A stretch of DNA of 62,059 bases from Crocinitomicaceae bacterium. GTDB taxonomy: Bacteria; Bacteroidota; Bacteroidia; Flavobacteriales_D; Parvicellaceae. How positions within the stretch are numbered: the stretch's first letter is position 1; each line of letters opens with the position of its first letter. The notes under the pieces are model-generated. The model was not told the DNA's origin. It worked only from the letters and a program-made list of their open reading frames with translations, and ran no database searches. Positions 1-62,059 of this stretch are shown piece after piece. The stretch spans positions 1-62,059 of the forward strand of contig PAZE01000031.1 in the NCBI GenBank assembly GCA_002716065.1, written 5' to 3'. A program made the position numbers and the translations under genes.

Positions 1-100
1 AAATTTAGTTGATATTAAAAGAGTGAAACAGGTAAAAGGTCTAAGCTGAATTCAGCTTAGACCTTTTACCTGTTTCACTCTTTTAATATCAACTAAATTT
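1..100. repeat. Perfect 100-bp palindrome at the window edge
   Basis: Bases 1-50 are the exact reverse complement of bases 51-100, with no loop and no mismatch; the centre is a GAATTC at 48-53. The right arm ends only 7 nt before the rpoB start codon. A perfect 50-bp inverted repeat that begins at the first base is typical of a fold-back or assembly artefact at a contig end. A shorter true hairpin in the rplL-rpoB spacer may have seeded it. A real attenuator is possible, but a natural hairpin this long with no mismatch would be unusual. Confidence 0.95.
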
Positions 101-107
101 CAACACA

Positions 108-3100
108 TTGGCAACAGTAGATAAAGTAACAAATAGAATAAACTTTGCATCAAGTCAGCATCGTTTTTCGTATCCAGATTTTCTGGACATTCAATTAAAA
201 TCATTTCAAGAGTTTTTTCAGTTAGAAACAACTTCAGAAAACAGAATTGGTGAAGGCCTTTTTAAAGTTTTCTGTGAAAATTTTCCAATTACTGATACAA
301 GAAATCAATTTGTTCTTGAGTTTTTGGATTATTTTATAGATCCTCCAAGATATACCATTAACGAGTGTATTGATAGAGGTTTAACGTATTCAGTTCCCTT
401 AAAAGCTGTAATGAAGCTTTATTGTACAGATCCTGAGCATGAGGATTTTGAAACAATTGTACAGGAAGTATATCTAGGAACTATTCCCTACATGACACCT
501 AAGGGATCTTTTGTTATTAATGGCGCAGAGCGTGTTATTGTTTCTCAATTGCATCGTTCTCCTGGTGTTTTCTTTGGTCAAAGTAGACATGCAAATGGAA
601 CTAAACTTTATTCAGCTAGAGTAATTCCTTTTAAAGGTTCATGGATTGAATTCGCTACAGACATTAATAATGTTATGTATGCATATATTGATAGAAAAAA
701 GAAGTTACCTGTTACTACTCTTTTTAGAGCTATTGGTTATCAAAGTGATAAGGATATCCTTGAAATCTTTGATTTAGCTGATGAAGTAAAAGCTACAAAA
801 GCAGAACTTAAAAAATCAATCGGTAGAAAATTAGCTGCAAGAGTTCTTAAATCATGGGTTGAAGATTTTGTTGATGAAGATACTGGTGAGGTGGTTTCTA
901 TTGAAAGAAATGAGGTTATCATTGAAAGGGAGACTATCATTGAAAAAGAACATGTAGAGTTAATTTCTGAAGCTGGTGTTAAAACAATTATCCTTCATAA
1001 GGAAAATGTTAACACTGCTGATTTTGCTATTATCTACAATACATTACAAAAAGATACTTCTAACTCTGAAAAAGAGGCTGTTGAATTGATCTACCGTCAG
1101 CTAAGAAATGCTGAGCCACCAGATGAGGAAACTGCTAGAGGTGTTATTGATAAATTGTTTTTTTCTGAGCAACGTTATGATTTAGGTGAGGTAGGAAGAT
1201 ATAGAATAAACAAGAAATTAGGTTTAGATGTTAATGCAGATATGAGAGTTCTAACTAAGAACGATATCATTTGTATTATTAAGCAGCTAATTGCATTGAT
1301 TAATTCAAAAGCAGATGTTGATGATATCGATCACTTAAGTAATAGACGTGTTCGTACTGTTGGAGAACAATTGTATAGCCAGTTCGGTGTTGGTCTAGCT
1401 CGTATGGCTAGAACCATTCGTGAGAGAATGAATGTTAGAGATAATGAGGTGTTTACACCAATCGATTTGATTAATGCTAAAACACTTTCAAGTGTTATTA
1501 ATTCTTTCTTTGGAACCAATCAGCTATCTCAGTTTATGGATCAAACCAATCCACTTGCAGAGGTTACTCACAAAAGGAGAATGTCTGCTCTAGGACCTGG
1601 TGGTTTGACGAGAGAAAGAGCAGGTTTTGAGGTTCGTGATGTTCATTACACTCATTATGGAAGGTTATGTACCATCGAAACTCCTGAAGGACCCAATATT
1701 GGTCTTATATCTTCTTTGTGTGTTTATGCAAAAGTAAATAGATTAGGATTTATCGAAACCCCTTATCGTGAGGTAGAAAAAGGTAAAGTTAATCTTAAAA
1801 AAGAACCAATTTTCTTAAGTGCTGAGGAAGAAGATAATAAGTACATTGCTCAAGCAAATGCAAAAACTGATGATCAAGGTAATTTCGTAAACGATAATGT
1901 AATTGCTCGTTTTGAAGGAGACTTTCCTGTTCCTAGTAAAATGGACATCAATTTAATTGATGTTGGAACAAACCAGATTGCATCTATTGCTGCTTCATGT
2001 ATTCCGTTTTTGGAACACGATGATGCCAACCGTGCACTTATGGGATCTAACATGCAGCGTCAATCAGTTCCTCTTTTAAAGCCTAATTCACCAATTGTTG
2101 GAACGGGTATTGAAGAGTTAGTAGCTAGAGATTCTAGAGTTTTAATTCATGCTCAGAATAATGGTGTTGTTGAGTATGTTGATGCTAATGAGATTCATGT
2201 TAAATACGATTTAAGCGCAGATGATTTAATTGTTCGTTTTGATGATGAGATTAAAGTATATCAGCTAACTAAATTTCAGAAAACTAATCAGGGAAGCTCT
2301 ATTAACCTTGTTCCTATTGTTAAAAAAGGAGACAAGATTAAAAAAGGGCAGGTTCTTGTTGAGGGATATGCAACTCAAAAAGGTGAGTTGGCTCTTGGGC
2401 AGAACCTAAAAGTAGCATTTATGCCTTGGAAAGGATATAATTTTGAGGATGCAATTGTAATTTCTGAAAAAGTGGTTAAAGATGATATCTTTACTTCAGT
2501 TCATATTGATGAGTTTACTCTTGATGTTAGAGATACCAAGCGTGGATTAGAAGAATTAACTGCAGATATTCCTAATGTTAGTGAAGAAGCAACCAAAGAT
2601 CTTGATGAAAATGGTATTATTCGTGTAGGTGCTGAGGTTAAAGAGGGAGATATTTTAATTGGAAAAATTACTCCTAAAGGAGAGAGTGATCCTTCACCTG
2701 AAGAAAAATTACTTAGAGCAATCTTTGGTGATAAAGCTGGTGACGTTAAAGACGCATCTTTAAAAGTTTCACCTTCAGTTACTGGAGTTGTTATCGATAA
2801 GAAGCTATTTTCAAAGGCTGTTAAGGATAGAAGATCTAAGGCAGCTGATAAGCCAATTTTAGAGCAAATTGATGCTGAAATGGACAAGGAATTAGCGAAT
2901 CTTAAAACTATTTTAATCGAAAAACTAATTAAGATAGTTGGTGATAATAAGTCTAAAGGTGTTTTCAATATTTTCAAGGAAGAGATTATTAAAAAGGGTG
3001 TTAAATTCACTGAAAAAACACTTAAGCAAATCGATTTCTTACATGTTAATCCTAAGGATTGGACTGATGAAGCTAAAGTTAATACGTTAATTGAAAGAAC

Positions 3101-3920
3101 TCTTCATAACTATAACCTTAAGGCTACAGACTGTATTGGTCGTTATAAGCGTAAAAAATTCCAGATTACTGTTGGGGATGAACTGCCAAATGGTATCATT
3201 AAACTAGCTAAAGTTTATCTTGCTAAAAAGAGAAAGCTAAAAGTTGGTGATAAAATGGCTGGTCGTCATGGTAATAAAGGTATTGTTGCTAAAATTGTTA
3301 GGGAGGAAGATATGCCTTTCTTGGAAGACGGTACACCTGTAGATATTGTTCTTAATCCGCTTGGTGTTCCTTCTAGGATGAACTTAGGTCAGATTTATGA
3401 AACAGTATTAGGTTGGGCTGGTCAAAAACTAGGAAAGAAATTTTCTACTCCAATTTTTGATGGTGCTAGCCTAGAAGATATCAATAGTCTAACTGATGAA
3501 GCTGGAGTTCCTAGAAATGGAAAAACGTATCTATACGATGGTGGAACTGGTGAGAAATTTGATCAGCCTGCTACAGTTGGAATCATTTACATGATTAAGC
3601 TTAGTCATATGGTTGACGATAAAATGCACGCTAGATCTATAGGTCCTTATTCTTTAATTACTCAACAGCCACTTGGAGGTAAGGCTCAATTTGGTGGTCA
3701 GCGTTTTGGAGAAATGGAAGTATGGGCATTAGAGGCATTTGGAGCATCAAATATTCTTCAAGAGATATTAACTGTTAAATCAGATGATGTTCAAGGAAGA
3801 GCAAAAGCTTATGAATGCATAGTTAAAGGTAAAAACCTACCAACTCCAGGTATTCCTGAATCATTTAATGTATTGTTAAATGAACTACAGGGATTAGGAT
3901 TGAATATTGCACTAGATTAA
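108..3920 (+). CDS. rpoB: DNA-directed RNA polymerase subunit beta
   Basis: Beta subunit of core RNA polymerase, 1270 residues, the normal size for Bacteroidota. The N-terminal segment ([20 protein letters not shown]) and the protrusion, lobe and fork regions are colinear with the family. The rifampicin pocket is wild type: [13 protein letters not shown] near residue 467 and [13 protein letters not shown] near 488. The late segment [16 protein letters not shown] is the conserved catalytic-core/switch region. The only start that gives the expected MATVDK N-terminus is TTG at 108 in the context ACATTGGCA; one T fewer would create ATG, so the unusual start may be an error. A hairpin separates it from rpoC, which should be co-transcribed. 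Upstream rplL would lie outside the window. Confidence 0.98.
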
Positions 3921-3928
3921 TTAATTAA

Positions 3929-3952
3929 GTCTCCCTGATAATTCAGGGAGAC
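3929..3952 (+). promoter_or_regulatory. Hairpin between rpoB and rpoC
   Basis: A perfect 10-bp stem (GTCTCCCTGA / TCAGGGAGAC) closes a 4-nt TAAT loop, 9 nt after the rpoB stop and 31 nt before rpoC. It is followed by AAAAG rather than a T run, so it is not a classic intrinsic terminator. An RNase processing or mRNA-stability site between the two subunit cistrons is the more likely role. The function is inferred; the stem is seen directly. Confidence 0.7.
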
Positions 3953-3983
3953 AAAAGTTGTTTACAACGTTAAAAAAAAACTT

Positions 3984-6900
3984 ATGGCTTTTAGAAAAGA
4001 TTACAAGGTTAACAGCGATTTTAATAAAATTACAATCAGTTTAGCATCTCCTGAGGTTCTTTTGGAGAGATCTCACGGAGAGGTGCTTAAACCAGAAACT
4101 ATCAATTACAGGACATACAAACCTGAAAGAGATGGTTTATTTTGTGAGAGAATTTTCGGACCTGTTAAAGATTACGAATGTCATTGTGGAAAATACAAGA
4201 GAATTAGATACAAAGGAATAGTATGTGATCGATGTGGTGTAGAGGTTACCGAGAAGAAAGTAAGACGAGAAAGAATGGGGCATATTTCATTAGTTGTTCC
4301 TGTTGCTCATATATGGTATTTTAAATCTCTTCCTAATAAAATAGGTTATTTGTTAGGGTTACCAACAAAGAAGCTCGATCAAATTATTTATTATGAGAGG
4401 TATGTAGTTATTAAACCTGGTACAGCTTTAAATGCTGAAGGTGAACCAGTTAATAAAATGGATTTTCTTACTGAGGAAGAATATTTAGACATATTAGATA
4501 CACTTCCAAAAGAGAATCAATATTTAGAGGACTCAGACCCAAATAAATTTGTTGCAAAAATGGGTGCTGAAGCATTACATGATTTACTTCAAAATGAAGA
4601 TTTAGATGCTAAATCCTATCAGCTAAGACATCAGGCACATAACGAAACTTCTCAACAGAGAAAAAATGAGGCATTAAAAAGACTTCAGGTTATTGAAGCT
4701 TTTAGAGATGCAAATTCTCGAATTGATAACAAGCCTGAATGGATGATTGTTAAGGTAGTTCCAGTTATTCCTCCGGATTTAAGACCTCTTGTTCCTCTTG
4801 ATGGTGGAAGGTTTGCAACATCTGACTTAAATGATTTATATAGAAGGGTTATTATACGAAACAACCGTTTAAAAAGACTTATTGAAATAAAAGCTCCTGA
4901 AGTAATTTTAAGAAATGAAAAAAGGATGCTTCAAGAATCAGTTGATTCGCTTTTTGATAATTCAAGAAAGTCTAGTGCTGTTAAAACAGATAAAAATAGA
5001 CCGTTAAAGTCTCTTTCAGATAGCTTAAAAGGAAAGCAAGGTAGATTCAGACAAAATCTACTCGGTAAGCGTGTTGATTATTCTGCTAGATCTGTAATTG
5101 TTGTAGGACCAACGTTAAAATTACATGAGTGTGGATTGCCTAAAAATATGGCAGCTGAACTTTTTAAGCCTTTTATCATTCGTAAAATGATTGAAAGAGG
5201 CATTGTTAAGACAGTTAAATCTGCTAAGAAAATTGTAGATCGTAAAGAACCAGTTGTATGGGATATTCTTGAGAATGTATTAAAAGGGCACCCGGTTCTT
5301 TTAAACAGGGCTCCAACTCTTCACTGACTAGGTATTCAGGCTTTCCAGCCTAAATTAATTGAAGGAAAGGCGATTCAGCTGCATCCACTAGTTTGTACGG
5401 CATTTAATGCCGATTTTGATGGCGACCAGATGGCTGTTCATTTACCACTTGGTAACGCTGCTATTTTGGAAGCTCAATTGTTAATGTTAGCTTCTCATAA
5501 TATTCTTAATCCTGCAAATGGAGCTCCAATTACCGTTCCATCTCAGGATATGGTATTAGGATTATATTACATTACTAAACTTAAAAAGAATACTAAAGAA
5601 GATCCTGTAAAAGGAGAGGGTATGACATTTTATTCTTCTGAAGAGGTTAAGATTGCTTACAATGAAGGGAAATTAGACTTACATGCATCTATCAAGGTTA
5701 AAATTGATGATGTTGTTGATGGTGAACCTATCAATCACATTGTTGAAACTACTACTGGTAGAGTCATTTTTAATGAGTTGGTGCCTGCAGAAGCTGGATA
5801 CGTTAATGAAGTATTAACCAAAAAGTCATTAAGAGATATTATCTCAAATATCATTAAAATTTCTGGTGTTCCAAACACCGCTAAGTTCCTTGATGACATT
5901 AAAGATTTAGGTTATTACATGGCTTTTAAAGGTGGATTATCTTTCAATTTAGATGATGTTCAAATTCCACCAGAAAAAGATATTTTAATTAATAAGGCTA
6001 GAACTCAAGTTGAAGAGGTGAAGATGAATTACAACATGGGTCTAATTACCAATAATGAGCGATACAATCAAATTATTGATATTTGGACACATACCAATTC
6101 TAGATTAACTTTTACTCTAATGGAAAAACTTAAAGCTGATAAGCAAGGTTTTAATTCCATTTATATGATGATGGATTCAGGTGCAAGGGGTTCTAAAGAA
6201 CAAATACGTCAGCTTTCTGGTATGAGAGGTCTGATGGCAAAACCCCAAAAGTCTGGTGCTACTGGAGGTCAAGATATTATTGAAAATCCAATTCTTTCTA
6301 ACTTTAAGGAAGGGCTTTCTATTTTAGAATATTTTATTTCTACTCACGGTGCACGTAAAGGATTAGCAGATACCGCACTTAAAACTGCCGATGCTGGTTA
6401 CCTAACAAGAAGATTGGTTGATGTTGCTCAGGATGTTGTTGTAAATTCTGAAGATTGTGGTACTCTTAGAGGATTATTGGTGTCAGCTCTTAAAAAGGAT
6501 GATGAGATTGTTGAGTCTTTATACGATAGGATTTTAGGTAGAGTCGCATTATTTGATATTGAAAATCCTGAAACTGGCGAGGTAATTGTTCCTGAAGGAG
6601 AAGAGATCACTGAAGATCTTGCAAAAGCTATTCATGTTGCAGGAATCGATGAGGTTGAAATTCGATCAGTTCTTACATGTGAACAAACTCGAGGTGTTTG
6701 TGCTAAGTGTTACGGTAGAAACCTTTCTACTGGTAAAATGGTTCAAATTGGTGAAGCAGTTGGTGTTATCGCTGCACAGTCTATTGGTGAACCAGGTACT
6801 CAGCTTACTCTTAGAACATTCCACGTTGGTGGTACCGCATCTAATATTGCTGATGATGCTGCCTTAAGAGCTAAAAATGATGGTGTTATTGAAATCGAAG

Positions 6901-8309
6901 GTTTAAATACTGTTGTTAAGAAAAATGAAGAAGGCGAAGAGATTGAAGTTGTTATTGGTAGAGCTGGTGAAATGAGGTTGGTTGATGCTGTTGGAAACGT
7001 TATTATGACAAATAATATTCCTTATGGTTCTCAATTCTTTGTTAAAAACAAAAAGAAACTTAAAAAAGGAGATCTTATTTGTAAGTGGGATCCATATAAT
7101 GCTGTTATTCTTTCTGAGTTAGACGGTGCTGTTCAATTTGAGAATTTGGTTGAAGGAGTAACCTACAGGGAAGAGCAAGATGAGCAAACAGGATTTACTG
7201 AAATTGTAATTAAGGAAAATAGAGATAAAAAAATGATTCCTACAATTAATATTGTAGATAAGAAAGGGGAATTATTAAAGTCCTACAATCTTCCTGTAGA
7301 TGCCCACATTATTGTTAAAGAAGAAGACAATATTGTTGCCGGTCAAATTATTGTTAAAATTCCTAGAAAATCTGGAAAATCAGGCGATATTACAGGTGGT
7401 CTTCCTAGAGTTACAGAAATGTTTGAAGCTAGGAATCCATCGAACCCTGCTGTTGTTTCTGAAATTGATGGTGTTGCTTCTTATGGAAAAATAAAAAGAG
7501 GTAATAGAGAGGTTATTATTGAAGCTAAGACAGGTGAGATTAAAAAGTACCTAGTTCCTTTATCAAGACATATTCTTGTACAAGAAAATGATTACGTTAA
7601 GGCTGGTCATCCTCTTTCTGACGGTGCTACAACACCAGCAGACATCCTTTCAATTAAAGGACCAACTGCTGTTCAAGAGTATATTGTTAATGAAATTCAA
7701 GAAGTATATCGTCTTCAAGGGGTGAAAATTAACGATAAGCATTTTGAGGTTATTGTTCGTCAGATGATGCGTAAGGTTGAGGTTGTTGATGCTGGTGATA
7801 CGAAGTTCCTAGAAAAAAATGCAGTCAATAAGTGGGAGTTTATTAAAGAAAATGATCAGATTTTTGGTAAAAAAGTGGTTACTGATGCTGGTGATTCAAC
7901 TAACCTTCAGCTTGGACAAATCGTTTCGGCTAGAAAGTTAAGAGATGAAAATTCTTTCTTAAAAAGAAACGATGCTAAACAAGTTGAAGCAAGAGATGCA
8001 CTAACTGCTACTGCTCACCCATTATTGCAAGGAATAACAAAGGCTTCTTTACATACTGATAGCTTTATTTCTGCTGCTTCTTTCCAAGAAACAACAAAGG
8101 TTCTTAATCAAGCGGCAGTTAATGGTAAGGTTGATCATCTTTTAGGACTTAAAGAAAATGTTATTGTTGGTCATAAGATTCCTGCTGGTACTGGTATGAG
8201 AGATTATCAAGAAATGATTGTTGGTTCTAAAAGTGATTACGATCGTTTAGTTAACAACAATGATGATGCAGTTGAAGCTGAATCTACCGTTGGAACAATT
8301 AATTCTTAA
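3984..8309 (+). CDS. rpoC: DNA-directed RNA polymerase subunit beta', with an in-frame TGA at 5325-5327
   Basis: Largest subunit of RNA polymerase. Read through codon 448 it is 1441 residues, normal for the phylum. Zinc-binding cysteines are at 66, 68, 81 and 84 ([19 protein letters not shown]). The catalytic motif NADFDGD is at codons 475-481 (5406-5426). Codon 448 is TGA inside the invariant segment RAPTLH-x-LGIQAFQP, where the family has Arg; a single C-to-T change from CGA explains it. Both sides are in the same frame. The first downstream ATG (5430) lies after NADFDGD, so neither fragment alone could work. A lethal lesion in a single-copy essential gene suggests a sequence error or a strain-variant base in an assembly. 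It is followed by the DUF3467 gene after 21 nt. Confidence 0.96.
5325..5327 (+). other. In-frame TGA within rpoC
   Basis: The codons read CAC TGA CTA GGT ATT. The conserved protein sequence here is LHRLGIQAF, so TGA replaces an Arg codon, most simply CGA. No frame change occurs. TGA serves as an ordinary stop for the histidine kinase (14403-14405) and the BKACE gene (47379-47381), which argues against genome-wide recoding. Confidence 0.95.
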
Positions 8310-8330
8310 TTGCTTTAATTAGCTTAAGTT

Positions 8331-8648
8331 ATGAGTGAGAAAAAAGAAGGCCAACAAGGATTTAATATTGAGCTCTCTGAGGAGGTTGCTGAAGGTACCT
8401 ATTCAAATTTAGCTATCATACAACATTCATCATCTGAATTTATTTTTGATTTTGTTAGAATAATGCCGGGTGTTCCTAAAGGGAGAGTTAAATCTAGAAT
8501 AGTGATGACTCCAGAGCATGCTAAGAAGTTAATGCGAGCTTTAAATGATAATATTTCTAAATACGAAAGTAATATTGGAAACATTAGAGAGGATAGTCCT
8601 ATTAATCCAATACCACTTAATTTTGGTGGGCCAGATACTCAAGCTTAA
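8331..8648 (+). CDS. DUF3467 domain-containing protein
   Basis: A 105-residue acidic cytoplasmic protein of the DUF3467 family, whose biochemical role is unknown. The segments ELSEEVAEGTYSNLAIIQHS and MPGVPKGRVKSRIVMTPEHA are characteristic. It lies 21 nt after rpoC and before a terminator, so it is probably the last gene of the rpoBC transcript; this placement is common in Bacteroidota and suggests a link to transcription or growth rate, which is only inference. No signal peptide or membrane segment is visible. Confidence 0.9.
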   Translation: MSEKKEGQQGFNIELSEEVAEGTYSNLAIIQHSSSEFIFDFVRIMPGVPKGRVKSRIVMTPEHAKKLMRALNDNISKYESNIGNIREDSPINPIPLNFGGPDTQA

Positions 8649-8670
8649 CTTTTTATGCTTTAAAAAAATA

Positions 8671-8706
8671 AAAGGTTGTTATCATTTCGATAACAACCTT
8701 TTTTAT
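8671..8706 (+). terminator. Intrinsic terminator after rpoBC-DUF3467
   Basis: A 13-bp perfect stem (AAAGGTTGTTATC / GATAACAACCTTT) with a 5-nt loop is followed by TTTTATTTTT. It ends the rpo operon just before the porin gene at 8717, so the porin needs its own promoter. Confidence 0.92.
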
Positions 8707-8716
8707 TTTTGTTAAA

Positions 8717-10465
8717 ATGAAAAAATCACATTGGATATTTTTTTGCTTTCTTTTTACTTTTAATAATGCTTTTCTTTCTCAAGTTTATTTAGAGATAGAT
8801 ACCACTAATTTTGCTACTTTTCATAATTATGAATCTACTTCTTTAAGTAATGTTAGCTTTGGAAGCGCAGGTAGTATCTTTAGATCATTGGTTTTTTCCA
8901 ATTCACATAACCTTCTAAGTCAATCGGTTTTTTTAAAAGAAGAAGTTGAAGATTTACCTTCATTTGATGTTAAGACCCCAATAGTAGATACCAAATACAT
9001 TACAGGGTCAGGTAATGAGCAGTTGTTTTCAGTATTTCATTCACAAAACATAACTCCACTTATTAATTATTCTATTTTATATACCAAGAAAAGTTTCGAT
9101 GGATATTATCTAAACCAAGGTACAAATCATAATTTTTTTCAATCTAATTTTTCTTTTACTTCAAAAGACAAATGGTATAATGCTAAACTTTTGTATAAGC
9201 ACCATAGGTATTTTCATTATCAAAACGGTGGTATTATTGATGATTCCTTATTTACTGATGATCAGTATAGTAGTAGAAATAGATTGCTGTTGGATGTTAA
9301 TTTAGAAAATGCTTTTTCAAGAGATGCACTTAATAAATTAGGTTTGTTTCAAGAGTTTCTTATTTCTTCAAAATTTGATTCTCTAGAAAATAAGGCTACT
9401 TCTACAATTGGTTTTGATTTAAGTGTTTCCTCTCAAAAAAGAACTTATTTTGATTCTCTAGTAAATCAATTTTATTTGTATAATCTACTAGATACCGTAT
9501 CTACAAGAGATTCACTAACAAAAAAACACCTAAATTCATTAGTACAGTATCAAATTCTAAAAGAAATTGATAGTAGTAAAAAATTTTTATTTACTGTTGG
9601 GATCGATGGACGGCTTTATACTCATTCTAATTTATCTATTGATACAAATTTTTATAATTCATCTGGGTTTTTTGCTATTAACTTTACAGGAGAAAACCAT
9701 AAAATAGGTCTTAATGCCAATTATTTTGTAAGTGGATATAGAGTTGGTGATTTTACTATTTCAGCAGATTTTTTTAAAAAGTATAACGATTTTACCCTAT
9801 CCCTTCAAGCAAAATATTCTTCTATTTCACCTTCCTATGAGCTGATTAATTATTCTGGAAATCATGGTTATTGGAACAATAGTTTTGCCAATCAAAAAGT
9901 GTTTTTTTCCAAAGGAAGTTTGATGTATAAAGGATGGAAGATTTTTAGTCAATTTACTGATGTTGAAAATCCTATTTACTTTGATTATTTTGGTGTTCCA
10001 AATCAAGAAGATGGTTATTCACAAGTCATCCAAACATCTTTGAGTAAAGAGTTAAGTCTTAGAGCATTCCAATTGAACACATCTTGTTTTTATCAATACC
10101 AAGGGGGCTATACTATTTATCAGCTTCCTGAGTGGGTTGGGATTTTTGATTTGTCATATTCTTTTGATGCTTTTAAGTCTGCTCTACAGCTTAATATTGG
10201 AATTCAAGGTATGGTCTTTAGCGAATATTATTTAATGAATTACCGACCAGATTTTGGTGTTTTTTATGTTAGTAATGAGAAAAAGCAAGAGAATTATTTA
10301 TATGCAGATTTTTATCTTAATGCTAAAATTAAAACTGTAAATTTTTTCTTTATTGTTTCACATCTTAATTCTGGATTAATGGGTTATAATTATTTTTCAG
10401 CTTTACATTATCCTTCACCAGATCGTTATTTTAAATTAGGTTTACGATGGATGTTTTTAAACTAG
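8717..10465 (+). CDS. Putative outer-membrane porin (Porin_10-like)
   Basis: A 582-residue secreted protein with a signal peptide at about residues 1-21 (MKKSHWIFFCFLFTFNNAFL). The rest alternates aromatic and polar residues, as expected for many beta-strands, and ends in RWMFLN, a C-terminal beta-strand with terminal aromatic residues recognised by the BAM machinery. Segments such as NFSFTSKDKWYNAKLLYKHH resemble the putative-porin family of Bacteroidota (PF14121). Substrate unknown. It starts directly after the rpo terminator and precedes acs by 46 nt, so the two could share a transcript. Family assignment is by pattern; the outer-membrane barrel call is firmer than the substrate role. Confidence 0.75.
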   Translation: MKKSHWIFFCFLFTFNNAFLSQVYLEIDTTNFATFHNYESTSLSNVSFGSAGSIFRSLVFSNSHNLLSQSVFLKEEVEDLPSFDVKTPIVDTKYITGSGNEQLFSVFHSQNITPLINYSILYTKKSFDGYYLNQGTNHNFFQSNFSFTSKDKWYNAKLLYKHHRYFHYQNGGIIDDSLFTDDQYSSRNRLLLDVNLENAFSRDALNKLGLFQEFLISSKFDSLENKATSTIGFDLSVSSQKRTYFDSLVNQFYLYNLLDTVSTRDSLTKKHLNSLVQYQILKEIDSSKKFLFTVGIDGRLYTHSNLSIDTNFYNSSGFFAINFTGENHKIGLNANYFVSGYRVGDFTISADFFKKYNDFTLSLQAKYSSISPSYELINYSGNHGYWNNSFANQKVFFSKGSLMYKGWKIFSQFTDVENPIYFDYFGVPNQEDGYSQVIQTSLSKELSLRAFQLNTSCFYQYQGGYTIYQLPEWVGIFDLSYSFDAFKSALQLNIGIQGMVFSEYYLMNYRPDFGVFYVSNEKKQENYLYADFYLNAKIKTVNFFFIVSHLNSGLMGYNYFSALHYPSPDRYFKLGLRWMFLN

Positions 10466-10511
10466 TTTTAGCATTATTTCTTAAATTGGGCCTTGATCTA
10501 TTATTAGTAGT

Positions 10512-12404
10512 ATGAAAAAAATCAATTCGCTAGAGGATTACAAGGAAAAATACCTTGAAAGTGTTCAAGATCCAGAAACTTTTTGGAGCAATATTGCATC
10601 AACTTTCAGTTGGCAAAAAAAGTGGAATCAGATTTTAGATTGGAACTTTGAAACTCCTTTAGTTTCTTGGTTTAAAGGTGGTAAATTAAACATTACCGAA
10701 AATTGTTTAGATAGACATTTAAAAGATAAAAGCGATAAAACAGCTATTATTTGGGAACCCAATGATCCTTCAGATTCTCCACAATTCATTTCTTATAAAG
10801 AACTACACTACAGAGTTGGAGTTGCTGCTCAGATGTTAAAAAATAATGGTGTTTCTAAGGGAGATAGGGTTTGTTTATACATGCCCATGGTTCCAGAATT
10901 GGCTATTGCAGTCTTAGCATGTGCTAGAGTTGGTGCTATTCACTCTGTAATTTTTGCTGGATTTAGTGCAAAAGCACTTTCAGATCGAATTATAGACGCT
11001 TCGGCTAAGGTCTTGCTTACTGCCGATTATGGGGTTCGTGCTACCAAGAAAATCCCTTTAAAAGAAATTGCTGATCAGGCTTTAGAAAAATGTTCTACCA
11101 TAGAAAAATGTATCGTTTATAAAAGACTTGATGGAAATGTGAACATGGATGCTGAAAGAGATGTTTGGTGGGATGATGAGATAAGTAAGGTAGATCACCC
11201 TTCATCAGCTCAGCAGATGGATGCTGAAGATGAACTTTTTATATTGTATACATCTGGTTCTACGGGAACACCAAAAGGTGTTGTGCATACAACTGGTGGT
11301 TACATGGTTTATGCTGAGTATTCATTTAGAAATGTATTTCAATATTCTGATAATGATGTCTATTGGTGTACTGCCGATATTGGATGGATAACAGGACATT
11401 CATATATTATTTATGGACCTTTATTAGCTGGTGCTACAACTATTATGTTTGAGGGTGTTCCAACATGGCCAGATGCTGGAAGGTTTTGGGAAGTTGTGGA
11501 TAAATATCAAGTTAGCTTATTTTATACAGCTCCTACAGCTATAAGAGCACTTCAAGCATATGATTTAGAGTTTGTTAATAAGTATAACTTAAGCTCTTTA
11601 AAAGTTTTAGGGAGTGTTGGTGAACCCATTAATGAGGAAGCTTGGAATTGGTATAATGAAAATATAGGAAAAGGGAATTGTCCTATTGTAGATACTTGGT
11701 GGCAGACAGAAACAGGTGGGATTATGATTTCACCACTTGCTGGAATTACTCCTTTAAAACCTACCTATGCAACCTTACCATTGCCAGGAATTCAACCCTG
11801 CTTGGTGGATACTCAAGGAAATGAAATAGTTGGAAATGACGTAGAAGGAAATTTATGTGTAAAATTCCCCTGGCCCTCAATGCTTAGAACTACATGGGGT
11901 GATCATGAACGATGTAAGCAAACCTATTTTTCTACTTATAAAGGCATGTATTTTACCGGAGATGGGTGTAAAAGAGATAAGGATGGTTTTTACAGAATTA
12001 CTGGAAGAGTAGATGATGTAATGAATATTTCAGGTCACAGAATAGGAACTGCTGAAGTAGAATGTGCCATAAATACCCATGAATCAGTTGTTGAATCTGC
12101 AGTAGTTGGTTATCCTCACGATATTAAAGGACAAGGAATCTATGCGTATGTTATTTGTACAGGATTTAACGATGACCAGCAAATGAAAAAAGAGATTATA
12201 CAGCAAATAGTAGCTGAAATAGGCCCTATTGCTAAACCAGATAAAATTCAGATTGTTTCTGGTCTTCCCAAAACAAGATCAGGTAAAATTATGAGACGAA
12301 TTTTACGAAAGGTTGCAGAAGGAGATACTTCAAATTTAGGAGACACCTCTACTTTGTTAGATCCCTCAGTTGTTGATGAAATAAAAGCAGGTGCAATCCA
12401 TTAA
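10512..12404 (+). CDS. acs: Acetyl-CoA synthetase
   Basis: AMP-forming acetate-CoA ligase: acetate + ATP + CoA to acetyl-CoA + AMP + PPi, in the cytoplasm. At 630 residues it has the usual length. The P-loop-like motif YTSGSTGTPKG is near residue 246, the acetate pocket and A5 region DTWWQTETGG is near 395, and the C-terminal GLPKTRSGKIMRRILR holds the catalytic lysine (near 590) that is normally controlled by acetylation. Tryptophan in the DTWWQTE segment limits the pocket to short acids and separates it from the longer-chain ligase at 43092. It would let the cell use acetate, including any released from lipid breakdown. Confidence 0.97.
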   Translation: MKKINSLEDYKEKYLESVQDPETFWSNIASTFSWQKKWNQILDWNFETPLVSWFKGGKLNITENCLDRHLKDKSDKTAIIWEPNDPSDSPQFISYKELHYRVGVAAQMLKNNGVSKGDRVCLYMPMVPELAIAVLACARVGAIHSVIFAGFSAKALSDRIIDASAKVLLTADYGVRATKKIPLKEIADQALEKCSTIEKCIVYKRLDGNVNMDAERDVWWDDEISKVDHPSSAQQMDAEDELFILYTSGSTGTPKGVVHTTGGYMVYAEYSFRNVFQYSDNDVYWCTADIGWITGHSYIIYGPLLAGATTIMFEGVPTWPDAGRFWEVVDKYQVSLFYTAPTAIRALQAYDLEFVNKYNLSSLKVLGSVGEPINEEAWNWYNENIGKGNCPIVDTWWQTETGGIMISPLAGITPLKPTYATLPLPGIQPCLVDTQGNEIVGNDVEGNLCVKFPWPSMLRTTWGDHERCKQTYFSTYKGMYFTGDGCKRDKDGFYRITGRVDDVMNISGHRIGTAEVECAINTHESVVESAVVGYPHDIKGQGIYAYVICTGFNDDQQMKKEIIQQIVAEIGPIAKPDKIQIVSGLPKTRSGKIMRRILRKVAEGDTSNLGDTSTLLDPSVVDEIKAGAIH

Positions 12405-12415
12405 AAAAAATAAAA

Positions 12416-13744
12416 TTGAAAAATACCATCCTACCCATATTAGCTTTACTTATTTTTTTATTTATTAAGTGTTCATCTAATGGAGATGATGATTTAATTT
12501 TTGCTAGTTCAACAATAAAAGAACTTACAGATCAAGAATATCCCGATAATTGTGATATAGAATCCAGATCTGATTTATGGGATAAGTACAATCATAGCTT
12601 ATTTCAAGTAGTAAGAAATGATTCGTTGAATTTTACTGTACGTATTCTTCCTGAAAATGAATTTAGTGATACCATTACGTTTAAGAATATTAATTTATTA
12701 TCGTGGATTCCTACTATCCCAAATCATATTGTTGAGGATCCTTATTTGGTTGATATTGGAATAATTAATGCAGAATGGAATCGTCAGCAGGTAAGATTTA
12801 ATAAAGGAGAGTTTTATATGAGTTCAAACAATGAAGAATCAACAAAAACAGTCCGAGTTGATTTAGCAAGAAACTGTTTAAATTCTTATGCTTGGGAAGT
12901 AATTACTTATACAGAAGATTCTGGAAATATGAAGTCTATGTATCACGGTTGGTTTGATTTTCCAAAAGAGCTATATAGAGAATTGTTTGATGAGGTTAAT
13001 AATGGAAAGTTGACCTTTGATCAATATAGGGATCATCTAGAGTTATATAAAGACCCTAAAAAGCAGGTAATTAATTTAAGTGTATTAAGAGAAGTAGAAA
13101 AGGAAACCGAAGTGTCTTTTTCAGATTTCAGAATGCAATCTTATCCTTTAACTGGAGCTAGAAAGTCTAAATACAAAAATATTGTTTGTCCTGCTAGTCC
13201 GATACTTATTAATGATATGCTCAATGATTCAACTACCTATTCTACATTTCAATGGCCAGGCTTTTATGATACATCAGATCCAAGGCCAAGTACTTTGAGT
13301 ATGCTTGGAATTCCTAAAAAAGTACTAGTCAGGGAAACTATTTCAAAAAATTCAGCTAAGGATAAATGCTATGAATTTGACATTTCTTTTGCTAGAAATA
13401 CAGATACTAGCTACATAACTAGAATAGTAATTGGTGGAATTCTTCCAACTGATTTACAGCAGATGCCAATTGAAAATTACAATAATGGTATAAAAAAACC
13501 TATGGGAATAGGAAACCATGGCTTTTATGAGCATGTAGATTATGCTTCAAGTCATTCATCTGCGGAAAACCCTTATTACGGATTTATTTTAGATGATAAT
13601 GGGAAATGGGTAGATAGTCATTTTTTTGGTGTTGATGGGCCAATCTTACACTTGGATGAAACTGATGAGGGTTTGTTGCATTTTTGGTTGTTGTCTTTTG
13701 AAAGACACGCAATGGTTGCTCATTTAACTTTTCCGCTTAACTAA
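12416..13744 (+). CDS. Hypothetical lipoprotein, unknown function
   Basis: A 442-residue protein that I do not recognise. It starts at TTG, 11 nt after acs. The N-terminus (MKNTILPILALLIFLFIKC) is a short hydrophobic signal ending at Cys19, followed by SSNGDDD; this looks like a lipoprotein signal, although Lys before the Cys is not a standard lipobox. The mature part is soluble and rich in aromatic and acidic residues, with Cys at several positions. Its stop overlaps the stop of the convergent response-regulator gene by 4 nt. It has no neighbour that suggests a role. As with other TTG starts here, one T fewer would give ATG. Confidence 0.7.
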   Translation: MKNTILPILALLIFLFIKCSSNGDDDLIFASSTIKELTDQEYPDNCDIESRSDLWDKYNHSLFQVVRNDSLNFTVRILPENEFSDTITFKNINLLSWIPTIPNHIVEDPYLVDIGIINAEWNRQQVRFNKGEFYMSSNNEESTKTVRVDLARNCLNSYAWEVITYTEDSGNMKSMYHGWFDFPKELYRELFDEVNNGKLTFDQYRDHLELYKDPKKQVINLSVLREVEKETEVSFSDFRMQSYPLTGARKSKYKNIVCPASPILINDMLNDSTTYSTFQWPGFYDTSDPRPSTLSMLGIPKKVLVRETISKNSAKDKCYEFDISFARNTDTSYITRIVIGGILPTDLQQMPIENYNNGIKKPMGIGNHGFYEHVDYASSHSSAENPYYGFILDDNGKWVDSHFFGVDGPILHLDETDEGLLHFWLLSFERHAMVAHLTFPLN

Positions 13745-14406
13745 GATGTTTTAAGGCAAAACCCTATACCATGAACGTTGTCAATAGTTATGGATTCTTC
13801 TTCTTTTAGGTGCTTTCTTAGCTTGGTTATAAATACATCTAAACTTCTTCCGTTGAAGTAATTGTCATCACCCCATATTTCTTTTAGAATAATTTCTCGT
13901 TTACTTATATTGTTTTTATTTAGACACAATAGTTTAAGTAAATCGCCTTCTTTTTTGGTTAGCTTTTTAGTGTTGTTTCCAATTAGTTGGTAGTTGGTAG
14001 AATCAAAAAATGTATTTCCCAAATGAAAACCTTTTGATGTTACTTGATGGGTTCTTTTTAAAACAGCTTTGATTCTAAGCAGAAGTTCTTCAAGATCAAA
14101 TGGTTTAGTAATGTAATCATCTGCTCCTAAATGAAACCCCGTGCTTTTATCTTTAAGCATTGCTTTAGCAGTGAGAAAAATAATAGGAACATCGCTTACT
14201 GTTTTTATTTGTTTTGCAAGATTAAAGCCATCTTTTTTAGGAAGCATAACATCTAGTAAGCACAAGTCAAAAGTATTTTTTTGGAATTCGTTCCACCCCA
14301 AAGAGCCATCTGTGCAAAGAGAAACTTTATACCCGTTTAATAATAGGTTATCTTGTATCACATAGCCTAAGTTGCTATCATCTTCAACTAATAGAATTTT
14401 TTTCAT
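13741..14406 (-). CDS. OmpR-family response regulator
   Basis: A 221-residue two-component regulator. The receiver domain (1-115) has the acidic pocket D9/D10, phosphoacceptor D52 (CLLDVMLPKKDG), T79 and K101. The C-terminal winged helix (about 125-221) is of the OmpR/PhoB type (LTKKEGDLLKLLCLNKNN, then RSLDVFITKLRKHL). It binds DNA after phosphorylation by the kinase encoded just upstream, whose TGA stop overlaps this ATG in ATGA. Such RR-HK pairs in Bacteroidota often respond to envelope or ionic signals, but nothing here shows the signal or regulon. Confidence 0.95.
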   Translation of the reverse strand: MKKILLVEDDSNLGYVIQDNLLLNGYKVSLCTDGSLGWNEFQKNTFDLCLLDVMLPKKDGFNLAKQIKTVSDVPIIFLTAKAMLKDKSTGFHLGADDYITKPFDLEELLLRIKAVLKRTHQVTSKGFHLGNTFFDSTNYQLIGNNTKKLTKKEGDLLKLLCLNKNNISKREIILKEIWGDDNYFNGRSLDVFITKLRKHLKEEESITIDNVHGIGFCLKTS

Positions 14407-15746
14407 TTAAGTAATGCTTTTTTAGGCAGCCAAAATATCATTTGTGTACCTTCTTTTTTTTTACTTTTTACATTAATTGTTCCTCCATGCCTTGTCAAAA
14501 TGTGCTTAACGTAAAATAAACCAATTCCAAACCCTTTTACATCATGAACACTACCAGTTGGAATTCTATAAAATTTTTCAAAAATTAATTTACATTCATC
14601 CTTTGTCATGCCTTTTCCATTGTCAGAAACTACAACTTCTATACCGTTTTTTTTATTACTTGTAAAAATGGTTATTTGAGGAGTATTGATGCTGTATTTT
14701 ACAGCGTTATCAATTAGATTAGAAATTACATTTATAAGGTGAGTTTTGTCAATGTTGATAATAGAATCTTTAGCTTTAAAATTTGTTTTTATTATTCCAT
14801 TTTGGTTGTTAATGATGATTTCAAAACTATTAATGCAGTTTAGAATAATTTGATGAATATCAGAATCTTCTTTTTCAAGAACAAATTCACTTTTATTTAA
14901 TTGTGCAACCTGAAGTACTTTTTCTACTAGTAACTCGAGTCTTTTGTTTTCTTGTTTAATGATAGATGCATATTCTTTTATTTTCTTAGGATTGTCATCT
15001 ATACTTTTGTTTAACAATACTTCACTGGAAATGGAAATGGTAGAAATTGGAGTTTTAAATTCATGAGTAATGTTGTTAATAAAGTCATTTTTAATTTCGC
15101 TTAGTTTTTTTTGTTTTAGAATTATTGTAATGGAATAAGATAAAATAACCAATACAATAAAAATTACTAGTGTAGATATGATTAGAGATTCGGATATTTC
15201 AAGGGACTTAACTTGTTCAATTTCTTTTTTTTCTGGAAAGAACACCCCAAAATAATGACCGTCATGATCCCACTTAAAAGTTGCTGAATTGGTTGCTTTT
15301 CCTCTAATTGTAGTCGATGAGCTAAGGTCTACGTATCTGTCAAAGATTATTGAGTCAGCAAAACAATCGTAAATCCCGTATTCAAACTTATGATGGACAT
15401 TGTATTGATTAAACTGTTCAACAATTAAATTTTCTAAAATGATTGGGTTTAAGGTGTCGTAAAAACTGACTACGAAATAGTTAGGGGTGATTTGTTGGAC
15501 AGGCTCCAAATAAAGTTCTGTAAGTTCGTCATTTAAGGAGATGAGCTTGTCTCTAACATTTACAAGAGAAAGGGTGACTAGATTTTCAAATTGAGCTTTT
15601 TCCAACTCAATATTTTTTTGTTGTATTTCAATTTGTTTTTTTTGAATTAAAATTTCTTTATTTATCCAAAACCCTTGATTTATTAATACCCCTGCAAGTG
15701 CAACAGATGCTAGAAAGATGATTAATCGAATGTTTTTATTTTTCAT
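14403..15746 (-). CDS. Membrane sensor histidine kinase
   Basis: Partner of the response regulator at 13741. I choose the ATG at 15746 (447 residues, MKNKNIRLII) over a GTG 24 nt upstream because it places the first membrane helix (about 6-25) at the N-terminus as in related kinases. A periplasmic sensor region of about 160 residues follows, then a second helix (about 187-210), a HisKA domain with H228 (INNITHEFKTPIS), and a HATPase with the N box NLIDNAVKYS, G1 box SDNGKGM and G2 box GFGIGLFYV. The periplasmic part starts with a coiled coil (about 33-55) and has no recognisable ligand-binding family. It ends in TGA overlapping the next ATG. Confidence 0.93.
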   Translation of the reverse strand: MKNKNIRLIIFLASVALAGVLINQGFWINKEILIQKKQIEIQQKNIELEKAQFENLVTLSLVNVRDKLISLNDELTELYLEPVQQITPNYFVVSFYDTLNPIILENLIVEQFNQYNVHHKFEYGIYDCFADSIIFDRYVDLSSSTTIRGKATNSATFKWDHDGHYFGVFFPEKKEIEQVKSLEISESLIISTLVIFIVLVILSYSITIILKQKKLSEIKNDFINNITHEFKTPISTISISSEVLLNKSIDDNPKKIKEYASIIKQENKRLELLVEKVLQVAQLNKSEFVLEKEDSDIHQIILNCINSFEIIINNQNGIIKTNFKAKDSIINIDKTHLINVISNLIDNAVKYSINTPQITIFTSNKKNGIEVVVSDNGKGMTKDECKLIFEKFYRIPTGSVHDVKGFGIGLFYVKHILTRHGGTINVKSKKKEGTQMIFWLPKKALLK

Positions 15747-15781
15747 CTTTTTAAAGATACGTAAGAACACATATAAAATAA

Positions 15782-15808
15782 AAAAAGCCCCGATAAACGA
15801 GGCTTTTT
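15782..15808. terminator. Bidirectional intrinsic terminator between groEL and the histidine kinase
   Basis: An AAAAAGCC...GGCTTTTT stem with one C/A mismatch and a short ATAAA loop ends in T runs on both strands. It lies 20 nt after the groEL stop on the minus strand and would end groESL transcription; the same structure sits about 35 nt upstream of the kinase start. Confidence 0.85.
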
Positions 15809-15827
15809 AATAGATTGAACGAGATTT

Positions 15828-17760
<1,933 letters not shown>

Positions 17761-17804
17761 ATTTTATAGTTTAATTTTTTATAACAAATGTTAACGTTTC
17801 ACAC

Positions 17805-17823
17805 TTGACACATACTGTGCCAA
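17805..17823. promoter_or_regulatory. 19-bp near-palindrome upstream of groES
   Basis: TTGACACA-TAC-TGTGCCAA matches 7 of 8 arm positions. It is centred about 54 nt upstream of the groES ATG. It is not CIRCE. On the minus strand the left half reads TTGGCACA, which resembles the sigma-54 -24 element, but no GC pair follows at the required -12 spacing. A heat-shock regulator site is an inference. Confidence 0.5.
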
Positions 17824-17884
17824 CCGAAATAATGCGTTAAATTCAAGTCATTATGTCTTTACATAATAGTCTTAGTTATTGAAA

Positions 17885-17902
17885 TGTCATAATCAAATGA
17901 CA
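17885..17902. promoter_or_regulatory. Inverted repeat TGTCAT-N6-ATGACA in the secG-groES spacer
   Basis: A perfect 6-bp inverted repeat with a 6-nt spacer, 33 nt after the secG stop and 125 nt before groES. Its half-sites are the same hexamers as in the miaB promoter palindrome (22292-22308), but in the opposite arrangement. It could be an operator or a weak hairpin at the end of the miaB-secG operon. Confidence 0.45.
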
Positions 17903-17934
17903 CACTGACACTTAACTTAAAACATTAAGTAGTA

Positions 17935-18255
17935 CTATTTTTCGTTCTGATTTGGTGTAGTGAAAGGAGTTAGTGTAGGGTTTTGCTCTGAAGTAGAAAC
18001 ATTTTCAATATTTGTGCCCTCAATAGCATCTGATCCACCAAAATTAATTGCTGTAATTAAACTTAGTACACCAATTGTACAGGCCAGAATCCAAGTAGCT
18101 TTTTCTATAGTTTCTGTAGATTGAGATACCCCACCAAGTTGATTAGCGTTTCCAAATGAAGAATCTAATCCTCCACCTTTTGAATTTTGAACTAGAACAA
18201 TTAAGATCAATAAAATTGCTGCTAATATGGTTATTATCATTAATACTGCGTCCAT
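17935..18255 (-). CDS. secG: Preprotein translocase subunit SecG
   Basis: Small inner-membrane subunit of SecYEG, 106 residues. Two membrane helices (about 3-22 and 53-70) flank the cytoplasmic loop with NSKGGGLDSSFG, the family signature. The C-terminal tail (about 75-106) is polar and rich in Asn/Thr/Pro, as in other Bacteroidota. It is last in the miaB operon, 11 nt after the TPR gene. Confidence 0.95.
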   Translation of the reverse strand: MDAVLMIITILAAILLILIVLVQNSKGGGLDSSFGNANQLGGVSQSTETIEKATWILACTIGVLSLITAINFGGSDAIEGTNIENVSTSEQNPTLTPFTTPNQNEK

Positions 18256-18266
18256 CTTTTAATTTT

Positions 18267-19043
18267 TTACTTGTAATTACTTTTTTCCTGAATAAATCGT
18301 ATTCGGCTTGCAAAGAAAGTATTTTTTTCTGGAAATTTCAACATCAATTTCTCATATATTTTTATGGCTTTAGGATAGTTGCCTTGTTTGACGTGGATTT
18401 CTGCTAATGTTTCAGTAACAAATTCTTCACTATCTATAAGACTTAGCTTAGCACTTTCAATAGGGGAGAAAAATGGAGTTTGCTGTTTTTCTTTTTTTCC
18501 TGATATAAAATTTTCTATAAGCTCCTCTTGGTTAAATGGTTGTTTTTTATTGTTTCCTGTTGGACTAAGCCAGCTAGTTAGAGGCATTAAATGATTAGAG
18601 AGGTCTATGTTTTCTTTTTCTAATTGAAGTGATTCGGAAGCTGAGTTGGTAGCAACTTCTTTTTGAATACTAAGATTGATTGCAGCTGAAACTATGTTTT
18701 TTTCAAGTTCTACCAATTGAGGGTCATCATCTTTAATTACTGGATTGGGGTTTTGAGGGTCAGTATCTTCAGTTATTACGGCCTTTATTTTTTCAATTAA
18801 TGCAGGTCTATGAATGTATTTGTACAATACTTTTCTGTCGCATAGGCTAAAAGCAGCTTTTTCCAATTGACTGTGGTAGGCAATATCGTTAGATAAATGG
18901 TAGACTTTTGCTAGCAAAGCATTTAAGAGTCCAGAAAAGGGGTAATTATTGGCTAAACTTACTAACGATGAGAGCTGCTGATCAGTTATTTTCTCAGGTT
19001 GTGTTATTAACTCAGCTATATTTTTCTTAGTTATTCCTACCAT
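18267..19043 (-). CDS. TPR-like conserved protein of Bacteroidota
   Basis: A 258-residue soluble protein with a tetratricopeptide-like C-terminus (TETLAEIHVKQGNYPKAIKI, about 213-232, with the following helix). The N-terminal third contains a helical region (about 20-75) and the middle is acidic and probably disordered. No signal peptide. Its start overlaps the LptE-like stop by 7 nt, and secG follows, so it belongs to an envelope-biogenesis transcript. No enzymatic motif; a scaffold role is inferred from the TPR-like fold only. Confidence 0.75.
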   Translation of the reverse strand: MVGITKKNIAELITQPEKITDQQLSSLVSLANNYPFSGLLNALLAKVYHLSNDIAYHSQLEKAAFSLCDRKVLYKYIHRPALIEKIKAVITEDTDPQNPNPVIKDDDPQLVELEKNIVSAAINLSIQKEVATNSASESLQLEKENIDLSNHLMPLTSWLSPTGNNKKQPFNQEELIENFISGKKEKQQTPFFSPIESAKLSLIDSEEFVTETLAEIHVKQGNYPKAIKIYEKLMLKFPEKNTFFASRIRFIQEKSNYK

Positions 19044-19561
19044 TCTCCTCCAAATGCTTTATCAAAAATATCTTGGGTAAGCTGATAGTTCAAATTTTCA
19101 ATTAAGGATTCTTCAATAGAACTAAAATCTTCCGTTGAGTTGTAATCAACAAATGCAGTTACTTTATGGTTAGAGAGTCCCAAACTATCATTGGTTGTAA
19201 AGTATTGGTCAACGTATACAGACATGGTTAACCTATTTTGAGCTGCAGTTTCTGTTCCAGCCTGTATATTTACTGGCGATATTTTATATTCTTTAATAGA
19301 TCCAGAGAAAACTACATCTCCATTTTCAGCCACTAAGTCAAGTGAGGTCTGGGCTTGCATTAAATCTCTTAAACTTTCAGTAAACAAAGCACTAACAATT
19401 GAGCTAGCAAGAGAAGAGTTGTTTTCAAAGAAATCTATTTGAATAGATTTGGCAGGGATTTCTTTTTGATCTCCTTTTCCTGCTGGCTTAAGGCTAAACT
19501 GTGGAAGGGCACATCCTGTTACTAAAAGAAAAACTGCTATATGTGAAATAAAAGAGTTCAA
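19037..19561 (-). CDS. lptE: LptE-like outer-membrane lipoprotein
   Basis: A 174-residue lipoprotein with lipobox LVTGC (Cys17). The mature protein has the compact alpha/beta pattern of LptE, the plug of the LptD lipopolysaccharide translocon: IQIDFFENNSSLASSIVSAL and GDVVFSGSIKEYKISPVNI are typical of the Bacteroidota LptE family. The TTG start directly abuts the TAA stop of the sigma-54 activator (TAATTG; one T fewer would give the TAATG overlap common in this genome). It is placed between the activator and the TPR/secG genes. The annotation rests on family pattern and conserved gene order. Confidence 0.82.
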   Translation of the reverse strand: MNSFISHIAVFLLVTGCALPQFSLKPAGKGDQKEIPAKSIQIDFFENNSSLASSIVSALFTESLRDLMQAQTSLDLVAENGDVVFSGSIKEYKISPVNIQAGTETAAQNRLTMSVYVDQYFTTNDSLGLSNHKVTAFVDYNSTEDFSSIEESLIENLNYQLTQDIFDKAFGGEW

Positions 19562-20824
19562 TTATTTTTGGATATCGTATTCTTTAATTTTTCTGTATAA
19601 GGTTCTTTCAGAAATGCCTAGTTCTAAAGCTGCATTTTTTCTTCTTCCGTTATGCTTATTTAACGCTTTTATTATTAATTCCTTTTCTCTTTCTTCAAGA
19701 GATAATGATTCTTCAATAACAACATTTTCTTGAATGGCTTCGGGATATTCAAAATTTTCAGTTTCATTTTTTTTTGAAGATATGTCAATATTATCGTAGG
19801 AAATATCTTGACTGGGCAATTCGTTGTTATCCATTTCTTTATTCAACTTTGTAATTATAGCCGTCTTTTCATTGTGAGAAAGTGAAGATTCATTTTTCAT
19901 TAAATGAACAATGGTTTGCTTAACCTCATTGATGTCTTTTTTCATGTCAAAGAGAACTTTGTACAGTAGGTCTCTTTCAGAGAAATCAGAACTGCCTTTT
20001 CCACTCTGGTTATTTATTACCATTGGAAGGGTTGATCCTGATCCAGCAGAAGGTAAATATTTAATAAGTGTTGGACTATCAACAAGTCTTTCTTTTTCAA
20101 TAACAGAAATTTGTTCAGTAATGTTTTTTAACTGTCGAATGTTACCAGGCCACCTGTAAGAATTTAAGGTAGTAACGGCATCTTCTGAAAGTCGAATTCC
20201 AGGCATTCTATATTTCTCTCCAAAATCAGCAGCAAATTTTCTAAATAGTAGATAAATGTCTTCTTGCCTCTCTCTCAGTGGAGGAAGAGTAATTGGAACA
20301 GTGTTAAGTCTGTAGTATAAATCCTCTCTAAATTTTCCTTTCTCAATTGCTTGTTGAATATTTTCGTTAGTAGCTGCAATAATTCTAACATTTGTTTTTT
20401 GAACTTTTGATGATCCAACTCGGATAAATTCTCCAGTTTCAAGTACTCTTAAAAGCCTTACCTGCGTTGTTAAGGGAAGTTCGGCAACTTCATCAAGGAA
20501 AATGGTGCCTCCATTAGCTACTTCAAAATAGCCTTTTCTGCTGTCTGTAGCACCTGTAAAAGCTCCTTTTTCATGCCCGAACAATTCCGAATCTATTGTT
20601 CCTTCCGGGATGGCTCCACAATTAACAGCTATATATTCACTGTGCTTTCTAGCACTGTAGCTATGAATAATCTGTGGCATATTTTCTTTACCAGTTCCAC
20701 TTTCACCAGTAATTAAAACAGAAATATCAGTAGGGGCAACTTGTACAGCAACACTAAGTGCTCTGTCTAAAGCAGGGGTGTTACCAATAATTCCAAATCT
20801 ATGTTTAACGGATTGTAGATTCAT
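19562..20824 (-). CDS. Sigma-54-dependent activator lacking an N-terminal sensor domain
   Basis: A 420-residue bacterial enhancer-binding protein. The AAA+ domain starts almost at the N-terminus: Walker A GESGTGKE at 40-47, the sigma-54-contacting loop GAFTGA at 87-92, Walker B GTIFLDE ending at D111/E112, and RIIAATN near 150. A charged linker (about 265-370) leads to a Fis-type helix-turn-helix (KHNGRRKNAALELGISERTL). No receiver, GAF or PAS domain is present, so activity is not set by phosphorylation of this protein. It overlaps miaB by 1 nt (TAATG) and is followed by lptE. Its targets are not visible here. Confidence 0.93.
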   Translation of the reverse strand: MNLQSVKHRFGIIGNTPALDRALSVAVQVAPTDISVLITGESGTGKENMPQIIHSYSARKHSEYIAVNCGAIPEGTIDSELFGHEKGAFTGATDSRKGYFEVANGGTIFLDEVAELPLTTQVRLLRVLETGEFIRVGSSKVQKTNVRIIAATNENIQQAIEKGKFREDLYYRLNTVPITLPPLRERQEDIYLLFRKFAADFGEKYRMPGIRLSEDAVTTLNSYRWPGNIRQLKNITEQISVIEKERLVDSPTLIKYLPSAGSGSTLPMVINNQSGKGSSDFSERDLLYKVLFDMKKDINEVKQTIVHLMKNESSLSHNEKTAIITKLNKEMDNNELPSQDISYDNIDISSKKNETENFEYPEAIQENVVIEESLSLEEREKELIIKALNKHNGRRKNAALELGISERTLYRKIKEYDIQK

Positions 20825-22248
20825 TAGTCAATAACTTTTCCAATTAACGTCCCCACGGTACAGCTTTCAATTAAAACATTCACATACTGACCAGGTTGTA
20901 AATCTTTTTTAGGAAAAACTACCATAGCGTTTTTAGTTGTTCTTCCACAGAGCATTTCCTTTGATTTTTTAGAGAAACCTTCAATTAAAACTTCGTAAGT
21001 TTTACCAATAGACTTCTGATTGCAAGAAAGAGAGTTTTTTTGCTGAATCTTGATTACATCTTGAAGCCTTTGCTTTTTAGTAATTAATGGCACATTGTCT
21101 TCATATTTTCGCTGTGCTAATGTTTTGGGTCTTTCTGAATAAAAGAACATATATGCATAGTCAAACTCTGCCCATTGCATTAGTGAAAGAGTTTCCTGAT
21201 GCTCAAAATCAGTTTCATCGCAAAAGCCAGTTATTATATCTGTAGAAATAGCACAATCGGGTATAATATTTCTTATGGATTTTATTCTATCCATATACCA
21301 TTCTCTAGTGTAACCTCTATTCATTCTTTTTAATACATCACTGTTTCCAGATTGAACAGGTAAATGAATATAATTACATATGTTTTTGTGTTTTGCCATA
21401 GAACGAATGACATCATCAGTCATATCTTTAGGATGAGAAGTAGAAAATCGTATTCTTAATTCAGGAGAAACTTCAGCTACTAGCTCAAGTAATTGTGCAA
21501 AATTTGTAGTGGGAATAGTAGCATCTTGAATATCTCCTTTTTTTGAAATATTCCATCTATAACTATCTACATTTTGTCCAAGAAGTGTTACTTCTTTATA
21601 GCCTTTATTTACCAAATCTTTTGCTTCAGCTACAATTGATAGTGGGTTTCTACTTCGTTCTCTTCCTCTAGTAAATGGAACTACACAAAAAGAACACATG
21701 TTGTCGCATCCCCTCATAATTGAAATAAATGCACTAACTCCGTTGTCTCCGAGTCGAACAGGACTTATATCTGCATAGGTTTCTTCTCTAGAAAGTAGAA
21801 CGTTTACACTTTTTTGTCCACCCTCTACTTTTTGAATTAAAGATGGAAGGTCTCTGTAGGCATCTGGACCCACAACAAGATCTACTAATTTCTCTTGTTC
21901 AAGTAGAGATTCTTTCATTCTTTCAGCCATGCATCCTAAGACTCCAATTAATAGGTTAGGATTTTTCTTTTTAAGCTCATTAAAAGATCTTAATCTGTTT
22001 CTTACAGTTAGTTCAGCTTTTTCTCTTATAGAACAAGTGTTCAATAAAATTAAATCTGAGCTAAAGTAATCTCTAGTAGATTCAAAACCTTCTTTAGCTA
22101 AAATAGAAGCAACAATTTCACTATCAGAAAAATTCATCTGACAACCGTAACTTTCTAAATATAGTTTTCTTTTAGCTGTAATAGGGGTGTTGACAATGAT
22201 AGCTTCACCCTGTCTTTTTTCGTCAATAATTTTTTCTCCAGTTAACAT
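20824..22248 (-). CDS. miaB: tRNA-2-methylthio-N6-dimethylallyladenosine synthase MiaB
   Basis: Radical-SAM methylthiotransferase that converts i6A37 to ms2i6A37 in tRNAs reading UNN codons. At 474 residues it has the three family domains: an N-terminal UPF0004 domain with cluster ligands C36, C72 and C106; the radical-SAM core with C181-x3-C185-x2-C188 ([10 protein letters not shown]); and a C-terminal TRAM RNA-binding domain (about 405-470). It heads the operon miaB, sigma-54 activator, lptE, TPR, secG. Its promoter (TTG-N20-TAAATTTG) lies 20-50 nt upstream and is overlapped by a perfect palindrome. Confidence 0.97.
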
Positions 22249-22268
22249 AAAACTTCTATGATGAACTG

Positions 22269-22308
22269 CAAATTTATCACAATTATTGTTTTATGACAAA
22301 ATGTCATA
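22269..22308 (-). promoter_or_regulatory. miaB promoter with overlapping palindrome
   Basis: Reading the minus strand, TTG (22299-22297) is followed after 20 nt by TAAATTTG (22276-22269), a perfect match to the Bacteroidota -33/-7 consensus. The -33 TTG lies inside a perfect palindrome TATGACA-N3-TGTCATA (22292-22308), which a dimeric repressor could use to block the promoter. The -7 element ends 20 nt before the miaB ATG. Confidence 0.72.
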
Positions 22309-22451
22309 GTTAATATTCGTTAATAAAATCAAAAAAATTAATTTTCTTATATTATATATAATATAAACTCTAGAGTTGAAAAAGTCTTTGCCAATATGTA
22401 AAAGAAATTTTATTTATTTGCATCATTCATTAGTTTGAAAATTCTTTTTGT

Positions 22452-24923
22452 ATGAGTAGTAATCTTGTTATAGTAGAGTCGCCAGCCAAAGCGAAAACAA
22501 TAGAAAATTACTTGGGTAATGATTATATTGTAAAATCAAGCTTTGGTCAAATTAGAGATTTGCCTTCAAAAGGCATCAATATTGATTTAGAGAATAATTT
22601 TAAACCTCTTTACAAGGTCTCTAAGGATAAACAAAAAATTGTTACAGAGCTTAAAGGGTTAGCCAAAAAAGCAGATATTGTATGGTTAGCTACTGATGAG
22701 GATCGAGAGGGTGAAGCTATTTCATGGCATCTAAAGGAGGCACTTTCTTTAAAGGATGATAAAACAAAGAGGATTACTTTTAATGAGATTACTAAAAAAG
22801 CAATTTTATCTGCTGTTAATAATCCTAGAGAAATCAATAAGGATTTAGTTGACGCTCAACAAGCAAGGAGAATATTAGATCGAATTGTTGGGTTCGAGCT
22901 ATCCCCTGTACTATGGAGAAAGGTAAAACCTCAGCTTTCAGCTGGAAGAGTGCAGTCCGTTACTGTTCGACTAATTGTTGAAAAAGAGGTTGCTATTAAA
23001 GCATTTAGTTCTGTAACTACGTTTAAAGTTTCAGCAATTTTTGATTCTGAGGGAAATAAATTTAAAGCAGATGTTTCTAAATCATTTTCTTCAGAAAAAG
23101 AGGCCCATGATTTTTTACACAGCTGTTTAGATGCAGATTTCTTTGTTAAAGATGTTCAACAAAAACCAGCAGAAAAAAGTCCTTCTGCTCCTTTTACTAC
23201 ATCTACATTGCAACAGGAAGCAAGTAGAAAATTAGGATTTAATGTTTCTAAAACAATGTCTGTTGCTCAACGTTTGTATGAGTCGGGTAGAATTACTTAC
23301 ATGAGAACAGATTCAGTAAATTTTTCAGATTTTGCATTGAATGCTGCTGCTAGCGAGATATCATCTCAGTATGGTGAGCAGTTTTGCAATACCAGAAGGT
23401 ATGCCACTAAAAACAAATCAGCTCAGGAAGCTCATGAAGCGATTCGTCCAACCAATTTTTCTGTTCACTCTGTTGGAGATTCATCTCCTGAGGATAAATT
23501 GTATCAGCTAATATGGAAAAGAGCCATTTCATCACAAATGTCTAATGCTAAAATAGAACGCACTAGGGCGACTATTGGAGCAAGTAATTGTAGTGAAGAT
23601 TTTGTTGCTGTTGGTGAGGTTATAAAGTTTGAAGGGTTTTTAAAAGTTTATTTGGAAGGTAGTGATGACGATAATCAAAAAGAGGATATCGGTGTTTTGC
23701 CTCCTTTAAAAACAGGGGAGAATTTATCTACCCATAAGATCAAGGCTCATCAGCGATTTTCTAGACCTCCCGCTCGATACACTGAGGCTTCTTTGGTTAA
23801 AAAGTTAGAAGAATTAGGAATTGGTAGACCTTCAACCTATGCACCAACTATTAGAACCATACAGGATAGGGGATATGTTGAAAGAAAGTCTTTAGAAGGG
23901 GACTTTCGAGATGTAATTGTTTTAAACATAGAAAATGGTAGTATTGTCAAAAATGTTCTTCAGGAGAAGTATGCTGCAGATAAAGGGAAATTATTTCCTA
24001 CTACGATAGGAGAGGTGGTAAACGATTTTTTGGTTGAGCACTTTGAAAAAATAATGAATTACAATTTTACGGCAAACATTGAAAAAGAATTGGATATGAT
24101 TGCTCGTGGAGAGTTGGTATGGACCAATATGCTTGGTGAGTTTTACCAGCCTTTTCATACCAACATTGAGCATACTCTGGAAAACGCTCAAAGAGCAACT
24201 GGAGAGAGAGAACTAGGAACTGAACCTGAATCTGGAGAAAAAGTTATTGCCAGACTGGGAAGGTTTGGTCCAATGATTCAAATTGGTGAAGCATCAGAAG
24301 ACGAGGCTAAAAAACCAAGGTTTGCCAGTTTATCACCTGGACAAAATATTGGTGATATTTCTTTAGAAGAGGCTTTAGAATTATTTAAATATCCTAAAAA
24401 TCTTGGTCAGTATCTCTCAAAAGATGTTGTTTTGGCTCAAGGTAAATTTGGACCTTACCTTAAGTTTGATGGAATTAATGTTTCTATCCCCAAAGGGTTT
24501 TCTCTTGAAGCTGTTAATCTTGACAAGGCCATTGAGTTTATTGAAATCAAGAAAAAAGCGGATGCTCCATTCGATGAGTATGAAGGTTTTCCTGTCACTA
24601 AAGGAAAAGGACGTTTTGGTCCTTTTATTAAATGGAATGGTATTTTTATAAATGTTAATAAAAAATACGATTTTGATAATTTATCTCATAATGACGTTGT
24701 AGAATTAATTGAAGAAAAAAAACAAAAAGAGAGGGATAAGGTTATACACAATTGGGAACAAGAAGGTATTTCTGTTTTGAAAGCTAAGTGGGGGAGATTT
24801 AATATTATTAAAGGAAAACAAAAAATCGAATTACCTAAAACAACAGACGCTGCAGCGCTAACTCTTGATCAGGTCAAAGCGATGCTTTCAGAAAATTCAA
24901 AAAAGAAATCTAAGAAAAAATAA
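22452..24923 (+). CDS. topA: DNA topoisomerase I
   Basis: Type IA topoisomerase that relaxes negative supercoils, 823 residues. The TOPRIM domain opens the protein (LVIVESPAKAKTIENYLG) and has the acidic motif ATDEDREGEAISWHL (80-94). The nicking tyrosine is Y283 in RITYMRTDS. SAGRVQSVTVRL is also conserved. The C-terminal third carries topoisomerase repeats (RLGRFGPMIQ, QGKFGPYLKF, KGRFGPFIKW, KAKWGRFNII) in place of Cys4 zinc fingers, the usual state in Bacteroidota. The 203-nt upstream spacer shared with miaB is very AT-rich. The arginase-fold gene follows after 3 nt. Confidence 0.98.
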   Translation: MSSNLVIVESPAKAKTIENYLGNDYIVKSSFGQIRDLPSKGINIDLENNFKPLYKVSKDKQKIVTELKGLAKKADIVWLATDEDREGEAISWHLKEALSLKDDKTKRITFNEITKKAILSAVNNPREINKDLVDAQQARRILDRIVGFELSPVLWRKVKPQLSAGRVQSVTVRLIVEKEVAIKAFSSVTTFKVSAIFDSEGNKFKADVSKSFSSEKEAHDFLHSCLDADFFVKDVQQKPAEKSPSAPFTTSTLQQEASRKLGFNVSKTMSVAQRLYESGRITYMRTDSVNFSDFALNAAASEISSQYGEQFCNTRRYATKNKSAQEAHEAIRPTNFSVHSVGDSSPEDKLYQLIWKRAISSQMSNAKIERTRATIGASNCSEDFVAVGEVIKFEGFLKVYLEGSDDDNQKEDIGVLPPLKTGENLSTHKIKAHQRFSRPPARYTEASLVKKLEELGIGRPSTYAPTIRTIQDRGYVERKSLEGDFRDVIVLNIENGSIVKNVLQEKYAADKGKLFPTTIGEVVNDFLVEHFEKIMNYNFTANIEKELDMIARGELVWTNMLGEFYQPFHTNIEHTLENAQRATGERELGTEPESGEKVIARLGRFGPMIQIGEASEDEAKKPRFASLSPGQNIGDISLEEALELFKYPKNLGQYLSKDVVLAQGKFGPYLKFDGINVSIPKGFSLEAVNLDKAIEFIEIKKKADAPFDEYEGFPVTKGKGRFGPFIKWNGIFINVNKKYDFDNLSHNDVVELIEEKKQKERDKVIHNWEQEGISVLKAKWGRFNIIKGKQKIELPKTTDAAALTLDQVKAMLSENSKKKSKKK

Positions 24924-24926
24924 ATC

Positions 24927-26084
24927 ATGGAATTAGATATTTTTTTTAGTCCTATAGATGATATAAATATAGAAAAAGAGTCTATTTCAGAACATTTTAC
25001 TTCCTATTTTAAAGATTCTTCTTTTCCTGATTGGGAAAGTGTTGATGTTGTTCTTTTTGGTGTTCGTGAATCCAGAAATTCTTCATTTAATAAAGGTTGT
25101 GATAATGGTCAAGGCCGTATTCGAAAAGCCCTATATCAGCTTAATTCAACAACACATTGCAAGGTTGCCGATTTGGGAGATATTATTCAGGGGAATTCCG
25201 TTGAGGATACTTACACTGCGGTCTCTGAAGTTGTTAAAGATTTGGTTTCTAAGGGTAAGTTTGTAATAATTTTAGGAGGTAGTCAGGATCTTACCTATGC
25301 CAATTATTTAGGTTACGAAAAGTTAGAGCAAACCGTTAATTTGGTTTCAATCGATAATAAAATTGATATTTCAGCAGATGAAAAAACGCACTTTAGTTGC
25401 GAAAGTTTTTTGAATAAAATTGTTCTTCATCAGCCCAATTATCTTTTCAATTTTAGTCAGCTTGGTTATCAGGGATATTATGCTAAAAAAAGCCAGCTTA
25501 AACTTTTAGAAGATTTGTATTTTGAATACCTGAGATTAGGAGAATTACAAGGGAATATAAGTCTTAGTGAGCCCTATCTTAGGAATGCAGATATATTATC
25601 TGTCGATTTAAAAGCTATTCGAAAATCTGAATTTGCATCAGCTAATAACTTAGGTCCAAATGGTTTTTTTGCAAATGAAATTTGTCAGCTAATGAATTAT
25701 GCTGGAATGAGTGATAAACTCTCTAGTGTAGGTATTTACGAATACAATTCTGAGCTAGATAGTGATGGTTTAGGGGCTGAACTGGTAGCTCAAATGGTAT
25801 TCTTTTTAATCAAAGGTTATTATCTAAGAAAGGGAGATTATCCATCAGCATTAAAATCTGATAATATTAAATATGTTGTTCATCATGATGAAATTGACCA
25901 TAATCTAATTTTTTACAAAAGTCCAAAGAGCGACAGGTGGTGGTTAGAGGTACCTTATCCTCCAAGAAATGATTTTAAATTTGAGCGTCACCATTTGGTC
26001 CCTTGTAGTTATGAAGATTACCAAAATGCAATGAATGAAAACATTCCAGATATTTGGTGGAAGACCTATAGAAAATTAAATTAG
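24927..26084 (+). CDS. Arginase/formimidoylglutamase-fold protein with altered metal site
   Basis: A 385-residue member of the ureohydrolase superfamily, often annotated formimidoylglutamase. The fold landmarks are present but the manganese ligands are not: GGDHS is replaced by GGSQD (about 117-121), the DAHxD motif by DNKID (about 143-147), and SxDxDxxDP by SVDLKAI (225-231). Only scattered Asp residues remain, so hydrolysis by the standard two-metal mechanism is unlikely. A C-terminal extension (about 300-385, with DEIDHNLIFYKSP) is not part of classic arginases. It lies 3 nt after topA and before the T9SS operon, an arrangement found in other Bacteroidota. A binding or scaffold role is possible but not shown. 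Confidence 0.8.
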   Translation: MELDIFFSPIDDINIEKESISEHFTSYFKDSSFPDWESVDVVLFGVRESRNSSFNKGCDNGQGRIRKALYQLNSTTHCKVADLGDIIQGNSVEDTYTAVSEVVKDLVSKGKFVIILGGSQDLTYANYLGYEKLEQTVNLVSIDNKIDISADEKTHFSCESFLNKIVLHQPNYLFNFSQLGYQGYYAKKSQLKLLEDLYFEYLRLGELQGNISLSEPYLRNADILSVDLKAIRKSEFASANNLGPNGFFANEICQLMNYAGMSDKLSSVGIYEYNSELDSDGLGAELVAQMVFFLIKGYYLRKGDYPSALKSDNIKYVVHHDEIDHNLIFYKSPKSDRWWLEVPYPPRNDFKFERHHLVPCSYEDYQNAMNENIPDIWWKTYRKLN

Positions 26085-26218
26085 ATTTTTTATCTTATAT
26101 TTACACTTGGAAAAATACATGTAATTTGTATTGTAAATTTAATTAAATTAGCACCTTTCAATACAAATTGGCTTTTCAGGCAATGTGTATTTTGAAAAAT
26201 TAGATAAATGATTACCTT

Positions 26219-27157
26219 ATGAAGAAAATATTAATAGCCTTAATTCTATTATTTGGAGCTCATAATATAAACGCTCAGCAAGATTATCAATTTACACATT
26301 ACATGTTTGATAATCTTTCTTTTAATCCAGGATATGCTGGAATTACTCAAAGTATTTGTGGTACGGTCTTATTTAGGCAGCAGTGGGCTGGTTTTGATGG
26401 AAGTCCAACGACTGCACTCATTAACGTTCACGCTCCTGTTCAAGCACTAAGAGGAGGTATAGGTTTGTCTTATTTGAACGATCAGCTTGGTTTTGAAAAA
26501 AATAACATTGCTTGTTTAAGCTACTCTTATCACATGAGTGTTGGTGTTGGAGAATTGGGTATAGGACTAAGTGCTGGTATTATTCAGAAAAGCTTTGATG
26601 CTACTTGGATTACTCCAGATCAAGGAACTGCTTTTGTTCCTGCAGATGATAATTCTATTCCTATAAATAATGCTAGCGGTGTTGTTCCAGATTTTAATTT
26701 AGGCCTTTTCTATAAAACCAATCAATTGTTTTTAGGAGTTTCTACTACACATTTAGGTGGTTTTGAGATGGATGATTTAAATGTTAAAAACGTTCATCAT
26801 TACTGGATTACTGGTGGTTATAATTACGATATTAATCCTGATTGGAGATTAAGACCAAGTTTATTAATTAAGTCTGATGCTGCTTCAACTATTATGGATT
26901 TAAATGTTAATGTTTTGTATAAAAGTATGATTTGGGCAGGAGCTACCTACAGATTAGGTGATGCTATTGCGCCAATGATGGGTTACCAACATTCTTTTGA
27001 TGATGGTGCAACCTTAAGGATTGGTTATTCGTATGGAATTACTACATCTGATTTAGGAAACTACAATAATGGTACACACGATATTATGTTGAATTATTGT
27101 TTCAATCTTGACAAGCCCCCCGTTTTACAGAAATCAAAAAATCCGAGGTTTTTATAA
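26219..27157 (+). CDS. PorP/SprF family type IX secretion outer-membrane protein
   Basis: A 312-residue outer-membrane protein. The signal peptide is MKKILIALILLFGAHNINA (cut after residue 19), followed by QQDYQFTHYMFDNLSFNPGY, the family hallmark, with about a dozen predicted beta-strands. PorP/SprF proteins work with the T9SS, in some cases tethering gliding adhesins or linking PorE to the machine. It leads the cluster that continues with gldK, gldL, gldM and gldN. Since the family has many paralogues, I give no specific symbol. Confidence 0.93.
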   Translation: MKKILIALILLFGAHNINAQQDYQFTHYMFDNLSFNPGYAGITQSICGTVLFRQQWAGFDGSPTTALINVHAPVQALRGGIGLSYLNDQLGFEKNNIACLSYSYHMSVGVGELGIGLSAGIIQKSFDATWITPDQGTAFVPADDNSIPINNASGVVPDFNLGLFYKTNQLFLGVSTTHLGGFEMDDLNVKNVHHYWITGGYNYDINPDWRLRPSLLIKSDAASTIMDLNVNVLYKSMIWAGATYRLGDAIAPMMGYQHSFDDGATLRIGYSYGITTSDLGNYNNGTHDIMLNYCFNLDKPPVLQKSKNPRFL

Positions 27158-27267
27158 AAATAAATGAAACTTTAAAAAATTAGCTTCGTTATAGCAATCG
27201 CCATGAGTCAAATACAGTTGTTACAATTAAATTGAATTGGCGCATAAAACTTTTAAAAAAAGGGAGC

Positions 27268-28758
27268 ATGAAAAAGATATTATATTTAATAGCAATAGTT
27301 ACTCTTTTCACCAGTTGTTCTGAAGGTAGCAGAGGTGAGTTAACAGGTGTTTATGGAAGACAGGTCTGGTATCACCCAGATCCATATGGAATGTTGTACA
27401 TTCCAGCAGGTAGCTTTAATATGGGACAAAGTGATCAAGATGTTCCTATGGCTCACTATTCTAGAACTAAAACGGTTTCTCAGTCTGCTTTTTACATGGA
27501 TCAGACCGAAATTTCCAATAACGAGTACAGACAGTTTGTTTTTTGGGTTAGAGATTCCATCGCAAGAAGAATTTTGGGAGCTGAATTCCCTGAAGACTTT
27601 ATGGTTCCCACTTTTGATGATGAGCTAGAACAACAAGATGAGGATAAGTGGACTTTAAATTGGAACAAACGTTTTAGGTATTTATCTATGAATCCTGATA
27701 GGGGTGACAATGAAGAGTATGCTCCACTTCTTGCTAGTATGTATCTTAACCCTAGTGAGCGTTTCTATCAAAGAAAAGAAATAGACACAAGAAAATTAAT
27801 GTTTGAATATTATTGGGTAGATCTTCAGGAAGCAGCTCGAAAAGGTAGGCCATTAATTAAAAGATTATCTAATGATGAGGCTGAATCAGATGAAGAGCAT
27901 AGAGCAACACTTAAGAATCCTAATATGCCTTTCCCTGCGGAGCCAGGTCAAAATCAAGGTAGAGATTACGATTTAGGTTACAGGAACTCCAAAGGTCAAA
28001 ACAATGCCATTAGAGGTCATGAAGATAGATCAAGGTTTATAATCAAGGAAGTTATTAATGTATACCCTGATACTTTATGTTGGATTCATGATTTTACATA
28101 CAGTAATAATGTTGCTCACACCAATATGTATTTCTGGCATCCTGCATATGATGAGTATCCAGTTGTTGGTGTTACTTGGCAACAAGCCAATGCTTTTAAT
28201 GTTTGGAGAACTCAATTGTTAAATAGTTATAGAGGTAGAAACTGGCAATCTTATGTTCAAGACTTTAGATTACCAACTGAAACAGAATGGGAATATGCTT
28301 CTAGAGGAGGGTTGGATTTAAATCCATATCCATGGGGAGGTCCTTATATAAGAAACTCGAGAGGTTGTTTCTTAGGTAACTTTAAGCCAATGCGTGGAAG
28401 ATACATGGAAGATGGTGGTTTCCATACTGTGAAAGTAAATTCGTACCATCCTAACGATTATGGATTATACTGTATGTCGGGTAATGTTTCTGAGTGGTGT
28501 AGTACTGCTTATGATGAGTCGATTTACGAATACGGACACGATTTGAATACTGAATATACATACAACGCATTGGATCACGATCCTCCATCTATGAAACGAA
28601 AAGTTATTCGTGGAGGTTCTTGGAAAGATATTGGCTATTACCTGCAAACTGGAACTCGTTCCTATGAGTATCAAGATACTGCTAAATCATACATTGGATT
28701 TAGATGTGTGATGTCATATTTAGGTCGAGGTGGACCAAACAAAGAAGGTGATATATAA
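27268..28758 (+). CDS. gldK: Gliding motility / T9SS lipoprotein GldK
   Basis: Outer-membrane lipoprotein that forms the periplasmic ring of the type IX secretion system with GldN. I start at ATG 27268 (496 residues) rather than the in-frame TTG at 27232: it follows AAAGGGAGC and gives an ideal lipoprotein signal, MKKILYLIAIVTLFTSC with Cys17. The body is an FGE-sulfatase (SUMF1-like) domain: YIPAGSFNMGQ at the start and RLPTETEWEYASRGGL, GNVSEW and VIRGGSW near the end, with a T9SS-specific insert (about 100-260). It lies 110 nt after the PorP/SprF-like gene. Confidence 0.96.
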   Translation: MKKILYLIAIVTLFTSCSEGSRGELTGVYGRQVWYHPDPYGMLYIPAGSFNMGQSDQDVPMAHYSRTKTVSQSAFYMDQTEISNNEYRQFVFWVRDSIARRILGAEFPEDFMVPTFDDELEQQDEDKWTLNWNKRFRYLSMNPDRGDNEEYAPLLASMYLNPSERFYQRKEIDTRKLMFEYYWVDLQEAARKGRPLIKRLSNDEAESDEEHRATLKNPNMPFPAEPGQNQGRDYDLGYRNSKGQNNAIRGHEDRSRFIIKEVINVYPDTLCWIHDFTYSNNVAHTNMYFWHPAYDEYPVVGVTWQQANAFNVWRTQLLNSYRGRNWQSYVQDFRLPTETEWEYASRGGLDLNPYPWGGPYIRNSRGCFLGNFKPMRGRYMEDGGFHTVKVNSYHPNDYGLYCMSGNVSEWCSTAYDESIYEYGHDLNTEYTYNALDHDPPSMKRKVIRGGSWKDIGYYLQTGTRSYEYQDTAKSYIGFRCVMSYLGRGGPNKEGDI

Positions 28759-28765
28759 TATTTCG

Positions 28766-28781
28766 TATAGCTTTAGCTATA
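28766..28781 (+). repeat. Small hairpin between gldK and gldL
   Basis: TATAGC-TTTA-GCTATA forms a 6-bp stem with a 4-nt loop in the 61-nt spacer. There is no T run, so it is not a terminator. It could affect mRNA processing within the operon. Weak evidence. Confidence 0.35.
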
Positions 28782-28819
28782 TATGTTTAACTTAAATAAT
28801 AATTTAAAAATTTATAAAA

Positions 28820-29695
28820 ATGAGTGGAGGTAACAGTTTTTTTGAGAGTAAGAAGTTTAAAAATGTAATGAAATACATCTATGGATGGGGAGCATCTATT
28901 GTTATTGTTGGTGCATTGTTTAAAATTTTGCACTGGCCTGGTGCTAATATCATGCTTATTGTTGGTTTGTTAACTGAAGCTGCTATATTCTTTGTTTCTG
29001 CTTTTGAACCTGTTCATGAAGATTTAGATTGGACCTTAGTTTACCCAGAATTAGCTCTTGGTCATGCCGATGATGATATCCACTCGTTGCCTGAATCAGG
29101 CTCGTCTGATGAAACTATTGTAGAACAATTAGACAACATGCTTGCTGAATCTAAAATTGAACCTGAATTAATTGAAAGCTTAGGTGCTGGAATGAGAAAC
29201 TTAAGTGATTCTGCCAATAAGTTAAACGATATAAGCTCTGCTTCTGAAGCTACTGAAGAATACGTTTCTAACTTAAAAGGTGCGTCTAGCAAGGTTGGAG
29301 AATTGAGCAGTGCATATGATGATGCTACTAACTCAATTGCAAGTAAAGCAGGTGAGTTAAGCAATGCTTATGAAACAGCTGCTAATTCAATTGCTGAAAT
29401 AACCGCGGCAACATCCGGAGCTGATGGTGGATTTGGAGAGCAGTTGAACAAGGTCTCAGGCAATTTATCTGCTTTAAATAATGTATATGAAATGCAGCTT
29501 AAAGGTGCTACTGATCACCTTCAAGTTACCGAACAAATGTATTCTGGAATTAACGAATTAATGACTAACCTACATTCATCTTTAGATGATACTAAGAAGT
29601 ACAAAGACACCATGAGTGAGCTTAGTGCTAACTTATCATCATTAAACACGGTATATGGAAATATGCTTTCTGCAATGAATGTTAACAGATCATAA
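28820..29695 (+). CDS. gldL: Gliding motility / T9SS motor protein GldL
   Basis: Inner-membrane protein of the proton-driven GldLM motor that powers secretion and gliding. At 291 residues it has two close membrane helices (about 19-36 and 42-61; GWGASIVIVGALFKILHWPG, then MLIVGLLTEAAIFFVSAFEP). E53 in the second helix is the likely counterpart of the conserved proton-path glutamate. The remaining 220 residues form a cytoplasmic helical domain with near-repeats (GELSSAYDDATNSIASKAGE, then GELSNAYETAANSIAEITAA). It sits between gldK and gldM. Confidence 0.96.
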   Translation: MSGGNSFFESKKFKNVMKYIYGWGASIVIVGALFKILHWPGANIMLIVGLLTEAAIFFVSAFEPVHEDLDWTLVYPELALGHADDDIHSLPESGSSDETIVEQLDNMLAESKIEPELIESLGAGMRNLSDSANKLNDISSASEATEEYVSNLKGASSKVGELSSAYDDATNSIASKAGELSNAYETAANSIAEITAATSGADGGFGEQLNKVSGNLSALNNVYEMQLKGATDHLQVTEQMYSGINELMTNLHSSLDDTKKYKDTMSELSANLSSLNTVYGNMLSAMNVNRS

Positions 29696-29750
29696 ACTGC
29701 CAAGTTGTATTAATTACTCGTTAAATTATTAATCTATAAAAAATTAAACT

Positions 29751-31679
29751 ATGGGAGGCGGAGGTAAAGAGACACCAAGGCAAAAAATGATCGGAATGAT
29801 GTATTTAGTACTTCTAGCATTATTGGCTATGAATGTATCTAAAGAAATTATTAATGCTTTTGTTATGTTGAACAACAAAATGGACAAAAGTATCACACAA
29901 GTTGAAAAAGGGAATAATTCTATTGAGCAAGATTTTCAAAATGCATTAACTACCTTAAATGCTGCTCAAAAGCCCAATCCTAAAGAGATTGAAAGGGTGC
30001 AAAAATTAATGGCCAAAAATGCTCAGGCTAGAAAACTAGTTCAAACTGCAGCTAATACTATTGTACAGTTACAAGAGCGAATGCTATTGGAAGCTGCCCA
30101 GGGGCCAGGATCTACTAGAGCTGATCTTGCTGGATTAATGGTTTCCGATGGTCATGGTGGAGAGCACCCTTTAGAATACATTAAAAAAGACGATAAAGGG
30201 TACTGGCATTTGCAGGATTTATCTCATTATGGAAAAAAAGATGAATACGATACACCTACAAGATTGTTTGTTGGTGATGATCATTCAATGACAACACCTG
30301 ATGGTCAAGGAGTTTTAGATGCATTTCAAAATTTAAGAGATTCACTTTTAATTCTTGTTTCATCTCACGAAAGTAAGCCAGACAAAGACGGTAAAACTGT
30401 GATGTATGGATTCGATCCCTCTTTAATTGAAAGACCTGCTTTTAAATCAACTCCAGAAGAATTTAAAGAATTTGAGGATAAGATTGATGTGCTTTTGGAT
30501 GAGCAAAAGAAAGCAAAAAAAATTGATAAGGAAGATGTTAAAGTATTAAGAGATATTATTGTTCGACTTACTCTTCCTGAAAAAACACTAAATCATGGCG
30601 AAGAGTATCCTTGGTTAGCTGGTATTTTTGATCATGCTCCAATTGTTGGTGCTGCTGCTGCAATGACTTCAATGAGAGGAGACTTTTTGGGAGTTGAAAC
30701 TATTGTTTCTCAACATTTTGCAAAGGATATTAATGTGGTCCCTTTTGCTTTTAACAAGATTGAGCCATTGGCCTTTTCATCTACAAGTTATATTAATCAA
30801 GGAGATTCACTTACTTTAAAGGTTATGATTGCTGCCTATGATTCTTCCAAAACTACCGAACTAAAGTATTGGATGGACGATACTGTTCAGTACAGAACAC
30901 CTGAGGCAGAAAGAGATACTTCTCAAATGATGCGTTTTACTAAAAAACCAACCGATTTTGGTAAGCAATTGAACATTTCTGGTTCTGTAGGTGATCACCT
31001 ATTAACAGGTTTAATTGCTGTTGAATCTGCTACTGAAGGTAAAAAGTGGAAACCATTTAAATTCAACTACAGTGTAGGTGCTCCAAATGCAGCCGTTTCT
31101 GCTGCAGATTTACAGGTTCTTTACAGAGGTTGGAACAATAAAATTAAAGTTTCTGCTTCTGGTTATAACCCTGAAAGTGTTAAGGTTTCTTGTTCTGGAT
31201 GTTCAATTTCAAGTGCTCCGGACAAAGATGGTAATTATACGGCCAAAGCTCCTTCAGGAAGGTCTAAGGAAGCGTTTATTACCGTTTCTGCTATTGACGA
31301 TAACGGTAAATCAGTTGAGCTAGCTCGTGAAAGATTTAGAATTTTCCCTCTACCTAAACCAAGTGTTTATTTTGGTGGGAAATCTGGTGGAAACATGAAG
31401 AAGGTGGATGCTGTTCAAATTCCTAAATTAATTGCTCAGCTAGGTGAGAGTCCTCTTGATGTACCTTATGAGGTTGTTGAGTTTGTTATGCTTACAGTTA
31501 AAAATGGACAACCCATTCGTTTAAAATCTAAAGGAAATAGATTGACGGCTGCAATGAAAGAGTCCATCAAAAAAACTAACAAAGGGGGTAGCTTAACTTT
31601 TACAGGTGTTAAAGTAAAAAGATTACCAAATGGGAAACCGCAACCTTTGGATGCAGGTCTCGTATTAAGACTGATATAA
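29751..31679 (+). CDS. gldM: Gliding motility / T9SS motor protein GldM, long form
   Basis: Partner of GldL: one membrane helix (about 13-33, MIGMMYLVLLALLAMNVSKE) and a long periplasmic part that reaches the GldKN ring. The N-terminal MGGGGKETPRQKMIGMMYLV is diagnostic. Typical GldM/PorM has about 515 residues; this one has 642. The extra length is mainly in the first periplasmic domains (about 125-300), which include a hydrophilic stretch ending in EEYPWLAGIFDHAP. Later Ig-like domains are normal (YRGWNNKIKVSASGYNPESV, with a CSGC pair near 480). It is intact and in frame. Confidence 0.95.
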   Translation: MGGGGKETPRQKMIGMMYLVLLALLAMNVSKEIINAFVMLNNKMDKSITQVEKGNNSIEQDFQNALTTLNAAQKPNPKEIERVQKLMAKNAQARKLVQTAANTIVQLQERMLLEAAQGPGSTRADLAGLMVSDGHGGEHPLEYIKKDDKGYWHLQDLSHYGKKDEYDTPTRLFVGDDHSMTTPDGQGVLDAFQNLRDSLLILVSSHESKPDKDGKTVMYGFDPSLIERPAFKSTPEEFKEFEDKIDVLLDEQKKAKKIDKEDVKVLRDIIVRLTLPEKTLNHGEEYPWLAGIFDHAPIVGAAAAMTSMRGDFLGVETIVSQHFAKDINVVPFAFNKIEPLAFSSTSYINQGDSLTLKVMIAAYDSSKTTELKYWMDDTVQYRTPEAERDTSQMMRFTKKPTDFGKQLNISGSVGDHLLTGLIAVESATEGKKWKPFKFNYSVGAPNAAVSAADLQVLYRGWNNKIKVSASGYNPESVKVSCSGCSISSAPDKDGNYTAKAPSGRSKEAFITVSAIDDNGKSVELARERFRIFPLPKPSVYFGGKSGGNMKKVDAVQIPKLIAQLGESPLDVPYEVVEFVMLTVKNGQPIRLKSKGNRLTAAMKESIKKTNKGGSLTFTGVKVKRLPNGKPQPLDAGLVLRLI

Positions 31680-31698
31680 TTTTGCAAATTTGTCAATT

Positions 31699-32616
31699 AT
31701 GAAAATATATAATAACATATTACTTGTTTTTTTAATGCTTGGATTGGGTGTTAATGCTCAGCTTCCTAGTCATTTAGAGTCCAATGTTTTGGATGGTGTA
31801 TATGTACAAGAGCACGTTCCTACTAAACGTGTTGTTCAATACACCTATTTAAGAGAAGCAGATGTGATGTGGTCTAAAAGAATATGGAGAATAATTGACT
31901 TAAGAGAAAAACAAAATCATCAGCTGTATTACCCGCTTCAACCCATTTCAGATAGAATGGCACTTTGGGATGTTATTAGACAAGGTGTACTAAATGAAGG
32001 TTCTATTACTTGCTATGAGCTAGGGTTAGATTTAGATGATCAATTTAGGTATCCTATCAAACCGGCAAATGGAAACATTAATGATCCTGATTACAAGAAA
32101 AGATTAATGGAAAAATTTGGTAAGGCAACTTCATTTACCGTGAGAGATGAAGACGGTCTGCCGCTTACGGATGATGAGGGGAATGAAATTAAAAAGGATA
32201 CTATTGAGCCTTATTTTGCTAAGGATATTATTCGATATGAAATTAAAGAGGATTGGTTTTTCGATAAGCAGCGTTCTGTAATGGATGTCAGAATAATTGG
32301 AATCTCGCCTATAGTATATTTTGTTAATCCTGAGTCACAAGAGGTAGAAGGTGCTGAAAACTTATTCTGGTTGTATTTTCCTGAGTGTAGGTATATGTTC
32401 CAAAACTACTTTGTGTACAACCCTCACAATGATGCACAGCGTATGAGCTTTGATGACTTTTTCTGGAAAAGAGAATTTTCCAGCTACATTAAAAAGGAAA
32501 GTAATGTTTACGATAGACAAGTTTATCCCAACTGGAAAGGGATAGATGCTCTATTGGAGTCTGAAAAAATTAAGGAAAAAATGTTTGATATTGAGCATGA
32601 TGTTTGGCATTTTTAA
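31699..32616 (+). CDS. gldN: Gliding motility / T9SS protein GldN
   Basis: Periplasmic ring protein that pairs with GldK. I start at ATG 31699 (305 residues), not at the upstream TTG 31690, because it places the signal peptide correctly (MKIYNNILLVFLMLGLGVNA, cut after residue 20). DVMWSKRIWRIIDLREKQNH and the hydrophobic segment LFWLYFPECRYMFQNYFVYN are conserved in the family. It is last in the porP-gldKLMN operon; a strong terminator follows 20 nt later. Confidence 0.95.
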   Translation: MKIYNNILLVFLMLGLGVNAQLPSHLESNVLDGVYVQEHVPTKRVVQYTYLREADVMWSKRIWRIIDLREKQNHQLYYPLQPISDRMALWDVIRQGVLNEGSITCYELGLDLDDQFRYPIKPANGNINDPDYKKRLMEKFGKATSFTVRDEDGLPLTDDEGNEIKKDTIEPYFAKDIIRYEIKEDWFFDKQRSVMDVRIIGISPIVYFVNPESQEVEGAENLFWLYFPECRYMFQNYFVYNPHNDAQRMSFDDFFWKREFSSYIKKESNVYDRQVYPNWKGIDALLESEKIKEKMFDIEHDVWHF

Positions 32617-32636
32617 TCTAATCTAAATTAATTTAG

Positions 32637-32663
32637 AGCCCTCGAATTTCGAGGGCTTTTTTT
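32637..32663 (+). terminator. Terminator of the T9SS operon, abutting the next start codon
   Basis: AGCCCTCGA-ATT-TCGAGGGCT forms a 9-bp perfect stem followed by TTTTTT. The ATG of the ABC-F gene begins within 7 nt of the stem. It should end gldKLMN transcription. Any readthrough RNA would place the stem over the ABC-F ribosome entry site. Confidence 0.92.
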
Positions 32664-34538
32664 ATGTTACTACTCAATAATATATCGTTAAATTTTGGTG
32701 GCTATGACTTGTATAAAAATGTCACGCTTCAAATAAAGTCAAAAGACAAAATTGGTCTTACTGGAAAAAATGGTGCTGGAAAATCTACTTTAATGAAGTT
32801 GATACTAGGAATGGAAAGGCCATCATCTGGTGATATTTCTATTACCAAAGGATTTAAGCTCGGTTATTTGCCTCAAGAGCTAGATTATCATTCTTCAAGC
32901 ACTATTTTTAATGAATTGGTTAATGCTAATAAGGAAGTAGTGTCTATAACCAATCGGTTGGATGAAATTAATCAGCAGCTTACCACTAGAACAGATTATG
33001 AGTCGGATTCATACTTGGCTATTTTGGATGAGCTTTCAGAACTTAATGAGCGGTTAATACAATTAGACGGTGATAATCTAAACAAAGAGGCTGAGATGCT
33101 TTTAAAAGGTCTTGGATTTGACCAAAATGAAATTAATTTACCTTACAATGAATTTTCTGGCGGATGGAAAATGCGTGTAGAAATTGCCAAGTTATTAATT
33201 CAACGTCCTGATGTACTTCTGCTTGATGAGCCTACAAATCATTTGGATATTGAATCCATTCAGTGGTTGGAAAAATATTTAAAATCATATTCTGGTATTA
33301 TTTTACTTATTTCTCACGATAGACAATTTTTAGATAACATTACCAATAGAACAGTTGAGATATCAAAGTCTAAATTTTACGATTACAATTGCAATTATTC
33401 GAATTATTTAAGGCAAAGAGAGGAAGAGTTGTTGCAACAGATAGCAGCCAAAAAAAATCAGGAAAAATATGTTCAACACACCCAACAGCTAATTAATAAA
33501 TTTAGGGCAAAGAAAAATAAAGCTTCTTTTGCTCAGTCGTTAATTAAAAAGCTAGATAAGCTTGAAGATATTGAAATAGATTCATTTGAGTCTGGTGGAA
33601 TGAAATTTACTTTTCCTGAACCTATCCCTTCTGGAAAAGTAGCCTTAACAGTAAATAAATTAGCTAAAAATTACCCAGAAAAGGAAGTGTTAAAAAATAT
33701 TGATTTTTCCATTTCTAGAGGTGATAAAATCTCCCTGGTTGGTAAAAACGGTACAGGAAAATCTACACTTATAAAATCTATCGTTAAAGATATTTCGTTT
33801 AATGGGGAGGTTATACATGGTCACAATATTAATGTAGGGTATTTTGCTCAGGATGAAACTACAAAGTTAGATCCCAATAAAACAGTTTTTCAAACGATTG
33901 ATGATGTCGCAGTTGGTGAGATAAGAAAGAAAATTAGACAAATTTTAGGTTCTTTTTTGTTTAGTGGTGATGATGTGGAAAAAAAGGTTAAAGTGCTTTC
34001 TGGTGGGGAAAAAACACGATTATCTCTGTGTAAATTACTATTGGAGCCTTATAATTTTTTAATTCTTGATGAGCCTACCAATCATTTAGATATTGTTTCT
34101 AAAGAAATTTTAAAGGAAGCGTTAGAAAGATATACAGGAACATTAATGATTGTTTCTCACGATCGTGATTTTTTAGATGGATTAACAGATAAAGTCTTTT
34201 ACATTAAAAATAAAGAGCTTAAAATTTATTACGAAGGCTTAAAACAATTCCTTGAAAGCTATTACACAGAAACGAACCAGATTAAAAAACAATCAGCGAA
34301 AAAAGAGGATAAATCTTCAAGTGTTAATTACAAGAAGCTGAGTAATCGATTAAAAACAATCGAACGTAAAATTGAAAGTTTAGAAGCTGAATTAATCCAA
34401 ACCCAACAGTTTGTAAATGAAAATGCTTCAAATACCGATTTGGTACAGGAGAAATTTACGTTAATAAAAAAAGTAAAAAAAGATATTGAGAACAAATACG
34501 AAGAATGGGCTCAGGTGAGTAGTCTTCTAGAGAAGTAA
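32664..34538 (+). CDS. ABC-F family ATPase (ribosome-associated type)
   Basis: A 624-residue soluble protein with two ABC domains and no membrane domain. Walker A motifs are GKNGAGKST (K40) and GKNGTGKST (near 365); signatures are FSGGWKMRVEIAKLL and LSGGEKTRLSLCKLL; both Walker B segments read LLDEPTNHLDI or ILDEPTNHLDI. The linker between domains (about 230-310) is charged and helical, and a C-terminal coiled coil (about 550-624) follows, as in Uup/YdiF-like proteins. The family acts on ribosomes (translation rescue or antibiotic protection); the subtype is not settled. MLLLNNISLNFGG is a normal ABC-F start, although the ATG follows a terminator stem by 6 nt. Confidence 0.93.
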   Translation: MLLLNNISLNFGGYDLYKNVTLQIKSKDKIGLTGKNGAGKSTLMKLILGMERPSSGDISITKGFKLGYLPQELDYHSSSTIFNELVNANKEVVSITNRLDEINQQLTTRTDYESDSYLAILDELSELNERLIQLDGDNLNKEAEMLLKGLGFDQNEINLPYNEFSGGWKMRVEIAKLLIQRPDVLLLDEPTNHLDIESIQWLEKYLKSYSGIILLISHDRQFLDNITNRTVEISKSKFYDYNCNYSNYLRQREEELLQQIAAKKNQEKYVQHTQQLINKFRAKKNKASFAQSLIKKLDKLEDIEIDSFESGGMKFTFPEPIPSGKVALTVNKLAKNYPEKEVLKNIDFSISRGDKISLVGKNGTGKSTLIKSIVKDISFNGEVIHGHNINVGYFAQDETTKLDPNKTVFQTIDDVAVGEIRKKIRQILGSFLFSGDDVEKKVKVLSGGEKTRLSLCKLLLEPYNFLILDEPTNHLDIVSKEILKEALERYTGTLMIVSHDRDFLDGLTDKVFYIKNKELKIYYEGLKQFLESYYTETNQIKKQSAKKEDKSSSVNYKKLSNRLKTIERKIESLEAELIQTQQFVNENASNTDLVQEKFTLIKKVKKDIENKYEEWAQVSSLLEK

Positions 34539-34572
34539 TTGTGTATTTTATTTTTTTAGAATACATTAGGGG

Positions 34573-35370
34573 GTGACTGAATTTTCCGATTATATCAATT
34601 TAGAAATGCCCTTTTTCTTTAAAGCTACATTTGAATTCAGTCTACTATTTCTTTTTCTTTTGTGTTTTATTCATTCCACTAATGTTTATGGTCTAAAGAG
34701 AACAGTAAGAGAATTTACTGCAGGTTTTTTTCTTACGGCTTGTTGTGAGTCAGTAGGAGTTCTTTCAGGTGCATATGTATATCCTGGGTATCATTTTTAT
34801 TTGTTTTCCATTCCTATTGTTAATCCCGCTTCCTGGATATCTCTTGTTTATATTGTTATGGCCATAACAAATAGATTTTTTTTAAAGGAATCCTACTCAA
34901 CTAATTTCTTGTTAAAAAGACTTTATAATGGTTCTTTACTAGTCTCTATTTTTGTTTTAGCTCTTGTGGATAGTTCATTGGCTTTAGTTATTGATTTGGT
35001 AATGGATCCTTTAGCTACTATATACAACTGGTGGATATGGGTAAACCCAGAAGATGTTAGAGTTGTTAATGGGGTGGTTGATAATTATAATTTTGATACG
35101 CTCACTCACTTAACTACTCCAGATAATCCAATAGCTGATTATTTTTCTAGTTTTTTTTATCAAGGTTACAGGTATCCAACTAGGTTATTTGGTATACCGT
35201 TAATTAATTTTATTGCTTGGTTTGTGTTTGTGTTTGTGTTTGCTTTTCAATTTCGTTGGGTAGAATCAAAATTAAATTGGTCGGAATTCAAAAAGACTAT
35301 AGTCTTATGGGTTTTGATGCTTGTTGATGTCCCCTTTCTTTGTTATTTATTAATAACTCCAAATTTTTAA
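34573..35370 (+). CDS. Carotenoid biosynthesis-like membrane protein (CruF/DUF422-like)
   Basis: A 265-residue protein with 6-7 membrane helices, starting at GTG 34573. The pattern ESVGVLSGAYVYPGYHFY, then IPIVNPASWISLVYIVM, DLVMDPLATIYNWWIW and FGIPLINFIAWFVF matches the order of conserved segments in the DUF422 family, which includes the carotenoid hydratase CruF. Polar residues E and D within helices are typical for that family. The insertion at about 155-200 is hydrophilic. No crtB/crtY gene is in the window, so the actual substrate is unknown. The next ATG follows its stop by 1 nt. Confidence 0.6.
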   Translation: MTEFSDYINLEMPFFFKATFEFSLLFLFLLCFIHSTNVYGLKRTVREFTAGFFLTACCESVGVLSGAYVYPGYHFYLFSIPIVNPASWISLVYIVMAITNRFFLKESYSTNFLLKRLYNGSLLVSIFVLALVDSSLALVIDLVMDPLATIYNWWIWVNPEDVRVVNGVVDNYNFDTLTHLTTPDNPIADYFSSFFYQGYRYPTRLFGIPLINFIAWFVFVFVFAFQFRWVESKLNWSEFKKTIVLWVLMLVDVPFLCYLLITPNF

Positions 35371-35371
35371 A

Positions 35372-35608
35372 ATGAAAAAGTTCTTTAAAATAACCATAAA
35401 GCTCTTCAAAGAACATTTTCATGTTTTAGTATATTTTTATTTCTGGCTAGGAATTTTTATTGGTGGTTTGTTGGCCCCAAAAGATCGGGTTTTGTTACTT
35501 GATAGTGCTTTAATAACAGAAGGTTGGCATTTATCCGTATTAAGTTTACTGCTTGTTTTCCCTGTTTTTATATTTTATTATTTTAAAGTGTTCAAATCAA
35601 GAGATTAG
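35372..35608 (+). CDS. Small membrane protein of unknown function
   Basis: A 78-residue protein with two predicted helices (about 16-34 and 52-72) and a basic N-terminus (MKKFFKITIKLFKEHFHVL). Its ATG lies 1 nt after the stop of the CruF-like gene, so it is translationally coupled and probably functions with it. I recognise no family. It ends 7 nt before the convergent SRPBCC gene. Confidence 0.6.
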   Translation: MKKFFKITIKLFKEHFHVLVYFYFWLGIFIGGLLAPKDRVLLLDSALITEGWHLSVLSLLLVFPVFIFYYFKVFKSRD

Positions 35609-35615
35609 ATGAACA

Positions 35616-36078
35616 TCATTCTATCTCTTTTTTGATGTTTTTAAGCGCCTTTTTTTGTAGTCCTCCCCAAAGAAGGTGAACAAAACTAAATGTTACCAAA
35701 AGGGTAAAAATATTTTTATTGTAAAAGCTGTATTTACTTGTTATTTGAGTTTGATGGTTAATTTTTTTTACCCAAATTTCTCCTTCAACTTTGGTAATAA
35801 AAAAAAAAGGATTGATTTTTAAACTCATTAAGCTCATATTTCCAGTACTTGTTATTTTCTTTTTCTATAATGGTTTCTTTACAGAATTCTTTGCCAAAAC
35901 CTCTAAGTATTCTATAGCCCTTTTTTTCACCCCAATTTACTTCTTTAATTACTCCCTCAGATGCTGGTAAAGGACCATATCCTGTCATTATTTTTTTTAC
36001 ATCTAAATAGATAGGGGCTCTATATGCTATTGAAACCTCACAAGAAACACCAATTCTTTTTGTAGAACTTATTTTCAT
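35616..36078 (-). pseudogene. SRPBCC-family protein interrupted by a frameshift at an A10 run
   Basis: Two minus-strand reading frames (36078 to 35785 and 35837 to 35616) join into one SRPBCC (START/polyketide cyclase-like) protein of 153 residues if one base is removed from the run of ten A at about 35799-35808. The first part has IMTGYGPLPASEGVIKEVNW and ends in KNQSFFF; the second continues ITKVEGEIWVKKINHQTQIT and ends with a hydrophobic helix. Lipid or hydrophobic ligand binding is typical of the fold. The shift may be a homopolymer error, real inactivation, or slippage/phase variation. It sits between the CruF-like pair and the fatty acid hydroxylase. Confidence 0.75.
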
Positions 36079-36168
36079 GTGTATAAATAAAACTATTAAT
36101 GTAGATAAAAGTGACTAAATTTATTTGTAAAAATAAATAAAATTCATCAGATTTGTGTTCTTTATAAA

Positions 36169-36810
36169 ATGAAAGAAAAAGAAAAAAATAAATTATTTGT
36201 TTCGGGTAAAGAATCCATTAGAATTTTTGAAAATGGTTTTTTAGAGTGGGTAACTACAACACATCATATTGTTCCATTTCTAATATTTATCCCTGTTATT
36301 GGTTATTTTGTTTGGGAAACAGTTGTTTTTACTCTTGCTGGACAAATTGAAAATTTATGGTATTTATTGCCATTGTTTTTGGCAGCAATTTTTTTATGGA
36401 CTTTTATAGAATACTCAGGACACCGTTTTGTGTTCCATAGTAAACCCAAATCAGAATTTGGTAAAAAAATGCTCTATGTTATACACGGGGCACATCATGA
36501 TTATCCTAACGACACCAAGAGGTTGGTTGTTCCTCCTTTGGTCTCAGTCACTGGTGGTATATTATTATACTGGATGTCTTACAGCATTTTTGGAAGATAT
36601 TACTCCTCTCCATTTTTTGCTTCATTAGTTTCTGCTTATCTATTTTACGATTGGTTTCATTATGCTTCACATCATGTTCGTATAAAAAACAAATACATAA
36701 GAATGTTAATTAAGCATCATTTGGATCACCACTACAGAGATCCTGATAATGGCTACGGATTTACAACCAGAATGTGGGATATACTTTTAAATACGATGTT
36801 TAAAAGGTAG
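36169..36810 (+). CDS. Fatty acid hydroxylase (FA2H/Scs7-like)
   Basis: A 213-residue membrane-bound di-iron oxygenase of the fatty acid hydroxylase superfamily. The histidine boxes are complete: HRFVFH (H85, H90), HGAHHD (H106, H109, H110), HYASHH (H164, H168, H169) and HHLDHHY (H183, H184, H187, H188). RLVVPPL after the second box and GYGFTTRMWDILLNT at the end match the fatty acid 2-hydroxylase branch (Scs7/FA2H) better than beta-carotene hydroxylase CrtZ. Alpha-hydroxylation of sphingolipid or other acyl chains is inferred. There is no cytochrome b5 domain. Its 3' end overlaps the convergent FAD oxidoreductase by 11 nt. Confidence 0.82.
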   Translation: MKEKEKNKLFVSGKESIRIFENGFLEWVTTTHHIVPFLIFIPVIGYFVWETVVFTLAGQIENLWYLLPLFLAAIFLWTFIEYSGHRFVFHSKPKSEFGKKMLYVIHGAHHDYPNDTKRLVVPPLVSVTGGILLYWMSYSIFGRYYSSPFFASLVSAYLFYDWFHYASHHVRIKNKYIRMLIKHHLDHHYRDPDNGYGFTTRMWDILLNTMFKR

Positions 36811-38140
36811 AAATTTCCTTGTTCATTAATTTAAACGCTGCCCACCTTCCACTCCTAATAGCTCCTTCTACAGTTGCACACGACAAATAATCGCCAGCAA
36901 AAACTAAGTTTCCATTTTGAGCATCTTTTATTTTATTGGCTAGTGAATATCTTCCAACTTGATGAAGAGGAATTGCATTTTCTCTATTGAAAATAGCTAC
37001 CGGGATATAATCTGCAGGTAAGGATGGCTGAAAATCTTTTGCCATATCCCAAACTTTACTGAAAATTTCTTTTTCTTCAAGATTGTTTAATTGATTGGTG
37101 GAATGATCCATTATATAAACGCTGATTAGTTCTTTTCCTTTGGGAGCTTTTATAGAGTCAATTGCTTTTATTTTGTGAAGAACAATAGCTGCAATAGGGG
37201 TTTCCCATTTTCCACATGGATAATAATAGGCAAGAGATCCTTTGGTTTCTTTTTCATCTACAAGATAAGTAGCATGTAAATTAGTAACGTATTGTTGAGA
37301 ATTAATAAAGTCTTTAATATAACTAGGAATTAAATTTTCAGGAAGTATTTTTTTTATTTGAGGTGTAGGACAGGCCATTACAATTCCATCATATAAACAA
37401 GAGGCTTCTTTAGTTGAGTTTTGGTATGTTACAAGGAATTTCGAATTATTTTTTTCTATTTTGGATACAGCAGAATTTAATTGAAGGCTACTGTTTTCAA
37501 GCAATTTCGAAGAAATACTAGCCATTCCATTTTTAAAAGTGTAAAATTTAGCATCTGCAGCTCTACCCTGGAGTACAGTAGTCATTGCTCTTGAAACATC
37601 TTCGCAAGAAAAATACCAAAAAGGCTCTACACCTGGCTTAATACAATATTCATATACATTTTCTGTTAAATAGTTTCTAGCCCAATTGGCAATAGACTCA
37701 TCATCAATTGCAGCTAATTTTTTAGGATTAACCAAATCTAGTTTTCTTCTTTGAAGTGTTAAAAGAAGTGTTTTCCAGATCATGGTAGTTTTATCTTTAA
37801 AGGACAAAAAAGGTAGATTCCAGAATGTTTTAATATCGCCAAAAGCAAATTCAGCAAGAGTTTCTTTTTCTCTTAACCCAACCCTTCTTTTAAGTTCTAA
37901 TACTTCATGATCAAGATTTAGCTCTTTTATAAGAGACAACAAAAGTGGATAGAAATTGGTGAAAAAACTTGCTCCTGTGTCAAATCTAGTTTCTCCATTG
38001 TCGAATACATGGGTTCTTCCACCAATGAAATTTTCTTTTTCGAAAACATCAACTTCATAACCATTATTGGTCAAGTAATAGGCAGCAGCTGATCCGGATG
38101 GACCAGCACCTATTACCGCTATTTTTTTTGTTTTATTCAA
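36800..38140 (-). CDS. FAD-dependent oxidoreductase (amine oxidase/protoporphyrinogen oxidase-like)
   Basis: A 446-residue flavoprotein. The Rossmann FAD motif is IAVIGAGPSGSAAAYYL (G11, G13, G16) followed by VDVFEKENFIGGRT; the C-terminal FAD motif is NLVFAGDYLSCATVEGAIRS. This architecture is shared by amine oxidases, protoporphyrinogen oxidase and phytoene desaturase-like enzymes, and the sequence alone does not choose among them. No signal peptide. It lies 4 nt after the ACAD-SCP2 gene, so it is the 13th and last gene of the operon and probably oxidises a lipid-like intermediate in that pathway. Confidence 0.82.
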   Translation of the reverse strand: MNKTKKIAVIGAGPSGSAAAYYLTNNGYEVDVFEKENFIGGRTHVFDNGETRFDTGASFFTNFYPLLLSLIKELNLDHEVLELKRRVGLREKETLAEFAFGDIKTFWNLPFLSFKDKTTMIWKTLLLTLQRRKLDLVNPKKLAAIDDESIANWARNYLTENVYEYCIKPGVEPFWYFSCEDVSRAMTTVLQGRAADAKFYTFKNGMASISSKLLENSSLQLNSAVSKIEKNNSKFLVTYQNSTKEASCLYDGIVMACPTPQIKKILPENLIPSYIKDFINSQQYVTNLHATYLVDEKETKGSLAYYYPCGKWETPIAAIVLHKIKAIDSIKAPKGKELISVYIMDHSTNQLNNLEEKEIFSKVWDMAKDFQPSLPADYIPVAIFNRENAIPLHQVGRYSLANKIKDAQNGNLVFAGDYLSCATVEGAIRSGRWAAFKLMNKEISTF

Positions 38141-38144
38141 AGTT

Positions 38145-39689
38145 CTAGGAGAATAATTGTTGAAGCTTCATAGCAACACTAGGATCTCCTTTTACTTTCA
38201 TTTTTCCTGCCATAAAAGCGCCCATGGGATTTAAATCACCAGAAAGCATAGCTTTGAAATCATCAAGGCTAACATCAACAGTGCAGTTGGCATCTTTGTC
38301 ATCCGAGCTAACTTGATTAGCTTCACCAGTTCCGTCAATAACTATTTGGTTTTCACCAAAGTTTAATTTTAAAATTGAACCTAAAGGAGATGCACTTTTG
38401 GCTTTTTCACTCATGGTGTTCATTGTGTTTTCGTAACTCATAGTTGTATTGTTTTTTGATTGATTATTATTTTTATTGTTAATTGAATTAGTTGATTTTT
38501 TTGCTGAAGCTGATGATAGCTTACTTCCTTTATGGTTGTAGGATTTATCATCAATTATCATTTTTGCTATAATTTCACGCATTATTTCCGAGGTTCCGCC
38601 TCCTATAGTACCTATTCTACTATCTCTAAATAGTCGGGCAATTTTATATTCTTCCATGTATCCATACCCCCCAAAGAATTGCATGCATTGATACATTGCT
38701 TTATCTGAAAGTTCAGTTCCTAAAAGTTTGGCCATTGAACATTCTTTTACAGCGTATTCTCCATCATTGTGTAATCTACAGCAGTGATATACGAAATACT
38801 TTATACTTTCAATTTCAGCTGATAGCTGGGCAACACGATGTCGTAGAACTTGAAATTTATTAATAGGCCTGCCAAATGCTTCTCTCTCTGCCATATATTC
38901 AAGAGCGTAATCTAATGCCGATTCAGATCCTGCATATCCGCTTATAGCACCAGCAAGTCTTTCCAATTGCAATCCTCCCATTAAATAAAAGAATCCTTGA
39001 TTTTCTTCTCCTAAGAGATTCTTTACAGGTACCTTAACATTGTCAAAAGCAAGTTCAGCGGTATCAGAAGCATGCCAGCCTAATTTTTTTAGTTTAGTGG
39101 CGGAAACACCTTCTGAGTTTCTATCAATTACCAGAAGACTAATTCCATCAAAACCAGCCTCAGGATTAGTTTTAACAACCGTTATTAGCACATCTCCATA
39201 AACTCCATTGGTAATAAATGTTTTGGACCCATTAACGATATAATGATCACCATTTTTAACGGCAGTTGTTCTAATATTTGCAACATCAGATCCAGCACCA
39301 GGCTCGGTTATAGCTATGGCACAAACCGCTTCACCGGAAATTGCTTTAGTGAGGTATTTTTCTTTAATGAAATCAGAGCCGTGCTTGAACAAATAAGGAC
39401 TAGACATGTATTGTTGCACAGATAAAGTAGCCATGAACCCACCAGAAAAAACTTTAGATATTTCTTCAATAAAAACTACGGAGAAGAAAAAATCTACGTC
39501 TATACCACCATATTTTTCGGGATAATTAAGTCCAAGATATCCCATATCTCCAAATTTTTTAATTACATCTCTTGGGATTTTGCCTTGCTCTTCCCATGTG
39601 TCAATAAAAGGAGACACTTCTTTAGCTAAAAAATCTTTTAACCCTTGTCTGAACAACTCATGTTCTTCTGTAAAATAATAATTCTTCAT
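38145..39689 (-). CDS. Acyl-CoA dehydrogenase fused to a C-terminal SCP2 domain
   Basis: A 514-residue two-domain protein. Residues 1-375 are an acyl-CoA dehydrogenase (FAD; alpha,beta-desaturation of an acyl-CoA): ITEPGAGSDVANIRTTA, GWHASDTAELAFDNVKVP and GGGTSEIMREI. The catalytic Glu is probably in LQLERLAG, as in isovaleryl/long-chain types, because the C-terminal YEGTNE glutamate position is Gly. A Ser/Asn/Lys-rich linker (about 376-416) joins an SCP2 sterol-carrier/lipid-binding domain (417-514; VSLDDFKAMLSGDLNPMGAF, MAGKMKVKGD). An in-frame ATG at 38441 begins exactly at the SCP2 part and may be the remnant of a separate gene or an internal start. Confidence 0.93.
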   Translation of the reverse strand: MKNYYFTEEHELFRQGLKDFLAKEVSPFIDTWEEQGKIPRDVIKKFGDMGYLGLNYPEKYGGIDVDFFFSVVFIEEISKVFSGGFMATLSVQQYMSSPYLFKHGSDFIKEKYLTKAISGEAVCAIAITEPGAGSDVANIRTTAVKNGDHYIVNGSKTFITNGVYGDVLITVVKTNPEAGFDGISLLVIDRNSEGVSATKLKKLGWHASDTAELAFDNVKVPVKNLLGEENQGFFYLMGGLQLERLAGAISGYAGSESALDYALEYMAEREAFGRPINKFQVLRHRVAQLSAEIESIKYFVYHCCRLHNDGEYAVKECSMAKLLGTELSDKAMYQCMQFFGGYGYMEEYKIARLFRDSRIGTIGGGTSEIMREIIAKMIIDDKSYNHKGSKLSSASAKKSTNSINNKNNNQSKNNTTMSYENTMNTMSEKAKSASPLGSILKLNFGENQIVIDGTGEANQVSSDDKDANCTVDVSLDDFKAMLSGDLNPMGAFMAGKMKVKGDPSVAMKLQQLFS

Positions 39690-39695
39690 TTTGTT

Positions 39696-40838
39696 TTAAT
39701 TTATTGTGGAAGCTGAAATAATTTCACGCATTATTTCAGATGTACCACCTCCAATTGTTCCTAGCCTGCTATCTCTAAAGATTCTAGCAGCTTTATATTC
39801 TTCCATGTATCCATAGCCACCCAAAAATTGTAGTACCCTATAACTAACTTTATCCATCAATTCTGTTGATAGAAGCTTTGACATGGCACACTCTTTTTTT
39901 ACTTGCTGACCATTTTTAAATGCTTTGCATATTTGATAGTTAAATGCTTTTTGGCATTCAATTTCAGCTGAAAGCTGAGCAATATGGTGTCTGATAACTT
40001 GAAATTTATTAATTGTTCGACCGAAAGCTTTTCTTTCTGCAATGTAGTTTAATGCATACTCAAGGGCATCTTCTGCAGCGGCAATCGATCCAATGGAAAG
40101 AACTAAACGTTCTAGTTCAAAACGCTGCATAATGTATAAAAAGCCCATGTTTTCTTTGCCAATAAGATTGGAAGCAGGAACTTTTACGTTATCAAATGAA
40201 AGCTCAGCAGTGTCTGATGCGTGCCAACCTAATTTTTTTAGCGGCCTAGCTTCCACACCTTTAGAATTGTGATCTATTAGTAGCATGCTTATGCCATCAT
40301 ATCCTTCTTTTCCGGTACGTACAGCAGCAACAATAAAATCTGAGTAAACCCCATTGGTAATAAAGGTTTTAGCTCCATTAACTATATAGAAGTCTCCTTT
40401 TTTAGCTGCTTTTGTTTTTAGTGATGCAACATCCGATCCTGAATGCGGCTCAGTAATGGCTAAACAGCCAACATATTCACCAGCAATTGCTTTTGTAAGG
40501 TATTTATCTTTTAATTGGTCACTTGCGTTTTTGTTGATGTGCTCCATGGCAAGGGTAGAGTGTGCAAGCAATGATGCTGCAGTACCTCCAGACTTACATT
40601 TGTTGAGTTCTTCAATAAGAATAACTAGGTAAAAAAGGTCCGTGTTTACTCCACCATATTTTTCATCCATACCCAAACCGAAAAATCCCATATCACCAAA
40701 TTTTTTAAAAATACTTTTAGGTAATCTTCCGATTTCTTCCCAGGAATCAACATTTAAAAGGACTTCTTTTTGTAAGAAATCTTTCAATGATTTTCTGAAA
40801 AGTTGATGTTCGTTATGGAAATAGTAGCTGTCTTTCAT
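39696..40838 (-). CDS. Acyl-CoA dehydrogenase
   Basis: A 380-residue FAD enzyme and close paralogue of the dehydrogenase half of the next gene (HELFRKSLKDFLQKEV, GWHASDTAELSFDNVKVP, GGGTSEIMREI). The catalytic base is likely the Glu in RFELERLVLS, the position used by long-chain and branched-chain types; the YEGTNE-type Glu is absent. It ends at residue 380 with no SCP2 tail. It overlaps the HSDL2-like SDR gene by 1 nt (TAATG). The pair probably arose by duplication and could act on successive chain lengths or branch positions. It resembles AtuD/LCAD-type enzymes more than MCAD types. Confidence 0.95.
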   Translation of the reverse strand: MKDSYYFHNEHQLFRKSLKDFLQKEVLLNVDSWEEIGRLPKSIFKKFGDMGFFGLGMDEKYGGVNTDLFYLVILIEELNKCKSGGTAASLLAHSTLAMEHINKNASDQLKDKYLTKAIAGEYVGCLAITEPHSGSDVASLKTKAAKKGDFYIVNGAKTFITNGVYSDFIVAAVRTGKEGYDGISMLLIDHNSKGVEARPLKKLGWHASDTAELSFDNVKVPASNLIGKENMGFLYIMQRFELERLVLSIGSIAAAEDALEYALNYIAERKAFGRTINKFQVIRHHIAQLSAEIECQKAFNYQICKAFKNGQQVKKECAMSKLLSTELMDKVSYRVLQFLGGYGYMEEYKAARIFRDSRLGTIGGGTSEIMREIISASTIN

Positions 40839-41659
40839 TATAGAAAAAGATCTTTCATTAGTGTGTTTTTGGGATTAACAGCATAGTGATTAAAATCAGT
40901 TATTCCATCTTCAATTAGAACCTCTTCATCAATAAAGAAGTTTCCAGTACATTTTTTGCTGTCTCTTGTTAAAATTGAGAATGCAGCATCGGCCATTATT
41001 TCTGGTTTTCTACTTGCTTGCACAATAGCATCTCCACCAAGTAAATTTTGTATTGCTGCCGTAGCAATTGTTGTTTTTGGCCAAAGTGCATTCGCTGCTA
41101 TTCCAGCAGATTTTAGCTCATTGGATTGACCTATAACTGTCATACTCATTCCGTATTTGCTCATGGTATAGGCTAAATGAGCACCAAACCATTTAGGATC
41201 CATATTTAATGGTGGAGATAAGGTAAGAATATGAGCGTTGTTTGATTTTTTTAAATGAGCTATACATGCTTTTGAAACTAAAAAAGTTCCTCTTACATTT
41301 ATTTCATGCATCAAATCATACCTTTTCTGAGTGGTTTGTTCAATAGGAGTTAAGCTTATAGCGCTAGCATTATTTATGAGTATATCTATTCCACCAAAAG
41401 TTTTTATTGTTTGGTCAACAGCATTTTGAATTAATTCTTCATTTCTAATATCAACTACAACAGGTAATGCTTTTCCTCCTATTTGTTCTATTTCTTCAGC
41501 AGCAGAGTAAATTGTTCCAGCTAATTTTGGATGAGGGTCAGCTGTTTTGGCTGCTACAACAATATTGCAGCCTTCTTTTGCAAGCCGAAGCGCAATTGCT
41601 TTTCCAATTCCTCTACTACTTCCAGTAATAAAAGCTGTTTTGTTTTTTAATGTTCCCAT
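40838..41659 (-). CDS. SDR oxidoreductase, HSDL2-like
   Basis: A 273-residue short-chain dehydrogenase. The cofactor motif TGSSRGIGKAIALRLAKEG, followed by IVVAAKTADPHPKLAGTIYS, and the later LTLSPPLNMDPKWFGAHLAY are signatures of the hydroxysteroid dehydrogenase-like 2 (HSDL2) branch. Catalytic Tyr and Lys are in AYTMSKYGM. Eukaryotic HSDL2 carries a C-terminal SCP2 domain; this protein does not, but the ACAD encoded two genes downstream does. NAD(P)-dependent oxidation or reduction of a hydroxy- or keto-lipid is inferred. It overlaps both neighbours by TAATG. Confidence 0.9.
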   Translation of the reverse strand: MGTLKNKTAFITGSSRGIGKAIALRLAKEGCNIVVAAKTADPHPKLAGTIYSAAEEIEQIGGKALPVVVDIRNEELIQNAVDQTIKTFGGIDILINNASAISLTPIEQTTQKRYDLMHEINVRGTFLVSKACIAHLKKSNNAHILTLSPPLNMDPKWFGAHLAYTMSKYGMSMTVIGQSNELKSAGIAANALWPKTTIATAAIQNLLGGDAIVQASRKPEIMADAAFSILTRDSKKCTGNFFIDEEVLIEDGITDFNHYAVNPKNTLMKDLFL

Positions 41660-43086
41660 TATAGTCGAATTATTTTTTTAAATAGATCATATATTTTTTC
41701 ACTGTATGGAGGATAGATAAGTTTTAAGTTTCCCCATTTTCTTTTTACCACTCCTCTTTCATTAGAAAAGTCGATAAAGCTGTGTTTTCCATTTGACTTT
41801 CCTATTCCGCTGTTGTTAAACCCTCCAAAAGGTAAATTAGGGTTAACAGTTGTAACCATAAGTTCATTGATAGCACTTCCACCAGCGGAAGTATTGTTCA
41901 TAAAATAAGTAATGTTCTTATTACTGTTACTCATAATATATAGCGCAAGAGGAGTGGGTAGTAAATGAATATAGTCGATTACTTCTTCCTTGTTCTCGTA
42001 TTCAAAAACTGGAAGAACTGGTCCGAAAATTTCTTCCTGCATTATTTTCATTTCAAAAGAAACGTTCGTAAGAACAGTAGGAGGAATGAAGTTGTCTTCT
42101 TTTATTGAGCTACTAGAAATAACTTTTTGGGCTCCATTATTTACCGCATCATCAATTAGAGATAGTATTCTTAAATAATTTTTTTCATTTATTATTCTGC
42201 AATAATCCTTAGAGTTTTCAATTCCTTTATTATCAGAATTATAGAATTTATTTATTGTTTTTTCAAACTCTTTTAAAAAAGCTGCAGTTTTACTTTTATG
42301 AATAATTGCATAATCAGGGGCAATACAAGTTTGTCCACTATTTAAACACTTTCCCCAAGCTATTTTTTCTGCTGTAGATTTAATGTTGGCAGTTTCATCT
42401 ATTATTACTGGAGATTTGCCTCCTAGTTCTAAAGTAAATGAGCTAAGATGCTCAGCTGCTGCTCTCATGATAATTTTCCCTACTGCAGGGCTGCCAGTAA
42501 AAAAGATATGATTGAATGGTTTTTTAAGAATTTTTGTTGCAACAGAAGCGTCACCTTCTAGTATAGCAACTTCATTTTCACTAAACAATTCGTTAATCAT
42601 TAGTTTTAGTATTCCAGACGTGTTTTTGGAAATTTCAGAGGGTTTTATTAGCACTGCATTTCCTGCTGCAATTGCATAGATTAATGGAATTACAGTCAAT
42701 TGAAATGGATAGTTCCAAGGTGATAGAATTAATACAGTTCCTTTTGGTTCATATTTTACGTAGGATGACATTCCTGCCATGGTTAATGGAGAAGGAACAT
42801 GTTTGTCGAGCATCCAATCTTTAAGGTTTTTATATACGTTTTTTATGGTTAATACAATAGGAGTAATTTCAGTAGAGATAACTTCTTCGTTAGATTTTCT
42901 TAAGTCCTTAAATAGGGCTTGTGCAATAGAGTTGTGATTTTTTGGGTTTAGTATATAAGCTTCAATTTTTTTAATCTTAGCTATTCTTTCTTTTGATGAG
43001 GAATTTTTAAGTTGCTGAAGATTGTTTTTCTCTTTTAGAATAGAGAAAATTGAATCTATGGATGTTTGGGATATGTCTGAGTTCAT
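41659..43086 (-). CDS. Aldehyde dehydrogenase, fatty-aldehyde (ALDH3) type
   Basis: NAD(P)-dependent oxidation of an aldehyde to its acid. I choose ATG 43086 (475 residues), which leaves 5 nt after the ligase stop; ATG 43104 would overlap that gene by 13 nt and is also possible. Motifs: LSPWNYPFQLTVIPLIYAIA, LELGGKSPVI (general-base Glu), NSGQTCIAPDY (catalytic Cys) and MQEEIFGPVLP. Gene order in the C-terminal half (PFGGFNNSGIGKSNGKHSF) and the absence of an N-terminal extension place it with class 3 enzymes such as eukaryotic fatty aldehyde dehydrogenase FALDH, which oxidises phytenal and other long isoprenoid aldehydes. It would supply acids to the next enzyme, the acyl-CoA ligase. Confidence 0.93.
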   Translation of the reverse strand: MNSDISQTSIDSIFSILKEKNNLQQLKNSSSKERIAKIKKIEAYILNPKNHNSIAQALFKDLRKSNEEVISTEITPIVLTIKNVYKNLKDWMLDKHVPSPLTMAGMSSYVKYEPKGTVLILSPWNYPFQLTVIPLIYAIAAGNAVLIKPSEISKNTSGILKLMINELFSENEVAILEGDASVATKILKKPFNHIFFTGSPAVGKIIMRAAAEHLSSFTLELGGKSPVIIDETANIKSTAEKIAWGKCLNSGQTCIAPDYAIIHKSKTAAFLKEFEKTINKFYNSDNKGIENSKDYCRIINEKNYLRILSLIDDAVNNGAQKVISSSSIKEDNFIPPTVLTNVSFEMKIMQEEIFGPVLPVFEYENKEEVIDYIHLLPTPLALYIMSNSNKNITYFMNNTSAGGSAINELMVTTVNPNLPFGGFNNSGIGKSNGKHSFIDFSNERGVVKRKWGNLKLIYPPYSEKIYDLFKKIIRL

Positions 43087-43091
43087 TTTGT

Positions 43092-44780
43092 TTAGTTTTT
43101 CCATACTATAGAACAATTATCTTGGTGCCACTGTGAATAATTATTCATGTATTTCTCATCAATTTTATTTCTTTTAACTTTAAGAGTTGGAGTCAAAAGA
43201 TTATTGTCTTCTGTCCAAGGTTCTTCAATAACTACTATAGTGGAAACTTTTTCAAAGTTGGCCAGAGATTGATTAACTTGGTTTAACAAGTTTTCAAATG
43301 TTGAGGTTATCTCTTGTTTGTCGGTTGCAACTCCACTTTCAGAAAGATTTATCAGTGCAATAGGTTGAGCAATTGATAGTCCAACAACGCAAACTTGTTC
43401 TATGAAATCATTTTTTGAAAATTTTGCTTCAATTGGATTAGGAGTTACGTATTTTCCTTTGTCTGTTTTAAATGCATCTTTAACTCTTCCAATAATATTG
43501 AGGTTGCCATCTTTATCTACAAATCCTTTATCTCCACTCAAATACCATCCATCTTTTAGTATTTCATTAGTTTTATCTTCTTCTTTGTAGTAACCAACCA
43601 TTAGTTGGTCACTTTTGTAAATAACCTCACCTGATTGTTCGTCTATTTTAAATTCTACACCTGGAATTGCTTTTCCAACACCAACATCACTAATTTCTCC
43701 TAAAGGAGTTATGGTAACAGCTCCACAAGCTTCAGTTGCTCCAAAAACTTCTCTTAGATTAATGCCGAGTTTTCTATACCACTGTTTAAGGTGTTTGGGA
43801 GTAAGTGCAGCACCTGTAAGTACAATTTCAGCTCTGGAAAGTCCTAATGCTTTTTTTAGTTTCTTCTTGATTAATGATGAAACTATTGGGGTGCTTAGCA
43901 AGAGATTTAATTTCTTTTGAGAAATTTTAGCGAGTATTCCTGATTGGAATTTATTCCATATTCTAGGTACGGCAAAAAATACGGTAGGTTGTACATCTTG
44001 TAGATTCTTAATAAACGTGTCAATAGATTCTGCAAAGGCAATAGAACCCCCAGTAAAAATAGCGGCACCTTCAATGGCAATTCTTTCAGCAACATGATTT
44101 AACGGAAGAAAGGAAAGGAAAGAATGTTCTTTTAAAAAGTGGACTCCTAATGTGTTAAACTGTTTTTCATCTTTAAAAACTACTGCAATGCTCTTGTAGT
44201 TAAGCATGACCCCTTTAGGACTTCCTGTTGTTCCAGATGTAAATAAAATAGTCCATAAATCGTCTAATTTAGGGATGTGGCTTTCTTTAATGGGAGCTTG
44301 CTTTTGTACTATTTCATCCCATTCTATCCCAACTGGAATGGTAGCATTACCTTGATAATGTGGAAATTTAATTACCATTAATTTTTCATGAAGAGCTTCA
44401 GATTTATCCTCCCATGTGTCTAGTTTACCAACAAAAAGAAGTTTTATGTCACTTTTGAGAATTACTTCCTCTAATTGTGCTTTTGGTAAACTTGCATAAA
44501 AAGGAACAGAAACGAATCCCCCAATGGACATAGCTAAATCAGCAATTATCCAATGGTAACAGTTTTTTGACAATAAACCAATGTGATCTCCTTTTTGTAA
44601 ACCAAGTGATCTTAGAGCAGCTACTAATTTTCTTGCTTCAAGACCTGCTTCCTTGTAGGAGAGTGTTTTCCAGGAATTTCCTTTAGGTTGTTTTAGAAAC
44701 TCTCTATTAGGATCACTTTTTTCCCATTTGTAAAAGTATTCAAGATGATTGATGAGGCTATTGTTAGTAGTTTTTTCCAT
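43092..44780 (-). CDS. AMP-dependent long-chain acyl-CoA synthetase
   Basis: A 562-residue acid-CoA ligase: R-COOH + ATP + CoA to R-CO-CoA + AMP + PPi. Adenylate motifs: LFTSGTTGSPKGVMLNYKS (near 190), FLPLNHVAERIAIEG, VFGATEACGAVTITPLG and SGDKGFVDKDGNLNIIGRVKD. AMP-forming FadD15/long-chain type rather than acetyl-CoA synthetase. It would activate the acid formed by the downstream aldehyde dehydrogenase; its operon position matches AtuH in the citronellol pathway. Its ATG directly follows the stop of the ACAD gene upstream (no gap). Confidence 0.93.
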   Translation of the reverse strand: MEKTTNNSLINHLEYFYKWEKSDPNREFLKQPKGNSWKTLSYKEAGLEARKLVAALRSLGLQKGDHIGLLSKNCYHWIIADLAMSIGGFVSVPFYASLPKAQLEEVILKSDIKLLFVGKLDTWEDKSEALHEKLMVIKFPHYQGNATIPVGIEWDEIVQKQAPIKESHIPKLDDLWTILFTSGTTGSPKGVMLNYKSIAVVFKDEKQFNTLGVHFLKEHSFLSFLPLNHVAERIAIEGAAIFTGGSIAFAESIDTFIKNLQDVQPTVFFAVPRIWNKFQSGILAKISQKKLNLLLSTPIVSSLIKKKLKKALGLSRAEIVLTGAALTPKHLKQWYRKLGINLREVFGATEACGAVTITPLGEISDVGVGKAIPGVEFKIDEQSGEVIYKSDQLMVGYYKEEDKTNEILKDGWYLSGDKGFVDKDGNLNIIGRVKDAFKTDKGKYVTPNPIEAKFSKNDFIEQVCVVGLSIAQPIALINLSESGVATDKQEITSTFENLLNQVNQSLANFEKVSTIVVIEEPWTEDNNLLTPTLKVKRNKIDEKYMNNYSQWHQDNCSIVWKN

Positions 44781-46565
44781 TTAGATAGTGTATGAATTTT
44801 GGTCAATAAAGTAGTTGGCGATTGCTCTTCTTGATTCTTTAAGATTTATTGCAGGAAGCTGGTAAAGTCGCTGTATTCCTTTTAGGTTGGAAATGGCTTG
44901 TTCTTGATTTGAGCAAGCAAAAACAACTTCTCTAGTTGATTTTAATAGAAGATCGGCTGTTTCAAACATGAGTACATCAATCATGTTTTTTCTTATTGAT
45001 GCGTTTTTTACATCTTTATGTTTAATAGTTCTTAGAAGGGTAGATTCAAATAAATATACCTGAATCATAATGTCTGCTAGGGACATTAATACCTCCTGTT
45101 GATGTTTTATTTTCTCTTGAAAATACTGCGCAGCAAGACCAGAACTTAAAAGGCTTGCTTTTTTAATATTTTCTAAAAATGAAATTGCTAAATCATATGT
45201 TCCAGGACCATTTTTCGGAGCAGTTAATAATCCTGATTGAAGTTCTTGAAAGCTGCTCATTGCTGCTTGCATAAAGGGAAGTTCTCCCTTCATAGCCTTA
45301 CGAAGTAACATGGTTGGAATTAAAATTCTATTTATTTCATTAGTACCCTCATATATTCTATTCCCTCTTACATTTCTGTAATGAGTAGAAATTTCACTTT
45401 CAGCAGAAAATCCCATTCCTCCATGTATTTGTAAAGCTTCATCCACAATAAAAGATTCTGCTTCTGAACCATAAACTTTTGTTATGGCACATTCCATAGA
45501 ATATTCTGCAACAGATTTAATTTTCGCCTCAAGTTTGTCAACTCCACTTTCAATTAGCTCATTGTAAAATTCATCTATTTGATGACCAGCTCTATTCCAA
45601 CTACTTTCTAAAGCATATAGCTTACAACCCATAGCTGCAATTTTATGCTTAATCGCTCCAAAAGCAGCTATCTTTTCGCCAAATTGTTCTCTTTGGTTGG
45701 CATAATTTACTCCCAATTTAAAGGCTCTTTTGCCAATACCTGAATTGGCAACAGCAATTTTTATTCTTCCAGCATTAAGAGCATTCATGGCAATTTTAAA
45801 TCCTTTATCTCTTTCCCCAAGAAGATTCTCTACAGGGACTTTAACGTTTTCAAAAAACACTTGTCTAGTGGATGATCCATGAATGCCAAGTTTTTTTTCT
45901 TCAGCACCTAGAGTAACTCCCCATTCTTTATGTACAATTAGGCAGGATAAGTTTTTGTCATTTTCAATTTTACAAAACACAAAAAACACATCAGCAAATC
46001 CAGAATTGGTAATCCACATTTTTTGTCCATTTACAATAAAATGTTTTTTGTCTTCAGAAAATACAGCTTTAGTTTTTCCTGAATTGGCATCAGATCCTGC
46101 CCCAGGTTCAGTTAAACAGTAGGAGCACTTTATTTTGGCACTTACAATGTCGTTTAGGTATTTTTCTTTTTGCGCTTCTGTTCCATACAGCAAAATGGGA
46201 TATACTCCAAGACCTGTGTGTACACCAATAGCCTGGCTAAAAGCAAAGCTATCTGAAGCAATTTCCCCATAAGCAAGCTCAGTTTTCATATCGCAGTTCA
46301 ATCCTCCATATTCTGTTGGAACCCCTATTCCATGGAATCCAAGCTCTCCCATTTTTTCAAGTATGTGTGGAGCTATGGTTGTCCCTTCTTTAGAGTCAAA
46401 TTTTTCTTTAATAGGCTCAATTTCTTTATTTAGAAAATCCCTAATAGATGATCTGAACATATTTTGCTCTTCAGTATAGTCTTCTGGAGAAAATACATCT
46501 GAAGGATTAGTAGGTGACAGTAGGAATTCACCACCTTTTAGTATTGTTTTTTCTTTTACACTCAT
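44781..46565 (-). CDS. Acyl-CoA dehydrogenase, VLCAD-like long form
   Basis: A 594-residue acyl-CoA dehydrogenase of the long family with a C-terminal helical extension (about 430-594), as in VLCAD/ACAD9. CLTEPGAGSDANSGKTKAVF and GIHGSSTRQVFFENVKVPVE mark the FAD/substrate region; the catalytic Glu lies in RIYEGTNEINRIL, the MCAD/VLCAD position, unlike the other two ACADs of the operon. It probably acts on the unbranched or shortened acyl-CoA chains produced after each branch is removed. It is 5 nt after the PECR-like SDR gene. Confidence 0.94.
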   Translation of the reverse strand: MSVKEKTILKGGEFLLSPTNPSDVFSPEDYTEEQNMFRSSIRDFLNKEIEPIKEKFDSKEGTTIAPHILEKMGELGFHGIGVPTEYGGLNCDMKTELAYGEIASDSFAFSQAIGVHTGLGVYPILLYGTEAQKEKYLNDIVSAKIKCSYCLTEPGAGSDANSGKTKAVFSEDKKHFIVNGQKMWITNSGFADVFFVFCKIENDKNLSCLIVHKEWGVTLGAEEKKLGIHGSSTRQVFFENVKVPVENLLGERDKGFKIAMNALNAGRIKIAVANSGIGKRAFKLGVNYANQREQFGEKIAAFGAIKHKIAAMGCKLYALESSWNRAGHQIDEFYNELIESGVDKLEAKIKSVAEYSMECAITKVYGSEAESFIVDEALQIHGGMGFSAESEISTHYRNVRGNRIYEGTNEINRILIPTMLLRKAMKGELPFMQAAMSSFQELQSGLLTAPKNGPGTYDLAISFLENIKKASLLSSGLAAQYFQEKIKHQQEVLMSLADIMIQVYLFESTLLRTIKHKDVKNASIRKNMIDVLMFETADLLLKSTREVVFACSNQEQAISNLKGIQRLYQLPAINLKESRRAIANYFIDQNSYTI

Positions 46566-46570
46566 TCCAT

Positions 46571-47386
46571 TTATTTTTTAGGGTTCATGAAAGATTTCAT
46601 GACATTAACTAATCCCATTTTGTCGTAATTTAAATGTTGAGCACCATCAACATATAATGTTGTTCCTGTTGTGTATGAAGAAAGATCGCTTGCATAAAAA
46701 CATACGGCATTGGAAACCTCCTCTTCTTTAGCGAATCGATGCATGGGTATCGCTTTTTTAGCTTCTTCAAACATGGCTTGAATTGGAGGTGGGTAAGTGT
46801 CAAGCCCTGAAGAATCTACTATTCCAGGGGCTACACAATTGATTCTTATATTGTAATCGCTCCATTCTTGTGCTAAAGTCTTAGTCATATTTTCTACACC
46901 TGCTCTAGCTGCTCCAGTGTGTATCATCCCCGGAAAACCTCGAAACATATCGGCAATAATGTTAACGATTATTCCTTTTTTTTGAGGAATGAAAAAAGTA
47001 TTGGCCATTTCTCTTGTCATAAAGAAAGTTCCATTGAGGTTGTTATTGATTACTGCACTCCATCCTTTATCATTGATTGTTTCCGCTAAAGCTGGAAATT
47101 GTCCTCCAGCATTGTTGATTAAAATATCCAGACTTCCATAGGACTTCTTTATGTGCTCAGCTAAAATCTGGATTTTTTCAGTTTCTCTTATGTCACAGGC
47201 TAAATGGGTTATCTCTCCATATTCCTTTAATTTTTCCGCAGCTTTTTCAAGTAGCTCTTCCTTTCTAGAGGTTATAATTACTTTAGCCCCAAGAGATAAA
47301 AGTTGTTTAGAAATAGCATAACCAATTCCACTTCTTCCTCCAGTAACTAAGGCTATTTTATTGTTAAAAGTGTTTTTGTCAAACAT
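46571..47386 (-). CDS. SDR enoyl-CoA reductase-like (PECR/2,4-dienoyl-CoA reductase type)
   Basis: A 271-residue SDR. The cofactor motif is ALVTGGRSGIGYAISKQL and NNAGGQFPALAETI follows. At the usual YxxxK site it has GMIHTGAARAGVENMTK: Tyr is absent and the GAARAGV segment matches peroxisomal trans-2-enoyl-CoA reductase (PECR) and 2,4-dienoyl-CoA reductases, which reduce C=C bonds of acyl-CoAs with NADPH. PECR acts on phytenoyl-CoA in animals. In this operon it could remove the extra double bonds of isoprenoid chains. Its ATG overlaps the TGA stop of the BKACE gene. Confidence 0.88.
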   Translation of the reverse strand: MFDKNTFNNKIALVTGGRSGIGYAISKQLLSLGAKVIITSRKEELLEKAAEKLKEYGEITHLACDIRETEKIQILAEHIKKSYGSLDILINNAGGQFPALAETINDKGWSAVINNNLNGTFFMTREMANTFFIPQKKGIIVNIIADMFRGFPGMIHTGAARAGVENMTKTLAQEWSDYNIRINCVAPGIVDSSGLDTYPPPIQAMFEEAKKAIPMHRFAKEEEVSNAVCFYASDLSSYTTGTTLYVDGAQHLNYDKMGLVNVMKSFMNPKK

Positions 47387-48254
47387 GGTCAGATTCTTTT
47401 AAAGGGGTTTTTAGCATTTCTCTTGTTTCCTGTATTGTAGCAATTGATCTACCCATCATATTGGCAAGCTTAACACCCCAATCGACACATTCTCCATTAG
47501 ATTTTGCCATTTCATTATTAGGTAAATAGAAGTTGTCTTCTAGTCCCACTCTAAAATTACCACCCATAGTACAAGCTACAGCAGCCATCTGCCATTGCTT
47601 TCTGCTAATGGCAATTACCTGCCAGAAGGCATCTTTTGGGACTTGCTCTATCTGATGAATTAGGTTTTGTGTTGTGGCTGGTATCCCCCCTAATACTCCC
47701 ATAACAAGACTGTAGCAAGCATTGTCAGGCAAGAGCCCCATCTCTCTTAGTGGTTCAGCATTTCTAATGTGTCCCGTGTCAAAGCATTCCATTTCTGGAG
47801 TAACACCATTTTCATTCATTGTCTTTACTACCTCTATCATTGTGTCAAAAGAATTTTCAAAGACTCCATTCCAAAAAAATTGTTTGGTTTTTTTTGAGAA
47901 AATAGCATAATTCATGCTTCCCATATTAAAGGCTGCCATGTCTGGTTTTGTTGCAGGTAGATGTTTTACTCTATCTTTTGCAGTCATGCCAATTGCTCCT
48001 GTTGAATAATTAATGATCACATCCGGACAACGCTTTCTTACTTGCTCATGGATTTGTTCAAAAACCTCAGTCCTCCAACTGGGGGCTCCGTCATCTTCAC
48101 GAGCATGAATGTGTACTATACTGGCTCCTGCATCTACTGCTCTTTTGGCTTCCTCTCCAAGCTCTTTAGGAGTGAAAGGAATATAAGGGCAGTGGCTTCT
48201 ATTGGTTGCTGCTCCAGTTAATGCTGCTGATAAGATTAATTTTTTTTGTCCCAT
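47379..48254 (-). CDS. Beta-keto acid cleavage enzyme (BKACE, DUF849)
   Basis: A 291-residue TIM-barrel enzyme of the BKACE family, whose founding member is 3-keto-5-aminohexanoate cleavage enzyme. The family uses acetyl-CoA and a zinc ion to cleave a free beta-keto acid into acetoacetate and a new acyl-CoA. The zinc ligands H48 and H50 (SIVHIHARED), the ECFDTGH segment, and GNFRVGLEDNFYLPNN are present. The substrate is not known, but in this operon it could turn R-CO-CH2-COOH into R-CO-CoA. It is the least expected member of an Atu/Liu-like set. Its TGA stop overlaps the next start. Confidence 0.93.
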   Translation of the reverse strand: MGQKKLILSAALTGAATNRSHCPYIPFTPKELGEEAKRAVDAGASIVHIHAREDDGAPSWRTEVFEQIHEQVRKRCPDVIINYSTGAIGMTAKDRVKHLPATKPDMAAFNMGSMNYAIFSKKTKQFFWNGVFENSFDTMIEVVKTMNENGVTPEMECFDTGHIRNAEPLREMGLLPDNACYSLVMGVLGGIPATTQNLIHQIEQVPKDAFWQVIAISRKQWQMAAVACTMGGNFRVGLEDNFYLPNNEMAKSNGECVDWGVKLANMMGRSIATIQETREMLKTPLKESDHV

Positions 48255-48260
48255 AGTTTT

Positions 48261-49079
48261 TTATTCACCAGTCCATATTGGTTTTCTTTTTTCTTTAAAT
48301 GCGCTGATTCCTTCTTGTCCATCTTTGGTCATAATGGTTTTTTGAAGCATCTGCATTAAATATTCATGCTGTCCCTGCTTTTTAGTTATTTTTTCATAAG
48401 CTTCTAATCCAAAACGAATTGCAGAAGGGGAGTTTTCTTTAAGATCTTCTATTAATGAGTTTACAGTTTCATCTACTTTCTCTTTAGTAGTGAGATTAGT
48501 TATTAACCCAAGCTCATAGGCTTCTTGAGCAGGTAGGTTATATCCTCTTATACACCAGTCTATTACTTTTCTAGCAGGCATAATGTTAATAAGTGTAGCC
48601 ATAACTTGAAAAGGAAAGATTCCTTTTTTTACTTCAGGAAGACCTAGCTTTATTTCTTTATGAGCAACTACATATGTGCTGCCAGCTAAGAAGAAAAAAC
48701 CTCCTGCATACACATCACCATTTACTTTAGCAATCACGGGTTTGTGAACAGAACTAAATAATTCTCCAATTAACAATTGATTTTTTGGTGCAGGAATGGA
48801 AGAATTAAATTCACCAGTCATACCCATGAAAGCTTTTAAATCTGCCCCTGCACAGAAAACATTTCCTTTGGCTTGAATAACAACTGCCCATATTGAATTT
48901 TCTATGTGTGCATAATTCAAGGCAAAAGCCAATTCGTTAATCATGTGTGGGTGGATCGCATTTTTCTTTTCTTCTCTGTTAAGTGTAAGGGTTAACACAT
49001 GATCTTTTTCCAAACATGTGATAAATGCAAATGTTTCTGAGTGAATATTTTGTAACTGTTCTTTACTATAGTGATCCAT
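48261..49079 (-). CDS. Enoyl-CoA hydratase/isomerase family protein
   Basis: A 272-residue crotonase-superfamily protein. The oxyanion-hole segments are FCAGADLKAFMGMT and KVNGDVYAGGFFFLAGS; LGLPEVKKGIFPFQV carries a conserved Glu. Expected reaction: hydration of a 3-substituted glutaconyl-CoA formed by the adjacent carboxylase, as AtuE or LiuC does in terpene and leucine catabolism. The gene overlaps the carboxylase alpha-subunit gene by 14 nt, which supports this coupling. Simple short-chain enoyl-CoA hydration is the alternative. Confidence 0.9.
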   Translation of the reverse strand: MDHYSKEQLQNIHSETFAFITCLEKDHVLTLTLNREEKKNAIHPHMINELAFALNYAHIENSIWAVVIQAKGNVFCAGADLKAFMGMTGEFNSSIPAPKNQLLIGELFSSVHKPVIAKVNGDVYAGGFFFLAGSTYVVAHKEIKLGLPEVKKGIFPFQVMATLINIMPARKVIDWCIRGYNLPAQEAYELGLITNLTTKEKVDETVNSLIEDLKENSPSAIRFGLEAYEKITKKQGQHEYLMQMLQKTIMTKDGQEGISAFKEKRKPIWTGE

Positions 49080-51054
49080 TTGGGCTTTTTAGTTTGATTA
49101 GTAAATGTCCAGCTTCAATATTGTCTCCCACAGAAGCGAAAACTTCTTCAACTGTACCGTCTTGATCGGCTAATATGGTATTTTCCATTTTCATGGATGA
49201 TAAAACAACTAGTCCTTCACCTGATTTTATTTTATCTCCTTCTTTTACCAATAATTTGATTACTTGAGATGGCATTGGAGATTCGTAGGTTCCTTTTTGT
49301 TTTTCTTTTTTTATTTCAGGAAACCGTTCTTGTTGGTTAAGCACTGTATTTCCAGTAGTTTCATTATTTATAAAAAAAGTGGTGCCATTTTTAATGATGC
49401 TAAATTCATGTTGAATACCATTGATTTCAATTTGTATTCTGTTCTGACTGCTACTAACAATCTGCGCTTTGTAAGAACAGTCGTTAATAGTGAAGTCAAA
49501 ATTACTTTTTACACATCTATATGTAACTTTAATAGAATCCTCTTTGTATAGGAAGGTTTCAGCTTGTGGAATATAGAAGTTGCTTCTCCATCCAGATGGA
49601 ATCGAATTAAGAAGTGTTCTTTTGTCTTCTCTTTTTTGCCAGTCGAATAATACAGCTGATAAAGCAGCTAAATTTTGCTTTTCAGTAGCTTTGTTTTCAT
49701 TGATTAATGCTGGATTTTCGTCAATAAAATGGGTATTGTATTTTCCATTTTCAAAGTCAGTATTCTTACAGATGTTTAATAAGAAATCCTGATTGGTAGT
49801 AATCCCCAAACAGTTCATGTTACTAAGTACATATTTTAATTTCCTTTGCGCACTTTCACGGTCTTTATCATGTATGATTATTTTAGCAATCATAGGATCG
49901 TAGTGAATGGTAATGGCAGAACCTGATTCAATTGATGATTCTATTCTTAAGCCATCAATTTTTGGCATATCGAATTGAAAAATAGTACCAGTTACTGGTA
50001 GAAAGTTATTGGAAGGGTCCTCGGCATATAGTCTTGCTTCTATTGCATAACCGTTTACTTTTATGTCTTTCTGTTGATGTTTTAATGCTATACCTTGCGA
50101 AGATTCAATTTGCATTTGAACAAGATCTAAACCTGTAACTTCTTCTGTAACAGGGTGCTCGACTTGAAGTCGAGTGTTTACCTCCAAAAAGTAGTAATCC
50201 TTAGAATTATCATCATAAATAAATTCAACAGTACCCGCATTATCGTAGTTAAGTGCCTTAGCTGCATTTACAGCTGAATCACCCATCTTTTTTCTTAATT
50301 TTTCACTCATAATAGGAGAGGGGCTTTCTTCTATTACTTTTTGGTGTCTTCTTTGAATCGTACATTCTCTCTCTAAAAGATGAATGGCATTACCATGCTG
50401 ATCACCAAAGATTTGAAATTCAATATGTCTTCCAGAAGAAATGTATTTTTCTACAATCATTTCATCGTCTCCAAAAGCATTTTTGGCCTCTCTTTTGGCA
50501 GATGCTATGGCATTGTCCAATTCTTTCTTGTTGTTGACCACTCTCATACCTTTACCACCTCCACCAGCTGTTGCTTTTAACAACACTGGAAACCCTATTT
50601 TTTCTGCTTCTTTTTTTAGTTTTTCATTGCTTTGATCTTTGCCTTGATAGCCAGGAATGATTGGTACATTGTGTTTAGCCATTAGGGATTTGGCTTTTGA
50701 TTTTGAGCCCATTAATTCAATGGCTTTTGAGTTGGGGCCAATAAAAATGATTTTATTTTTAACGCAAAGTTTAGCAAAAGTTGCGTTTTCAGATAAAAAT
50801 CCATATCCAGGATGAATAGCATCAGCTTGAACTCTTTTTGCTGCATCTATGATTTTGTTTTGATCTAGGTAGGAATCACTTGGATTATTGTTCCCGATAA
50901 AAACAGCACTATCTGCTTCCTTTACAAAAGGAGCATATTTATCTGCAGTTGAATAAACAGCAATAGATCTTATGCCCATTAATCGGCAGGTTCTTATTAC
51001 TCTTGAAGCAATTTCTCCTCTGTTAGCAATTAGTATGGAATCTATTTTTTTCAT
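49066..51054 (-). CDS. Acyl-CoA carboxylase alpha subunit (biotin carboxylase + biotin carrier)
   Basis: A 662-residue biotin-dependent subunit like MccA/AtuF. Biotin carboxylase fills residues 1-450 (SILIANRGEIASRVIRTCRL; ATP-grasp KATAGGGGKGMRVV; EVNTRLQVEHPVTEE). A linker/BT region follows and the C-terminal carrier has biotinylated K622 in VVLSSMKMEN. It carboxylates biotin with ATP and bicarbonate, then hands CO2 to the beta subunit encoded immediately upstream (1-nt TAATG overlap). The substrate class is set by the beta subunit. Length and domain order fit methylcrotonyl/geranyl-CoA carboxylases, not the shorter acetyl-CoA carboxylase AccC. Confidence 0.95.
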   Translation of the reverse strand: MKKIDSILIANRGEIASRVIRTCRLMGIRSIAVYSTADKYAPFVKEADSAVFIGNNNPSDSYLDQNKIIDAAKRVQADAIHPGYGFLSENATFAKLCVKNKIIFIGPNSKAIELMGSKSKAKSLMAKHNVPIIPGYQGKDQSNEKLKKEAEKIGFPVLLKATAGGGGKGMRVVNNKKELDNAIASAKREAKNAFGDDEMIVEKYISSGRHIEFQIFGDQHGNAIHLLERECTIQRRHQKVIEESPSPIMSEKLRKKMGDSAVNAAKALNYDNAGTVEFIYDDNSKDYYFLEVNTRLQVEHPVTEEVTGLDLVQMQIESSQGIALKHQQKDIKVNGYAIEARLYAEDPSNNFLPVTGTIFQFDMPKIDGLRIESSIESGSAITIHYDPMIAKIIIHDKDRESAQRKLKYVLSNMNCLGITTNQDFLLNICKNTDFENGKYNTHFIDENPALINENKATEKQNLAALSAVLFDWQKREDKRTLLNSIPSGWRSNFYIPQAETFLYKEDSIKVTYRCVKSNFDFTINDCSYKAQIVSSSQNRIQIEINGIQHEFSIIKNGTTFFINNETTGNTVLNQQERFPEIKKEKQKGTYESPMPSQVIKLLVKEGDKIKSGEGLVVLSSMKMENTILADQDGTVEEVFASVGDNIEAGHLLIKLKSPNGSL

Positions 51055-52655
51055 TACATTCTCCAGACGCCAAAACTGTCTGCGCCTTTTATCTTTTGAT
51101 TGTACAATACGGCTAAAGCAAAGCCTAGATAATTTCTTGTTTCTCTTGGATCGATTACTCCATCATCCCATAGCTCAGAAGTTGAATGCCATGAAGAAGC
51201 TTTGGATTCTGCTTCGCTTATTAGCATTGCTTTAATCATGTTGCCTTGCTCTTGGTCATATTCTTCTCCTCTTGCTTTTGCAGAAGCTCTTTGAATAATC
51301 TCCATCACCCCAGAAAGTTGTTCCGATCCCATAACACCAATCTTAGCATTTGGGTAAGTAAATAGAAAATTAGGGTCGTACGATCTTCCGTTCATTCCGT
51401 AATTACCTGCTCCAAAAGAAGAACCAATCATTAGGGTAATAGAAGGAACTTCACTGTTGGATACTGCATTGATCAGTTTGGCTCCGTTTTTAATGATTCC
51501 TCCTTCTTCATATTCTTTACCCACCATATATCCAGTAGTGTTTTGTAAAAAAATTAAAGGAATATCGTTTTTATTGGAAAGCTGAATAAAATGGGCCGCT
51601 TTGTTAGCAGAATCAGAAAAGATAACTCCATTGTTTCCTAGTATTCCAACAGGGTATCCGTGAATTTTAGTCCAGCCACATACCATAGTTTTGCCGAATT
51701 CAGGTTTGAATTCAGAAAATTCAGATCCATCCGTAACTCTCATAATCAGCTCTCTAACATCCATAGGTGTTTTAACATCTGCAGGTACTACACCTAAAAT
51801 CTCTTCGGGATTGAATAATGGTGGTTTAATCTGTTTTTCAGCAGATTGATGTGGTTTTTCAACTTTAATGAACTCCATTATTTCTCTTGCCATTCTAATG
51901 CCATCGAATTCGTCTTCTGCTAAATAATCTGAAACTCCAGAAACTCGGCTGTGCATTTGAGCACCTCCCAATTCTTCTTCTGTTGAAACTTCATTAGTTG
52001 CCATTTTTACCAATGGAGGTCCTGCGAGGAATACTTTTGCTGCGTTCTTTTGAAAGATGGCATAGTCAGACATTCCAGGAACATAAGCACCTCCTGCAGT
52101 AGCATTTCCAAAAACTACAGAAATGGTAGTAAGTCCCATTTTAGATCTTCTTGTAATTTCTCTAAATGCTTCGCCTCCATAGTTGAAGATCTTTGCCTGA
52201 TCTGGAAGATTGGCACCTCCACTTTCTACAAGATTAATAGTGGGTAATTTATTCTCTCTCGTAATCTGACTTACTCTAAGCCCCTTAAATACGGTAGCAT
52301 AATCAACAGATCCACCTTTTCTAGTACCCACATTAGAATTAATCATACAGAGTTTTCCTTGGACAAGACCTATTCCAGAAACATTGGTTCCTCCGGCTCC
52401 AAAACCTCCTTTTTTTTCCATTCCAGCTAAAGGAAGTAATTCTAGAAAAGGGCTGTCTTTGTCTAAAACATATTCGATTCGCTCTCTAGCAAGCATTTTA
52501 CCTCTTTTTCTTGCTTTTTCTATATGCTTTTCTTTTCCTTGAAATCGAGCTTCATGCAAATGTTTTTCTAGTTTTTCAACCAGTTTTAACATTTCAGAAG
52601 CATTTTCGGCAAAGGCTTCGCTATTGGCGTTGATATTTGATTTTAGCTTTTTCAA
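51054..52655 (-). CDS. Acyl-CoA carboxylase beta subunit (carboxyltransferase), geranyl/methylcrotonyl type
   Basis: A 533-residue carboxyltransferase. GGSVDYATVFKGLRVSQ, NLVESGGANLPDQ, NATAGGAYVPGMSDYA and KVFLAGPPLVKMAT bind CoA and the acyl group; LQNTTGYMVGKEYEEGG and GSSFGAGNYGMNGR are in the biotin half. The segment before the TAGGAYVP motif reads EAFREITRRSKMGL where classic MCC-beta has RIFFNQARMSAQGI, so this is not an ordinary leucine-pathway MCC. ELGGAQMHSRVSGVSDYLAE is typical of AtuC/acyl-CoA carboxylase relatives. Likely substrate: a beta-methyl alpha,beta-unsaturated acyl-CoA. It is first after tetR (11 nt gap). Confidence 0.92.
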   Translation of the reverse strand: MKKLKSNINANSEAFAENASEMLKLVEKLEKHLHEARFQGKEKHIEKARKRGKMLARERIEYVLDKDSPFLELLPLAGMEKKGGFGAGGTNVSGIGLVQGKLCMINSNVGTRKGGSVDYATVFKGLRVSQITRENKLPTINLVESGGANLPDQAKIFNYGGEAFREITRRSKMGLTTISVVFGNATAGGAYVPGMSDYAIFQKNAAKVFLAGPPLVKMATNEVSTEEELGGAQMHSRVSGVSDYLAEDEFDGIRMAREIMEFIKVEKPHQSAEKQIKPPLFNPEEILGVVPADVKTPMDVRELIMRVTDGSEFSEFKPEFGKTMVCGWTKIHGYPVGILGNNGVIFSDSANKAAHFIQLSNKNDIPLIFLQNTTGYMVGKEYEEGGIIKNGAKLINAVSNSEVPSITLMIGSSFGAGNYGMNGRSYDPNFLFTYPNAKIGVMGSEQLSGVMEIIQRASAKARGEEYDQEQGNMIKAMLISEAESKASSWHSTSELWDDGVIDPRETRNYLGFALAVLYNQKIKGADSFGVWRM

Positions 52656-52666
52656 TGTGCCAACAA

Positions 52667-53323
52667 TTAAAATGAGATGTAGTTAGAAAGGTTTACTTCA
52701 AAAGGCTTACTGATTTCATTGAAATAATCTTCACCAAAGAATTTTTTGAACGATTGCATTCCTTTGTCTGTAAAATGTGGAATCATAAGGCTCCAAATGA
52801 TTTTCTCTCCATCTTTAATGGATATTTCATTACATACGTTTTCTTTTGAATTCCAATAAAATGCAATTAACCATGTTAAAAAGGCAATGTTGTTATAGGT
52901 TCCGGGAAACTGTTCTTCTTTTACATTTCCTATGCTTATTGAAAATGCAATACCAGCTTTAATATCATTTATAAAATGGCTGGTCATTTCTTTGAATTTT
53001 TTTCTTAGCATTTGATTATTCAGCACATGGGGGTCTTGAAAAATAAATGAATACTGCTTTTGAAATTTAAAATACAATTGTACTTCGTTATGTAGGTTTT
53101 CAAAAGAAGGTAGCTGTCTAGACTTAGCTCTTTCTTTCTCTATTTTATCCCACATTTGGTCAGATATTCCTTTTAGAAGACTCTCTTTATCTTTAAAATG
53201 ATAGGTTAGATTTCCTCTACTTATTCCTAATGTGTTTGCGAGCTCAAATAAATTAACTGCACTAAATCCTGACTTGTTAAAGGCTTTGGTGGCCTCATTC
53301 ATTATTTTTTCTCTTGTTTTCAC
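52667..53323 (-). CDS. TetR/AcrR-family transcriptional regulator
   Basis: A 218-residue dimeric repressor. The N-terminal helix-turn-helix is clear (MNEATKAFNKSGFSAVNLFELANTLGISRGNLTYHFKDKESLL, read in pieces at about 8-50). The C-terminal ligand domain is not assignable. It heads the 13-gene operon and lies 21 nt downstream of a palindrome-overlapped promoter, so it probably represses its own operon and is released by an acyl-CoA intermediate, as AtuR is in Pseudomonas. The effector is inferred. Confidence 0.93.
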   Translation of the reverse strand: MKTREKIMNEATKAFNKSGFSAVNLFELANTLGISRGNLTYHFKDKESLLKGISDQMWDKIEKERAKSRQLPSFENLHNEVQLYFKFQKQYSFIFQDPHVLNNQMLRKKFKEMTSHFINDIKAGIAFSISIGNVKEEQFPGTYNNIAFLTWLIAFYWNSKENVCNEISIKDGEKIIWSLMIPHFTDKGMQSFKKFFGEDYFNEISKPFEVNLSNYISF

Positions 53324-53350
53324 TGATTGTGAGGTTTAATAAATTTCGGG

Positions 53351-53393
53351 TAAAGTTATTAATAAAAAATTAATTAGTCAAAATTAACTAATT
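53351..53393 (-). promoter_or_regulatory. Promoter and probable TetR operator of the catabolic operon
   Basis: On the minus strand TTG (53381-53379) is followed after 20 nt by TAACTTTA (53358-53351), close to the TAnnTTTG -7 consensus. The TTG lies in the centre of a perfect 7-bp inverted repeat, AATTAGT-N8-ACTAATT (53372-53393), so a bound dimer would block the promoter. The -7 element ends 28 nt before the tetR start codon. Site geometry is seen; binding by the TetR protein is inferred. Confidence 0.7.
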
Positions 53394-53453
53394 TATTTTA
53401 ACGATTTTAACATGCGTTCAAGAAAAAGACAAGAAAATGAAGAATTAGGGCAT

Positions 53454-53482
53454 AAAAAAAGCCGGAAGATATCCGGCTTTTT
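53454..53482. terminator. Bidirectional terminator next to the tRNA gene
   Basis: AAAAAGCCGGA-loop-TCCGGCTTTTT: the GCCGGA/TCCGGC core is 6 bp and is extended by A/T pairs, with a 5-nt AGATA loop. It follows the 3' end of the minus-strand tRNA by 8 nt and would end tRNA transcription before it reaches the tetR operon. Confidence 0.88.
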
Positions 53483-53489
53483 AGTCTAG

Positions 53490-53562
<73 letters not shown>

Positions 53563-53584
53563 CTGCAAATGTAATTTTTGTTTT

Positions 53585-53592
53585 TAACTTTG
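53585..53592 (+). promoter_or_regulatory. Possible -7 element of era
   Basis: TAACTTTG matches the TAnnTTTG consensus and lies 17 nt before the era ATG, giving a very short leader. No TTG lies at the best upstream spacing. A second match, TAAATTTG at 53598-53605, with TTTTTG 17 nt upstream, would give a nearly leaderless mRNA. Either may be the real element. Confidence 0.45.
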
Positions 53593-53609
53593 CAAACTAA
53601 ATTTGAAAA

Positions 53610-54485
53610 ATGTCGCATAAAGCAGGGTTTGTTAATATTATTGGAAGTCCAAATGTTGGAAAGTCTACACTTATGAATAAGCTAGTAGGAGAAAAGCTTT
53701 CAATCATTACTTCAAAGATGCAAACTACGCGCCATCGAATTCTTGGAATTGTAAATGATGATAATTATCAAATTGTTTTCTCAGATACACCAGGAATTAT
53801 AGATCCAGGATATAAGCTGCATGAGAACATGATGAAGTTTGTCGCTGAAGCTATTAAGGATGCTGATGTGCTAATTGTAATGACAGATATCTATGAATCT
53901 ATTGATAAACTTAAAGATAGAATTGAGAAGTTGGCGCATTTAGAAATTCCAGTTTTGGTACTCATTAATAAGATAGACCAGTCCGATGCTGAAAAATTAG
54001 TTGAGCAAGTAGAATCTTGGAAAAAGTTACTTCCAAAAGCAGAGATTCTTCCTATTTCAGCTCTTCATAACCTTGGAGCCGATTTTATTCTTCCTAGAAT
54101 TATTGAGCTTTTGCCTGATTCACCACCCTATTTTGGCAAAGATGAACTCACCAATAGAAATACTCGATTTTTCATCTCTGAAATTATTAGAGAGAAAATA
54201 TTATTGCAATTTAAAAAGGAAGTGCCTTATTCTTGTGAGGTGGTAGTTGAAGAGTATAAAGAAGATGAAGCTATTGTTAGAATTAGAGCAAATATTATTG
54301 TTTCAAGAGCTACCCAAAAAGGAATATTAATCGGACATAAAGGGGACAAAATCAAAAAATTGGGTATAGATTCAAGAAAGGATATTGAGAAGTTTGTTGA
54401 CAACAAGGTCCATTTAGAGTTGTTTGTTAAGGTCGATAAAGACTGGAGAAATAAAGAAGATAAACTAAAGAAATACGGATATTAA
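53610..54485 (+). CDS. era: GTPase Era
   Basis: Ribosome-assembly GTPase that binds the 3' end of 16S rRNA, 291 residues. G1 is GSPNVGKST, G3 is DTPG (near 60), G4 is NKID. The C-terminal KH domain has the GHKGDKIKKLG loop. MSHKAGFVNIIGSPNVGKST is the usual Bacteroidota start. It is followed by der after 39 nt, a common pair of ribosome-assembly GTPases. Confidence 0.98.
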   Translation: MSHKAGFVNIIGSPNVGKSTLMNKLVGEKLSIITSKMQTTRHRILGIVNDDNYQIVFSDTPGIIDPGYKLHENMMKFVAEAIKDADVLIVMTDIYESIDKLKDRIEKLAHLEIPVLVLINKIDQSDAEKLVEQVESWKKLLPKAEILPISALHNLGADFILPRIIELLPDSPPYFGKDELTNRNTRFFISEIIREKILLQFKKEVPYSCEVVVEEYKEDEAIVRIRANIIVSRATQKGILIGHKGDKIKKLGIDSRKDIEKFVDNKVHLELFVKVDKDWRNKEDKLKKYGY

Positions 54486-54524
54486 CTATAAATTTGCCAC
54501 CCATAAAAATTTAACCTTAACAAA

Positions 54525-55830
54525 TTGAGTAATATAGTTGCCATAGTAGGACGACCCAATGTCGGAAAATCTACACTTTTTAATAGATTAGTGGGGGCTA
54601 GAAAGGCCATTGTGAAAGAGGTAAGTGGCGTCACTAGAGATAGACATTATGGAAAATCTAATTGGAATGGCAAGGATTTTTCCGTAATTGATACCGGAGG
54701 ATATGTTACTGGATCTGATGATATTTTTGAAGGAGAAATACGAAGGCAAGTAGAAATTGCTATTGATGAGGCTAATGTTATTCTTTTTATGGTAGATGTT
54801 GAAACTGGGGTTACTGATTTAGATCAAGCAGTAGCATCTGTACTTCGAAAATCTGTAAAGCCTGTTTTGGTTGTTGCCAATAAAGTAGACAACAATGATC
54901 GTTTAAACGATATATATGAGTTTTACAATTTTGGCTTAGAAGAGGTTTTTGGAATTAGCTCTATTAATGGTGCAGGTACAGGCGATCTATTAGATGCAAT
55001 GGTAACCAAATTTTCTGATGATGAACCTTCTGAAGATTTGGGGCTACCTAGGATAGCAATTGTTGGAAAACCAAATGTTGGAAAATCTTCACTCACCAAT
55101 GCTTTACTAGGAAAAGAAAGAAATATTGTAACTGATATTTCAGGAACAACTAGAGATTCTATTGACACAAGATACAATGCTTTTGGTTTTGATATGGTGC
55201 TAGTAGATACTGCTGGAATTAGAAAGAAAAGCAAAGTCCATGAAGATATAGAGTTTTACTCTGTAATGCGAGCAATACGAACTATTGAAGATTGTGATGT
55301 TTGTCTATTTATGATTGATTGGGACTGAGCCTGTGCAAAATCAGGATATGAGCATTTTTTCTGTTATTGAAAAAAATAAAAAAGGCGTTGTTTTGTTGGT
55401 TAACAAATGGGATTTAATTGATAAAGACACCTCATCTACTCGAAAATATGAAGAGTCTATAAGAGAGCGAATGGCTCCATTTACTGATTTACCTATAGTT
55501 TTTATTTCTGCATTAAATAAACAACGAATACATAAAGCTCTTGAAACAGCAATGGAAGTTTATGAAAATAGAACTCAAAAAATACCTACCTCTAAAATAA
55601 ATGAGGTGATGCTGGAAGCTATTCAAAAAAATCCACCTCCTTCATACAAGGGTAAATACATAAAAATCAAGTATGTAACTCAGCTACCAACACATTCTCC
55701 ATCTTTTGCTTTTTTCTGTAACCTCCCTCAGTATATAAAAGATCCATATAAGCGATATATAGAAAATCAACTACGGGATGCATTCAACTTTAATGGTGTT
55801 CCTATTCGTATTTTCTTTAGAAAGAAATAA
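54525..55830 (+). CDS. der: GTPase Der (EngA), broken by a one-base insertion near 55320
   Basis: Ribosome-assembly GTPase with two tandem G domains (GRPNVGKST near residue 9, GKPNVGKSS near 180) and a KH-like C-terminus. The first frame stops at TGA 55326-55328 after MIDWD; the second frame continues as [19 protein letters not shown] through NKWD to the KH domain. Removing one T at 55319-55320 restores [12 protein letters not shown], matching the family consensus MIDATEG-x-Q-D, and a 434-residue protein of normal length. The TTG start (ATTGAGT) would be ATG with one T fewer. An essential gene should not be broken, so an error is the first explanation. Confidence 0.93.
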
Positions 55831-55832
55831 AA

Positions 55833-55858
55833 AAAAGCTACACATTAATGTAGCTTTT
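55833..55858. terminator. Bidirectional terminator between der and metK
   Basis: AAAAGCTACA-CATTAA-TGTAGCTTTT gives a 10-bp stem with A/T flanks on both sides, lying 2 nt after the der stop and 28 nt from the end of the convergent metK. Confidence 0.85.
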
Positions 55859-55885
55859 AGTAAAATAGATAAATAAAATTCTTAT

Positions 55886-57139
55886 TTATAACCCAAATGC
55901 AGTTTTAACTTTTTCTGTATAGTTCAGCTCTTCCCAAGGGAATAGTTTAACACTTACCTTTTGAGTTTTTCCTGCAGCATCTTTAAATTCCTTCTCTACC
56001 TCTTTACATTCTCTTCCCATGTGCCCGTATGCAGCTGTTTCTGAATAGATAGGAGTTCTTAGGTTAAAACGGCTCTCAATAGCGTAAGGACGCATGTCAA
56101 AGATGTCTTCAAGCTTTCTAGCGATTGCCCCATCAGATAGGTCTACTTTAGATGTACCATAGGTGTCTATATATAACCCCATTGGTTTGGCAACACCAAT
56201 AGCATAGGCTACCTGAACAAGTACTTCATCACATAATCCAGCAGCAACAACATTTTTTGCAATGTGTCTAGTAGCATATGCAGCAGAGCGGTCTACTTTA
56301 CTTGGGTCTTTACCAGAAAAAGCACCACCACCGTGAGCTCCTTTTCCACCGTAGGTATCAACAATAATTTTTCTTCCTGTTAATCCAGTATCTCCATGTG
56401 GTCCTCCAATAACAAAAATTCCAGTAGGATTTACGTGGTAAGTAATTTGGTCGTTAAATAAGCCCTGGATGTGAGTAGGTAACTTAGCTTTAACTCTAGG
56501 GATTAATATGTTAATAACATCAGCTTTAATCTTATCTAGCATTTGCTGCTCACCAGCAAAATCATCATGTTGGGTAGAAATAACAATTGCATCAATTCGA
56601 ACAGGTTTATTGTCGTCAGAATATTCAATTGTTACCTGAGATTTAGAATCAGGTCTTAAATAAGTAATTTCATTGTTTTCTCTTCTTAGAGCAGCAAGCT
56701 CTTTTAATAGTAGGTGAGAAATTTCTAATGGTAAAGGCATGAAACTTTCTGTTTCATTGGTAGCGTAACCAAACATCATTCCTTGGTCTCCTGCACCTTG
56801 CTCTTCTTTTACTTGTCTTTCAACACCTTGATTAATATCTGGAGATTGTTCATGAATAGCGGAAAAAACTCCACATGAGTTTCCATCAAACATGTATTCA
56901 CTTTTGGTGTAGCCAATTTTATTGATTACATCTCTTGCAATCTTTTGAACATCTAAGTAGGTAGTAGATTTTACTTCTCCAGCTAATACAACCTGACCGG
57001 TAGTTACAAGGGTCTCACAAGCAACTTTAGATTCAGGGTCAAAAGCAAGAAAATTATCTATTAATGCATCTGAAATTTGATCGGCAACTTTATCAGGATG
57101 ACCTTCTGATACCGATTCTGAAGTAAATAAATATGACAT
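55886..57139 (-). CDS. metK: S-adenosylmethionine synthetase
   Basis: Makes SAM from methionine and ATP, 417 residues. Motifs: [52 protein letters not shown] and [19 protein letters not shown]. It has the roughly 30-residue longer middle region seen in many Bacteroidota. It is preceded by a SAM-II riboswitch, so feedback by its own product is expected. The convergent der gene ends across a terminator. Confidence 0.98.
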
Positions 57140-57193
57140 TCTAGTTCAGTTTAAATAAAAAATAATCAGGATAACTGTTTGGAGAGTTGCAAG

Positions 57194-57247
57194 GGATTAA
57201 ATTTTAGCTTTTTTAATGTGGTTGCAAGCAATCAAATCAGTCCACCT
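57194..57247 (-). ncRNA. SAM-II riboswitch upstream of metK
   Basis: On the minus strand the leader reads GTGG-AC-TGATTTGATTGCTTGCAA-CCAC-ATTAAAAAA-GCTAAAA. The P1 arms GTGG (57245-57242) and CCAC (57221-57218), the conserved UGAUUU, UUGCAA and the downstream GCUAAAA (57208-57202) match the SAM-II consensus for the pseudoknot. The last element lies about 60 nt before the metK ATG, and no terminator follows, in line with translational control. SAM-II is known mainly in Alphaproteobacteria and Bacteroidota. The call is by eye; a covariance search would settle it. Confidence 0.85.
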
Positions 57248-57257
57248 GTATCGATCG

Positions 57258-57265
57258 CAAATGTA
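57258..57265 (-). promoter_or_regulatory. metK -7 promoter element
   Basis: TACATTTG on the minus strand is a perfect TAnnTTTG match, placed so that transcription would begin near the first base of the SAM-II aptamer (about 10 nt downstream). A clear TTG -33 element is not seen. Confidence 0.65.
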
Positions 57266-57290
57266 GGAAATAAAGTGAGTTTAGAAATAA

Positions 57291-58196
57291 TTAGTTGGTT
57301 AATTTTTTAAAAATATCTTCTAATTTATCTTCTTCCTTTTTAAGAGTAAGAATTAAGAGTTCTTTTTTTGCTGCAAATTTTGCAATTGTACTTCTTAAAT
57401 CATTTGAGGAAGAAGATTCTATAAGCCATGAGGTTTTATCAATAGACTTAACTCTTGAAACACCATTGATCATTTCCAACTCTTTTTTAGCGATTTCTTT
57501 ATCAAATTCTACATGAATAAGCTCAGTGGCTTTATTTTTTTCTTGAATGGTAGAAACCCCATCGTCAGCAACAATTTTACCATCTTTAATAATAATAACA
57601 CGATCGCAGATGGCTTCTACTTCTTGCATTATATGGGTAGAAAGCAATACAGTTTTTTCTTTACCAAATTCTTTAATTAATTTTCGTATTTCTACCAATT
57701 GGTTAGGATCTAATCCACTTGTGGGTTCATCTAAAATTAAGACTTCTGGATTATGCATCATAGCTTGCGCTAGGCCAATTCGCTGCTTATACCCTTTAGA
57801 AAGCATTTCAATTTTTTTATGCTGCTCTTTTTCTAATCCAACCAGCTTAATAATTTCACTAACCCTTTCGGCTTTATTTTTTATTTCATGAATTGAAGCA
57901 ATAAATAAAAGAAACTCTTTAACATGCATTTCCATATATAATGGATTGTGTTCAGGAAGGTAACCTACTTTCTTTTTTACTTCAAGTGGATTTTCATTTA
58001 CGTTAATTCCACAAACAGTGGTTTCTCCACTTGTGGAGGGAATAAAACAGCTAATGATTTTCATAGTGGTTGTTTTTCCAGCGCCATTTGGACCAAGAAA
58101 ACCAACAATTTCACCACTTTTTATTTCAAAAGAAACATTATCTATCGCTTTTTGTCCATTATAGATTTTAGTGATATTTTTAACAGAAAGAGCCAT
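57291..58196 (-). CDS. gldA: Gliding motility ABC transporter ATPase GldA
   Basis: A 301-residue ABC ATPase of the GldA family, part of the GldAFG transporter that is required for gliding in Flavobacterium. Walker A GPNGAGKTTTMKI, signature LSKGYKQRIGLAQAMM, Walker B LILDEPTSGLDPNQ and STHIMQEVE are intact. The C-terminal 90 residues (after KNKATELIHVEF) form a family-specific domain. gldF and gldG are not in the window. It is far from gldKLMN. It ends at the metK leader and starts divergently from rsgA. Confidence 0.9.
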   Translation of the reverse strand: MALSVKNITKIYNGQKAIDNVSFEIKSGEIVGFLGPNGAGKTTTMKIISCFIPSTSGETTVCGINVNENPLEVKKKVGYLPEHNPLYMEMHVKEFLLFIASIHEIKNKAERVSEIIKLVGLEKEQHKKIEMLSKGYKQRIGLAQAMMHNPEVLILDEPTSGLDPNQLVEIRKLIKEFGKEKTVLLSTHIMQEVEAICDRVIIIKDGKIVADDGVSTIQEKNKATELIHVEFDKEIAKKELEMINGVSRVKSIDKTSWLIESSSSNDLRSTIAKFAAKKELLILTLKKEEDKLEDIFKKLTN

Positions 58197-58214
58197 TTTA
58201 TTTAGTTACTTGCA

Positions 58215-58242
58215 TTGATAATATTCTACGAAGTTAACTTTA
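58215..58242 (+). promoter_or_regulatory. Possible rsgA promoter
   Basis: TTG (58215-58217) is followed after 17 nt by TAACTTTA (58235-58242), one base from TAnnTTTG. It ends 31 nt before the rsgA ATG. Confidence 0.5.
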
Positions 58243-58273
58243 TGAATGAAATAAAAGAAAAAACCCATCATTA

Positions 58274-59218
58274 ATGGATTTAATTAAGGGCATAGTTTAT
58301 CGATCTACTGGAAGTTGGTATACCGTTAAGTCTGACCAAGGAAAATTTTTCGAAGCTAGAATTAAAGGTAAGTTTAGAAATAAAGACATAAAAACAACAA
58401 ATCCAATAGCTGTTGGGGATCTTGTTTCATTTTCCATAAAAGAGGATGGTAAGGGATGGATAGAAGAGATTCATCCAAGAAAAAATTACATGATTCGTAA
58501 ATCTGTAAACCTCTCTAAAGAGGCACATATTATTGGGTCTAATATTGATTTATGCGTACTTGTTGTTACTGTTTCTAATCCTGTAACTTCCACTGGTTTT
58601 ATTGATCGTTTTACGGTAACTGCTGGGGCATATGACATTCCAATTTTATTGGTTTTTAATAAGCTGGATATATATGGTCTTGAAGATAAGCAACTATTGG
58701 AAGAATATATTGCTGTGTATGAGAAAGCTGGATACGACTGTTTAGTTACTTCTGCAGCCAAAAATATTGCAGTAGATAAGCTTAAAAATAAGCTTGAAAG
58801 TAAAACAGTGCTATTTTCTGGACATAGTGGTGCGGGTAAATCTTCATTGATAAATGCCATGAATCCTTCTCTAGATTTGCCAACTGGAGAGCTATCAGAA
58901 GCTCACCTAAAAGGTAAACATACTACTACTTTTGCAGAAATGTTTGATTTGTCTTCTACAATTCGATTAATAGATACTCCTGGTATTAAGGGGTTCGGAT
59001 TAATAGATTTGGAAAAACATGAGCTTGCACAATTTTTTCCCGAGATGTTTGCCCTTTCTAGTAATTGTAAGTTTAACAATTGTGTTCATATTAATGAGCC
59101 TGGGTGTGCTGTTTTAGAGGCTTTAAACAATGGAGAAATCGCTGATTTTAGATATCAAAGTTATTTTTCAATGTATAATGATGATACTCAAGAAACCTAC
59201 AGAGCCTTAAACTATTAG
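58274..59218 (+). CDS. rsgA: Ribosome small-subunit GTPase RsgA
   Basis: Circularly permuted GTPase for 30S maturation, 314 residues. An N-terminal OB fold (about 1-70) precedes G4 (NKLD near 128), then G1 GHSGAGKSSLIN and G3 DTPGIKGFG, the permuted order G4-G1-G3. The C-terminal zinc finger is CKFNNCVHINEPGC. It starts a plus-strand run with dtd (6 nt gap) and the MazG-like gene. Confidence 0.97.
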   Translation: MDLIKGIVYRSTGSWYTVKSDQGKFFEARIKGKFRNKDIKTTNPIAVGDLVSFSIKEDGKGWIEEIHPRKNYMIRKSVNLSKEAHIIGSNIDLCVLVVTVSNPVTSTGFIDRFTVTAGAYDIPILLVFNKLDIYGLEDKQLLEEYIAVYEKAGYDCLVTSAAKNIAVDKLKNKLESKTVLFSGHSGAGKSSLINAMNPSLDLPTGELSEAHLKGKHTTTFAEMFDLSSTIRLIDTPGIKGFGLIDLEKHELAQFFPEMFALSSNCKFNNCVHINEPGCAVLEALNNGEIADFRYQSYFSMYNDDTQETYRALNY

Positions 59219-59224
59219 TTAGCC

Positions 59225-59674
59225 ATGAGATTAGTTTTGCAGCGTGTAAAAAAAGCAAGTGTTTTTGTTGATAATAGAGTGGTGGGAGAAATTGGGTTGG
59301 GCCTTCTTGTTTTACTTGGAGTTGAGCAAAATGATGATAAAGAGGATGTATTGTGGTTGGTGAAAAAACTTTTGGGAATTCGAGTTTTATCCGATGAAAA
59401 TGGCAAGATGAATCTTTCGCTAAAACAGGTTAATGGAAGCGTTCTTGTTGTTAGTCAGTTTACCTTACATGCTTCCACAAAAAAAGGAAATAGACCTTCA
59501 TATATGAATGCTGCTGAACCTAAAAAAGCAAATGAATTTTATGAAGAATTTATTTTACAAATAAAAAATGAAGGTGTCCAAGTACAAACTGGTGTGTTTG
59601 GTGCCAATATGCAGGTGGAATTAATTAATGATGGTCCGGTAACAATTGTTTTGGATTCAAAAAATAAAGAATAA
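59225..59674 (+). CDS. dtd: D-aminoacyl-tRNA deacylase
   Basis: Removes D-amino acids (and Gly) mischarged on tRNA, 149 residues. MRLVLQRVKKASVFVDNRVV, SQFTLHASTKKGNRPSY and the C-terminal NDGPVTI with the Gly-cisPro motif are diagnostic. TAATG overlap with the next gene suggests translational coupling. Confidence 0.96.
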   Translation: MRLVLQRVKKASVFVDNRVVGEIGLGLLVLLGVEQNDDKEDVLWLVKKLLGIRVLSDENGKMNLSLKQVNGSVLVVSQFTLHASTKKGNRPSYMNAAEPKKANEFYEEFILQIKNEGVQVQTGVFGANMQVELINDGPVTIVLDSKNKE

Positions 59675-60003
59675 TGACAATAAATGAGGCGCAAAAAGTA
59701 GTGGATAATTGGATAACCACTACAGGAGTAAGGTATTTTAATGAGCTTACCAATATGGCACTATTGACCGAAGAGGTAGGGGAGGTGGCTAGAATTATTT
59801 CAAGAAAATATGGGGAGCAGAGTGCTAAACCATCAGATGAAAATAAGGTGCTGGCTGAAGAACTAGCTGATGTTTTTTTTGTGCTTATTTGTTTAGCCAA
59901 TCAAACGGGTGTTGATTTACAGCAAGCTTTAAAAGACAGTCTTGATAAAAAAACCAAAAGGGATGCTACAAGACACAAGGAGAATCCTAAGCTGAACGAT
60001 TAA
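59674..60003 (+). CDS. MazG-like nucleotide pyrophosphohydrolase
   Basis: A 109-residue all-alpha NTP pyrophosphatase: EEVGEVARIISRKYGE and LAEELADVFFVLICLANQTG contain the EExxE and ExxD metal-binding motifs. It cleaves non-canonical or excess NTPs to NMP + PPi; the exact nucleotide is unknown. It is coupled to dtd by TAATG, so both genes act in quality control of translation or nucleotide pools. Its end overlaps the convergent small gene by 4 nt. Confidence 0.93.
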   Translation: MTINEAQKVVDNWITTTGVRYFNELTNMALLTEEVGEVARIISRKYGEQSAKPSDENKVLAEELADVFFVLICLANQTGVDLQQALKDSLDKKTKRDATRHKENPKLND

Positions 60004-60383
60004 TTTTTTCTAGAAAGATAGGAGGTTCTGTAAAGTGTGATTTTGTTGTTTTTTATTTTTAACTCTTTTATAATTAATTGATCATCTTCTTTAAGCGTTA
60101 TTTCAAAAGAAGATTCGTTAGTTTTATATTCTGCTTTGTTGCCTTGAATGGTGAAATTTCCTATAAATTGTACTTTAGGAATAACTCCGTGATTTTCTCC
60201 ATTAATGGATTTTGAAAATATTTCGTTGTTTTCAGTAAACTCAAAATAGGTGATAACTCCGGTTGTAAAAATTTTATTATCCGTTTGCTTAACTTCCCAA
60301 TTTCCAACAAGTTTTTGTGCAAAATCTTGAGTGTACATATTTGTAAACAGAACAGTAGAAACAAGCAACAATAAAGTCCTCAT
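60000..60383 (-). CDS. Hypothetical secreted lipocalin-like protein
   Basis: A 127-residue protein with a signal peptide (about 1-18, MRTLLLLVSTVLFTNMYTQ). The mature part has the alternating strands of a small beta-barrel or lipocalin-like domain: KLVGNWEVKQ at the start, typical of such domains, and LIIKELKIKNNKITLYRTSY near the end. No lipobox. Function unknown. It overlaps the MazG-like gene at the stop codons. Confidence 0.65.
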   Translation of the reverse strand: MRTLLLLVSTVLFTNMYTQDFAQKLVGNWEVKQTDNKIFTTGVITYFEFTENNEIFSKSINGENHGVIPKVQFIGNFTIQGNKAEYKTNESSFEITLKEDDQLIIKELKIKNNKITLYRTSYLSRKN

Positions 60384-60443
60384 AGATAATTTTTATGTCA
60401 ATTTAAGTAATAGTTTTTTAACTTAAGAGAGTTATTTTAAAAA

Positions 60444-61181
60444 ATGAAATCTAAACTGGCTTTCTTTCTTGTAAAATTTCCTTCAACAGCAATCGGATTA
60501 TTTTTTGTTTTCACTCTTATAGCTGCTTATTTATACCCTGGCTCTCAAAGAGAAGGAATTGGGTTTGAGTGCGATCATTATTCGTTTACACATAATTTTT
60601 TAAGTGAGCTGGGAACGTTTGCCATTAACTCCGATGAAACCAATCCTTTTACCATAAAAGAAGACAATACCCCGTCAATGATATTGTTTAATGGTTCTTT
60701 GGTGTTGGTTGGTTTTACGGTTTTACTTTTTTACCTCTATTTTGAAAAGCTTTTTGTTTTTGCTCAAGATAACCCTCGTGCTATTAAGAATTCTAAAATA
60801 GCAAAACCATTGGGTGTTCTTGCTGGTATATTGTATGCTGGTGTGGGATTAGTGCCCCACGATTTACATTTTGGTTGGCATGTTTTCTTTGCTAATGGGG
60901 CATTTTTAACACTACTTTTTTTGTGTGTTTTTCATGCATTAGCCGTGTATAAATCAGAAAATTTCTCCAATAGGTATGCTTTTGGTTATGTGCTTTTTAT
61001 TGTTTTTTTGGCTGTTTATCTAGTTATTATATTTTTTGGTCCACAGATAGGACCTGGAACTATTTATACTGAAAGTGATTTAATTTTACAGGTAGTAGCC
61101 CAAAAAATAATTGTACTTACCTTTATTTTTTCTATTTTATTTCAGGTTTGGGGAATTCGAAATTTTTTAAAAACTAGTTAA
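60444..61181 (+). CDS. Membrane protein, DUF998-like, unknown function
   Basis: A 245-residue protein with about 6 membrane helices. ECDHYSFTHNFLSELG in the first loop and LVPHDLHFGWHVFFANGAF later resemble DUF998-type proteins (His-rich loops next to helices), but the match is only by pattern. It is preceded by about 60 nt of AT-rich spacer and overlaps the convergent ArsC-like gene by 4 nt. Confidence 0.6.
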   Translation: MKSKLAFFLVKFPSTAIGLFFVFTLIAAYLYPGSQREGIGFECDHYSFTHNFLSELGTFAINSDETNPFTIKEDNTPSMILFNGSLVLVGFTVLLFYLYFEKLFVFAQDNPRAIKNSKIAKPLGVLAGILYAGVGLVPHDLHFGWHVFFANGAFLTLLFLCVFHALAVYKSENFSNRYAFGYVLFIVFLAVYLVIIFFGPQIGPGTIYTESDLILQVVAQKIIVLTFIFSILFQVWGIRNFLKTS

Positions 61182-61525
61182 TCTCTAAGTTTTTGCTTTA
61201 AGGTTTCAATAACTGATTTAGAATTTCCAATAAAAATTTCATCTTCAACAATAAAAACAGGACGCTTTAGAAAAGTATCCTCTTCTAAAATAAGTTGCTT
61301 ATAATCAGATTCACTAAGGCTTTTGTTTTTGAGTCCCATTGTTTTGTATTTTATGGCTCTTCTTGAGAAAAGTGCTTCATAAGAGCCTGCTAGATTGGCC
61401 ATTTTCTCCAACTGTGAGGGTGTGATTTTTTCAGAACGAATTTCTTGAGTTTCATTATCCCATTCTAAGTCCTTTAAAATTCGTTGACATGTAGTACAAT
61501 TTTGTAAGTGATAGGCTTTTTTCAT
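61178..61525 (-). CDS. ArsC/Spx-family thioredoxin-like protein
   Basis: I start at ATG 61525 (115 residues, MKKAYHLQNCTTCQRILKDL) because the family begins just before its CxxC motif; the longer frame adds only 12 unrelated residues. CTTC (C10, C13) matches the Spx/ArsC redox site, and the later SRRAIKYKTMGL and RPVFIVEDEIFIGNSKS fit the fold. True arsenate reductases need an Arg triad and a CX5R loop that I do not see clearly, so a Spx-like or general redox role is equally possible. Confidence 0.8.
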   Translation of the reverse strand: MKKAYHLQNCTTCQRILKDLEWDNETQEIRSEKITPSQLEKMANLAGSYEALFSRRAIKYKTMGLKNKSLSESDYKQLILEEDTFLKRPVFIVEDEIFIGNSKSVIETLKQKLRD

Positions 61526-61627
61526 TTTTCTTGAGCTAAATAATAAAGTTAATATTTTCATTACATGTCGCTAATAAATGGATTTGAATTTTTTGTAAAT
61601 TGAAACTCATCTTACAATCTAAACATT

Positions 61628-62041
61628 ATGAAAATTAAAACAATCAATTGGATAACTATTGTTATCATTTTATTACAATCTCTACCGGGCTTGGTAGTTT
61701 TTTTCTCAGAGGAAATGGGGCTACAACTTATCAATCAAAGTTTTGGAGAAGGTGCTGAAATAACCAATGTAACTGCTCTTAAAATTTCTAAAACTTTCAT
61801 GTCAGTATTTCCATTTATTGGTTTAGGAATTTCAGCAATTATTTTAGGTTTAAACAAAATAACTGACTTAGAATTAGCCAGAAAAATGTGTTTTTACGTG
61901 GCTATATATATGGGTCTATTTGCATTGCCTGATGTCATTAATCAATTTACGGGTTTGCTTACACAGCCTGTTCCTGCAATCGTCATTAACTATGCCTGTA
62001 TGGGTCTTTTATTGTACGGATCCAAAAAAGGTACTATATAA
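61628..62041 (+). CDS. Four-helix membrane protein, unknown function
   Basis: A 137-residue protein with four predicted helices (about 7-25, 55-75, 88-105, 112-130). I recognise no family. It stands 66 nt from the divergent ArsC-like gene and ends 18 nt before the window edge. A small DoxX- or DUF4345-like membrane protein is possible. Confidence 0.55.
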   Translation: MKIKTINWITIVIILLQSLPGLVVFFSEEMGLQLINQSFGEGAEITNVTALKISKTFMSVFPFIGLGISAIILGLNKITDLELARKMCFYVAIYMGLFALPDVINQFTGLLTQPVPAIVINYACMGLLLYGSKKGTI

Positions 62042-62059
62042 AGCTTTCGCTTTTTGAAA

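Follow-up and report, generated by a model that had tools for sequence, protein, structure and literature searches.

SCP2-type carriers in animals aid the breakdown of branched and sterol-derived fats, and to our knowledge the reason why eukaryotic SCP2 is so often tied to the enzymes that degrade branched chains and sterol side chains is poorly understood. In SCPx, the animal SCP2/3-oxoacyl-CoA thiolase, the carrier forms the C-terminus of an enzyme acting on CoA esters, and in MFE-2 and HSDL2 it likewise closes a lipid-breakdown enzyme, there an SDR. The SCPx gene has two transcription starts, through which it gives both the fused protein and SCP2 on its own (PMC4762939), and an acyltransferase with a C-terminal SCP2 domain, WS/DGAT, has already been published for Bacteroidota (PMC10351704). 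Atu clusters, which support acyclic-terpene catabolism in Pseudomonas, encode the AtuB/G dehydrogenases, the AtuC/F geranyl-CoA carboxylase (GCC), the AtuD citronellyl-CoA dehydrogenase, the AtuE hydratase, the AtuH ligase and AtuR (PMC4847356).

The gene considered here lies in a 62,059-nucleotide stretch of DNA from a Crocinitomicaceae genome, called the window in what follows, and places SCP2 behind an acyl-CoA dehydrogenase (ACAD). As in SCPx, the carrier is found at the C-terminus of a CoA-ester enzyme, but Pfam finds an ACAD before SCP2 and no thiolase domain, and free SCP2 is only a possible product, which would depend on an internal translation start and not on a second transcription start. 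Mammalian SCP2 is the nearest to the window domain in both sequence and fold. In contrast to HSDL2, the HSDL2-like SDR of the window operon has no SCP2, the carrier being found on the ACAD, and SDR and SCP2 are here in separate chains. The WS/DGAT fusion belongs to the same phylum and has the domain at the same end, but is an acyltransferase, not a dehydrogenase. LCAD/IVD-type ACADs (2pg0, human LCAD 8w0t, IVD 1ivh) have the same fold and the same catalytic-base position, to which the window enzyme adds an SCP2 tail and a tandem paralogue. With the Atu operon the window operon has in common TetR, a GCC-type carboxyltransferase beta (CT beta) and biotin carboxylase (BC) alpha pair, an ACAD, a hydratase, SDRs and a ligase, and it differs in having BKACE (a beta-keto acid cleavage enzyme), an aldehyde dehydrogenase (ALDH), an ACAD of the FadE type and a pair of ACADs with SCP2. 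By analogy, the ACAD-SCP2 protein can be said to resemble SCPx and MFE-2, which likewise attach SCP2 to an enzyme of beta-oxidation, while being a member of neither; a search of the open-access literature found no paper describing it. We lean, with modest confidence, towards understanding it as part of an old Bacteroidota family of ACADs with a tethered SCP2 carrier, which would belong to a pathway handling acyl-CoAs of branched or isoprenoid type, and whose carrier, of the kind named type A below, would stem from a separate gene.

The fusion protein and its paired dehydrogenase

The initial annotation had described the reading frame 38145-39689(-) as an ACAD joined to SCP2, and Pfam bears this out for the 514-aa product that begins at its ATG (Table 1). 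Acyl-CoA_dh_N, M and 1 span residues 7-378 (E 1e-29, 3e-23 and 3e-42) and PF02036 (SCP2) occupies residues 446-513 (E 4.9e-16; 59.4 bits for a cut-off of 21.3), all four domains scoring far above their cut-offs. The other landmarks proposed for the protein are also where they were expected: the GGGTSEIMREI tail at residues 363-373, a linker rich in Ser, Asn and Lys (GC about 0.24, against 0.36-0.37 on its flanks), and MSYENTMN from residue 417, so that 38441 is the correct position for the in-frame ATG at the junction. An AlphaFold2 model of the whole protein, built with 29 orthologues in a shallow alignment (overall pLDDT 77), consists of an ACAD fold, a disordered stretch at about 385-416 (pLDDT 26-49 for residues 385-416) and a compact C-terminal domain. 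Modelled alone with 22 sequences, the SCP2 part reaches a pLDDT of 90 and has human SCP2 as its top solved match (2c0l, E 7e-8), rabbit SCP2 and the SCP2 of MFE-2 being also among the best; a sequence search returns 2c0l again, at 3e-11. The domain thus belongs to SCP2 both by profile score, which exceeds the curated cut-off, and by fold.

Table 1. Features of the fusion gene and of the operon around it (window coordinates)
Feature	Position	Strand	Remark
TetR-type regulator, operon head	52667..53323	-	
Carboxyltransferase beta subunit with GCC signature	51054..52655	-	
Biotin carboxylase/BCCP alpha subunit	49066..51054	-	
Enoyl-CoA hydratase	48261..49079	-	
BKACE, beta-keto acid cleavage enzyme	47379..48254	-	
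SDR	46571..47386	-	
FadE-type long acyl-CoA dehydrogenase, 594 aa	44781..46565	-	
AMP-forming acyl-CoA ligase	43092..44780	-	
Aldehyde dehydrogenase	41659..43098	-	
HSDL2-like SDR (PRK08278), without SCP2 domain	40838..41659	-	
Paired beta ACAD, 380 aa, without SCP2	39696..40838	-	SCP2-B fused in Chitinophagales relatives
ACAD-SCP2 fusion gene (alpha ACAD)	38145..39689	-	514 aa, ATG to TAG, one frame
Acyl-CoA dehydrogenase part, residues 1-384	38538..39689	-	
Disordered Ser/Asn/Lys linker, residues 385-416	38442..38537	-	
SCP2 domain, type A, residues 417-514	38148..38441	-	
Junction ATG, candidate internal translation start	38439..38441	-	In register with free SCP2-A start codons
FAD amine-oxidase-like protein, last operon gene	36800..38140	-	4 nt after fusion gene

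The N, M and C domains of an ACAD are all present in the enzyme part, the best solved fold match of which is Geobacillus 2pg0, followed by human LCAD. According to family motifs, Glu243, in the LERL helix, stands at the catalytic-base position of IVD and LCAD, and Gly364 at the position of Glu376 of MCAD; we take Glu243, so placed by its motif, to be the catalytic base. On these motifs the enzyme half is classed as an IVD/LCAD-type acyl-CoA dehydrogenase. The same IVD/LCAD-type Glu is kept in the two paralogues found side by side at this locus, named alpha (the fusion) and beta (its upstream neighbour). Paired ACADs in Mycobacterium form alpha2beta2 enzymes. Here, relatives carry both partners in one chain, in the order beta-alpha-SCP2 in L011:8852-11518 (cut by the contig end), alpha-beta in L054:9998-12379 and alpha-like-beta in the Gelidibacter locus L032:3-2060, and fusion in both orders suggests that alpha and beta act together as a working pair.

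The fusion is real and conserved. A misassembly of the linker, against which the initial annotation had cautioned, or a frameshift, is ruled out by the presence of the fusion in independent MAGs, in the single-cell genome L010 and in two Gelidibacter isolates. As a domain joining it is ordinary; what is unusual in it is the partner enzyme, the two carrier types met at one site, and an apparently preserved start signal.

Distribution, age and origin of the tail

Scanning 84,980 species genomes gave 79 loci, and those matching an ACAD with its tail are all from Bacteroidota (Crocinitomicaceae, other Flavobacteriales, Saprospiraceae, Chitinophagales and the two Gelidibacter isolates), with the addition of one Calditrichaeota MAG. 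The fusion is kept in about 45 loci, while the unfused ACADs nearest to it have no tail. Within the family of the window genome, 6 of 39 genomes have an SCP2 of any kind, always in frames of 516-526 aa, and the ACAD-SCP2 fusion is the only SCP2 found in the window genome, which is 85% complete. The fusion family is old, being common to dozens of related Bacteroidota genomes.

ACAD trees, a quick one of 89 rows and a careful one of 75, split into two paralogous lineages, alpha and beta, and the tails fall into two SCP2 types, A (that of the window gene) and B. In one group of Chitinophagales the two tandem ACADs each have an SCP2-B tail, and the Calditrichaeota ACAD-SCP2B (L057) sits on a long branch, placed either at the base of beta or outside both lineages, so that its position is unsure. 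Taken together, these two observations lead to what is the simplest reading of the trees, namely that the ACAD was already fused when alpha and beta arose by duplication, that the tail was then lost from most beta copies, and that type A took over from type B in most alpha copies; type B would thus probably be the older of the two. Among complete members of the alpha clade only L054 is without fused SCP2, so that a recent origin of the fusion is not supported, and a fusion present in all homologues since the origin of the family, which the initial annotation had set against its own reading, is nearly what is observed, L054 excepted.

The initial annotation had proposed that a separate SCP2 gene lost its upstream stop, and asked for such a gene at the same place in other genomes. 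Three have it: L042, where an alpha ACAD with an SCP2-B tail is followed after 28 nt by the start of a free SCP2-A gene (end of the reading frame 2837, ATG 2866), an arrangement expected of the precursor; L040, where a free SCP2-A gene lies about 390 nt behind the ACAD gene; and L086, where it lies behind an ACAD-SCP2A. The proposal is further strengthened by the register of the free SCP2-A starts with the junction Met, provided that it is moved to an ancient time. The type-A domain would probably derive, then, from a neighbouring separate SCP2 gene, joined to the ACAD via its former leader and replacing an older type-B tail. SCP2-A may have joined the ACAD several times independently, the few columns behind the SCP2 tree being insufficient to put the events in order. 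In Chitinophagales, free SCP2-B genes are found on the opposite strand, directly before the operon (L049:52-387(-), L052:1513-1908(-)).

SCP2 is also found on other enzymes. SCP2-B is joined to CoA-transferase family III in four relatives' genomes (G803, G805, G807 and G806), where it sits at the N-terminus (L155:1-1072(-), plus L156, L157 and L158); the nearest solved structure to this transferase is succinate-hydroxymethylglutarate CoA-transferase, alpha-methylacyl-CoA racemase ranking lower. SCP2 frames of 526-558 aa in some relatives resemble further ACAD-SCP2 proteins in size, but the four that were examined are CoA-transferase III with N-terminal SCP2. A WS/DGAT of about 600 aa with C-terminal SCP2 is present in Saprospiraceae-type genomes (L126:1-1818(+), L129). 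With SCP2-B on a CoA-transferase and SCP2 on WS/DGAT, the module has been appended repeatedly to acyl-CoA enzymes, and we infer that it presents bulky, hydrophobic acyl-CoAs to whichever enzyme carries it.

The seam between enzyme and carrier

Free SCP2-A proteins begin with MSLQDL, MSVESI, MAFETI or MSLETT, and their Met sits exactly 19 residues ahead of a conserved L/I-G motif. The junction Met is found at this same distance in 19 fused rows, at 21 residues in the two Gelidibacter rows and at 18 in one, and it persists even though the linkers of relatives are unalignable. This persistence is one of the reasons to consider, tentatively, that ribosomes also initiate at the junction ATG, yielding the full fusion and a free SCP2 as the eukaryotic SCPx/SCP2 gene does. 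Scored with a matrix built from the window's own starts over the upstream 20 nt, the junction ATG reaches 6.3 bits, above all 272 internal in-frame ATGs, above some 97% of real starts and, when every codon position is compared, beyond the 99th percentile; yet the linker is A-rich throughout, and a position at residue 389 that is not an ATG outscores it. The mRNA is unusually open at this place (-2.5 kcal/mol, where internal ATGs give -10.7 and real starts -6.0). In its final 21 nt the linker is more A-rich than in its remainder in all 22 Met-bearing relatives and in 5 of the 16 without the Met; once near relatives are merged by eye, the A-rich leader with Met amounts to about 12 lineages (sign test, P 0.0005). 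A separate SCP2 gene is rarer in the presence of the Met (6 of 19, versus 14 of 16 in its absence; Fisher P 0.0016 on raw counts), but this association loses its significance after correction for kinship, which leaves three usable pairs. The L013 genome also has a separate SCP2-A gene, which would bring the count without Met to 15 of 16, the P value given being that of the original count. Finally, the junction Met has been lost in several lineages, and a fossil start codon would give a similar picture.

The signal at the junction is therefore one that fits either a start still in use or a fossil decaying slowly. A gene of the first kind would have arisen when a downstream SCP2 gene joined the ACAD while keeping its start signal. 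We hold it unlikely that the one gene supplies both ACAD-SCP2 and, from 38441, a free SCP2 serving as carrier for the other enzymes of an isoprenoid acyl-CoA pathway, a solution that would be convergent with SCPx/SCP2.

The operon, its carboxylase and the substrates to be expected

The operon is transcribed in the order TetR, CT beta, BC alpha, enoyl-CoA hydratase, BKACE, SDR, FadE-type ACAD, ligase and ALDH, continuing with the HSDL2-like SDR, beta ACAD, alpha ACAD-SCP2 and the FAD amine-oxidase-like protein. A fatty acid hydroxylase gene (PF04116, window 36169-36810(+)) is convergent with the last of these, with an overlap of 11 nt. Large parts of the operon recur beside the fusion in many relatives. 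GCC-type enzymes are told from MCC by a Gly in place of Phe191 and by the absence of a three-residue insert, and they also accept 3-methylcrotonyl-CoA (PMC4673880). In the alignment the window CT beta reads KIF---NYGGEAF, where MCC has EVFPDREHFGRIFF and GCC has EIF---VEGARGF; it is without the insert and has Gly for Phe191, as have the CT beta subunits of L011, L019, L027, L032 and L033, while that of L036, also without the insert, has Ala at the Phe191 position. The window subunit also has the N-terminal helix region that the published GCC rules call for. The only other CT beta found in the 85%-complete window genome is PCC-like, so that the operon carboxylase may also be used for leucine breakdown. 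An HMG-CoA-lyase-like frame is found on contig C44, cut by the contig end and scoring under the NCBIfam cut-off.

It is the likeness of this operon to Atu catabolism that makes us propose SCP2 as a tethered carrier for branched or isoprenoid acyl-CoAs, and we infer a pathway for such isoprenoid-type compounds as the setting of the ACAD-SCP2 enzyme. The ligase would make the CoA ester; the SCP2 domain would bind its greasy acyl chain and hand it over to the active site of the ACAD; the alpha/beta pair would form the alpha,beta double bond, and the GCC-type carboxylase would carboxylate the gamma carbon; the hydratase, with BKACE and/or an HMG-CoA lyase encoded elsewhere in the genome, would complete removal of the branch. 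Against this reading stand the overall score of CT beta, which at 512 bits for MCC and 487 bits for GCC leans slightly to MCC, the failure to find AtuA in the window genome, control genomes having also given no match, and the position of the fusion outside the operon in about a third of the loci.

A rival reading is a Liu operon for leucine and isovalerate, in which the SCP2 tail would be a passive or oligomerizing appendage. The Liu gene set fits as well, with an ACAD, an MCC-like carboxylase, a hydratase and an HMG-CoA lyase elsewhere, and 3-methylcrotonyl-CoA is also a substrate of GCC-type enzymes (PMC4673880). We nevertheless regard this account as quite improbable, since it makes the ligase, ALDH, SDRs, long FadE and lipid carrier superfluous, while CT beta displays the open pocket signature of GCC and the SCP2 domain has been kept with about 15 residues invariant over 22 diverse rows. 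Far less credible is a recent local accident that would have moved SCP2 from the HSDL2-like SDR onto the ACAD, the exchange of partners suggested in the initial annotation. That SDR does lie two genes from the fusion, and its identification was right, as was the remark that it lacks the carrier: its best PDB match is human HSDL2 (3kvo, E 5e-101) and Pfam finds no SCP2 in it. However, by the ACAD trees the fusion is old and carried by nearly all of the alpha clade; bacterial HSDL2-like SDRs are natively without SCP2, those of known structure having 274-285 aa and no room for it; no SDR-SCP2 fusion was found among the frames examined, a subset of all frames; and what type A appears to have displaced is the ACAD's own type-B SCP2, not a domain derived from an SDR.

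If the tethered carrier does serve branched and isoprenoid acyl-CoAs, the fusion would mark an isoprenoid-type acyl-CoA pathway that is widespread among Bacteroidota of the sea and of sludge and apparently undescribed. Two kinds of SCP2 at a single enzyme site, with relatives that are free, fused or possibly dual-product, make a natural test set, and cultured isolates such as Gelidibacter allow tether lengths, carrier types and losses to be compared. Elsewhere in the window, a SAM-II riboswitch (57194-57251(-)) lies directly upstream of an S-adenosylmethionine synthetase gene (55886-57139(-)); it is an ordinary one, though the gene behind it makes SAM itself.

Follow-up and report, generated by a model that had tools for sequence, protein, structure and literature searches.

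According to the excerpts of the literature on which we draw here, SAM-II riboswitches were noted in Bacteroidetes in 2007 (PMC2258182), and the model RF01726 is listed as a switch for "Bacteroidetes, marine" (Table 1 of PMC2864571). In S. meliloti, SAM-II lowers the expression of metZ via predicted termination and that of metA via a Shine-Dalgarno (SD) sequence (PMC9373788), while SAM-V is described as being without the final 3' helix of most SAM-II members (PMC2704228). The phylum itself was reported to be without SD sequences, with the structure of the start region tuning initiation (PMC6847099). The covered portions of PMC9723704 and PMC7366714 hold no mention of SAM-II or metK, and a literature search of partial coverage returned no account of an anti-aptamer strand or an expression platform in the metK leaders considered below.

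The metK leader carries a SAM-II aptamer

The stretch of DNA analysed in this study (the window, 62,059 nt) is an entire contig, one of 56 in a genome of 2.33 Mb. On its minus strand, gldA is followed by a -7 box, the aptamer, 54 nt of leader and metK, with the following features:

57258..57265, minus strand: -7 box TACATTTG of the Bacteroidota type (sequence)
57194..57251, minus strand: SAM-II aptamer (RF01726, 54.2 bits, E 1.3e-7)
57242..57245, minus strand: P1 5' strand GUGG (sequence and RF01726 match)
57222..57227, minus strand: conserved UUGCAA of the binding loop (sequence, RF01726 match, family loci)
57218..57221, minus strand: P1 3' strand CCAC (sequence and RF01726 match)
57203..57208, minus strand: conserved GCUAAA, 3' strand of the pseudoknot (sequence, RF01726 match, family loci)
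55886..57139, minus strand: metK, methionine adenosyltransferase (SAM synthetase), the putatively regulated gene (TIGR01034, 512.6 bits, cut-off 309.4)

Scanning the complete window against Rfam with cmscan assigned 57251-57194 to the "long loop" SAM-II model RF01726 (cut-off 44 bits), the alignment spanning model positions 1-60 of 60, and this is the only RF01726 match in the whole genome at E up to 0.001. The match coincides with the SAM-II riboswitch that a preliminary description had placed at 57194-57247. That description had named RF00521 for the covariance check, a model which yields only 14.8 bits at this site (cut-off 36) and thus misses the element, so that a literal use of this check would have led to a correct finding being discarded; the SAM-V model gave no match here up to E 5. 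We regard it as confirmed, at the level of sequence, that the metK leader carries a SAM-II riboswitch of a known class in a known phylum, and the aptamer probably binds SAM.

The architecture proposed earlier holds in part. P1 is present as GTGG/CCAC (57245-57242 paired with 57221-57218) and is followed by UUUG, UUGCAA and GCUAAA in the expected order, but not all conserved blocks are there: the 3'-terminal CUG/CAG helix is missing, and the base ahead of GCUAA is an A, as in 15 of the 27 aptamers of the window's taxonomic family, where the model has a U. The same helix is lacking in all 27 family aptamers and in all three of family f12, while 26 of the 27 aptamers of families f6 and f7 possess it. 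Helices of 4-5 bp (GATTG/TAATC in the window) could replace it in some family members, but not in others. The RF01726 score does not require this helix. P1 itself reads GUGG/CCAC in 25/27 family aptamers (the exceptions being L026 with GAGG/CCAC and L027 with GUGG/CUAC) and in 3/3 of f12, and GAGG/CCUC in 27/27 of f6 and f7, i.e., a change on both sides of the helix. Some f7 aptamers (L120, e.g., GTATACTGATTTCAGTAATAC, as well as L122, L124, L129 and L132) feature an extra hairpin between P1 and GCUAA.

The -7 promoter reported just ahead of the aptamer could be retraced to TACATTTG at 57265-57258, which we compare with TAnnTTTG, presumably the Bacteroidota -7 consensus. In 54 of 57 loci, an equivalent box precedes P1 by no more than 40 nt, and transcription of the window's leader probably starts around 57250-57254. 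A second, downstream promoter at an extra UUGCAA was considered as well; TAGATTTG was seen by eye in L002 and L004 only and is therefore not general. The upstream neighbour gldA (58196-57291, minus strand) matches TIGR03522 with 418.7 bits (cut-off 402.6), and the gap of 54 nt to metK places the aptamer in the leader of a SAM/methionine gene. Beyond metK, an apparent GTPase gene at 54525-55830, putatively der/engA, is split into the overlapping frames 54525-55328 and 55315-55830, reflecting a frameshift or a sequencing error.

Conservation of the locus among relatives

RF01726 matches occur in 27 of the 39 genomes of the window's family, 26 of them above the cut-off, and in each of the 27 loci metK comes next, 30-96 nt past the aptamer. 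Across the phylum, 69 of 392 sampled genomes (the window's own included) have a match, 62 above the cut-off; metK is present at 30/30 of the class-level loci read, which are the best-scoring 30 of the 69 matches. The idea that SAM-II in front of metK allows feedback on the SAM-making enzyme itself thereby gains support from the significant RF01726 match, from this constant gene order and from the promoter-like -7 box just ahead of the aptamer. Furthermore, of the 80 named contigs nearest to the window's MetK, 45 contain the core, with genera ranging from Flavobacterium and Polaribacter to Bacteroides and Porphyromonas; this count reflects a sequence pattern and not the covariance model.

Of the 12 family genomes lacking a match, metK was not seen in six and is cut by the contig end in one. 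The remaining five (G013, G021, G036, G037 and G038) possess metK along with its leader, and as neither the model nor inspection by eye revealed an aptamer there, these are likely to be true absences. One of them, G021 of genus g6, retains a promoter-like TACATTTA box upstream of metK (L138) and has lost the aptamer that other g6 members carry.

These five aptamer-less leaders, together with the lost 3' helix, are what could be expected if the window's element had decayed to a relic or matched by chance and had no function. We consider this hardly credible, as the match has an E of 1.3e-7 and the core blocks are preserved in nearly all 27 family loci while the remaining parts of the leader vary.

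A leader strand complementary to the aptamer

Directly downstream of the aptamer, the leader contains a further element:

57166..57193, minus strand: putative anti-aptamer strand, complementary to 57249-57221 (-19.5 kcal/mol, z -3.46, p 0.003; 300 shuffles)

The mean pairing energy over the 300 leader shuffles was -10.9 kcal/mol, and z amounts to -2.26 when the whole aptamer core serves as partner. The downstream strand takes up the P1 5' strand and the binding loop, so the two folds are mutually exclusive and 57193-57166 would act as an anti-aptamer that competes with SAM binding. The hairpin formed by this pairing also appears in the free fold of the 145-nt window leader, a fold which as a whole does not stand out from shuffles (-23.5 kcal/mol, z -1.27, with 15/200 shuffles as good).

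The strand reappears across the phylum and changes along with the aptamer. In the family, z lies below -1 in 24 of 27 leaders (mean -2.07), a set which includes L027 (z +0.34), whose Ns excluded it from the tests of start accessibility, start pairing, terminators and U-tails. With the whole core as partner, z falls below -1 in 45 of 56 leaders from four families. For a further 44 leaders from named species, none of them identical or more than 0.9 alike to the 57 used earlier and all inspected before the test, from which L028 had been excluded because its leader is identical to that of L013, the mean z was -2.09; 42 were below 0, 34 below -1 and 24 reached p <= 0.05, with the reservation that the genomes are related and not independent, which makes the p-values too good. 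Two controls gave values close to zero: reversing the aptamer half resulted in a mean z of -0.17 (7/44 below -1), and pairing aptamer-less metK leaders with a random aptamer in one of -0.24 (10/35 below -1).

Specificity for the own aptamer points in the same direction. The own aptamer outperformed the mean of those of other species in 34 of the 44 named leaders and in 22/27 of the first set, although in genera g2 and g6 swapped partners pair almost as well. Individual substitutions illustrate this covariation: relative to GUGG in its sisters L018 and L024, L026 carries GAGG, and in its downstream strand their A is replaced by U, thus matching its own GAGG although that very change breaks P1 of L026. 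Likewise, L125 carries G where L118 has A, with C instead of U on the opposite side, i.e., a compensatory change.

Models of regulation

Taken together, we consider it likely that the element represents a SAM-sensing off switch for metK equipped with an anti-aptamer strand. The transcript would begin just ahead of the aptamer, so that the SAM-II pseudoknot could fold first. With SAM being plentiful, the bound pseudoknot would be locked and metK expression would go down; with SAM being scarce, 57193-57166 would pair with 57249-57221, break P1 and the binding pocket and leave metK on. The locked state might exert its effect at the level of translation, of Rho-dependent termination or of RNA decay. 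Repression at high SAM levels is also the direction expected from physiology for metK. Points against this model are the unremarkable fold of the whole leader (z -1.27), the almost equal performance of swapped partners in g2 and g6, the relatedness of the genomes, the missing CUG/CAG helix of family members, which may bear on their SAM affinity, the U-rich stretch described below, a start-region pairing at the level of shuffles (mean z 0.08) and the missing terminator.

With regard to the latter, the earlier statement that no terminator follows proved correct: a scan for intrinsic terminators in the window from 57000 to 57400 revealed none, and a looser script applied to 56 leaders returned a single candidate (L108). 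The anti-aptamer hairpin could itself be a terminator, in which case SAM would turn metK on. U is indeed enriched after the helix in 19/26 leaders of the window's family (p 0.003), which weakly fits this opposite sign. However, f7 behaves the other way round (U above average in 5/19), the tails of L018, L024 and L026 are rich in A, the terminator scan of the window was empty and positive feedback on a SAM synthetase is implausible, making this reading very improbable.

Translational control had previously been deduced from the missing terminator alone, and it did not find support in the family, since sequestration of the start region was no better than in shuffles (mean z 0.08, n = 26; window z 0.12) and was rejected for this group. 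Because of the 54-nt gap, the aptamer itself does not overlap the metK start site. An SD-like motif was not found near the start codon of the window's metK, and AGGA, GGAG or GAGG occur within the last 20 nt before AUG in 0/27 family leaders and 1/30 others. Nevertheless, the same aptamer could act on translation in another way, if the SAM-bound state frees the downstream strand, which then pairs just before the AUG and keeps the ribosome out. Leaders of family f6 show complementarity to the bases that precede AUG (mean z -2.05 over n = 8; six at or below -2.1, the others at -0.05 and -0.93), and the stretch involved overlaps the anti-aptamer strand. In the SAM-free model, the start region is also easier to open on average (mean cost lower by 1.0 kcal/mol, 40/56), a comparison that comes without a shuffled control and on which we do not lean, as the start gains further pairing options once any strand is released. 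Given that such pairing is absent from the window's family (mean z 0.08, n = 26) and from f7 (0.34, n = 19), we treat this possibility as tentative and rather less probable than not for the window.

An alternative option could be Rho-dependent termination, where SAM binding would leave a C-rich, G-poor leader strand single-stranded and available for the loading of Rho. The genome encodes the RNA-binding domain of Rho, and the leader past the aptamer contains 13 C and 5 G in the window (family mean 9.9 C and 4.6 G). The C excess, however, follows already from complementarity to the G-rich half of the aptamer, and we hold this route to be doubtful.

Regarding the phylum as a whole, we lean slightly towards the view that SAM-II switches of Bacteroidota metK genes act via a lineage-matched anti-aptamer strand rather than via SD masking or a terminator, and that the f6 strand, which is predicted to have the aptamer and the start-codon region as alternative partners, would constitute a complete SD-free mechanism.

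Co-occurrence with SAM-I

The same genome also harbours a SAM-I riboswitch (RF00162, 80 bits; L144, G000:C6:84898-84998) in front of an ORF resembling the N-terminal part of metH. Of the 27 SAM-II-carrying genomes of the family, 21 also contain SAM-I, as do 61 of 68 further SAM-II genomes, and G028 has both on its single contig; in 2007, as far as the covered text of PMC2258182 goes, no species with both classes was found. None of 34 SAM-I loci examined features metK, and the two classes may divide the pathway between them. In G067 (C1:1273624-1274021) and G419 (C16:219086-219511), SAM-II and SAM-I lie back to back on opposite strands with some 170 and 240 nt between them, as though both classes were served from a single intergenic region.

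Significance and comparison with described systems

The riboswitch itself adds one more genome to a known list. The present analysis contributes the conserved anti-aptamer strand and the observation that the window's family is without the end helix. In a phylum described, in the covered part of PMC6847099, as devoid of SD sequences, one riboswitch class thus stands before one gene together with a conserved competing strand. Some members of Flavobacterium and Chryseobacterium show the same core before metK at the level of the sequence pattern, and riboswitch action on SD-less genes becomes testable in these culturable genera.

As far as the covered portions of the respective papers allow a comparison, SAM-V (PMC2704228, PMC6061858) resembles the window's family in lacking the final 3' helix, but it is proposed to hide an SD sequence beside the aptamer, and the window has no match to its model up to E 5. 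The alpha-proteobacterial SAM-II (RF00521), including the S. meliloti metA and metZ switches (PMC9373788), has its core motifs in common with the window's aptamer, which nevertheless scores 14.8 of the 36 bits required; those switches control metA through an SD sequence and metZ through a predicted terminator, and neither feature was found here. Relative to RF01726 (PMC2864571), the window's family is without the 3' CUG/CAG helix and the window is 2 bases shorter between P1 and GCUAAA, while the covariance match over the full model, the shared phylum and the order of P1, UUUG, UUGCAA and GCUAAA link the window's aptamer to this group.
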